Positions 1 through 39,297 of a DNA stretch of 39,297 nt are shown piece by piece. Within the stretch, counting starts at the first letter, position 1, and each line of letters opens with the position of its first letter. The DNA comes from Acidobacteriaceae bacterium (GTDB lineage Bacteria; Acidobacteriota; Terriglobia; Terriglobales; Acidobacteriaceae). The DNA lies in NCBI GenBank assembly GCA_025355385.1, contig JANXZS010000098.1:1-39297 (forward strand), in the 5' to 3' direction. The notes below the pieces were generated by a model. The model was not told the DNA's origin. It ran no database searches and saw only the letters and a program-made list of their open reading frames with translations. A program made the position numbers and the translations under genes.

Positions 1-86
1 CTTGCTATGCTCTGGCCCAACTCAACAAGTCGAACCGCCTCTTGCTTGAACCCGAGCGTGTAACGCGCCTGCGTTGCCTTAATCAC
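1..86 (-). mobile_element. IS3-family transposase OrfA, N-terminal tip (runs off window)
   Basis: Read on the minus strand from a GTG at 86, the frame is open to the window edge (28 codons). It begins VIKATQARYTLGFKQEAVRL, the typical start of the IS3-family OrfA helix-turn-helix protein that binds the IS ends. A purine-rich stretch (gaaggggcaaag) precedes the GTG and could be its ribosome binding site. Only the N-terminal tip lies in the window, so whether the element is intact cannot be judged. The family is clear from the motif; the start codon is inferred. Confidence 0.7.
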
Positions 87-166
87 CTTTGCCCCTTCGC
101 TGATTGTCAGCAATGGGATACGTTTCGCGGGGGCAAGATCAACCGCTGGCTCTGCTCCATTTGGGC

Positions 167-418
167 TCAACTCGCTAACCTCGTCGACTCATAGCGGGCC
201 GGGTATCTGTAGGGCTTATGCGCATCCTCAAGTTTGCTGTATTGGCCCATCAAGTTTTTGCTGCTACCGGATTCTACTAATGTCTTCAGTTCATCAAGCT
301 TCCAGTTCAGCTCGATGTATCCGTCTCGCACGGTGACGAAGATGCCTGCCCAGATGGTGACTTCATTGAGTCCAAGATCGCCTTTGAACTCAGTTCGTAT
401 CGCTTGGCTGAGTGGCAC
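167..418 (-). CDS. Small hypothetical protein, possibly a gene fragment
   Basis: An 83-residue open frame from a GTG, with no family I recognise. Its composition (a hydrophobic central strand, a charged helix-like segment, a tyrosine-rich end) is protein-like rather than shadow-like, and no larger gene overlaps it. No good ribosome binding site precedes the GTG. The neighbours are an IS3 end on one side and featureless DNA on the other, so it may be the tail of a gene broken by the insertion. Low confidence that it is expressed. Confidence 0.25.
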   Translation of the reverse strand: MPLSQAIRTEFKGDLGLNEVTIWAGIFVTVRDGYIELNWKLDELKTLVESGSSKNLMGQYSKLEDAHKPYRYPARYESTRLAS

Positions 419-1078
419 TAAGGACTCGCGAAGACTTCACATTTCCCTAATCAGCGGGGAGCACTCCAGATTTAAGGCTGCGTTCTTGCTCATAGCCTGC
501 ATGATACGCACAGTGGAACAGTGGTTTTGTATCCCCTGTCACGTCAGGAATCAGCGCAATCGCCCACGAATCGCGGCCGACTGTAGGGACTGTTGTGGAT
601 AGTCGACATCTTAATGGTAGTACACGATAGAAGATCAATGACGCTGGAAGCCGCATAACAATTGGCTGAAGCACAGGCTATAGGACAGCAGCGTACGTTG
701 CGGTAAGACGCCACGGCGTGCTCAGCATCGACGCCTCTCGTTGCACCCGAGCGCTTGCCCAGCGTGGGGTCTCGGAGTTAACTAAAAAAATGGACCTGCT
801 CGCCGGAAAGTAAGGATTCGTTCGAATAGGTCGTAGAGTAGACCAACTCCCGATACGTCCTTTAAGGCGAGGTATTGGCACTGGCGGTGGTGTTTGGGTT
901 TGCACGGCACTCTCCTCGAAAGGGAAACTGCGGTACCGTTTAGACAGAAAATAGAAAATGCTTCTTAATAAATAGGAATACTTGCTGGCAAGGAGAGAAC
1001 GAGTCTGACGAAGATTGTTATATTCCGTTCGGACATGCTTAGCAGACTGACTGGTTTTGAACTGCGCGTTGAATTCGG
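419..1078. other. No supportable gene
   Basis: This stretch contains only short frames on both strands that lack ribosome binding sites and recognisable motifs. I see no RNA gene, repeat or clear promoter. It is probably decayed sequence between the IS3 end and the alpha-galactosidase pseudogene. Confidence 0.4.
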
Positions 1079-1091
1079 TGGGAGGCAAGTT

Positions 1092-3466
1092 GTGCGACGT
1101 ATCAAGGCTTTTTCATTATCGATCCCGCTTTTAGTCCTGGCGTCCTGCTGCGACCAAGCGACGGCAAGCGAAGTGCGCGTGATGAGCGGAGGTTGGGTGC
1201 TCGCTGCCGATGCATCCACCGGCACATTTTCCGTCGATGCGGGTCCTCTCGGTCGTCTGATTGAAAGCGGACGCTTCTGGGTTCGCGAAGAGAGCGGGAC
1301 CCGCCAAGCGAATGGCTGGATCGTCCAGGCCGTTAAAGAGGCTCTCGTCATCCGCACCAACGAGCCCAAGATGGAGTGGAAGCTGAGCGTAAGCGGAGAC
1401 GTGCTTCATGTCTCGAGCACGGACTATCGCAGCTTGCTGACAGCGGAGGCTCCTTCAAAGATCGATCGCATCCTGGTCCGCCTGCTCGATAAAGAGGGAG
1501 GGCCGGTGGTGTGGTCTGGAACCGGTGAAGTGGCGGACGGATACGGCGGGAACTACACGCGCAGTTCATCCTTCCTTCCTCGAACCAATCCAGACGTGAT
1601 GTACGTTCGGCTGGGGCGGCTGGAGGGCAGAGGATTCCACAGCCTGTTTGATCGAAGTACCGATACTGCGGTCGACTTCCCCGAAGATGCAACGTTGCAT
1701 CGCGACGAATCGAACAACGACATTCTCAAGATCACGATGCCGGTTGCGGGAAACTCGATTGTCCGCGTGGAGCGCGACTACTACACGCGCGTACTCGGCG
1801 TACCCTACTACGCCAGCTACGACGATCGGCGATTTTCCACGGCGCCGATCGTCTGGTCGAGTTGGACCAGCTATTACGAAGCTGTTCGTGAGCAGGACAT
1901 TACTCTAAACGCGGAGTGGCTTGGTTCACACCTCAAGCCGTATGGGTTCGAATACGTCGAACTCGATGACGGATACGATCGCGGCCCAAAAGGCGAGCAC
2001 TATTGGATCGAGAACTGGGATGAGAAGAAGTTTCCGCACGGGGCCGCTTGGCTGACGAAGTACATTCGCGATCACGGAATGAAAGCCGGAATATGGCTCG
2101 TACCGAATTCCTACGCGGGCGCGCTGCAGAGCCATCCCGAGCGCTACCTCTACGACAAGAAGGGCGCAGTGGTCCAGGACTACAGCACGCCGGCGCTAGA
2201 TCAGACAAATCCGGCTACCTTTGACTGGCTCAACATGAGTTCGGCGTGCTTGACGGGCGGGGCTTTGATTACTACAAGTTTGACGGCGAGCATGCGCTGC
2301 CGAAGTATGTGCCGACGGTGGACGTCAGTCGGCTTCACGATTCAAGAGCGGATTTGTTAAAGAACTTTCGCGAGAGGGTGAAACTCATCCGCGAGACCAT
2401 CGGTCCGGATCGCTTCATCGAGTCGTGCCCTGCTGGAACGCCATTGAACAGCATTGGATTTGTCGACTCGTATTTCAACGGCGACGATCTCTACAACAAT
2501 TGGCAGGGCAGCTACCCGCTGTTCAGCTCAATAGCTTCCAACCTGTTCTTGAATCACCTGCTGGTATACGTGATGCCCGGCGAAGGCACCGAACTTGGCG
2601 AGCCGATGACGGTAGAGGAAGCAGGCAGAAAGCGGCCGTCGGTCGTGGTGGAAACAGAGAAGAGCCGCGAAGACCCAATGACCGGTTTCGGAGTGACGGA
2701 TGCCGAGGCCCGCACGCTGGTGAGCTACGTCGCAATGACTGGCGTTGTTTACCCGCTTGCGAGCGTGATGCCCGAGTTGCCTGATTCACGCGTGCAGCTG
2801 CTGAAGGCAACTATGCCGACTCTCCCGATCATGCCTGTCGATCTGTTCAGCCGGGGCAATGACAACAACTGGGATACGTTCCGCCACGAGCAGCCCGATT
2901 ACTACATCCATAACTACCCCGAGATTCTCGATCTCAAGGTGAATTCAGTCTCAGGCCGTTACGACCTGGTGGGCCTAACCAACTGGCGCAGTACGCCGGC
3001 CACGAGGACACTCGATCTCGCCTTGAAGTTGGAGCTTGATCCCAAGATCCAATAGGTTGCTTTCGATTTCTGGAATCAGGCGCTTGTCGGGGTCTTCAAA
3101 AAAGATATTAAGCTTGAAGTCGGACCACACGATACTCGGATACTTGCCATCCATCCGCTGCAGGGCCATCCGCAACTGATAGGGAACTCCCGGCACATTT
3201 CCGGAGCCTTCTCGGTGCTGGCAAACCATTAGGACGGGGAGAGGTTGGTGCTGAGCGAGAAGTCGCAGACTGTGGGCGACGATCCGTACACAGCCTGGGT
3301 TTATTGTCCTAAGGGTTTCTCAGTGCGGAGTGTGGAGGGAGCTGCCACCAGCGGAAAAGCGGTGGTGATGAATCAGAAAGCGGAGGGCGAACTTCTAGGC
3401 ATCTCATTTCGCGGTGGCGGCGAGACGGTGAGTTGGACACTTCAATTCGACCATGGAAACATGTAA
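1092..3466 (+). pseudogene. Secreted alpha-galactosidase (melibiase-like glycoside hydrolase), broken
   Basis: The reading starts at GTG 1092 behind a good ribosome binding site (gggagg), with a signal peptide ending in a lipobox-like LASC. The barrel shows VELDDGY, KFPHG, AGIWLVP and the nucleophile-type motif YYKFDGEH, typical of GH27/GH36 melibiases that release alpha-linked galactose. The frame shifts by one base near 2236-2240: the upstream frame ends at 2360, while the domain continues in another frame from 2246. It is then cut by in-frame TAG codons at 3053 and 3230; recognisable beta-sandwich sequence (VAFDFWNQ, SRHISGAFSV, GETVSWTL) continues in the same frame to the TGA-region stop at 3466. 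Three lesions make an inactive gene likely. A sequencing error could explain the frameshift but hardly all three. Confidence 0.85.
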
Positions 3467-3660
3467 TCCGCATGTCTCCGAGAAATTCCGTCGTCGGCCG
3501 AATTGAAACCGGCGACTTGAGCCGCTTGATCTTCAGCAACGAAAGAAGAATGCTCCAGCAAAGTTGAAACTTCCGAGTTGCCCACAAGCCGACCGCAATT
3601 CAGAAAAGAGCGCTGGTCTCCTCGAATAGCGTATTGGCCCGTAAGCAAAGGTTGAGAGTC

Positions 3661-3780
3661 GTGACGACTAAACCTAAGACCGTTGGACTTAACCGAATAG
3701 AGTTGCTCGCCGTGGGCGTAGTCCTAGTGTGGTCGTGGGTCGGAGCCAGCGACCGAATGACTTGGTGGCTAGGAACCTGT
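3661..3780 (+). pseudogene. DUF2238-like inner-membrane protein, N-terminal remnant
   Basis: The frame from GTG 3661 gives about 39 residues: a basic start, one hydrophobic helix (IELLAVGVVLVWSWVGASD) and then RMTWWL, which matches the beginning of DUF2238 (YjdF-type) multi-pass membrane proteins. Homology stops right after the WWL, where the sequence turns into the end of the adjacent transposase remnant, and a TGA follows. The gene was therefore probably interrupted by that insertion and the rest lost. Family assignment rests on a short motif. Confidence 0.5.
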
Positions 3781-3919
3781 TGAAATTCGCCGCAACGCAG
3801 CGGATTTTGTGAGGATTTGGGTTTTTTGCGGGTTGGAATTTGTTTGCATCGAGAGTTTGTGCAGCGTTTGTGGGCTCCGCGGGCGCCCGGGAGTCTATTC
3901 CTGCGCCTGCAACCATGGA

Positions 3920-4339
3920 TCAGGCACACTGCTGTCTGTGTCGTGCCGAAGTTCGTTGCTCGATCAGTCTTGGTAGTCGGATCAGATTATGCGCGGCGCA
4001 ACCGAAGACGAACAGCCAGTCCACTTTCTCCAAGCCGCACAGCTTGACCTGGCGCAGCGGCCCGGTCTGCTTCAGTTAGCCGAAGCCCTTCTCGACCAGC
4101 CATGGGCGACTCAAGCTGACGGCATATCCCGGATGCCGAGTGGTCCTGCGATCCAGGTTGCTGCGCCGTCCCTTGTCGTTCTTCGTAACATGCGCAGTGC
4201 CGTTCAGCTCGCGGCTGGCGGCAATAAAATCCTTCGTGTCGTAGGCATCCCGGCGGATCTTGCATCGGGGTCCCCGGAAACAGGTCTTCGTCGCTGGGGT
4301 GCAAGCACTGCGAAGAGAGCGGGGTGGTTGCGGCAACAC
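3920..4339 (-). pseudogene. IS5/IS1182-like DDE transposase, C-terminal remnant
   Basis: Read from 4339 downward, the frame contains DAYDTKDFIAASREL, RTTRHPGYAVS, then W-L-K-Q-T-G-type sequence and FVFGCAAHNLIRLPRL, the conserved C-terminal third of IS5/IS1182-type DDE transposases, including the region around the catalytic glutamate. A TAA at 4076-4078 replaces the tryptophan expected in the GW(L/M)K motif, and the N-terminal two thirds are missing. The untranslated tail (3775-3919) runs to the point where the DUF2238 remnant is cut, so one IS end probably lies near 3770-3780. Inactive. Confidence 0.75.
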
Positions 4340-4505
4340 TACCGGTGCGGATCATTGATAAGAGCCTGGTCAGCGATCAGGTGATCCTCGACCGGCGTCT
4401 CGTCAGCTTGTATATAACTCCCACCGACTAACTCGCGACCCATGACTCCTACCAGAGGAGTCAGTAAGTCGCCGACGCGCATCACCCAGCCATCGATGGT
4501 TGCTT
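4339..4505 (-). pseudogene. IS66-family transposase (TnpC) fragment A
   Basis: The minus-strand frame reads IDGWVMRVGDLLTPLV and YIQADETPVE, the diagnostic start of the DDE catalytic core of IS66 transposases (the D of QADETPV is catalytic). Homology ends after VE, where it joins unrelated sequence leading into the IS5-like remnant. It overlaps a second IS66 piece in another frame. Fragment only, inactive. Confidence 0.75.
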
Positions 4506-4586
4506 GTTGAGTTTGATCGTTTCGTCGAACTTCCGCCGGGCGTGCGCCCAACAAGCGGCATGCACCATCTTCGGTCCGCCAACACG
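4482..4586 (-). pseudogene. IS66-family transposase fragment B, out of order
   Basis: A different minus-strand frame reads VGGPKMVHAACWAHARRKF followed by a short KLN-type tail, then a TGA at 4482. In intact IS66 transposases this segment lies downstream of the QADETPV segment. Here it lies upstream of it, so the two pieces have been permuted, either by an internal rearrangement or by fusion of two decayed copies. Inactive. Confidence 0.7.
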
Positions 4587-4688
4587 GTACGATTAGCGAG
4601 TGCTAACGCAAGCCGCGCCGGATCTACTGCCTCGCATCACCCCAGAAGTGGCCTTGTCGTCGCGATTTGGCTTGTCAGGCGAAAACAC

Positions 4689-7600
4689 TTACGCCGTGGC
4701 GCGCCGCTGCTCTTCAACCCGTTGCTGTCCACCGAGGCGCACGCTGACGACCTTGGACACGCCGGGTTCCTGCATAGTTACGCCATAGATCATGTCTGCA
4801 GCGCTCATCATTCGCTTGGAGTGGGTAACCATCACGAATTGAGTATCGCGGCTCATACCGCGCAGCATTTCCGCCAACCTGGCGACGTTGCTTTCGTCGA
4901 GTGGAGCATCGACTTCGTCGAGCACACAGAATGGGCTGGGCTGGTACTGGAAGATGCCGACGAGCAGAGCCAGGGCCGTGAGCGCCTTTTCTCCGCCCGA
5001 GAGCAAAAGGACATTCTGCAGTTTTTTGCCTGGGGGAGACGCGACAATGTCGATGCCGCTCTCGGCAGAATTCTCTTCGTCGGTGAGGCGCATAAAGCCC
5101 TGGCCGCCGCCGAAGAGTTTCGCGAAGGTCACGCTGAAATTCTCATTGATGCGAGCGAAGGCCTCGTCGAACTTGGTGCGGGAGATCTGGTCAATCTCCT
5201 TAATAGTAGATTGGGTGTTCTCGATGGAGTCGAGCAGATCCTTGCGCTGGGTCTCTAGGAACTCGTGGCGCTGAGCGATCTCGGTGTATTCCTCGAGGGC
5301 CATCATGTTGACCGGACCCATTGCTTCAAGGCGTTGCTTGAGGTCGCGGCAGGCTCCCTCTTCGCCAGCCAGAGCGTCATCCCCGAGCAGCGAGATGTCT
5401 TGTTGTCCACGCAATGCGATGGCTTCAACGCCGAGATCGTTTACGCATGCGGCCTCGAGGTGTTCGAGGTCGGCGGCAAGCTTGGCGGCGCTGGCGGCAC
5501 GGGTGCTGCGCGTCTCACGCAGTCCATCGGTTTCTGCGCGAACTTGTTTAAGCTGATGTTCGGTTTCGGCAAGAGCAGCTCGCAAGGCGTGAGCCTCTTC
5601 GCTCCACTGCGCGGATTGCTGCAACGCTTGTTCGCGGGAAGCTGCGAGCGACTGCAGCTGGCCTTCGAGGTTCGTATTCTCGATCGCGCGCTGGTTTTTT
5701 TCGGCTGCGGCGGATGCAAGTTGCTGTTGCAGGTGCGCGACGCGACGCTCGAGGTCCGCGAACATGCGATCGATGCGCTCGAAGGCAGCCTGGGCTCCGC
5801 TGCGGCGCTCTTCCAGGCCGGCAAGTTGTGCGGAGACCTGCGCGGCCTGCTGCATGGCATCCTCGCGTAGATTGCGAAGCTCCAGCATGGCACGCTGCAA
5901 ATCTGAGAGGCGGTCCTCTGCCGCTTCGTGTTCTGCTTCGAGCTTCTGCGCTTCCTCAGTCTTTTGTTCGATGAGCGCTTGCTTGGCGAGGCGCGCATCC
6001 TTATTGCGCTCCGCCTGAAGCAGCCAATCCTGCAGGCGGCGTTCGAGGCGTTGCACTTCCGCGTCCATTTGCCTGAGGGCAGCACTCTGATTGGCGCTCT
6101 CGCGCTCGGCGTTGCGGCGTTGCTCGCCCCTGGCTTCGAGTACGCGCGTCAACTCGGTGAGGTTGTGGGCGAGCGAGATCGCGCTGGACTCGGCGGTGGC
6201 GAGCGCCGCAGCCACTGCCTCAAGCTTCAGCTGCGACTCCCGTAGCTCGCGCTTGATAGCGAGGGGACCTTCCGCCCGCGGCTTGCCGCCGGTGACGGTG
6301 ACGTTGTGGAAACACTCGCCAGAGGGTGCGAGGAAGAAGGCGTGGGGATTTTCTAGCGCCAGCGAACGGGCGATATCCGCATCCGGGGTGACGTAGCCCT
6401 CACGCAATTTGGGGAGAATGACTTCGAGCGAAGTACCGAAGCCGTCCAGCACGCGAACGCAGTCGCGCAGGCGAACCACGCCCTCCTGATGGCGATATCC
6501 GGCTTCTCGCGATTCCGCTGCGAAGGAGAACTTGGCCTGTGAGTCATCGGGATGGACGAGGAAAGTAGCACGCCCATCTACATCTTTCTTGAGCAGGCGC
6601 ATGCCCTCGTGCGCGGACTCCCAGCTCTTCACGACGATGTAGTTGAGCTCATCGCGCAGGAATTCATCGACGACGCTCTCGTACTGTTCATTGACCTCAA
6701 GAAAATCGGCCAGCATTCCGACGGGGGCAAGACCGCCGCCCAAGGAATTGGAATGGAAGAGCTTGCGCACGGTGTCAGTGGAATAGCTGTGCTCGCGAAT
6801 CAATGCGTCGAGTGAATTTCTTCGACCCGTGAGCGTGGCCAGTTCCGCGTGTAGCTGGTCGCCATGGCGGCGAATCTCCACTTCCTCTGTGCGCTTGCCT
6901 GCGATATCCGCGCCAAGGGATTGGATCTCTCCTTCGAGGTGCGCGAGGGTTTCGGTCACTGTCTCAAAGCTTAGCGATGCCTGGCCGCGTTCGGCGCCAA
7001 GTTGCTCCGCTTCTTGCCCCGCAGCGTTCCTCTCTGTTGCGAGGCGCTCCGCCTCCCGCTCCAGCGACGCGAGGGACTCTTCCGCCTGGGCAGTCTGGTT
7101 GCGAGCTTGCCCCGCCAGCGTTAACAGTTGCATGGTGGAGCGGCGACTGGTCTCGAGTCCAAGCTCGGCTTCGCTGACCTGCCGGGATGCGGCCTGGGCC
7201 TGCTGGTTGCAAACCTGAGCCTGCTTGCGGAAACTCGCCGCCTCCTCCGCAGCAGTTTCGAGAAAGCTACGCTGCGATTCACGCTCGGTGGTCAGGCCCT
7301 GCAGATGCTGCCTGGCCTGCTCGAGTTCGGCGATCCCGGCTGCGCTGCGGGCCTCGAGCTCGGCGATGCGCTCTTCGTTCGAATGTCGACGCTGAACCGC
7401 GCGCTCCAGTTCGATCGCGGCTTGGTTGGCGCGGGTAGTGGCTTCCTTGGCGCTGGCATCGAGCGAGTAACCGCGCGTGGTGCCCGAAGTCTGCTCGGAT
7501 TCGAGTGCTTCTACTTGGTGGCTATGTTCCTCGATCTGTGTTCCCATGGCTCGAATCTCGGCGGCGAGCGAGGCCTGCTCGGCGTCCATCTGGGCGATGC

Positions 7601-8549
7601 GACTGGCGAGGACTACGCGCAGCCGGGCGCGCATCTCTTCACGGAGTGCGCCGTAGCGCTCGGCCTTGGCAGCCTGCCTCTTCAATGATCCCATCTGGCG
7701 CGTTACTTCTTCGAAAATGTCGTTGACCCGCGCGAGGTTCTGTTTAGCCTGCTCCAAGCGCAATTCGGCGAGACGCTTCTTGGTCTTGAAGCGGGTAATG
7801 CCGGCCGCTTCCTCGATGATGGAGCGGCGGTCGTAGGGCTTGGAGCTGAGTAGCTGGCCGATCCTCTCCTGGCCGATGATGGCATAGGACTCAGGGCCGA
7901 GGCCTGTGCCCATGAAGATGTCCTGTATGTCGCGCAGGCGGCAAAGCTTGCCGTTCAGCAGATACTCGCTCTCGCCGGTGCGGAAGAGCCGGCGGGTAAC
8001 AATCATCTCGCCCTGCGGCGGAGTCTTCTGAAACTTGCGGCGCCGGATTTTCAGTATGACCGCGGTCTCGGCGACGCTGGATGAATTGGCGTCTTGAAGC
8101 AGGGAAGTTGTGGCGGAATGAGCTTCCTCTTCGATGATCTGACCGGGCTGCGAATCGGCAATGATTTCTTCGACCTCGGCAGCATTGTCCCGGCGAATCT
8201 TGTCTTCGTCCCAATCGTGGTTTAGCTCGTTCTCGATGACGACTTCTGGTTCGTCGAGCAATGGTCCGCCCACATAGGCTTCGGGATCGATCAGGGTAAG
8301 CGAGACCTCAGCCATGCCGAGAGCCTTGCGGTCGCGGGAGCCGGCGAAGATTACGTCTTCCATCTTGCCCCCGCGCAGGGTCTTGGCGCTTTGCTCGCCC
8401 AGCACCCAACTGACGCCGTCCAGGATGTTGGACTTGCCGCAGCCGTTGGGACCAACAACCACGGCAATGCCCTGGCCGGGTACGGTCACTTCGGTGCGGT
8501 CGCAAAAGGACTTGAATCCAAGGATCTGGATTTTTTTCAGTTTCAGCAC
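4689..8549 (-). CDS. smc: Chromosome segregation protein SMC
   Basis: SMC is the ATPase of the bacterial condensin complex (with ScpA and ScpB) that organises and segregates the chromosome. The 1286-residue protein has Walker A GPNGCGKS at about 33-40, two long coiled-coil arms rich in A/E/Q/R, a central hinge (GGLAPVGMLADFL and following), and at the C-terminus the ABC signature LSGGEKAL (about 1183-1190) with Walker B CVLDEVDAP (about 1208-1216). It is about 100 residues longer than the well-known Bacillus protein, largely because of an acidic insert at about 93-178 in the N-terminal head lobe. GTG start at 8549 with ribosome binding site aaaggag seven bases upstream. Monocistronic as far as seen; scpA and scpB are not in the window. 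Confidence 0.97.
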   Translation of the reverse strand: MLKLKKIQILGFKSFCDRTEVTVPGQGIAVVVGPNGCGKSNILDGVSWVLGEQSAKTLRGGKMEDVIFAGSRDRKALGMAEVSLTLIDPEAYVGGPLLDEPEVVIENELNHDWDEDKIRRDNAAEVEEIIADSQPGQIIEEEAHSATTSLLQDANSSSVAETAVILKIRRRKFQKTPPQGEMIVTRRLFRTGESEYLLNGKLCRLRDIQDIFMGTGLGPESYAIIGQERIGQLLSSKPYDRRSIIEEAAGITRFKTKKRLAELRLEQAKQNLARVNDIFEEVTRQMGSLKRQAAKAERYGALREEMRARLRVVLASRIAQMDAEQASLAAEIRAMGTQIEEHSHQVEALESEQTSGTTRGYSLDASAKEATTRANQAAIELERAVQRRHSNEERIAELEARSAAGIAELEQARQHLQGLTTERESQRSFLETAAEEAASFRKQAQVCNQQAQAASRQVSEAELGLETSRRSTMQLLTLAGQARNQTAQAEESLASLEREAERLATERNAAGQEAEQLGAERGQASLSFETVTETLAHLEGEIQSLGADIAGKRTEEVEIRRHGDQLHAELATLTGRRNSLDALIREHSYSTDTVRKLFHSNSLGGGLAPVGMLADFLEVNEQYESVVDEFLRDELNYIVVKSWESAHEGMRLLKKDVDGRATFLVHPDDSQAKFSFAAESREAGYRHQEGVVRLRDCVRVLDGFGTSLEVILPKLREGYVTPDADIARSLALENPHAFFLAPSGECFHNVTVTGGKPRAEGPLAIKRELRESQLKLEAVAAALATAESSAISLAHNLTELTRVLEARGEQRRNAERESANQSAALRQMDAEVQRLERRLQDWLLQAERNKDARLAKQALIEQKTEEAQKLEAEHEAAEDRLSDLQRAMLELRNLREDAMQQAAQVSAQLAGLEERRSGAQAAFERIDRMFADLERRVAHLQQQLASAAAEKNQRAIENTNLEGQLQSLAASREQALQQSAQWSEEAHALRAALAETEHQLKQVRAETDGLRETRSTRAASAAKLAADLEHLEAACVNDLGVEAIALRGQQDISLLGDDALAGEEGACRDLKQRLEAMGPVNMMALEEYTEIAQRHEFLETQRKDLLDSIENTQSTIKEIDQISRTKFDEAFARINENFSVTFAKLFGGGQGFMRLTDEENSAESGIDIVASPPGKKLQNVLLLSGGEKALTALALLVGIFQYQPSPFCVLDEVDAPLDESNVARLAEMLRGMSRDTQFVMVTHSKRMMSAADMIYGVTMQEPGVSKVVSVRLGGQQRVEEQRRATA

Positions 8550-8725
8550 GGGGTCACTCCTTTAACGATTGGCTTCGCCTAAAGAAGCCGCCTGCATGTA
8601 TTCCTGCTGCTGCGATGTGCCTGGAGTCTGAGATTGCGCAGCTTGTCCCCTGACAGAATCTGGTGCCTTACCTACAGATCTATGAGAAATCGTCCAGCCC
8701 AATTTAGCCAAGCTCCTTAGTCAAA

Positions 8726-8754
8726 ACTCTAGCGAGCGAAGGAGGGCCGGTCAA
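8726..8754 (-). promoter_or_regulatory. Candidate sigma-70 promoter for smc
   Basis: On the minus strand TTGACC (8749-8754) is followed after 17 bases by TAGAGT (8726-8731). Both are reasonable sigma-70 boxes with ideal spacing. The implied leader to the smc GTG is about 170 bases and holds a small GGCTTC/GAAGCC hairpin at 8571-8589. Prediction only. Confidence 0.4.
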
Positions 8755-8881
8755 CCAGCCCACCCCAACATCTTGTGGATAAGGCGTACGCAACCCAAAG
8801 AAATGGGCCTATATTGCATTTTAGAGCTCATTTGAGGGCTTGGGCGGGGCAGAGTGTTCTGTTTATCGCACAGATTGTTTT

Positions 8882-8910
8882 TTGACACTTTGTGCACATT
8901 CAACAATACT
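8882..8910 (+). promoter_or_regulatory. Candidate sigma-70 promoter for metY-metX
   Basis: TTGACA (8882-8887), a 17-base spacer, then AATACT (8905-8910). The -35 box is a perfect consensus; the -10 box is a partial match. It would give a leader of about 200 bases that contains strong inverted repeats. Confidence 0.5.
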
Positions 8911-8951
8911 GTTTGCTATGTTGTTGCATCCCAATGGCCTCCTCACCATGG

Positions 8952-9070
8952 CCATGTGCATGTGTATGCACATGGGAACCGTTGGTGCGTGTGGAGACAA
9001 ACTGAAGAGCTGAAGCGACAAGCAGATTCAGGTTCCAGACGGCCCGGTCCCGAAAAGGATTCGGGCCGTC
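8952..9070 (+). promoter_or_regulatory. Structured 5' leader of metY-metX, candidate cis-regulatory RNA
   Basis: Three complementary sets lie between the promoter and metY. A perfect 10-bp hairpin CCATGTGCAT/ATGCACATGG has a 4-base loop (8952-8975). GGAACC (8975-8980) can pair with GGTTCC (9031-9036), closing a ~50-base internal region. A perfect 9-bp stem GACGGCCCG/CGGGCCGTC (9038-9046 and 9062-9070) has a 15-base loop and ends about 35 bases before the ribosome binding site. There is no T-run after the last stem, so it is not a plain terminator. Position ahead of methionine biosynthesis genes suggests a riboswitch or attenuator, but I do not recognise the conserved core of SAM-I, SAM-II or SAH riboswitches. 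Function is inferred. Confidence 0.45.
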
Positions 9071-9106
9071 CTCATTGCAGGCGCGTGTACATCCAACCAA
9101 CCGTAG

Positions 9107-11562
<2,456 letters not shown>

Positions 11563-11606
11563 GGGGGGTACTTCTTCGCGGTACCACGAAACTGCGGGCT
11601 GCATCC

Positions 11607-12344
11607 CTATGGCTTTTTTGTAGGTCTTAGCAGAACTTCGCTGACAAAGGATTGCGGAGCCTGGCGCACCAACATCTCTACGACGCTGGCGACGTCGTCC
11701 GGTTGAACTTTCCCGGCTTCATCCTTGAAACTACCGGGGTCACCCTTACCCCCAAAGCCTGTATTCACGGAACCGGGAGCAACCACCGAGACTCGTATCT
11801 TGTGCTTGCGCAACTCTTCGGCGACGGAGTAGGTGAGTCCGTTGAGGCCCCACTTCGATGCGGAATAGGCGGCACCATTGGGTAAGGGGTTCTTCCCCGC
11901 AAGGGAAGAAATGTTGATGATGTGCCCGCTCTCCTGCTCGATCATCAGCGGCGCCAGAGCACGGATCATGAGGAATGGCGCACGCAGGTTAGTGGACATG
12001 AGGGCGTCCCAATCCTGAACTTCCATTTCATGCAAGGGTGCGCCGCCCATTCCGATACCCGCACAATTGACCAGTACGTCGCATCGCGCATAGTTGATCC
12101 GTACGTGCAGACCCAGCATGGCGACGGCCTGGTCGTCGCGCAGATCGCAGGGAAAGACCTCGGCTCGGCCACCGTCGCGGTCAATGTCTTCACGCACCCG
12201 TTCCAGGCGTTCGCGGTCCCGGGCAAGCAGCACCACCGTCATGCGCAGGGCAGCAAGGCGACGGGCTATGGCCTCACCGATTCCGCGAGCCGCGCCGGTA
12301 ACGACTGCAACGTGGGAACGGAATTCTCCTGTCAAATCGTCCAT
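11607..12344 (-). CDS. SDR-family oxidoreductase (FabG-like)
   Basis: A 245-residue classical short-chain dehydrogenase/reductase. It has the NAD(P)-binding motif VVTGAARGIGEA at the N-terminus, NCAGIGMG at about 93-100, and the catalytic serine, tyrosine and lysine in INISS (Ser about 147) and YSASK (Tyr 160, Lys 164), followed by VAPGSVNTGF. Arginines after the glycine motif and in ARDRER suggest NADPH. Many such proteins act as 3-oxoacyl-ACP or ketone reductases; the substrate cannot be read from sequence. It faces metX tail to tail. Ribosome binding site gaggg lies about ten bases before ATG 12344. Confidence 0.9.
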   Translation of the reverse strand: MDDLTGEFRSHVAVVTGAARGIGEAIARRLAALRMTVVLLARDRERLERVREDIDRDGGRAEVFPCDLRDDQAVAMLGLHVRINYARCDVLVNCAGIGMGGAPLHEMEVQDWDALMSTNLRAPFLMIRALAPLMIEQESGHIINISSLAGKNPLPNGAAYSASKWGLNGLTYSVAEELRKHKIRVSVVAPGSVNTGFGGKGDPGSFKDEAGKVQPDDVASVVEMLVRQAPQSFVSEVLLRPTKKP

Positions 12345-12502
12345 TGTGCTTTGCCCTCGGTTATTTTACGATAAGTTCGAAGATGTGAATGGCGTCGTCA
12401 GAGTGTATGCTATCTCGACGATGCTGGGAGATCGGTCATCCCCCCCAAGACCGATCCAGCTTTTGATGAATTGACAGAGGGAACGACCTAGAAAGTGCGA
12501 AC

Positions 12503-12529
12503 TTGTCACACGTCCAGGCATTTTATAAT
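12503..12529 (+). promoter_or_regulatory. Candidate promoter for the secreted TPR-like gene
   Basis: A perfect -10 box TATAAT (12524-12529) is preceded by TTGTCA (12503-12508) with a 15-base spacer, shorter than ideal. It would yield a leader of about 135 bases. Confidence 0.4.
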
Positions 12530-12557
12530 CCAGCAAAACTCGCGTCGGTGCTTACGG

Positions 12558-12600
12558 GTCTACGGTTGTAGACTCGTCGGCGAGTTGAGACGCGGGTCTC
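12558..12600 (+). promoter_or_regulatory. Three tandem tetraloop hairpins in the 5' leader
   Basis: Three perfect stems with four-base loops follow one another: GTCTAC-ggtt-GTAGAC (12558-12573), ACTCG-tcgg-CGAGT (12572-12585, sharing two bases with the first) and GAGAC-gcgg-GTCTC (12587-12600). The overlap means the first two cannot both form completely. They lie between a TATAAT box and the start of the secreted gene at 12670. They could be an mRNA-stabilising leader, a regulatory RNA or part of a small RNA. No known family is recognised. Confidence 0.4.
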
Positions 12601-12669
12601 CCTGTATACGGTTCGGTTTCGGCAGCAGCGAGTCACAAAATTGATTTTCGCATTTCCCAGGAGCGTTGA

Positions 12670-13944
12670 ATGAAGAAGTTCTTTTTTGCCTCTCTGTTGG
12701 CCCTAGCTAGCACCAGCCTCTGCGCCGCGCCTTTCGCCTTGGCGCAAGATACGACCGGCCAAGTCACTATCAAAGATCCCGCGGAATATAACGCGTACAC
12801 CAACGCTGTAGGACAATCCGACCCGAAGGCCAAAGCAGCGGCAATTGAAAGCTTCCTGACCACCTATCCACAGAGCGTGGTGAAGAGCGACATGTTGGAG
12901 CAGCTTATGGCAGCCTACCAGGCTGGCGGGGATCTGAATAAAACAGTTGATGCCGCAGGCCGTTTGCTGCAGATTGACGCCAACAACCTTCGCGCTCTGG
13001 CACTGACGGTTTACATCAAGAAGGCGCAGGCCGCGCAGAATCCTGCGGGCGCGCAGCCCCTGCTTGACGAAGCAGCAGCCCTTGCGCAGCGCGGTGTGAC
13101 TGCCGCCAAACCAGCGAATATGTCGGCCGCGGATTTTGACAAGCTGAAGAAGGCGACTACGCCAATTTTCCACAGCGCAATCGCTACCGATGACGTTGGC
13201 AAGAAGGACTTCGCGGGTGCGGTGGCGGAGTTCCACGCTGAGTTGGATTCGGTGACACCCGAGCAGACCACATCCGGACCCCCTCTGAACGATACCTATA
13301 TGTTGGGATCTGCTTACGTTCAAATGGAACCGAAGGATCTGATGAACGCTATCTGGTACCTGGCGCGTGCAGCCGCCTATGCTCCTGAGCCCGCCAAGAG
13401 CCAGATTGATGCCCAGGCAAAGTACTGGTACAACCGCTTTCACGGTGGTGCGGATGGGTACGAGGCCATTCAGGCGATGGCCAAGGCCAGCCTGGCTCCG
13501 ACCGCTGACTACAAGATTACACCGGCGCCATCCCCTCAGGATGTTGTTGCCAAGATCGTCGCTGAGACCCCGGATCTCAAGACTCTGGCACTCTCTGATA
13601 AGGAATTCATTCTGGCCAACGGCAAGAAGGAAGATGCCGATAAACTGTGGGGGCAATTGAAGGATGTCACAACCAAGATTCCGGGAGTCGTGATTGCGGC
13701 AACAGCCACGCAGCTGCAGTTGGCGGTGAGCGAAGACGCGAAGACATCCAAGGTCGCCGACTTTACGGTGAACATGAAGGCGCCGCTAACGAAGGTCCCC
13801 GTGGTTGGCGCCAATGCTGACCTGATTGCCACCTTTGACTCGTACACCGCGGCTCCTCCAATGATCGTGTTGAAGGATGGGGAATTGCCTGCAGCGCCTG
13901 CCAGGAAGGCGACGCCTCACGCCCCGGTTCGGCATAAGAAGTAA
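12670..13944 (+). CDS. Secreted TPR-like protein of unknown function
   Basis: A 424-residue protein with a clear Sec signal peptide (basic MKK, hydrophobic stretch, cleavage after FALAQ-type sequence near residue 26). The first half is helical and repeat-like in the manner of tetratricopeptide proteins: AIESFLTTYPQSVVKSDML, a row of alanine-rich helices, and NAIWYLARAAAYAPEP. The second half looks beta-rich (ATQLQLAVSE, ADFTVNMKAP). The end is a Pro/Lys/His-rich basic tail (HAPVRHKK). Good ribosome binding site (ccaggagcg) before ATG 12670; a hairpin terminator follows at 13965. Periplasmic or envelope location is inferred. I do not recognise a specific role. Confidence 0.8.
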   Translation: MKKFFFASLLALASTSLCAAPFALAQDTTGQVTIKDPAEYNAYTNAVGQSDPKAKAAAIESFLTTYPQSVVKSDMLEQLMAAYQAGGDLNKTVDAAGRLLQIDANNLRALALTVYIKKAQAAQNPAGAQPLLDEAAALAQRGVTAAKPANMSAADFDKLKKATTPIFHSAIATDDVGKKDFAGAVAEFHAELDSVTPEQTTSGPPLNDTYMLGSAYVQMEPKDLMNAIWYLARAAAYAPEPAKSQIDAQAKYWYNRFHGGADGYEAIQAMAKASLAPTADYKITPAPSPQDVVAKIVAETPDLKTLALSDKEFILANGKKEDADKLWGQLKDVTTKIPGVVIAATATQLQLAVSEDAKTSKVADFTVNMKAPLTKVPVVGANADLIATFDSYTAAPPMIVLKDGELPAAPARKATPHAPVRHKK

Positions 13945-13964
13945 CCACCATTTAATTCAACCGA

Positions 13965-13993
13965 GAGGGCAGCCCGCAAAGGCTGTCCTCTTT
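13965..13993 (+). terminator. Rho-independent-type terminator
   Basis: The stem GAGGGCAGCC/GGCTGTCCTC (one G-T wobble) has a six-base loop and is followed by TTT, 20 bases after the stop codon of the secreted TPR-like gene. The short T-run makes it a weak intrinsic terminator. Confidence 0.65.
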
Positions 13994-14082
13994 GCGTCTG
14001 GGTGTGCAAGAGTCCATGCAGATGCCCTGTCCACGCGAGTAATCTGTTAGCTGGAAGATTGGGGTGCTAAGGTTAAGACAAG

Positions 14083-14889
14083 ATGAGCAGATTTTCCCTA
14101 CTCTCGGTCATTGTCTGCTTCATCGCGCTGGGCTCCTCGCTCCTTCGAGGGCAGGATACGGAACCGGTTGTGCCTCCTCCACACGTCCTTCTTCAACTGG
14201 AGCAGCGCACTCCCCAGCAGATGGATGCTGCGGATCGTCAGTTGTTGAGCGAGCGCGGGAAGGAGCTGGACAGCGCCATTGCTGCTTCCGGTTACGATTT
14301 ACACGACGGAAACTGGACGTATGAGCAGGCTGTGTGTCCGTTGTTTCCGCGGACCATGCTGTTGCGTTATGACAGCGATCCCAGCTCCGGGCGTGGTAGC
14401 CGTTTTGTTGCAGTTCTAGACCGTGGTTCGAGCGAAGTGCGCGTGGCGCCCGCTCTGCGAAGTGGCAACACTCCCTTCCGTTCTTCCTATAAAAATGACA
14501 ATACCTACAGCATCTTCAATAGGATTATGGTTCGGGAGGGCGTGCTGACAGGAACCTCGCTGTCGGCAGCCAATGGCCAGTGGGTGAAGCTTGCCCTTTG
14601 TTACGCGGAACTATCTGGGGATCATCCGACAACGCTCTTGACCGATACGCTTTACGGCGAAGCATTGGACCGTAATGTGAATGTCCCGATGCGGTGGGTT
14701 CACTCGGATGGCTCGCTAGTTCTTGAGTTTTGTGATGTGAACGATCCGAAGGCCACCATTCAGTGGGACTTGAGTTTTGATGCTCATGGCAGGCTGATTG
14801 CGGCAGAGCGCAAGCGTCGGCCCCTGAATGCGCCGTTGCGACAACTCAAAACCAATACTGAACTGTATCCCATTGTGAAAGCCAGATAG
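14083..14889 (+). CDS. Secreted protein of unknown function
   Basis: 268 residues with an N-terminal signal peptide (MSRF then a hydrophobic core ending in LLRGQDTE). The mature part opens with a proline patch (EPVVPPPH) and a helical QRTPQQMDAADRQLLSERG segment, then a mixed globular domain with two or three cysteines (QAVCPLFP, LALCYAEL, LEFCDV) that could pair in the periplasm. I recognise no family. It lies downstream of the other secreted gene, beyond a terminator, so it is probably separately transcribed; no strong ribosome binding site is visible before ATG 14083. TAG stop. Confidence 0.75.
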   Translation: MSRFSLLSVIVCFIALGSSLLRGQDTEPVVPPPHVLLQLEQRTPQQMDAADRQLLSERGKELDSAIAASGYDLHDGNWTYEQAVCPLFPRTMLLRYDSDPSSGRGSRFVAVLDRGSSEVRVAPALRSGNTPFRSSYKNDNTYSIFNRIMVREGVLTGTSLSAANGQWVKLALCYAELSGDHPTTLLTDTLYGEALDRNVNVPMRWVHSDGSLVLEFCDVNDPKATIQWDLSFDAHGRLIAAERKRRPLNAPLRQLKTNTELYPIVKAR

Positions 14890-15000
14890 GGCTTCCACGG
14901 CTGCTACGTTGGACTAAAAGTCGGAGAAGCGCGACGTTGCTTGTCCGCAAAGCGGTGAACACGGCGGCTCTCGTACATCTGTGGCGTATTGAGCCAGCCC

Positions 15001-15798
15001 CTATTCCCCCAACTGCAGGCGTTGAATAGATGTGGCGCGTCCGGTCGCACCGTCACATTCGATGAGAGTGGCAGACATGCGAGCGTCTCCGCGAGCTGCC
15101 TCGAACTTGCCGGGCATCCCAGTCAAGAAGCGCGCCAGGACCAGTTCTTTCTCAACCCCGATCACGCTGTCGTAGGGACCGCTCATGCCTACGTCAGTCT
15201 GGTACGCGGTACCGCCGGGTAGGACGTGCTCGTCGGCAGTGGTCACGTGAGTGTGAGTACCCAGAACAGCAGTCACGCGGCCGTCGAGATACCAGCCCAT
15301 GGCGACTTTCTCCGAAGTTGCCTCGGCATGGAGGTCGACCAGTATCACTTTGGCCTTGACCTGCTTGAGCAGGGCATCGGCGACACGAAAGGGGTCGTCG
15401 CTGGAATGCATGAAGACGCGCCCCTGCAGGTTGACAACGGCATAGGCCTGTCCGGTGGGCAGGGTGCCTTCGTATACGCCGAATCCGGGAGTGCCAGCAA
15501 CATAGTTTGCCGGCCGGATGATGCGCCGGGCGCGCTCGTGGCTCTCTTCCGGAACAGACTGCATGTACTCGATGATTTCCCGTTTATCCCACACGTGGTT
15601 TCCGGTGGTGAGCACGTGCGCTCCCATGTCGAAGAGTTCTTCCGCAATGGCCGGAGTTACGCCAAAACCTCCTGCAGAATTTTCGGCATTGATGACAACC
15701 AGATCCACGTCATGGGTTTCAAGCACGTGGGCAAGATGCTCGCGTACGATGCGACGACCGGGACTGCCAAAAACATCACCCACAAATAGAATACGCAA
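15001..15798 (-). CDS. ymdB: YmdB-type metallophosphoesterase (2',3'-cyclic nucleotide phosphodiesterase family)
   Basis: About 265 residues, close to the 264 of Bacillus YmdB. Metal-binding residues of the calcineurin-like fold are visible: LFVGDVFGSPGR, VINAENSAGGFG, LTTGNHVWDK, VDLHAEATSEK and LGTHTHVTTADE. Known members hydrolyse 2',3'-cyclic nucleotides or cAMP and influence biofilm and developmental choices; this one's substrate is inferred from family. The frame is open to 15909, but homology begins at LRILFVGD, so I chose the TTG at 15798 (ggag lies eleven bases upstream). No RNase Y gene, its usual neighbour in some phyla, lies nearby. Divergent from the Rrf2 regulator. Confidence 0.88.
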   Translation of the reverse strand: MRILFVGDVFGSPGRRIVREHLAHVLETHDVDLVVINAENSAGGFGVTPAIAEELFDMGAHVLTTGNHVWDKREIIEYMQSVPEESHERARRIIRPANYVAGTPGFGVYEGTLPTGQAYAVVNLQGRVFMHSSDDPFRVADALLKQVKAKVILVDLHAEATSEKVAMGWYLDGRVTAVLGTHTHVTTADEHVLPGGTAYQTDVGMSGPYDSVIGVEKELVLARFLTGMPGKFEAARGDARMSATLIECDGATGRATSIQRLQLGE

Positions 15799-15983
15799 GA
15801 GGACGTAAGCTCCAATCCGAGGCCGGTGCGGGCGGGAAGTGCGCGTCCACTCAGCCCAATCCATGATCGTAGCATGGCACGATATCGAGGCCCTTCCAAC
15901 GGCACGCAATCAAAGGACATGAACTGTGCTGCGCGATGAAGAACACGTGTGCTGATTTCATCAACTTGTGGTAGCGTTTCGGC

Positions 15984-16400
15984 ATGGCCGCCAATTGCCG
16001 CTTCGCTACCGGGGTTCATGCGCTCGTACTTCTCGCGGCTGAACCCGAAACTTTGCAGACTTCGAACGACATTGCCCGCAAACTCAACACCAATCCAGTG
16101 GTGATCCGCCGGGTACTGGCTGCCTTGCAAAAGGCCGAACTGGTGAGCAGCCAGAAGGGGCCTAGCGGAGGATCGCGTTTATCCCGTCCGGCGAAATCGA
16201 TTACGCTCAGGGATGTATACAGGGCGGTTGAGAATGGACACATCTTCCATTCGCCCGAACTGGCTGGTGCGGCCGCAGTGCGTGTTGGCGCGGCACTGGA
16301 CAAGATTTTCTCTCAGTCCCAGGACGCCCTCGAATCGGAGCTCGAGGGAACTACACTGGCCCAGCTATCCAAGAAGATCAGCCGAAAAGGGAAGAAATAG
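15984..16400 (+). CDS. Rrf2-family transcriptional regulator
   Basis: 138 residues with the Rrf2 winged helix-turn-helix: ATGVHALVLLAAEP, TSNDIARKLNTNPVVIRRVL (recognition region) and the wing LVSSQKGPSGGSRLSRP, followed by a dimerisation helix. Rrf2 proteins often sense the cell's iron-sulfur or redox state through three cysteines in the loop after the wing. None is present here; the only cysteine is near the N-terminus. It is therefore probably a non-Fe-S member (YwnA-like). It is divergent from the YmdB-like gene, with about 185 bases between start codons. Its targets cannot be told. Confidence 0.9.
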   Translation: MAANCRFATGVHALVLLAAEPETLQTSNDIARKLNTNPVVIRRVLAALQKAELVSSQKGPSGGSRLSRPAKSITLRDVYRAVENGHIFHSPELAGAAAVRVGAALDKIFSQSQDALESELEGTTLAQLSKKISRKGKK

Positions 16401-16568
16401 GTTTGGCAGGGTTGAAGTTTCCGCCTGCCCGGGATACAAAAGCGGAATCGCTCTAGCCATGCCTGCGAAGCACTAGAAAGCGGGAAAATGCTACTGTTTC
16501 TCAGTACAAAGCAGCAGCTTGCAGGATGGAAGGGGCAGACACGCCGCCCCCAAAGACAAAGCCTCCCA

Positions 16569-18016
16569 TTAATCTGTGCTCACGAGCACCGCCGTCGTAA
16601 GCCCAGGCACAACCACTGTACCGGTGCCTTGGTCGAAAGTGGTGGTCCGCACGAGGGAATCACTTGAACTTTTCTGGATCGGATGTAGTCGCAGCTTGGA
16701 TCCAGCCAGCACAGTCGACGTGAAGCTTTGCTGCTCATTGGTCGCGTTGAACAACACCACAACGTGTCCATAGGGGCCAGCCTGCTTACCATGTGCGTTG
16801 AGGTCCATTACGATAAGCCCCGGCACCTGCGAATTACCCGTATTCGGGAAGGTGAGGTTCTTTTGTACCTCCTTGAATGTGGCTATCCGGAACAGCCCCG
16901 AACTCTCGCGGATCTTCAAAAACTCCTGAAATGCCGCAGTCGTACCTTGAATTTGATTCGCCGTGGGCTTGAGTGCTGCATTGGCCAGCAGCGGTTGCTC
17001 GATGGACCATTGCCCATTGTTCTGGCTTGCTATAGGTAGACCAATTCCCCAATTATTTCCGAGTCTGCTCCAGTCAATTTTGTTGAACCAGTCGCCAGAA
17101 TCGTAACTGTTCTGGTCCATATCCTTGGATCGCAGAAGATCGTCGCCTGCCATGAAACACGGCACACCTTGTCCCAGTGCCACGACGCTCATTGCGAGAA
17201 CCTGACGGCGCGCTCGCATAGCCGAAGTATCGTTCTCAGCGGACTTCAACTGAATCGCGTCGAAGAGGTCCTGATTGTCATGCACGGAAGCGTAATTGAC
17301 CGCTTCCACCGGTGTGGCAGTGTATCCGGTGGGCTGCCCTTGGTAGTCCAACTGCGCCCCGGTGATCGTCGAGCCGGTCGCATCCACGAAACTGTAGTCG
17401 CGTAGATTCCCTGTCAATCCCACACGGATCCAATCCGAGCGATGCAGCAAAGCTGCTCTCTGATCGAGCAGCGCTGTCCCTTGTGCGGTATACGTACTCG
17501 GGTCTGTGAATAAGCCCGTTGCAAATCCCTGCACACGGACGTCATCAAAGGGGCCACCTCCGCGCACGCCGTCGCGGAGGCGGTCATTAAAGGTCCTGAT
17601 TCCGTTTCCATACAGGTTCAATTGCGAAGCATTCACCCCCAGCGCATTGTTTGCGGTCTCGCCGAATGTGAACCCCTCGCCGTAAATGTAGATCTTTGAT
17701 CCGTCCACTCCATCCTTCGCAGGAGTAAGCTTAGCCAGCGCTTGCTGAATGTGCTGCAGGTTTTTTACAAAGGTAAAGCTCATGATGTCGAAGCGGAACC
17801 CGTCGATCTTGTATTTCCTCGCGTTCCAAAGGATCGCATCCTGCTGCAGCTTGCCCATCATCAAGTGTTCGGTTGCCGTATCGGCGCAGCACGAGCCGGT
17901 CAGCAGGTTCCCATCCGCATCCAGACGGTTGTAGTAGTCCGGCACAACCTCGTCGAGGCGACGTAGCTCCCGGCGCCTGTTCGTTCCAGCGCTTCAGCTG
18001 TGAAGTTGACAAGCAC
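16569..18016 (-). pseudogene. Pullulanase-type alpha-1,6-glucosidase, 5' truncated
   Basis: The last 458 residues of a GH13 debranching enzyme are open from VPDYYNRLDADG to the TAA at 16569. Catalytic motifs are present: nucleophile Asp in IDGFRFDIMSF, acid/base Glu in YIYGEGFTFGE, and the third carboxylate in YASVHDNQDLFD, followed by a C-terminal beta domain. Upstream, an out-of-frame trace (LVNFTAEALE) resembles the conserved DVVYNHT region, so one frameshift near 17945-17960 and loss of everything before about 18016 can be seen. Full-length enzymes usually exceed 850 residues and carry carbohydrate-binding and signal regions that are absent here. Inactive remnant, although the ORF itself is long and clean, suggesting recent breakage. 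Confidence 0.85.
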
Positions 18017-18239
18017 ATTTAGGATGGTCTATTTGCCGCCTGCTGCGCACGCCTGGGACAGTCGAGGCCGGACGGATATGGAGGCGACGATAGATCGCCA
18101 TCGATATCCCCCCTTCTAATTGAAGTTGATCCGCCATCCCAAACGAGATCATGCACGTAACGTTCCCAGATTAGTTACTAATTAGCGGTTGTTACTCGAC
18201 ACAACCTGTGTAACTATCCGCCTACACAGGGGGGCGTTC

Positions 18240-19280
18240 ATGAGCAAGTTCCACGAACTTCTGACGTATGTAGCGATTGTCGGTGCAGCATGTGTGCTGT
18301 GCCAAACAAGTGTCAATGCGCAGGAATCTTCGACATTGTCCGACGTAGTAGCTGCGCAGGAAGCACCGCAGTCTGCTATGAATGTCGGGACAAATGGTCA
18401 CTACGTTCACATATTGCCGACAGTGCAGGGCGCAGCGGCGCTTCAGGGAAATCAGGACACGGGCCCATTGCTCTACCATTCCGGCGGCGCAGTGATGAAC
18501 CCCTCGGTGGCCGTATATCCCATATTCTGGGTGCCAGCGAAGCTGCAGAACGGCGGGGCGACTGGAATGTCCAGCCACTACCAGGGCGTGCAGATCAACA
18601 TGCTTGGCGATTATGCGGGGCATGGAATTGGGAATATCAACACGCAGTACTACCAGCAGTCCGGAGGCGTCACGACTTATATTCAGAATAAGGGTGGACT
18701 GGGTGCAGCGTTTCTTGATACTTCTCCCTATCCAGCATCCGGATGCCACGATAGTTTTACTCCTGGAAACTGCCTGACGGACGCACAGCTGCAGGCAGAG
18801 GTAAAGAAGGTGATGGCGTTTGCGAAGCTGACGGGCGGGCTGAACAAGATCTTCATGGTCTACACCTCATTCGGCGAAGGCTCATGTTTTGATTCCAGCA
18901 ACCAGTCCTGCGCGTATGCCCAATATTGCGCTTATCACAGCTACTTCAACGTAGGAACCGTCCCGGTGGTTTATGCAAACGAGCCATACGGGAATAGCAG
19001 CGTATGCCAAGTCAGCGGTGCACCGTCGCCAAACAGTGATGCTGTTGCCGATGCAGCAGCAACTTCCGCCAGCCATGAGCTATCGGAGGCGATCACCGAC
19101 CCGAAGCTCAATGCCTGGTTCAGCGCCCAGGGCAGTGAGAACGGTGACCTGTGCGCTTACACATATGGTTCGCTCAGCTGGGCTGGAGGTCGGGCCAATC
19201 AGATGTGGAATGGTCACTTTTACCTGTTGCAGCGAGAGTTTAGTAACCATACGAATAGTTGTCTGCAGGTAGGCCCGTGA
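18240..19280 (+). CDS. Secreted EXORDIUM/phosphate-induced-protein-like protein
   Basis: 346 residues from ATG 18240 behind a strong ribosome binding site (aggggggcg), with a signal peptide ending near TSVNAQESS. The mature part resembles bacterial members of the EXORDIUM/Phi-1 (PF04674-like) group: NPSVAVYPIFWVP, YTSFGEG, then SHELSEAITDP and GDLCAYTYG. The HE-x-x-E-A-x-T-D-P segment looks like a zinc-metalloprotease helix, but peptidase activity has not been established for the group as far as I know. Cysteines (CHD, GNC, CFD, SCAY, YCAY, SVC, DLC, SCL) could form disulfides. Upstream DNA has a TTAGT-T-ACTAA palindrome at 18171-18181 that could be an operator. A hairpin terminator follows. 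Neighbours are broken genes, so it probably stands alone. Confidence 0.8.
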   Translation: MSKFHELLTYVAIVGAACVLCQTSVNAQESSTLSDVVAAQEAPQSAMNVGTNGHYVHILPTVQGAAALQGNQDTGPLLYHSGGAVMNPSVAVYPIFWVPAKLQNGGATGMSSHYQGVQINMLGDYAGHGIGNINTQYYQQSGGVTTYIQNKGGLGAAFLDTSPYPASGCHDSFTPGNCLTDAQLQAEVKKVMAFAKLTGGLNKIFMVYTSFGEGSCFDSSNQSCAYAQYCAYHSYFNVGTVPVVYANEPYGNSSVCQVSGAPSPNSDAVADAAATSASHELSEAITDPKLNAWFSAQGSENGDLCAYTYGSLSWAGGRANQMWNGHFYLLQREFSNHTNSCLQVGP

Positions 19281-19303
19281 CGTAGTAAGGTTCGTCGAGG
19301 GAG

Positions 19304-19337
19304 CGCCCTTTTGCTGGTGAAAGCTAGCGAAAGGGCG
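19304..19337 (+). terminator. Terminator-like hairpin
   Basis: A 12-bp stem CGCCCTTTTGCT/AGCGAAAGGGCG (one wobble) with a ten-base loop starts 24 bases after the stop of the EXORDIUM-like gene. There is no T-run after it, so factor-dependent termination or mRNA end protection is equally possible. Confidence 0.5.
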
Positions 19338-19356
19338 GTCGTATTTCAAAGCTAGC

Positions 19357-19845
19357 CCCCAACACTGCAAAGCACTGCGCCTGGCCGCTGTCAGCGCCCA
19401 GTTTGCGTCGCTGGCCGAAGAAGCCACGCAACAGAACCACTCGCATCCGCACTACCTCGAAGCCCTGCTCCAGGCCGAGGTAGAGGATCGGGAACGCCGG
19501 GCCGTCGAGGGACGCAGGAAGGATGCACATCTGCCACGGATGAAAACCCTTGAGAAGTGGAACTTCGCGCAATCGCCGCACATCCCGGCGTCATGTATCC
19601 GTACTCTGGCCGAGGGCGGTTATCTCGAACGTGCCGAACCGATCCTTTTGGTCGGCGACCCAGGCACCGGAAAAAGTCATCTTGCCACCGGCCTGGCCAT
19701 CGCTGCCTGTCGTCAACGGCGGCGAGTGCACTTCACCACCGTCGCAGCACTGGTCAACCAGCTCGTCGAAGCATAGCGGGACCAGAGCCTGAGCCGCGTG
19801 CTGGCCCGCTGGTCCCGCGTCGCCCTTTTAGGCTCTAATTTGTCG
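19357..19845 (+). pseudogene. IS21-family IstB-like ATPase remnant
   Basis: The frame carries VSAQFASLAEEA, NHSHPHYLEALLQAE, the DFAQSP-like WNFAQSPHIP, Walker A VGDPGTGKSH and VHFTTVAALVNQLVEA, all typical of IstB, the helper ATPase of IS21 transposition. A TAG at 19774-19776 replaces the expected glutamine; homology continues in frame (LSRVLARWSRVAL) and then ends at about 19830, losing Walker B and the C-terminal half. The start is also lost behind a TAG at 19354. No istA is present. Inactive. Confidence 0.85.
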
Positions 19846-19889
19846 TTTTTTACAATTGCTCCGTGTTCAGGAGAAATTAGGATTGAATC

Positions 19890-21590
19890 ATGAAACAGCA
19901 ACCTAGGCTTCCCCGTCTTGTGGCGACGATCTTCGCAGCCGTGTTCATTCTCTCGGCCCTGTCTTCAGCGAATGCTCAGTCACGACAGAGCGCGCCCGAC
20001 TATGTGTTGATTAATGGCAGAGTCTTCACGGCCGACGCTGCGCATCCCCATGCACAGGCACTCGCAATCAAAGGAGAGCGAATCGTTGCGGTCGGATCAT
20101 CGGAAGAGATTTCCCGTCTGAAATCGCCGAGTTCGCTCGTGATTGACCTCGGTGGTCGTGTTGTAATCCCCGGGATCAACGACGCTCATTATCATTTTCT
20201 GCCTCGTCCTATCGCCTACCAGTTAGCCCTGAAAGAACAGGAGCCCAACTGGGACGAAGTCAAGGCACAGATCAAACTGGCAGTTGCTAACACGCCTCCC
20301 GGAACTTTGATCAATGGCGTCGTCGGTCTCAACATGTTTGACGAGCCGGAGGCGAATCGCGCCACGCTCGATAAGCTCGCTCCCAATCACCCCGTCCAGC
20401 TTGCATGCTATTGGGGCCATTGTTCGATCTTCAATTCTCTCTTCTTGCGGAAAGTGGGAATTGCTGACAAGGAACCGGACCCGCCGGGCGGCAGTTACCC
20501 ACGGGATGCCAACGGAAGAATTATCGGACGATCGATTGAGTACGCCAATTTTCGTCTCCACGCCAAACTCCAGGAACTTGCGCCTGAGGAAGTGCAACTG
20601 CAGGATGCCAAGCAGATGCTTAACGAAGCTACGCACTTCGGCGTGACCACCATCCAGGTCATGGCCATCGGATCGCGCGACCAAACAGCAGCCATCATGC
20701 GCAAAGCCGAGTCTCCAATTCGCATTCGCGTAATGGACTTTTCCGTCTCCGCTCCGGATCATCCACTCCCGCCGCTACGAGTGCAAGACAGCCAGAATGT
20801 ATACATCAGCGGACTCAAATGGGTCCTCGACGGGGAACCAGTTCTGCGCACCGCAGCGCTGCGCCAGCACTACGCGGACGGCCTTAAAGAGAGCGGCCAT
20901 ACTAATTTCACAGAGGCGCAAATGGAAGTGATGCTGCGGGAATCGCTGCGCCAAAAACAGCAACTCCTGGTGCACGTAGTCGGCGACCGCACAATTGAAC
21001 AGTTTCTCAAGGCAATGATGGCGACAGGTGGGCCGGCGGTCTGGTCGCAGCGGCGAGTTCGGTTGGAGCATGGCGAAGGTCTGTTGCCCGATCTTGTCCA
21101 ACAGGCCAAAGACCTCGGTGTCATTGTGGTGCAGAATCCAACCGACTTCGCTCTCGGCGATCTGTTCATCACGCGCTACGGTAAGGAAAGAGCTGCAATC
21201 AACCAGCCCTTTGGCTCTCTCCTGAAGACTGGCATCCCACTTGCCATTGGCTCCGACGGGCAGACTTCCACGCCTGATCTTCCCACGGATGATGCGTTTC
21301 GCGCCGACACCGTGATCAATCCCTATCTCAACATTATGCTTGCAACGCACGATCCGTTCCGGCCGGAGGAATCGATCACTCGAGAGCAGGCGGTAATCGC
21401 TTATACGCTGACCTCAGCCTATGCCGAGTTTGCGGAGAAGGACAAAGGAAGTCTGGAACCGGGGAAACTGGCCGATTTAGCTGTGCTCTCGCAGGATATC
21501 TTCGAGGTTCCAGCCACCGATTTGCCCAAGACAGAGTCGGTCCTTACCATGGTCGGCGGCAAGATTGTGTACAACCACGTGAGCAAGTAA
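19890..21590 (+). CDS. Secreted amidohydrolase (Amidohydro_3 / YtcJ-like)
   Basis: 566 residues with a signal peptide (MKQQPRLPRL, hydrophobic core, cleavage near SANAQS). The fold is that of metal-dependent amidohydrolases: an N-terminal beta-sandwich (LINGRVFTADAAHPHAQAL), the first metal motif GINDAHYHF, histidines in LVHVVGDR and RLEHGEGL, the catalytic aspartate in AIGSDGQTS, and the C-terminal EPGKLADLAVLSQD sandwich return. YtcJ-like members are annotated as hydrolases of amide or urea-type bonds, mostly without known substrate. Ribosome binding site caggag lies upstream of ATG 19890. It stands alone between an IS21 remnant and an AraC remnant. Complete and likely functional in the periplasm. 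Confidence 0.9.
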   Translation: MKQQPRLPRLVATIFAAVFILSALSSANAQSRQSAPDYVLINGRVFTADAAHPHAQALAIKGERIVAVGSSEEISRLKSPSSLVIDLGGRVVIPGINDAHYHFLPRPIAYQLALKEQEPNWDEVKAQIKLAVANTPPGTLINGVVGLNMFDEPEANRATLDKLAPNHPVQLACYWGHCSIFNSLFLRKVGIADKEPDPPGGSYPRDANGRIIGRSIEYANFRLHAKLQELAPEEVQLQDAKQMLNEATHFGVTTIQVMAIGSRDQTAAIMRKAESPIRIRVMDFSVSAPDHPLPPLRVQDSQNVYISGLKWVLDGEPVLRTAALRQHYADGLKESGHTNFTEAQMEVMLRESLRQKQQLLVHVVGDRTIEQFLKAMMATGGPAVWSQRRVRLEHGEGLLPDLVQQAKDLGVIVVQNPTDFALGDLFITRYGKERAAINQPFGSLLKTGIPLAIGSDGQTSTPDLPTDDAFRADTVINPYLNIMLATHDPFRPEESITREQAVIAYTLTSAYAEFAEKDKGSLEPGKLADLAVLSQDIFEVPATDLPKTESVLTMVGGKIVYNHVSK

Positions 21591-21709
21591 AAGCTTAGCG
21601 GAAGATACGCAAGCCTGGAGATAGCTCTTCCCGAAAAAAGTACGACACGTGTCTGAGCTTGCCAGTTCCCTAAAAGCCTCCTAAAGTGAATTCATGTTTA
21701 GGGGGTGCT

Positions 21710-22311
21710 ATGCAACAGATGCGTTTGGCTGGCGCTGCACCCGGACTAACATCCTATGCTCGCTTTTATGCGCAGCGGAAGGCGCGGCCAGGGAACGCCC
21801 CGCTGGTTCATCCGGTTCCAGCCCGGGCCACGCCTGTCGTTGAATTTCAATTGAAGAACGTGTCCACATCGCGAATATGTTTTTGATACGCCGTTGCTCG
21901 ACCTTGCCTTCTGCAGATGGAATTACGACCGCCGCACTGTCTATTCTCCACCGCCGAGGTTCCGTTCCGGTCCCTGCTCTTGCGCAGCGAGCGTGCATGA
22001 GCACGCGGCAATTCGAGCGACGATTCACATGCGGAATAGGGCTCTCTCCCAAGCTCTATGTGCGAATCGCCAGATTCGAGTCAGCTCTCGAAAGCAAGGT
22101 GCTTTCAACCGCCGAGTCGTGGACGGGTGTGGCCAATCGACTCGGCTACTTCGATCAAATAGACATGATGAAAGACTTCAGGGAGTTTTCGGGAGAGATA
22201 CCTACGACCCTGCTCGCTCAGCTTGAAACGACCTTTGAAGCACATCTCAACGAAATCCGGTCCGGTCGAGTAGCTCCGACTCCACCCGCAGCTCCGCAAC
22301 TTATTCTGTAG
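21710..22311 (+). pseudogene. AraC-family regulator with internal deletion
   Basis: The first segment (ATG 21710 to about 21870) encodes the start of the N-terminal sensory domain found in this AraC group: RFYAQRKARPG and VHPVPARATPVVEF. Near 21870-21885 the frame changes and homology jumps to the hinge (STLPSADGITTAAL) and the two-helix-turn-helix DNA-binding domain: LAQRACMSTRQFERRF and VANRLGYFDQIDMMKDFREF. More than 100 residues of the sensory domain appear to be lost. The C-terminal piece alone (21877-22311, from an ATG) is an open frame of 144 codons and could still make a bare DNA-binding domain, but no ribosome binding site supports that. Confidence 0.7.
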
Positions 22312-22406
22312 TCCTGTCGCGGAGCCGTCTGCTGGATCATTCGAATCATTCATCCTTCAAGTCAATTGTCTCTACAGCGTCTGGAACGTTGGCCTTCGAA
22401 CACGGC

Positions 22407-22740
22407 TTACAACTTCTCCAACACTGTCAGTAACTGCGCCAGCGTGTCCTGATCGAAGCCGCGGCGAACTTCCACTTGGTGCTCGTTGGGCAACAACACT
22501 ATCAGCGCGGTGGAAAACTCTGCGCATCGAATGACAGGCACCGGAGCGGATAACTCCACAGCTAACAGACGACTCCGCTCGATGCCTTTGTCATCTGTCT
22601 GCATCTGTTTGCTGCGCTGCTCCTTTAAATGCCCGGCCAGCGTGCCGACCGCCAGGCCTCGACTGCGGCAAAACTCAAGCCGCCTCATCCCGCTCGGAAT
22701 TTGCTCGACTGCCCCGATCTCTCTCCGTCTATAGACTCTC
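22407..22740 (-). pseudogene. IS66-family accessory protein TnpA remnant (copy 1)
   Basis: The minus-strand frame contains RRLEFCRSRGLAVGTLAGHL (the helix-turn-helix of IS66 TnpA), then VLLPNEHQVEVRRGFDQDTL and the end LLTVLEKL with TAA. In-frame coding sequence extends upstream of the ATG at 22688 (AVEQIPSG), but the true start is not recoverable. tnpB and tnpC, normally directly downstream, are missing. The last ~80 bases recur at 30614-30695 in the same orientation. Confidence 0.75.
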
Positions 22741-23002
22741 TTCCCGTCGGATGCCTTTTCCCACCAGCGAAACTGCCAAATATCAGAATGCTTCTTTCCA
22801 GTTCTTCATATGACGCTCCCGTTTTGCATGATGACCTCCGCCCGCGGCTGCGGGAGGAGGTATCTTCTCCGAGTTCAAGGGTGAAGGGAATCGAGCATCG
22901 TCTTTGATAAGGTTGTTGCTTTGCTACGGCAACACTGTTGTCTTTCGCGAGCCGCTATGCGAGCCGGCGACTCTCGTCCCTTTGAGTATTAATTCGGAAT
23001 TG

Positions 23003-24412
23003 CTAACGCCATGCCTTAGAGGCGGTACGGATCAGTGTGCCGCTGAAGCCGGTCATCGCATACTTTATTGCCATTTCTGTGGCTAACATCTGAATGCCTG
23101 ATGTGTACGTTGGGTAAGGGTGAATTGGGCTCGCCATGTCGCTTACCTTCATCTTTTTCTGAAGCGCATAGACGAACTCGATAATCGTCTCCCCTGCGCC
23201 TTCAGCGACGATCGTTGCGCCAAGAAGGAGGCCGTCATTCGTCGTGACGACCTTGATGAATCCGTCCAGATCGTTGTCGCATACGGCTCGGTCAATCCGG
23301 CCAAGCGGCCAAGTGCCCGTGTGCACGTCGTTGGAATGCTGATCGCGCGCTTCGGATTCCAGCAGTCCAACCTGTGCCACCTCAGGATCGCTGAACGTGA
23401 CGTGCGGAACAACGGTTGAAAATCCAGAATTACTGCCGGGGAGCAGTGCATTGCGTGCTGCCTGGAATCCCTGCCAGCCGGCGAGATGGGAGAACTGCTC
23501 CCCACCGAGCACGTCTCCGGCACCGTACACGTGGGACGCCGAGGTGCAAAGCTTGTCATTCACGGTGAGGCTAGAGCTGGTGTAGCGTATATGAGCCGCG
23601 GCGAGATTCAGGCCTTCCAGCTTGGACACCCGACCGGCTGCGACCAATAGCGCTTCGGCGTCTACGCTAATGTTTCGTGACCGGACTCGAATCAGCTCGG
23701 CCAGCCTCTCGACGCCTTGTGCGCGCGCCTGGACTACCCGGACGCCTTCTCGTTCGAGGATCCGTTGAATGGTTGTTGAGGCTTCCGGCTCGTCTTTGGG
23801 CAATAATCGATCAGCGAAGACGGTGACCTGAACGCCGAGACGTTGATAGGCCTGGGCCATCTCGACACCGATGGGTCCTCCCCCTATGATGATCAAGGAT
23901 TCCGGCAACTGGTCGCGGTCAAAGAAATCGAGATAGGTTGAGAATGGCACCTGATCTAGTCCCGGTATATCAGGAATGACAGGTGCAGCTCCAGTGGCGA
24001 CAAGGATCTTGCGCGCCCGGAGCCGCTGATCTCCACACTGCAAGGTGTGGGCGTCCAGAAACTGCACTGGTCCGAGCATCACATCCATTCCTTTTGCGCG
24101 GAGAGCGTCAGGTGTTGTGCTGGCGTAGATGTGATCGATGGCAGCGCGGAGGTACTCGCGAACCTGTGGCATGTCGACGCGGGGAGGCTGCGTGACGATC
24201 CCATACTGAGCCGATGAGCGAACGTTATGCGCGACTTTAGCCACTTTCAAAAGCGCTTTGCTGGGAACGCAGCCCGTCCAGGTGCAATCGCCGCCAATGC
24301 GGTCCTTTTCCAGCATCACTACTCGCGCGCCGAGTTTGACGGCAAAATCAGCGGCGATAAGCCCCGCAGCTCCTGCCCCGATTACAGCGAAGTCGTACTC
24401 TTGGTCGCTCAC
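23003..24412 (-). CDS. FAD-dependent pyridine nucleotide-disulfide oxidoreductase (MerA/Lpd-like)
   Basis: 469 residues in the flavin disulfide reductase order: FAD motif VIGAGAAGL (about 10-18), redox-active cysteines C43 and C48 in GGDCTWTGCVPSK, NAD(P)-binding IIIGGGPIGVEMA (about 175-187), second FAD motif VYGAGDVLGG, and the C-terminal interface motif HPYPTYTSG (His about 431) in place of the HPHPT of lipoamide dehydrogenase and mercuric reductase. MerA's extra N-terminal metal domain and C-terminal vicinal cysteines are absent, so mercury reduction is unlikely; substrate unknown. Its start overlaps the stop of the upstream MFS gene by four bases, so they form a coupled pair. Complete. 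Confidence 0.9.
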   Translation of the reverse strand: MSDQEYDFAVIGAGAAGLIAADFAVKLGARVVMLEKDRIGGDCTWTGCVPSKALLKVAKVAHNVRSSAQYGIVTQPPRVDMPQVREYLRAAIDHIYASTTPDALRAKGMDVMLGPVQFLDAHTLQCGDQRLRARKILVATGAAPVIPDIPGLDQVPFSTYLDFFDRDQLPESLIIIGGGPIGVEMAQAYQRLGVQVTVFADRLLPKDEPEASTTIQRILEREGVRVVQARAQGVERLAELIRVRSRNISVDAEALLVAAGRVSKLEGLNLAAAHIRYTSSSLTVNDKLCTSASHVYGAGDVLGGEQFSHLAGWQGFQAARNALLPGSNSGFSTVVPHVTFSDPEVAQVGLLESEARDQHSNDVHTGTWPLGRIDRAVCDNDLDGFIKVVTTNDGLLLGATIVAEGAGETIIEFVYALQKKMKVSDMASPIHPYPTYTSGIQMLATEMAIKYAMTGFSGTLIRTASKAWR

Positions 24413-25725
24413 GTTTTAAGCCTTTCTCTGCTCTTTTGTGGTACCCAATGCAGAAAGATAAGAGCCATCACTGCGACTCCGACTGTGCCAAAGAGCAAGC
24501 CATCGACCGAGAATCGCTGGCCCAATACCGCAGCCAGGATCGATCCGCAAATCGCGCCGACGCTCAAGAGAACGGAGTAGATTCCCATGGCTGCGCCTCG
24601 CCCCGACTGCGGCGGTAGCGAATTTGCGAGCCATGCAAGCGCGGCCGGGGTGAAGCCGCTCTCAACCATGATGCCAAATGTTGTTGCACCGGTGAGCGAC
24701 CAACGAAGCGGCTGCGAGAAGGAAGCTGAATGGTTTAGAAGATAGAAGCCCGCGCAGACCGGGAGCATGGCAATGAGCGTGATCGTCATGGCGCGCCGGA
24801 CGCTTATATGAGGAAGCACAAAGCTCCACCCCGTGACCCCGAGTCCGAAGATGATGGAGTAAGCGAGCAGCAACCAGCCCACACGGCTCGGCTCATGGGC
24901 GAACACGCCAGCAAAGGTCTGATGACTATGGACGTTCTGCGTCAGCAGGAATGGCAGTGTCGGCCCAAGCCAAAGCCCCACCACAGAGTTCACACAGAGC
25001 CACACCGGGGCGAGATGTCGTAACGTGGGAAGCCTCAGTGCATTCTTGAGCCCTGCGAACGGTGATACGATGTCGACCCTTCGCCTTCCGAACGCGCCGG
25101 TGAAGATAAGAGCGGAGCAGAGCAAATAGATCGCGCCGACGGCGAAAAATGACCCCGCACCCCAGAAGCGATAAAACTGCGAGGCCACGACACCCCCGAG
25201 GCCGAATCCCGCAAGCAGAGTCAGCTCAAAGAAGCTCATGACTTTGACTCGCAGCTTGGGATTTCCCTCGGTCTCAACTGTCAGATAGGCAAGGAGCGCA
25301 GGAACCACAGCGGCGGCACTGAGGCCTTCAAGCGTGCGACTTGCGAAGAAGATGGAGGTGGAATGGGTGAGCCCGAACAGGAGGGCGGCCACCGCTCCGA
25401 CTGCAGCACCAGACGTCATCAGCCAGCGCGGCGAAATCGCGTCCGAGGCCAGCCCCATTGGAATGGATGCCACCAGTTCCGCAGCGAACGAGACCGCGCT
25501 GAGGATTCCCACCAGCCGGGCATCCTGTGTGCCGCCTGTGTTGCGAAGATTTGCGAGGTAGAGACCAATCAGAATGCCATTCGCTCCGCTGGCGATTCGC
25601 AGTGCACCGTGAGCCAATAGAACTTGAGAGATTCGGCCTCTCGCTTTGTCATCGCGAAAAAACGCAACCTCTGCAGGTTCGATCGGCTCGTGGTTTAGCT
25701 GCAGAGGACCGGTGTTCGTTTCCAT
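24409..25725 (-). CDS. Major facilitator superfamily transporter
   Basis: About 438 residues, strongly hydrophobic, with around 12 predicted membrane helices in two halves and a charged central loop (GRRRVDIVSPF). The N-terminal half has the helix 2-3 region IPMGLASDAISPRWLM, a form of the MFS A-motif. I chose ATG 25725 (a TTG lies just upstream) because taggaa sits at ribosome-binding distance. Coupling to the downstream disulfide oxidoreductase suggests the pair handles one compound, for example efflux plus reduction of a thiol or metal-related molecule; this is inference. It starts only about 50 bases after the truncated MNIO gene, and may have replaced that gene's 3' part. Confidence 0.88.
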   Translation of the reverse strand: METNTGPLQLNHEPIEPAEVAFFRDDKARGRISQVLLAHGALRIASGANGILIGLYLANLRNTGGTQDARLVGILSAVSFAAELVASIPMGLASDAISPRWLMTSGAAVGAVAALLFGLTHSTSIFFASRTLEGLSAAAVVPALLAYLTVETEGNPKLRVKVMSFFELTLLAGFGLGGVVASQFYRFWGAGSFFAVGAIYLLCSALIFTGAFGRRRVDIVSPFAGLKNALRLPTLRHLAPVWLCVNSVVGLWLGPTLPFLLTQNVHSHQTFAGVFAHEPSRVGWLLLAYSIIFGLGVTGWSFVLPHISVRRAMTITLIAMLPVCAGFYLLNHSASFSQPLRWSLTGATTFGIMVESGFTPAALAWLANSLPPQSGRGAAMGIYSVLLSVGAICGSILAAVLGQRFSVDGLLFGTVGVAVMALIFLHWVPQKSRERLKT

Positions 25726-25778
25726 CAATTCCTAGGAAGTTGCTGGGCAGGATGCCCGTGTGGCAAGTCTACTCGCGA

Positions 25779-26039
25779 TCAATGTTCCCTGTTGAGCGGT
25801 TCGGCCGAACCGAAGTACATCGAGACGCCATGCTGCACCACGCGATATTGCTCAAGAATCTGGTCGAGGATATGAAGCGGACGGCCACCGTCAACCATGT
25901 AATTTTCCGAAATGATTTCGAACCAGTCGACCACTGGGTTTTGTTCGAGGATGTGCTGGTAGTGCGGAATTTTCAAACCAATTCCGACACCATAGTCGGT
26001 GAACCCGTTGAACCGATTTGCCGCCATATCTCCATCCAT
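25779..26039 (-). pseudogene. bufB: MNIO (DUF692, BufB-like) enzyme, N-terminal remnant
   Basis: The 86-residue frame is the start of the multinuclear non-heme iron oxidase family: DYGVGIGLKIPHYQHIL, VDWFEIISENYM (carboxylate ligands) and VVQHGVSMYFGSAEPL (histidine ligand). Full proteins have about 270-290 residues. A one-base loss seems to cause the TGA at 25779, since another frame continues as LIASRLATRA, and homology ends at about 25745, just before the MFS gene. The barrel and most ligands are gone, so it cannot be active. It follows the bufferin-like precursor gene, the usual order of buf operons. A start at 26027 with ggatggag upstream is also possible. Confidence 0.85.
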
Positions 26040-26086
26040 CCCTCGTGTGAATCGCCAGGACCGTGTACGTCAAAATGGGAGGTGGC

Positions 26087-26116
26087 GGGGTCGGCGTGAT
26101 CGCCAGCCCCGACCCC
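26087..26116 (-). promoter_or_regulatory. Intercistronic hairpin between bufA-like and bufB-like genes
   Basis: GGGGTCGG (26087-26094) and CCGACCCC (26109-26116) form a perfect GC-rich 8-bp stem with a 14-base loop between the precursor stop and the MNIO start. There is no T-run. Such stems often set a high precursor-to-enzyme ratio by partial termination or by protecting the upstream mRNA. Confidence 0.5.
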
Positions 26117-26123
26117 GACAGAG

Positions 26124-26387
26124 CTACATTTTTGGCATCGGCGGCTTAGAACCATCGGTTGCACAGCTGCCCTTGCCCTTGCACGAGTTCTTGCCGTCCG
26201 CTCCCTGGCTTTTGCAGGCGTTCTTGGGCTTCTCGGGATCGGTGGCGAAGGACGCCGTACCGGCGATAGTGTTCGAGACTGAGGCGTTGGAACTGGTGAG
26301 CGGCTGGGCATGGCTGATGGCGCTAGCTCCGCCAAGCATTCCAGCAACGGCTGCAGCAATACACATGGACTTCATCGAATTGGTCAC
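26124..26387 (-). CDS. bufA2: Bufferin-type (BufA2-like) cysteine-rich secreted peptide precursor
   Basis: 87 residues: a signal peptide ending near ISHA (about residue 27), a Ser/Thr/Ala-rich spacer, and a core with three cysteines (C58, C69, C75) in NACKSQGADGKNSCKGKGSC. This NxCKG pattern is typical of the secreted precursors encoded ahead of DUF692/MNIO genes. In studied bufferins the MNIO enzyme converts core cysteines to thiooxazole-type heterocycles and the exported peptide binds copper. Excellent ribosome binding site (aggaggtc) before ATG 26387. Because the adjacent enzyme gene is broken, the peptide may be unmodified unless a second MNIO exists elsewhere in the genome. Confidence 0.8.
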   Translation of the reverse strand: MTNSMKSMCIAAAVAGMLGGASAISHAQPLTSSNASVSNTIAGTASFATDPEKPKNACKSQGADGKNSCKGKGSCATDGSKPPMPKM

Positions 26388-26563
26388 GGTGACCTCCTGG
26401 TTTAGATTGGCTACCGGGCTCGATCAGCCTTGACCAGCCTCTGAAGGTTAAGATGGACAAGCGAAGGCCAGGTTACGGTAGATGAACGAAGTAATTGATA
26501 GGTATTCGGCTGTTTCCAGCCTCGATTTACGGATCGTATCCGATTGATGAAAGGAATGAACCC

Positions 26564-26791
26564 ATGGTTTCGTGCAAAAAGCTAGCCCAGAGCCTCTCCG
26601 CTTACATGGACGGCAACCTGGATCACGAGCTGTGCTGCGAGATCGAGAAGCATCTGTCCGTTTGCCGACGCTGCTCGGTGTTGCTCGACAGCGTGAGGAA
26701 AGTCCTTATCGTTTCTGGAGACGAACGCACCTTTGAGCTTCCCATGGGCAATGAGGATCGGCTTCACGCGTTCTTGAGTAGTCGCATGTGA
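26564..26791 (+). CDS. zf-HC2 (anti-sigma factor-like) small zinc-finger protein
   Basis: 75 residues with LSAYMDGNLDHELCCEIEKH and the zinc motif H-x3-C-x2-C (H30, C34, C37), the signature of the putative zinc-finger/anti-sigma domain (PF13490-like). Such proteins hold ECF sigma factors inactive and often respond to oxidants or zinc. There is no membrane segment and no ECF sigma gene beside it, so it is either a soluble anti-sigma with a distant partner or has another role. I chose ATG 26564 (gaaaggaatg upstream). It is the first gene of a tight plus-strand cluster, 51 bases before the DUF427-like gene, and is divergent from the bufferin gene. Confidence 0.8.
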   Translation: MVSCKKLAQSLSAYMDGNLDHELCCEIEKHLSVCRRCSVLLDSVRKVLIVSGDERTFELPMGNEDRLHAFLSSRM

Positions 26792-26842
26792 GATTGCTGA
26801 CTCCCCGTCTGTACACGCATGAAGGCACACAGGTGATAGCAG

Positions 26843-27205
26843 ATGCAGAAGTCCAAAGCACGCGTTCGGATTCGACACGCTCCTTCGGGAACCATCTTGG
26901 CAGAGGGCACCAAGGGTTGGGACATGATGCCGTTTGAAGGAAACTTTTACGTCCGCAAACGCTGCCTGAAGACTGACGCGTTTCGGCTGAACTTTATCCC
27001 AGGCATCTGTCCTTATCAGGGACTGTACTTCTGGATGGATCTCCGACTTAGAGGTCAAACCGCTGAAAAGAGCATTGCCTGGTTCTACTGGTTGCCCAAT
27101 CCGCTCTTCCCATTCATCTGGTTTAGAGTAGCTCTACCAGGGCAGCACCCAGATCTTGAAATACAGGAGTCCGCGTGGACACAGGACGAGAAGGGGCAAC
27201 AATGA
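26843..27205 (+). CDS. DUF427-like protein
   Basis: 120 residues beginning RVRIRHAPSGTILAEG, with FEGNFYVRKRCL and the pair CPYQGLYFWMDL, which resembles the CPYKG-type core of DUF427 proteins; the match is partial. No signal peptide; many aromatic residues (WFYWLPNPLFPFIWF) suggest a compact beta-fold or a hydrophobic ligand surface. Its stop overlaps the start of the radical SAM gene by four bases (ATGA), so the two are translationally coupled and probably work together. Function unknown. Confidence 0.7.
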   Translation: MQKSKARVRIRHAPSGTILAEGTKGWDMMPFEGNFYVRKRCLKTDAFRLNFIPGICPYQGLYFWMDLRLRGQTAEKSIAWFYWLPNPLFPFIWFRVALPGQHPDLEIQESAWTQDEKGQQ

Positions 27206-28758
27206 GTGATTCTCCCGCAGCCACTGCGAGCGGACCCACGGCACTGAAGAAGGATGCTAACTACGTCTTCTACGAGCTGACGCGGAGCATCTGCCCTGAT
27301 TGCCGCAAGGTTATCGACGCAAAGATTCTGCTGCGCGACAACAAGGTCTACATGGCAAAGCGTTGTTCTGACTGTGGCCCATTTGAGGCGCTTGTCTACG
27401 GGGACGCCGAGATGTATACGACCTTCGGCAAGTACAACAAGCCAGGCACGATTCCGCTTGCATTCGGGACTGAGGTCAAGGATGGATGCCCGCATGACTG
27501 CGGACTGTGCCCGGACCATCAACAGCACGCTTGCCTCGGCATCATTGAAGTGAATAGCAACTGCAACATGAACTGTCCTCTGTGCTTCGCGGCAGCAAGC
27601 CCTGGCTTCAGCCTGACGATGGAAGAAGTCGAGTCCATGCTCGATGACCTGGTTCGAACCGAGGGCAATCCTGAGGTGGTCCAGTTCTCCGGCGGAGAGC
27701 CGACCATACATCCGCAGATTATGGACTTCGTCCGCGCAGCCAAGGCTCGCGGGATTCCCTTCGTGATGATTAACACCAATGGGAAGCGCATCGCTCAGGA
27801 TGATCGTTTCCTCGCTGAACTGAATGAAGTCCGCCCCTCGCTCTACTTTCAGTTCGACGGCTTCGATTCGGAGACCTACCGAATCATTCGCGGGGAGGCT
27901 GACATTCTTGACGAGAAGCTGCGTGCATTGGATCGTCTCGCTTCGATCGGATTGAACGTAACTCTTGTTCCAGCCATTGAGCGTGGGGTCAATGAGCATG
28001 AGATTGGCAGGATCATCGAGTTCGCAATCAAGCACCCAGCCGTTCGCGGCATTAACTTTCAGCCGGCATTCCACGCTGGACGACACATGCATCACGACCC
28101 AATGCAACGCATCACGATCCCAGACATCCTCAAGATGATCGAAGAGCAGACGGAGAAGAAGTTCATGACGAGCGACTTCATTCCCGTTCCTTGCTGCTTT
28201 CCCACCTGCAACTCGGTCACCTATGCCTTCATCGATGGAGATAAAGTCACGCCGCTCTCGCGCGTCGTCAACGTCTACGACTATTTGGACTACATCACCA
28301 ACCGCGTCATGCCGGACTTCAGCCTGGAGATAAAAAAAGCGCTGGAAGGTTTGTGGTCGTCTTCCTCGGTACCTGGATCGCAGAAGTCGGCGGAACAGTT
28401 CTCCGTCTCCTGCCAGGCCTGTGGTCTGCCGGAGAGCCTCACTGTAGGCGACATTGCGCAGAACATGCTCATGATCATGTTGCAGGACTTCATGGACCCC
28501 TGGACGTTCAATCAGAAGAATCTGATGAAGTGCTGCAAAGAGTTCCTTCTACCCGGCGGAAAGCAAGTCCCGTTCTGCTCCTATAACACGATTGGCTATC
28601 GCGAGCAGGCTCGCAAACAACTGGAAGCGATGGAGCCGGAGCGTCGTCGAGCACGGCGCGACAACACTCCTTATGTAGTCAAGCCCGTTGAGTTCAACAT
28701 GAAAGCTGAGGCTGTTTCCCAGCTCACCTCGATTGACGTGGTGACCGCCAATGATTGA
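27202..28758 (+). CDS. MJ0619/Tes-family radical SAM enzyme
   Basis: 518 residues from ATG 27202 (aaggggc upstream). An N-terminal zinc-ribbon-like part has C31/C34 and C55/C58 (SICPDC, KRCSDCG). Next comes the cluster GCPHDCGLCPDHQQHAC (C96, C100, C103, C111), then the SAM-cluster motif C121-x3-C125-x2-C128 in CNMNCPLCF, then FSGGEPT and a C-terminal part with further cysteines (PCCFPTC, SCQACG, KCCKEF, PFCSYN), suggesting extra Fe-S clusters. This layout matches the MJ0619 group, which includes the archaeal tetraether lipid synthase that joins lipid tails, and bacterial relatives proposed in membrane-spanning lipid synthesis. Here it is coupled to a methyltransferase (8-base overlap), so the substrate may differ. 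Confidence 0.9.
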   Translation: MSDSPAATASGPTALKKDANYVFYELTRSICPDCRKVIDAKILLRDNKVYMAKRCSDCGPFEALVYGDAEMYTTFGKYNKPGTIPLAFGTEVKDGCPHDCGLCPDHQQHACLGIIEVNSNCNMNCPLCFAAASPGFSLTMEEVESMLDDLVRTEGNPEVVQFSGGEPTIHPQIMDFVRAAKARGIPFVMINTNGKRIAQDDRFLAELNEVRPSLYFQFDGFDSETYRIIRGEADILDEKLRALDRLASIGLNVTLVPAIERGVNEHEIGRIIEFAIKHPAVRGINFQPAFHAGRHMHHDPMQRITIPDILKMIEEQTEKKFMTSDFIPVPCCFPTCNSVTYAFIDGDKVTPLSRVVNVYDYLDYITNRVMPDFSLEIKKALEGLWSSSSVPGSQKSAEQFSVSCQACGLPESLTVGDIAQNMLMIMLQDFMDPWTFNQKNLMKCCKEFLLPGGKQVPFCSYNTIGYREQARKQLEAMEPERRRARRDNTPYVVKPVEFNMKAEAVSQLTSIDVVTAND

Positions 28759-29557
28759 AGCGAGCCAGACCTCGGCACCCTCCGTGAAACAGTGTTGCGC
28801 GAACGTATATGGCAGCGCCGCTGCGAAGTATCTATTGGGCGATAGCTTTCATCCCGGCGGCCTGCGTCTCACGGAGGAATTGGCAGGCCTGCTAGCGCTT
28901 ACCCCCGATTCGCTTGTCCTCGACGTCGCTTCCGGAAAAGGGTCGAGTGCATTCTTTCTTGCAGAGAGGCTTGGATGTCGCGTGGTTGGAGTCGATCTAA
29001 GTGAGGAGAATGTCCAACAGGCGAATGCTGAAGCACTCGCGAAAAGGCTGAGCGAAAAAGTTGAATTTCAATTGGGCGATGCTGAGTCTCTCCCGTTTGA
29101 ATCGGGCGCCTTCGACGCCATCCTCTGCGAATGCGCGTTCTGCACGTTTCCGAGTAAGGCCGTGGCTGCAGCGGAGTTCTATCGTGTCCTTAAGACCGGT
29201 GGACGAGTCGGCATTAGCGATATCACCAAAGATGACAGCCCCCTGCCGGGACTCGACGGATTACTCGCCTGGATCGCCTGCATCGGCGACGCTCAGTCTC
29301 TCAATCAATACGCAGACTGGCTAACGAAGGCAAAACTCAAAGTGGCAATCAGTCAGCAGCGCGACCATTACCTTCAGGAGATGGTCCAGGCCATCCGCGG
29401 TAAACTTCTGGTCGCTGACATATTGATCGGGCTCAAAAAGCTCGAGCTGCCCGGTCTGGACCTGCAACAAGCGAAGGCCTTCTCAACGGCTGCGCAGGGT
29501 GCCATCGCAACTGGGCATCTCGGTTACGGGCTAATCGTAGCTTCGAAAGTCGGATAA
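28751..29557 (+). CDS. Class I SAM-dependent methyltransferase paired with the radical SAM enzyme
   Basis: 268 residues: SVKQCCANVYGS near the N-terminus (C15, C16), then LGDSFHPGG, the SAM-binding motif LVLDVASGKGSS (about 56-66), VVGVDLS, and CECAFCTFPSKA followed by RVLKTGGRVGISDI. The fold is UbiE/ArsM-like. The paired cysteines near the N-terminus and in the active-site region recall thiol- or metalloid-handling methyltransferases such as ArsM, although the exact ArsM cysteine set is not present. It starts inside the end of the radical SAM gene (8-base overlap) and closes the operon. Substrate unknown; arsenic, selenium or a lipid are all possible. Confidence 0.88.
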   Translation: MIEASQTSAPSVKQCCANVYGSAAAKYLLGDSFHPGGLRLTEELAGLLALTPDSLVLDVASGKGSSAFFLAERLGCRVVGVDLSEENVQQANAEALAKRLSEKVEFQLGDAESLPFESGAFDAILCECAFCTFPSKAVAAAEFYRVLKTGGRVGISDITKDDSPLPGLDGLLAWIACIGDAQSLNQYADWLTKAKLKVAISQQRDHYLQEMVQAIRGKLLVADILIGLKKLELPGLDLQQAKAFSTAAQGAIATGHLGYGLIVASKVG

Positions 29558-29631
29558 TGCCGTGACCACGCGTCCAAGCAACTGCGGCGAGCCGCGGGCC
29601 AATTTGCGCCGGACCTCGTGGGGATCGAGCC

Positions 29632-29652
29632 TTGAACTTCCAGTATAGAAGT
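29632..29652 (+). promoter_or_regulatory. MerR-family-like operator/promoter
   Basis: A -35-like TTGAAC (29632-29637) overlaps a dyad ACTTC-(7)-GAAGT (29636-29652), an arrangement like the operators of CueR/MerR-type metal regulators upstream of metal ATPase genes. No convincing -10 box follows at 19-20 bases, and no merR gene is present nearby. A short frame (29707-29820, 37 codons) and then the metal ATPase remnant follow. Confidence 0.3.
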
Positions 29653-29829
29653 TGCATCGCTCCGAGTGCCTTGTGCTCTAGCATAAGGTCTCATAGACTC
29701 GTCGCCATGAGTGACGACCCGCCTCGACTGCTTGAACCTCACTGGATGACTCGCTTTTCTAGGCACAGGCCCACGCTGATGAGCAAAAATGCGCAGATCG
29801 AGGCGGGAGATCAAGGCTAAACTCCTTCT

Positions 29830-30087
29830 ATGGCGATGCCGAAAGAACATGATCCCATATGTGGAATGATGGTCGATCCCTCAAAAGCAGCGGAACGCGC
29901 TGAATACAAGGGCACCACTTTCTACTTTTGCAGCAAGGGCTGAGCCGCAAGGTTCTGCACCTCGCCGGAGGCTTATCTCAAGACGGCTCCCGCCAAATCA
30001 GCCTCGCCAGCGCCTATGAAAATGAGAGCAGGTGGGGAGTACACGTGTCCCATACCAACTGGTACAAAAAGGACTCCGCATTCCAGG
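29830..30087 (+). pseudogene. YHS-domain metal P-type ATPase, N-terminal remnant
   Basis: From ATG 29830 the frame reads [14 protein letters not shown] and [12 protein letters not shown], the YHS metal-binding domain found at the start of many copper/silver P-type ATPases. A TGA at 29941 replaces the cysteine of the usual FCSxGC motif. In the same frame follow RFCTSPEAYL and YTCP, the beginning of the next Cys/Met-rich element. The sequence then slips out of frame and homology ends near 30087. All transport domains are absent. Inactive. Confidence 0.75.
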
Positions 30088-30090
30088 TAG

Positions 30091-30552
30091 ATAGACGGAC
30101 GCGACCGTGACGAACTTGCAAAACAAGTGATCATCGAGAGATGCCTAAGAGAGAGACTCTTTAGCAATGCACAAATTCGCGTTCTCGGTTATGACGTCGT
30201 GGCTGCTAAAGATGTGTCCGCAGGGTATGGATCTAGCGGACCACCAACGGGTTTCGTGGGTGAGGGGCGTAATCTACTCTTTCTCAGGCCAACAAAGGAT
30301 CCTGATCAATATGAGGTCACAGTTCCGATATTTGATACCGCGATTCATCTCGCGGTATCAAATCCTGATATCTCCTCTGGCAAAGCTCCACAAACAGTAC
30401 GCGCTATCATCGTTCGCCAGCTTGAGGAGGCTCTTATTCAATTCGGCACCACCGACCTCACTTATTGCGCTGTGCATTTGAAAACAGAAAGAGATGGCCA
30501 CTCAAGGGATCGCACAATAGTTGATCGCGGACCGGACCATAGAACCCGTTGA
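30091..30552 (+). pseudogene. Unidentified protein, N-terminally truncated
   Basis: An open frame follows the TAG at 30088: a charged helix (DELAKQVIIERCLRERLF) and then a plausible globular domain with SGPPTGFVGEG, NLLFLRPTKDPDQYEVTVPI and VRAIIVRQLEEALIQFG. It looks like the C-terminal domain of a real protein fused at about 30088 to the metal ATPase remnant by a deletion. A GTG at 30127 without a ribosome binding site is the only start. No family recognised. Confidence 0.4.
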
Positions 30553-30613
30553 AGCCTTTTCGCGTGTCGGTCGCGCCCGGTGCAAGGTAGATGCGCGTAG
30601 CCGCGCCTACTCC

Positions 30614-30700
30614 GAACACGGCTTACAACTTCTCCAGCACTGTCAATAAGTGGGCCAGCGTGTCCGGATCAAAGCCGCGGCGAACTGCCACCTGCAGGTT
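30614..30700 (-). pseudogene. IS66-family TnpA C-terminal tail (copy 2)
   Basis: The minus strand reads VAVRRGFDPDTLAHLLTVLEKL-stop (shown here in parts: VAVRRGFDPDTL and AHLLTVLEKL), nearly the same tail as the remnant at 22407. The ~80 bases including the stop and the flanking gaacacgg are clearly homologous to 22398-22479, with about ten differences, and have the same orientation. Nothing else of the element remains. Confidence 0.7.
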
Positions 30701-30728
30701 GCACAACATACACCCGCAGGTTACACAA
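30695..30728 (+). repeat. Short tandem direct repeat
   Basis: CAGGTTGCACAA (30695-30706) and CAGGTTACACAA (30717-30728) repeat with a 22-base period, one mismatch. Only two units. The stretch from here to 30986 contains no gene that I can support. Confidence 0.4.
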
Positions 30729-30986
30729 GAAGAAGCAGAAGGACCATGCGCTCGCTGTCGATGTCGGCCACCATCAGGCGGCACAGTTCGGCCCGGCCGA
30801 AAACGTGGACTGTCAATGGGTGCATCCTCCTGTGCTCGCCTTCATCCTGCCATAATTGACATGGAAGACGACGGACCATCCCATTACCCCTGTGAAGTGC
30901 ATTGGCACGTTCAACAAATCAGTGTCAGTGAAGTACTCACGTTGCGCACTCCTGACCTCATCGACAACCTCTAGTCACAGCAAAGT

Positions 30987-32150
30987 TCAGTAGCGAAGTA
31001 TGGCGCCCACGTCGCCAAAAAGGTACGCGGTTGCTGTATCCGTAGTAAGGATCTCCGCGCCGGTCAGCAAAGCTTTGCGGAGTAAGAGTTCCTCAGCAGG
31101 GATAACAGAGATAATAGCGCTTCCACAGGCGGCACAGATATCACTGGTGTTACGCCACCATTGATTGCAATCAGCACACTCATTCACTTCTGCGCCGGAT
31201 AGATTTCCAAGAACAAGCCTATGTACACGACCCAACTCCAAACTTCTCAGAACTTGGTCGACACCGACGGCACTTTGTGTGGGCTTTTCCTTGATGCTCT
31301 CCCAAACGCTGGCATACAACTGTCGCCGTCTTTCAGCTAGTACAGGTTTCGCTTCCTGCAACACGCCGTGCGGTGTTTGATCGAAGCTGGAGATGAGAAA
31401 GTGTCCTGCGATCATGGCCGCAAGTCCGGCCTCCGCAAGCTCCGGTTGGAGTTCTGCCCAAAGATCTTCACGACATCCGACCACGAGATACTGGCAACGT
31501 GCATCACGGATCAGTTGATATAGCTCAACGGCCAACTTTTTGAGGTATGCCTTGTTGCGCTCATTTACCTTGCCTTCGACGTGATGGGACCAGCCAACAC
31601 GCGAATCGTCTGCTTGTACAGCCAAATTTACGGAATGGAGCGTGTCTTTCATTTCGTCAATCTCAAAACCACGGACGATAAAAGCTCGTGCCTTATCACG
31701 CTCAACGATGGCTACGCAGTGCGAAGCGGACGATTCCAAGGCGCGCAAGAGTGGAACGAGCTGGAATTGTCTCGAGACTGCCAATCTGCTGATACTCTCC
31801 CGTATAGGCAAATCGAATTCCTGCCAGACATGTTTGTTGCCACAAGCGAAGACAGCTCTGAACTGAGCGGGCGACTCTCGTATTTCATCTTCCATCTTGA
31901 GAACGCGTTCCAGATTATTCGAGAGGTCATCGTCAAGGTCAGAATCGAACTCGCTTTTGGCCTTACTTACCAGATGCTTGATGGTTACCGCTTCTTCATG
32001 GTGAGAAGTATCTGAGAAGGACGACAGATCGAAGTAAAACGAGACTGCATGTGCTTTCTCGTCACGGACATTTGCCAGAGTTGCCAGAACCTTCAAAGCA
32101 GGTGATCCACCTAGATCGGGCTGTATCCCTGAGTTAGTGACATTTGTCAT
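30987..32150 (-). CDS. Bacterial eRF1-like (baeRF family) protein
   Basis: 387 residues from ATG 32150 with an excellent ribosome binding site (gaggagaag). The middle part is eRF1/Pelota-like: HCVAIVERDKARAFIV, then a VNERNKAYLKKLAVELYQLI helix and CQYLVVGCREDLW. The C-terminal domain contains a zinc ribbon with two C-x2-C knuckles (ECADCNQW and ICAACGSAI) followed by LLTGAEILTTDTATAYL. Such bacterial archaeo-eukaryotic release-factor homologs are predicted to act on ribosomes, in rescue, stress or antiphage roles; no activity can be assigned here. It is the third gene of a minus-strand group with cardiolipin synthase, 67 bases after the phosphatase-like gene. Confidence 0.82.
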   Translation of the reverse strand: MTNVTNSGIQPDLGGSPALKVLATLANVRDEKAHAVSFYFDLSSFSDTSHHEEAVTIKHLVSKAKSEFDSDLDDDLSNNLERVLKMEDEIRESPAQFRAVFACGNKHVWQEFDLPIRESISRLAVSRQFQLVPLLRALESSASHCVAIVERDKARAFIVRGFEIDEMKDTLHSVNLAVQADDSRVGWSHHVEGKVNERNKAYLKKLAVELYQLIRDARCQYLVVGCREDLWAELQPELAEAGLAAMIAGHFLISSFDQTPHGVLQEAKPVLAERRRQLYASVWESIKEKPTQSAVGVDQVLRSLELGRVHRLVLGNLSGAEVNECADCNQWWRNTSDICAACGSAIISVIPAEELLLRKALLTGAEILTTDTATAYLFGDVGAILRY

Positions 32151-32217
32151 CGCGTCTTCTCCTCGCCACCCATGGCGAATGTTACTCGTACGGACAGGAA
32201 CATTGCGGTGATCGCGA

Positions 32218-32970
32218 TCACGACTCCTTCGAAGGGGAAACGAGGGAAAAATCGGCGACCAGCGGCAGGTGGTCGGAAGCAATACGGGCCTCACCGCTGC
32301 TGACTAGATGGATCCGTTCGAGGTGCAGGGTAGGGTCATAGTAGAGGTGATCCAGATGAAGGATTGGCAAGAAACCAGGGTAGGTCCGTGCTCTCTTCAG
32401 CATAATCTTGGGTTCGAAGGTGTTAAACGCTCGAGCCATGTTGCGGGTTGCGAGTCCACGCGTCCATTCATTGAAGTCTCCAAAGATGATGCGGGGCTCA
32501 GTCCAGACTTTCTTTTCGAGCAGATCGAGCAGCGCCCGACCCTGATGGCGGCGCTCAAGGAAACCGGTGCCGAGGTGCAGATTAAAAGCATGAATTGTGG
32601 TTGAGGCATCGAGTTTCAGATCGGCGTGGAGGCAACCGCGTGGTTCGCGGCGGAGGTGAGTGAGGTCGTAGTTATGGAAAGACTCAATGGGAAGCCGACT
32701 GAGGGTCATGTTGCCGTAGGGACCGCCGTGAAGTGTACGGTTTTCTCCAATGCACCAGGTGTAACCCGGGAGCGCGGCGGCGAGGTGCTGAGCCTGATCG
32801 AGTTCAGCGGGACCGTCTCGGACGTCAAGGATCTCTTGCACGCCGATCACGTCAGCGTCGAGCTCCTGGAGGATGCGGGCAATGCGTCCGGGGTTGGTTT
32901 TGCGATCCATGCCGCGACATTTATGAACGTTATAAGTCGCCACGCGAAGATGTTCGGCGTGAGACTTCAT
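32218..32970 (-). CDS. Endonuclease/exonuclease/phosphatase (EEP) family protein
   Basis: 250 residues from ATG 32970. EEP motifs in order: VATYNVHKCRGMD, the metal-binding glutamate in GVQEILD, HAFNLHLGTGF, the catalytic IIFGDFNEW and the C-terminal ASDHLPLVADF. Members are Mg-dependent hydrolases of DNA, RNA or phospho-lipids and inositol phosphates. No signal peptide. Its start overlaps the stop of the PLD/cardiolipin synthase gene by four bases; this pairing is common and suggests a lipid-related phosphodiesterase role, which is inference. Confidence 0.9.
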   Translation of the reverse strand: MKSHAEHLRVATYNVHKCRGMDRKTNPGRIARILQELDADVIGVQEILDVRDGPAELDQAQHLAAALPGYTWCIGENRTLHGGPYGNMTLSRLPIESFHNYDLTHLRREPRGCLHADLKLDASTTIHAFNLHLGTGFLERRHQGRALLDLLEKKVWTEPRIIFGDFNEWTRGLATRNMARAFNTFEPKIMLKRARTYPGFLPILHLDHLYYDPTLHLERIHLVSSGEARIASDHLPLVADFSLVSPSKES

Positions 32971-34277
32971 TGTTGTTGCTGGATGATCCAGCCGAAGAAT
33001 TCGGGGACGCGCTCGATAAGGGAACGTTTGCGCCATTCGTCATAGGAAAGTTCGCGGCTGTCAGCCAGATCGTGAATAAAATCCTGTTCGAGGCGCTCGG
33101 TGAATGCGGCTCCACGCACGGCCATGTTGACCTCGTTGTTGATGCCGAACGAGCGTTGATCGAAGTTAGTGGAACCGACAACGCTCCACAGGCCATCGAT
33201 GAGCAGGACTTTGGCGTGAATCATGGAAGGCTGATATTCGTAAACCCTAGCTCCTGCTTTCAAGAGTGGGCCGTAGCCGCGGCGGCTGGCACTGCGGGTC
33301 AGCGCTAGATCGCTCTTCTTGCCAGGCACTAGGATTTTGACCTCGATACCGCGATTCTTTACGGCATGAATCAGCTCATCGGCAAGGCTTCTATCCGGCA
33401 GGAAGTATGGCGTGGTGACGTGAATGGTTTTGGTCGACGAGGCGATGAGCGTCTGGAAGAGGATGCGAGCGCGGCTGGCACCGCCATAACTGGGAGTGCT
33501 ATTGACGATCATGGCTATGCTGTCTTCCGCCAAATGATCTTCTGCTTCGGAGAATTCCCGTGATGGAAGGATGCCGCCGTGGGCCTCAAGCCACGTGCCG
33601 GCGAAGGTCGCCTGAAGATGAGTGACGGCGTCGCCTTCGACCTTGATGACGGTGTCTCTCCACCGTGTCTTGAGCCCGCGGCCCTGATACCACTGGTCGG
33701 CGATCCCCGCTCCACCGATGAAGCCAACTCGACCGTCAACGATCATCAGTTCACGGTGGGTGCGGTTGTTGATTCGGGCAAGTCGGTACCAGCGAAGCCC
33801 GTTATACCAGGCGAGCACTCCTCCGGCGGAGGTAAGATCAGCGAAGTAAGCGTCGTTGACGCCGAGACTACCGAAGGCATCGCAGACGATTCTGATCTGG
33901 ACCCCGGCCCGTGCACGCTCGGCGAGCGCTTCCACATAACGACGTCCAATTTCACCGCGGTCGAAGATATAGGCTTCGAGATTGATGCTGCTCTGAGCCG
34001 TAGTGATGGCCGCCAGTTGAGCCTCGTAGAAAACACCGCCATCGGTAAGGACCTCGAAGCTGGAACGCCGATTTACCTTTGAATCAGTGAGGGCTTCCAA
34101 CACGCAGAGGAATTGTTTCGAGTCGTTTTGCAGAACGTCGGTCAAGCAGGTGTTGTATTCGAGAGCGGGCTCGATAAGACCGCCGAAGATCATCAGGATG
34201 ACAATCGAGCTGCAGAGTACCGCGATGACTTCGAAAAGCATCGAAACCGTCATCACGATCATAGCTTCCGAATGCAT
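32967..34277 (-). CDS. cls: Cardiolipin synthase-like phospholipase D family protein
   Basis: 436 residues with an N-terminal membrane helix (about 7-35) and two PLD domains. The second HKD motif is canonical (HAKVLLIDG, then GSTNFDQRSFGINNEV). In the first, THRELMIVDGRVGFIGG, the lysine of HxK(x)4D is a glutamate. Cardiolipin synthases of this group join phosphatidyl groups at the inner membrane. ATG 34277 was chosen because gaggaac sits at the right distance; a TTG lies one codon upstream. First gene of the cls-EEP-baeRF operon. If the Glu is real, the enzyme may be asymmetric or altered, though relatives with HRE may be common. Confidence 0.88.
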   Translation of the reverse strand: MHSEAMIVMTVSMLFEVIAVLCSSIVILMIFGGLIEPALEYNTCLTDVLQNDSKQFLCVLEALTDSKVNRRSSFEVLTDGGVFYEAQLAAITTAQSSINLEAYIFDRGEIGRRYVEALAERARAGVQIRIVCDAFGSLGVNDAYFADLTSAGGVLAWYNGLRWYRLARINNRTHRELMIVDGRVGFIGGAGIADQWYQGRGLKTRWRDTVIKVEGDAVTHLQATFAGTWLEAHGGILPSREFSEAEDHLAEDSIAMIVNSTPSYGGASRARILFQTLIASSTKTIHVTTPYFLPDRSLADELIHAVKNRGIEVKILVPGKKSDLALTRSASRRGYGPLLKAGARVYEYQPSMIHAKVLLIDGLWSVVGSTNFDQRSFGINNEVNMAVRGAAFTERLEQDFIHDLADSRELSYDEWRKRSLIERVPEFFGWIIQQQQ

Positions 34278-34383
34278 CAAGTTCCTCTATCTCACAAATG
34301 ACAAATCTAAGCGAGGGTCCGGCTTGGATCTTGTTTAAGGAAGTATGAACATCCAGACTCGATACTGACGCGATCATATCTGA

Positions 34384-34818
34384 TTGAGTTACCATGCGAA
34401 CATTCTGAACCGCAAATCTGGCCTTAACCTAGCGAAGGTTGAAAAAGCGGCAAGGACGTTGCCGTATGCCACCGACGAGGAGATGGTCAACAATCCTTTT
34501 TTCGACGACCTGCCGCAAACTCATATCGCCCAATTGCTTCAGTTCGTGGATTCACACAGTGGGTGCCTCGATCCATTCACGCACATCCTGCAGCGGTATG
34601 CGAAGACGCCCCTCGATCGGCACGCCGTGCTGGCCCGCGTCGTCGCCTATGGCACCAATATAGGATTGGGCAAGATGGGGTAGATCTCGGACATAAACTT
34701 TTAGACCCTGTCCACCGCCGCCGCAAACTTCGTGCGCCCGGAGACGGTGCAGGAGGCGAACGACTGGGTCAGCAATGCAACCGCGAAGTTGCCCATCTTT
34801 CGCCACTACAACATTGGC
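34384..34818 (+). pseudogene. Tn3-family transposase (TnpA) remnant
   Basis: The frame after a TGA at 34381 reads SYHANILNRKSGL, NPFFDDLPQTHIAQLLQFVD, FTHILQRYAKTPLDRHAVLA and YGTNIGLGKMG, the conserved middle of Tn3-type TnpA. In-frame TAG codons at 34681 and 34702 interrupt it, but homology continues (ISDINF, then TVQEANDWVSNAT and LPIFRHYNI) to about 34818. Both ends of the ~1000-residue protein are gone. Nothing recognisable lies in 34819-35002. Confidence 0.85.
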
Positions 34819-35002
34819 ATCCTCAACTTAAGCAAAGCGAGGTGCCCCAACGCTTGGCCGCGTTGCACCCGGAATGGACCGTTCTCTGGGGCCATGTCCT
34901 CATCGCATGATATTGTTCGTAAATATGCTCATGCTCGTGATCTCCTAAAAACGCGCGCGGAGCCGCTGGCCGCAAGACCGGCTTTCATCAAACGGCGATG
35001 CA

Positions 35003-35812
35003 ATGAATATCCCTTGGCAACAATTGTTGTTGGCGCTCCCGGTATGCCTGTTGTGCTCCGCGCTGGGGTTCAGGCGCATCGAATATTTCGTGAGCCTTGG
35101 CTACGCAGCCTCCATTGCCGCGCAGGCTGTGATGTTTGGAGTGCTATATTCAGCAACGATTGAGGGTTGGGTCCTCTTGCAGTCGGTCTTGCTCCTGGCT
35201 TACGGGATCAGGCTCGGCGGCTTTCTGATCCTGAGAGACCACAGCGCTTCGTTCAAAGGCGAGCGCGCGGCGTCGGCGGACCGCGGCGCTCATCTCAAGG
35301 GCCCGCTGAAGATTGGCATCTGGATCGGCGTGGCTGTCCTCTACGTGCTGATGTTCACGCCCGCGGTTCTGACGATGTCCGAGCAGGCGCGCGGTTCGGC
35401 TTTACCGAGCGTCTTCCCAGGGGTCGTGGTCATGGCCTGCGGCCTCGCCCTGGAGGCCTCCGCGGATTGGCAGAAGTCTCGGTTCAAGACCAAGGTGCCT
35501 TCACAGTTCTGCCGCCAGGGCCTCTATCGGGTTGTCCGCTGCCCGAATTATCTGGGGGAAATGGTGTTCTGGCTCGGAGTTTGGCTGTCCGGCCTTTCCG
35601 CGTATCAGACGCCGTTCGCTTGGTTGCTGAGTTGTGCCGGGTTCATCACCATTCAGCTCATCATGCTCGGCTCGGCGCGCCGCCTGGAATTGAAACAAAC
35701 CGAGCGCTATGGCGCCGAAGCCGCCTATCAGGAATACCTCGGGACAGTGCCTATCTTGTTTCCCTGGGTGCCACTTTACTCGCTAAAAAACTTGAAAGTG
35801 TATCTGGGATGA
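35003..35812 (+). CDS. DUF1295 / steroid-5-alpha-reductase-like membrane protein
   Basis: 269 residues with about six or seven hydrophobic helices and the DUF1295 signature: LEASADWQKSRFK, then FCRQGLYRVVRCPNYLGEM and a conserved FWLGVWL helix, ending in RYGAEAAYQEYLGTVP. The fold is related to isoprenylcysteine methyltransferases and steroid reductases, acting on lipid-like substrates with a SAM or NADPH cofactor; which one is unknown. Ribosome binding site is weak before ATG 35003. Its stop overlaps the next start by four bases. First gene of a three-gene operon. Confidence 0.88.
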   Translation: MNIPWQQLLLALPVCLLCSALGFRRIEYFVSLGYAASIAAQAVMFGVLYSATIEGWVLLQSVLLLAYGIRLGGFLILRDHSASFKGERAASADRGAHLKGPLKIGIWIGVAVLYVLMFTPAVLTMSEQARGSALPSVFPGVVVMACGLALEASADWQKSRFKTKVPSQFCRQGLYRVVRCPNYLGEMVFWLGVWLSGLSAYQTPFAWLLSCAGFITIQLIMLGSARRLELKQTERYGAEAAYQEYLGTVPILFPWVPLYSLKNLKVYLG

Positions 35813-36798
35813 CCGAAGTAGTCAGCGACCGTGTTTGCGTTGCCGGAGCAACGGGATACCTGGGCGCCCGCGTCGTTGCCGAGTTTCGGGCGCGCGGTGC
35901 GCCTGTCGTGGCGATCGTGAAAGACCATTCCGAGGCGGCGACCCTGGCGCGGTTGTCCGAGCTTGGCGCGACGATCGCATTCGTCGATGCTGCGCTGCTT
36001 GAGCCTTACACTGCCGCGCTCGTCGACGTGGCGGTTGCCGTTACGTGCCTTGCTTCGTCGAACGTGCAGGTTGATCCCCGAAGCGACTTCTGGGCGATCG
36101 ATCGTGACGCGAACATTCGCTTCGGTCTCGCAGCCATCAGCGCGAGCGCTTGGCAGATTGTTCTCGTGGCGACCTTTGAGGGACGAGAATCCCGCCATTT
36201 CACCGAGTTCAGCGACGCGAAGGAACAAGCCGTAGACGCCATTGGCGATGCCTGTCGCTCGGCAGGAATCGCCTTCACGGTCATCCGCCCGACCGCGTAT
36301 TTCAGCGATCTGACCAACCGGGCTTTCGACTCGGTGCGCAAGAATGGCCGATACAGGGTCATCGGAGCAGGATCGCATCGCATCAACCCGGTCCACGGGG
36401 ACGACGTTGCGGCCTTTCTGGCCGAGAGCGTCAACGATCCCGGTCGGGCCGACCGTGAGCACAAAGTTGGAGGCCCCGACGTCTTCACGTTTCGGGAGAT
36501 CGGTGAACTTGCCGCCGACGTGCTTGACAAGCGGGAAACCTTGCAGATCACGAGGGTTTCGCTGCTTTCACTACGCGCCACGGCCATGATCGCCGGGGCG
36601 GCAGGCATTGTTTCCCGCAAGAGTCGGCGGTTCGCGGCGGTTCTTCGCTGGATGATCTATGCCGGAACCCACGATGCGGTGGCGCAGAGCTGCGGGCGCC
36701 GACGATTGAGCGACGAATTTATGGCGAAGGCGGATGCACTCAGTCCGAGCTCCCGCTGCGATCGGTCTTTAGGTGGGATCGGTCAGCGCATTCGGTAG
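35809..36798 (+). CDS. NAD(P)-binding SDR-like (NmrA/atypical) protein
   Basis: 329 residues beginning with the dinucleotide-binding motif VCVAGATGYLGARVVAEF; then a strand pattern with VAVTCLASSN, DAKEQAVDAI (an atypical-SDR helix), FTVIRPTAYF and VHGDDVAAFLAESV. No classical YxxxK pair at the standard place. Resembles atypical SDRs such as NmrA-like and divinyl-reductase-like proteins. Coupled to the DUF1295 gene (ATGA overlap) and 17 bases before the SOUL gene, so the three probably act on one pathway, possibly lipid or tetrapyrrole redox chemistry (inference). Confidence 0.85.
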   Translation: MTEVVSDRVCVAGATGYLGARVVAEFRARGAPVVAIVKDHSEAATLARLSELGATIAFVDAALLEPYTAALVDVAVAVTCLASSNVQVDPRSDFWAIDRDANIRFGLAAISASAWQIVLVATFEGRESRHFTEFSDAKEQAVDAIGDACRSAGIAFTVIRPTAYFSDLTNRAFDSVRKNGRYRVIGAGSHRINPVHGDDVAAFLAESVNDPGRADREHKVGGPDVFTFREIGELAADVLDKRETLQITRVSLLSLRATAMIAGAAGIVSRKSRRFAAVLRWMIYAGTHDAVAQSCGRRRLSDEFMAKADALSPSSRCDRSLGGIGQRIR

Positions 36799-36815
36799 GA
36801 CCAGGAGATGTTCAA

Positions 36816-37436
36816 ATGATCCGTAGTCGCACTCTTTTTGGCGCAATTCTGATTTTCACTCTGTTGGGGAGACCTGCAATGGCCGTTGAAGAACCCGCTT
36901 TCAAGACAGTCCTGCAAGATGGCGATTTTGAAATTCGCGACTATCCGTCCCTTGTTGTCGCCGAGGTCACCGTGTCTGGCGGACAGAAGGAAGCTGCCAG
37001 CAAGGGCTTTCGTTTGCTCGCCGGTTATATCTTTGGCGGCAACAATCGACGGCAGAGCATCGCCATGACGGCGCCGGTGGCGCAGGCACCCATCAGTGAA
37101 AAAATAGCGATGACGGCGCCTGTCACGCAGATCGCGAACGCAGGGACTTGGATCGTCCGGTTCACAATGCCGAGCGCCTACACGCTCGACACGCTGCCCG
37201 AGCCTAACGATCCCAAGGTCCAATTGAGACGTCTGCCAGCGGAACGCGTTGCCGTTATCCGTTTTTCGGGATTGGCACAGAAAGGTGACGTGGATGCGAA
37301 AACCACCGAGCTCGTCGCCACAACCAAGGCTCATCATTTGCGCGCCATCGGCCCCGTGTCGATTGCTCAATACAATCCGCCCTGGACGCTATGGTTCATG
37401 AGGCGGAATGAAGTGATGATCCCCGTAGAGCCTTGA
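36816..37436 (+). CDS. SOUL-family heme-binding protein, secreted
   Basis: 206 residues with a signal peptide (MIRSRTLFGAILIFTLLG, cleavage near AMA-VEE). SOUL features: FEIRDYPSLVVAEV, the doubled SIAMTAPV/KIAMTAPVTQ strands, FTMPSAYTLDTLPEPNDPKV, and the C-terminal YNPPWTLWFMRRNEVMIPV. SOUL proteins bind heme or other tetrapyrroles; the periplasmic bacterial members lack a firmly assigned role. Ribosome binding site accaggaga lies before ATG 36816. Third gene of the DUF1295-SDR-SOUL operon. Confidence 0.92.
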   Translation: MIRSRTLFGAILIFTLLGRPAMAVEEPAFKTVLQDGDFEIRDYPSLVVAEVTVSGGQKEAASKGFRLLAGYIFGGNNRRQSIAMTAPVAQAPISEKIAMTAPVTQIANAGTWIVRFTMPSAYTLDTLPEPNDPKVQLRRLPAERVAVIRFSGLAQKGDVDAKTTELVATTKAHHLRAIGPVSIAQYNPPWTLWFMRRNEVMIPVEP

Positions 37437-37744
37437 CGAAGTATGGCCCCCGTCGATGAACTGACGGGGAACTCGCCAAACTCGCGGGTTGCTGTCCTCC
37501 TGTAGGGGTCAGCTCGAGAAAGGGAAATTTACGCACCCTAGCCACGCGAGCGCATGGAAGACAATGCACTTGCACCCTACGAGACGGCCCGGTGTCGCGA
37601 AAATGACCATTTCCGCGACAGATCGGAAGGGTATTCAAACGGACTCTTTCTCGCCTCAAAATCTGTCTCGAAAGTCGTCCTGAAATCAACGTTCGACTAA
37701 CGGTGGGCACCTTCTGAGACTGCTGGACCCTCAGCTTCCTAAAC
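37437..37744. other. No supportable gene
   Basis: Only short frames without ribosome binding sites or motifs. No clear terminator follows the SOUL gene. Probably decayed sequence upstream of the cytochrome c remnant. Confidence 0.4.
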
Positions 37745-37765
37745 GTACGTACAAATTCCCTTTCT

Positions 37766-37942
37766 TCAGGTGATCCCAAGACGCCATCCTTCAACTCGCC
37801 GGAGATGCTGAAGATGTCGGACGCAGATCTCATCGCTACTACAAAGAAGGGTAGGGGCAAGATGCCGGCCTACGCTGGCAAGCTCACGGATGCACAGATA
37901 GCGGATGTCGTCACATACACCCGCACGTTGCAGAAGAAGTAG
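37766..37942 (+). pseudogene. Cytochrome c C-terminal remnant
   Basis: The frame reads SPEMLKMSDADLIATTKKG, RGKMPAYAGKLTDAQ and VVTYTRTLQKK-stop: the distal methionine loop (GKMPAY) and last helix of a class I c-type cytochrome domain. The N-terminal half with the CxxCH heme attachment site and signal peptide is missing, and no start codon fits. Inactive. Confidence 0.75.
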
Positions 37943-37989
37943 AAGAACGGGCATGCTCTGAGCCGTGACCGCGCCGCATGACTCCAGCA

Positions 37990-38087
37990 ATCGAGAACAA
38001 TTTCGAGAGAATATGGGCCACCTGTGTTCTCAGAAACGATTCTCGATTCAGCCCGTTAGGCTTCCCGCAAGCCATTATTTCTGAGAA
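37990..38087. repeat. Interleaved inverted repeats
   Basis: ATCGAGAA (37990-37997) pairs with TTCTCGAT (38040-38047), and TTCTCAGAAA (38027-38036) pairs perfectly with TTTCTGAGAA (38078-38087). The two pairs interleave like a pseudoknot. Function unknown; may be debris of a mobile element or an RNA fold. Confidence 0.35.
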
Positions 38088-38195
38088 GACAAATAGTGTT
38101 GTCGGTCTACAGAGATCTTGCCTAACGTGCTCGAATGTCCGTTTTCTTACGGGACCCCGACTAGAAGTGAGCGGTCAGCCAGATACACTTTGAGA

Positions 38196-38513
38196 ATGGG
38201 AAAGCGGCGAATTGCTCAGATTGTGGTTCTTCTGCTGCTGACTATTTTTCTGCTCGCTCCGATTTACGAGCATTTCGATCATTGGGACGGCTTCCCACGA
38301 AGTGGTGACGACACCGTTCTGACCCTGATTGCTGTTGTGACCTTTTGCGGCGTCGTCCTGGTCGCCGCGCGCTCCCCCTTTCGGGTGTTTCTTCAAAGGC
38401 GCTGGGTCAAGCTGGAACGGTGGAAGCCGCCATCGATGCCATTCGTATTTTTTGCTTCCAGAGCGGCGGATGAATCGCCGCCCACTTCGCCTCGCCTCAG
38501 CTTGCGCATTTAG
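38196..38513 (+). CDS. Small two-helix membrane protein
   Basis: 105 residues from ATG 38196: KRRIAQ then a strongly hydrophobic helix (VVLLLLTIFLLAPI), a short acidic loop (YEHFDHWDGFPRSGDD), a second helix (TVLTLIAVVTFCGVVLVAA) and a basic, proline- and serine-rich tail. This plan (N-terminal anchor, short periplasmic loop, second helix) recurs in unassigned small proteins of soil bacteria. No ribosome binding site of note; no family recognised. The frame is open farther upstream (to 38118), but that part is not protein-like. Confidence 0.55.
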   Translation: MGKRRIAQIVVLLLLTIFLLAPIYEHFDHWDGFPRSGDDTVLTLIAVVTFCGVVLVAARSPFRVFLQRRWVKLERWKPPSMPFVFFASRAADESPPTSPRLSLRI

Positions 38514-38637
38514 ACCTCAATATCCTGACCCGTCGACATTGTTTTCCCTCTGGGCACGCAATCACAGACCTGGTCTGTAGTTCCTGCTTTCGCTGCGGAA
38601 TACCCGGATCGCCCCTGGGTTCGTTATGGGAGGTACG

Positions 38638-38815
38638 GCGTGGCTACGCTGTGAGCATGGCGCGGATCACTGGTCGCGACCACTTCCCGTCGGACGTGAT
38701 TGTGCGTAGCACGCTTGGATTGCTGATAGGCGAGTTCGTCATTCATCGTCACCACCGCCTTGAGGATGAACCTCGGCCCTCGCGGAGTTGTAGAGGAACG
38801 GAGTGCGCGAAATGA
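38638..38815 (+). pseudogene. PAP2-family phosphatase, C-terminal remnant
   Basis: The frame from 38657 reads ARITGRDHFPSDVIVRS and LGLLIGEFVIHRHHR: the third catalytic motif (S-x-R-x5-H-x3-D type) of PAP2/type-2 phosphatidic acid phosphatases. Just upstream, YGVAT lies in another frame, so a one-base loss at about 38645-38652 breaks it, and the earlier two motifs are absent. Its TGA overlaps the next ATG by four bases, suggesting it was once coupled to the ferric-reductase-like gene. Confidence 0.7.
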
Positions 38816-39297
38816 CAGCCATCGACCTCTCCAGTTATGTTGGCCTGCTTGCGGTGGGGCTGCTCACCTCAAATATCCTGCTCGGTCTTCTCATTTCGGT
38901 GCGGTACAGCACCCTGCGCTCCTGGCCGCATCGCCAGATCAACATCTTCGCACTGCACAACTGGACGGGATATACGGCCTTCTGCGTCGCGGGTTTCCAC
39001 CCGATGGTGTTGTTGTTCTCGAAAACGGCTGGCTTCCGCTGGCTCGATTTGCTCTGGCCGATTCACTCCCTCTCACAGCCTGTCGTCAACTCGCTGGGTG
39101 CGACGGCGTTTTACTGCCTGGCTGTTGTAGTCGTAACTTCATACTTCCGGGTGGAGCTTGGCCGAAAGCTCTGGAAGGGGCTGCACTATACGGCCTATGT
39201 CGCCGCCGCCTTTTTCTTCCTCCATGGCATCCTGACCGACCCGGAGCTGAAGAGCCGACCGACCGACTTCCTCGATGCGGAGAAGCTTTTTATCGAA
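38812..39297 (+). CDS. Ferric-reductase-like transmembrane domain protein (partial, runs off window)
   Basis: 162 codons open to the window end from ATG 38812 (gaggaacg upstream). Several hydrophobic helices with histidines at heme-binding positions: NIFALHNWTGYTAFC, AGFHPMVLLF, PIHSLSQP, WKGLHYTAYVAAAFFFLHG. This fits the ferric reductase/NOX-like b-heme domain (PF01794 type) that moves electrons across the inner membrane. The C-terminus, including any FAD/NADPH part, is outside the window. RVELGRKLWKGLHY is a typical loop of this family. Confidence 0.75.
   Translation, partial: MTAIDLSSYVGLLAVGLLTSNILLGLLISVRYSTLRSWPHRQINIFALHNWTGYTAFCVAGFHPMVLLFSKTAGFRWLDLLWPIHSLSQPVVNSLGATAFYCLAVVVVTSYFRVELGRKLWKGLHYTAYVAAAFFFLHGILTDPELKSRPTDFLDAEKLFIE

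Follow-up and report, generated by a model that had tools for sequence, protein, structure and literature searches.

Among radical SAM enzymes, capture of a radical at the C-terminal [4Fe-4S] cluster has been demonstrated for Tes (GDGT-MAS, MJ0619), and Tes homologs in bacteria are commonly regarded as membrane-spanning-lipid candidates for palaeoclimate work. Adjoining genes for a radical SAM protein and a methyltransferase are found in the TrsS and DVU_1556 pair of Desulfovibrionaceae. An arsenic-cysteine-pair methyltransferase, ArsM, is likewise encoded beside a radical SAM gene and a transporter in the arsinothricin (ArsL/ArsM/ArsQ) and arsenosugar (ArsM/ArsS) systems. In CmArsM, C174 and C224 suffice for methylarsenite, C72 being required for inorganic arsenite alone (PMC3877260). 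No functional study was found in the literature on TrsS, DVU_1556, the Rv1678-Rv1681 proteins or cysteine-conserved ArsM with radical SAM proteins.

The radical SAM protein and the methyltransferase

In the window, i.e. the whole stretch of 39,297 nucleotides analysed here, an earlier note had described four packed genes separated by a 51-base gap, a 4-base overlap and an 8-base overlap, and all of these frames, which lie on the plus strand, and the spacings were confirmed. The genes encode a zf-HC2 anti-sigma-like protein of 75 aa (26564..26791; PF13490, 32.2 bits, cut-off 22.2), an accessory DUF427-like protein of 120 aa (26843..27205; PF04248, 18.6 bits, sub-threshold at a cut-off of 22.1), a Tes-like radical SAM protein of 518 aa (RS; 27202..28758; PF04055, 77.7 bits; PF23545, 61.2 bits) and a SAM-dependent methyltransferase of 268 aa (MT; 28751..29557; PF08241, Methyltransf_11, 80.8 bits), the latter two being core members of the module described below. 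As read from the sequence, a good ribosome-binding site precedes the starts of the first three genes, but not that of MT. The earlier note had been unable to match this arrangement to a described pathway, and no such pathway was found on follow-up either.

RS matched 7tol in phmmer with an E value of 1.6e-84, and its AlphaFold2 model (pLDDT 83.0) aligned with 7tom over 423 residues (Z 52.8, rmsd 2.7), showing the Tes (GDGT-MAS) fold. The zinc-ribbon/rubredoxin-like domain (C31/C34/C55), the N-cluster cysteines (C96/C100/C103) and the radical SAM cysteines (C121/C125/C128) are shared with Tes, and C336, C444, C445 and C459 align with Tes cysteines, among them those of the C-terminal cluster. 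The full MJ0619/Tes architecture claimed previously thus held for the Tes cysteine set, but not for the fourth rubredoxin-like ligand, which is C58 where Tes has His, nor for the labile Met439 ligand of Tes, which is not conserved, most members of the RS clade having Gln or Thr there. Also, Tes C438 has no counterpart in RS, while C332 and C407 are specific to the RS clade. A Tes segment of ~20 residues after PVP, located beside the substrate pocket, is missing in RS, and the stretch aligned to the Tes helices that precede HMLMI is short, modelled with low confidence, and carries SCQACG. The score of RS against the Tes family (NF045702) was 342.6 bits, below the curated cut-off of 450. In the phylogeny of RS against Tes, a check suggested in the earlier note, the window protein grouped with 15 others (support 100/99), including a protein of a Mycolicibacterium plasmid, and MJ0619 grouped apart from them with L081, L082 and L085 (100/99). 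RS belonged neither to the clade formed by MJ0619 with its acidobacterial relatives nor to the LGT-paired clade. RS is a Tes-fold enzyme from a clade that is not Tes.

The Tes fold and the retained cluster cysteines would be consistent with lipid modification, in which RS would couple or functionalise alkyl chains like Tes and MT would methylate the product, yielding a membrane-spanning or other modified lipid. Cyclopropane-fatty-acid type enzymes among the fold neighbours of MT point in the same direction, as does the proposal that bacterial Tes homologs act in brGDGT synthesis (PMC8941075). A lipid target, one of those named in the earlier note, is however not favoured by the position of RS outside both clades, by the missing pocket segment and the short SCQACG-carrying stretch, or by the partner genes of RS, which encode a MerA-like reductase and an exporter of the MFS type and include no lipid genes. 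A lipid substrate for RS is not supported, and lipid modification is considered unlikely.

The cysteines of MT are CC15-16, C126/C128/C131 and C177, of which C128 and C177 were invariant in 19/19 homologs. Both hhalign and profile search placed these two residues at the arsenic-binding pair of ArsM (C174/C224 of CmArsM), and in the profile search both cysteines were present in 7/7 ArsM proteins. None of the other methyltransferases of this genome, its ordinary ArsM aside, aligned a Cys at either place, the second place being unaligned in most. ArsM was also the best-scoring group outside the MT family in the profile search, with 109-124 bits compared with 82 or less for the others. MT differs from ArsM, however, in its score against NF008823 (92.3 bits, curated cut-off 263) and in the C72 position, since no Cys of MT aligned with the cysteine of the ArsM motif SLGCGNP and CC15-16 sits further upstream by hhalign. 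The nearest folds in the structure search were methyltransferases of the RebM/AtmM, phosphoethanolamine and cyclopropane-synthase types, and the absence of ArsM among the top 50 matches listed weakens the ArsM reading of MT. With an ArsM score under the cut-off and nearest folds other than ArsM, MT may have gained its matching cysteines by convergence or may use them otherwise. RS is of neither the ArsL nor the ArsS type; in BgArsL only three cysteines are conserved (PMC8552651).

The same pair of proteins was compared with TrsS and DVU_1556. RS scored 331 bits against TrsS (NF045646, curated cut-off 490), a positive control (L084) reaching 571.5, and MT scored 127.1 bits against the DVU_1556 family (NF045667, curated cut-off 155). 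The methyltransferase of that group also has equivalents of C128 and C177, but the other neighbours differ and the CC motif occurs only in the window-type MT. The matches would agree with a role in cofactor or enzyme maturation as for the Desulfovibrionaceae pair, serving a molybdenum aldehyde oxidoreductase or another metalloenzyme. At locus L021, RS and MT homologs stand among genes that are presumably flavoprotein-like, C-GCAxxG-C-C-like, CoA-ligase-like, XdhC-like and NTP-transferase-like, which was counted in favour of maturation. Both scores are nevertheless under their cut-offs, and the RS clade has no such metalloenzyme alongside it, apart from one FdhA-like gene in L067; maturation is regarded as quite unlikely. 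Unlike the (seleno)protein TrsS, the window protein contains no selenocysteine, and no SelB match over the cut-off was obtained in this genome.

Selenocysteine in a YHS remnant of the window was rejected on the same lack of a SelB match. It was considered also at the single in-frame TGA codons flagged in RS homologs, of which the one in genome G217 proved to be the normal stop.

A co-inherited module with a MerA-like flavoprotein

The core is completed by a third member, a MerA-like FAD/NAD(P) disulfide oxidoreductase of 469 aa (23003..24412, minus strand; TIGR02053), whose gene is overlapped on the same strand by that of an MFS transporter, likely an exporter (24409..25728; PF07690, 98 bits). 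The flavoprotein has the fold of the MerA/lipoamide-dehydrogenase superfamily and its redox pair, C43/C48, which was conserved in 14/14 sequences, but it lacks a C-terminal cysteine pair and scored 356.3 bits against TIGR02053, below the curated cut-off of 454.45. The MerA-like gene was found at the RS locus in 13/15 RS-clade loci, in some cases divergent and in others on the same strand, either upstream or downstream, and was present too in the distant CPR1 locus L020; the MFS gene was found in 9/15. Both genes lie outside positions 26564-29557.

A deep search of 396 acidobacterial genomes was carried out for close homologs of RS (~70% identity or more), MT (E <1e-70) and the MerA-like protein (E <1e-150). 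All three were present in exactly the same 6 genomes. The chance of one such six-genome set matching at random is ~2e-13 per pair; since three of the six are closely related, they count as about four lineages, and the corresponding genus-level value is 1.3e-8 per pair. The pairing of RS, MT and the MerA-like protein is thus not due to chance. The three proteins form one co-inherited module, usually with the MFS transporter, and only RS and MT of the four genes first reported belong to its conserved core. Fold, cysteines and co-occurrence agree with the earlier proposal that a radical SAM enzyme of the Tes type is linked to a methyltransferase rich in cysteines. The three-enzyme set is rare, and its source here is a soil Acidobacterium. 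One close RS-MT pair was obtained among the plasmids searched; viral contigs gave distant methyltransferase matches only, and the E. coli genomes searched gave none.

Redox proteins were recurrent neighbours. AhpD and AhpC/TSA-type proteins are encoded near RS in L017 and on the Mycolicibacterium plasmid, the AhpD proteins of the two being 55% identical, and haloarchaeal plasmids carry redoxin and lipoamide-dehydrogenase-like flavoproteins near RS. On one haloarchaeal plasmid an ArsC-like phosphatase immediately precedes RS, a weak match of 62.6 bits against a cut-off of 174.3. L067 contains a molybdopterin protein and a PiT-type transporter, neither of them arsenic-specific. Within the window, the neighbourhood of the module contained no recognisable gene for resistance to arsenic, mercury or selenium. 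A family of ArsM/AhpD fusions exists in NCBIfam (NF041537).

Remnants and occasional neighbours of the locus

An ECF sigma factor gene persists in the window as a relic of its last 27 codons and stop (26502..26585, plus strand), which overlaps the zf-HC2 start as in relatives and reads VFGCFQPRFTDRIRLMKGMNPWFRAKS before the stop, compared with VFQPRFSDHIQLLKGMNPWSRAKS in L010. In L010, L015 and L017 the ECF sigma gene is intact and its end is overlapped by zf-HC2. A whole or partial zf-HC2 gene occurred in 6/15 RS-clade loci and adjoins the ECF sigma gene wherever both are intact. The locus was probably once controlled by an ECF sigma factor paired with a zf-HC2 anti-sigma protein, and of the two genes that for the anti-sigma protein alone remains here; judged by its sequence, the window zf-HC2 protein appears to be an orphan anti-sigma-like factor left after loss of its sigma gene.

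The DUF427-like gene was sporadic, occurring in 2/15 loci, the window and L017. The latter carries sigma, zf-HC2, DUF6789, AhpD, AhpC/TSA, DUF427-like, RS and MT genes on a single strand, and this arrangement, together with the tight packing in the window, would suit a functional unit of four genes with zf-HC2 and the DUF427-like protein as structural or catalytic partners. The neighbourhood survey argues against such a unit, which the earlier note had suggested, given the low frequency of both genes and the pairing of zf-HC2 with a sigma gene, and it is considered very improbable.

A small signal-peptide protein lacking a Pfam match lies at the position of a bufferin precursor (26124..26387, minus strand), 176 bases from zf-HC2, and is a neighbour probably outside the module. 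Beside it, a BufB-type MNIO enzyme is truncated to 86 aa (25779..26039, minus strand; the NF050167 match covers model positions 1-69 of 262). In L017 a homolog of the small protein (63%) stands beside a BufB-like gene, and L010 retains a 28-aa remnant. The earlier note had suggested a peptide-related role, in which RS would modify this bufferin-like peptide, and the small protein near zf-HC2 and its homolog in L017 are in keeping with it. Bufferin-like genes were, however, confined to these loci, no other precursor gene was found among the RS-clade loci, and the truncated bufB of the window contrasts with intact RS and MT genes. A peptide substrate is extremely unlikely, and it was dropped, like the four-gene unit, on the survey of RS-clade loci.

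A possible soft-element compound as product

The best explanation, to which a probability of roughly 45% is given, is that the module makes or modifies a small soft-element compound, either a thiol or a compound of arsenic or another metalloid. The co-occurrence of the three genes, the cysteine pair of MT, the recurring redox neighbours and the retained cluster cysteines of RS all point to it, and the ArsM-like pair and the redox neighbours, seen in several phyla, strengthen the earlier suggestion of a thiol or metalloid target. It is weakened by the lack of a resistance gene beside the module, by the separate, ordinary ArsM encoded elsewhere in the same genome, by the sub-cut-off score of MT and by the weakness of the ArsC-like match. 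Arsenic or another metalloid is a tentative first choice and a thiol a more doubtful second.

In the proposed mechanism, a 5'-deoxyadenosyl radical generated by RS would give a substrate radical, which might be captured at the C-terminal [4Fe-4S] cluster of RS or by a heteroatom, forming a C-S or C-As type bond. MT would then methylate the heteroatom, held by C128 and C177, in the manner of ArsM with methylarsenite. Thiols or substrate would be re-reduced by the MerA-like flavoprotein, and the MFS protein would export the product. A narrower version, rather doubtful at present, is an undescribed organometalloid natural or detoxification product, e.g. an organoarsenical, in which RS would form the carbon-metalloid bond and the ArsM-like MT would methylate it. 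If true, this would be a third route beside arsinothricin and the arsenosugars, found in Acidobacteriota and partly also in archaea and on a plasmid of mycobacteria.

As the RS clade shows, the surroundings of an acidobacterial Tes-like gene can be quite different and not suggestive of lipids, so that finding such a gene should not by itself be taken to mean lipid production. If the product is indeed a soft-element compound, the module would extend the Tes fold to a new chemistry and offer a two-enzyme pathway open to direct testing.

Composition and distribution of the module

The earlier note had proposed an operon of four genes, encoding a zf-HC2 protein, a DUF427-like protein, a Tes-like radical SAM protein (RS) and a cysteine-rich methyltransferase (MT). 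A sequence check confirmed all four reading frames on the forward strand (26564-26791, 26843-27205, 27202-28758 and 28751-29557, respectively), together with the 51-base gap and the overlaps of 4 and 8 bases. Family scans confirmed the zf-HC2, radical SAM and methyltransferase assignments, with RS showing a radical SAM domain and an N-terminal zinc ribbon and MT being a class I methyltransferase; the DUF427 assignment scored under the Pfam cut-off. The acidobacterial genome containing the window comprises 4.63 Mb, and the closest relatives of its RS in a maximum-likelihood tree were from Edaphobacter and Granulicella MAGs.

The proposed pairing of RS and MT held in nearly all related loci. For the RS clade, 15 acidobacterial loci were compared (the window, L009-L017, L019 and L067-L070), and MT adjoined RS in 14 of them; in the fifteenth genome (L068, genome G210) it lay on a different contig, where its neighbour was a piece of RS aligning over about 95 residues. 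A MerA-like flavoprotein gene (window 23003-24412, reverse strand) was present in 13 of these loci and an MFS transporter gene (window 24409-25728, reverse strand) in nine, and MerA-like, RS and MT genes were found on a single strand in Chloracidobacterium and one Blastocatellia MAG. Among 396 acidobacterial genomes, close forms of RS, MT and the MerA-like protein each occurred in the identical six (G000, G326, G210, G259, G217 and G190), representing about four lineages, because three belong to one genus (g154). A three-enzyme module of RS, MT and the MerA-like protein is well supported and, in our judgement, nearly certain. Contig 25 of G210 carries a complete RS with MerA-like and MFS genes, whereas on its contig 171 (L119, 9221-11050) a DUF6789 gene and a complete MT are accompanied by remains of the MFS gene and by the C-terminal portion of RS; the cluster seems to be broken and in part duplicated.

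Of 100 relatives searched, two gave an MT match, namely the window's own genome and, as a distant partial match, G055; most of the window's family is without the module. A Mycolicibacterium plasmid carries an RS homolog of 53.6% identity with MT beside it, and the patchy distribution together with this plasmid copy suggests horizontal transfer.

Probable decay between the divergent gene groups

The zf-HC2 start is overlapped by an ECF sigma gene in L010, L015 and L017, the last of which has the fullest gene set (sigma, zf-HC2, DUF6789, AhpD-type CMD, AhpC/TSA, DUF427-like, RS and MT, all on the forward strand). The window retains only the last 27 codons and the stop of this sigma gene (26502-26585), overlapping zf-HC2 as in its relatives, and the best other sigma of the genome is 37% identical; the zf-HC2 protein is therefore predicted from sequence to be an anti-sigma factor lacking its sigma partner. 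Since the BufB-type MNIO gene (25779-26039) beside the bufferin-like peptide gene (26124-26387, reverse strand) is also shortened, to 86 aa, deletions would have struck the stretch between the two divergent gene groups. A 144-aa stand-alone AraC-type DNA-binding domain (21877-22311) is possibly a shortened regulator. At 29830-29943, a YHS-domain remnant reads ...FYFCSKG, then TGA, then AARFCTSPEAYL, and looks like the decayed N-terminus of a metal-related protein. SelB gave zero matches above the cut-off in this genome.

The radical SAM protein and its relatives

The nearest solved structure to RS was the archaeal tetraether lipid synthase Tes. The AlphaFold2 model of RS (pLDDT 83.0, pTM 0.84) matched the Tes structure 7tom with a Z of 52.8, the next protein, MoaA, being far lower (20.5). 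In a maximum-likelihood tree of 39 sequences, whose deeper order is unsure owing to long branches, RS was one of 16 members of a clade (100/99) distinct from two others: one uniting MJ0619 and three homologs from Acidobacteriota (100/99), and one of 11 sequences (100/99), eight of which had an LGT-family gene nearby. The RS clade shows the motifs PCCFPTC and SCQACG; C332 is found in 16/16 members versus 3/23 sequences elsewhere and C407 in 16/16 versus 0/23, the Tes-type segment after PVP is absent, and the Met439 position is mostly Gln or Thr. The Tes pocket holds alkyl chains, and a cluster sulfur bonds the substrate carbon (PMC9433317); compared with Tes, the window RS retains C444, C445 and C459 close to the substrate-bonding cluster. 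Modification of a lipid by the module is unlikely, and ranks behind action on a soft-element compound.

In Acidobacteriota and Persicobacter, bacterial Tes homologs of a clade other than that of RS have a gene of the LGT family (prolipoprotein diacylglyceryl transferase) in their vicinity, as does a long-branch homolog on mycobacterial plasmids (L071-L075, L077, L080, L063 and L064 (M. branderi plasmid); also L126 (M. avium plasmid)). These may offer a lead towards membrane-spanning lipids in bacteria. L078 (8760-11802) and L083 (7073-9867) carry Tes-like radical SAM genes as tandem pairs, with SDR-like, aminotransferase-like or ketosynthase-like neighbours, and are possibly biosynthetic clusters.

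The methyltransferase and the function of the module

C128 and C177 of MT were invariant in all 19 close and distant members, and CC15-16 was present in 17. By hhalign and profile search, C128 and C177 aligned with the cysteines that ArsM carries in its SNCVIN and GC(V/I)AGA motifs. When Methyltransf_11 proteins of the window's own genome served as a control, both places were matched in ArsM only; the others had no cysteine aligned at either, the second being mostly unaligned. In CmArsM, the C72A mutant still methylated methylarsenite, whereas C174A and C224A did not (PMC3877260). MT differs from CmArsM in having the cysteine pair without C72, and therefore looks, from this comparison, suited to a mono-substituted substrate. 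The low ArsM family score of MT counts against an ArsM-like reading, as does its overall fold, which is closer to RebM/AtmM, phosphoethanolamine and cyclopropane-type enzymes.

On the Mycolicibacterium plasmid, RS-MT is surrounded by genes for AhpD, a deiodinase-like protein, a mycoredoxin-like glutaredoxin, MFS, CcdA and a thioredoxin-fold protein, and by homologs of M. tuberculosis Rv1678, Rv1679 (FadE16), Rv1680 and the radical SAM protein Rv1681 (L062, M. vanbaalenii plasmid, 4423-8297), which adjoin the pair; a literature search yielded no functional paper on Rv1678-Rv1681. The surroundings of haloarchaeal RS-MT pairs include redoxin, DUF547, lipoamide-dehydrogenase-like, DsrE, DUF3179 and CMD genes, with an ArsC-like phosphatase 87 bases upstream of RS at one locus, and L067 carries MFS, MerA-like, FdhA-like molybdoprotein, PiT-type transporter, RS and MT genes on one strand. 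TrsS and DVU_1556 are named families in NCBIfam, TrsS being mentioned in a selenoprotein review (PMC13188914); a described function was found for neither in the literature searched. None of the surveyed neighbours names a substrate. Thiol redox chemistry is the theme common to these neighbourhoods. Cofactor maturation is improbable, likewise ranking behind the best reading, to which we assign a probability of roughly 0.45: that the module acts on a small compound of a soft element.
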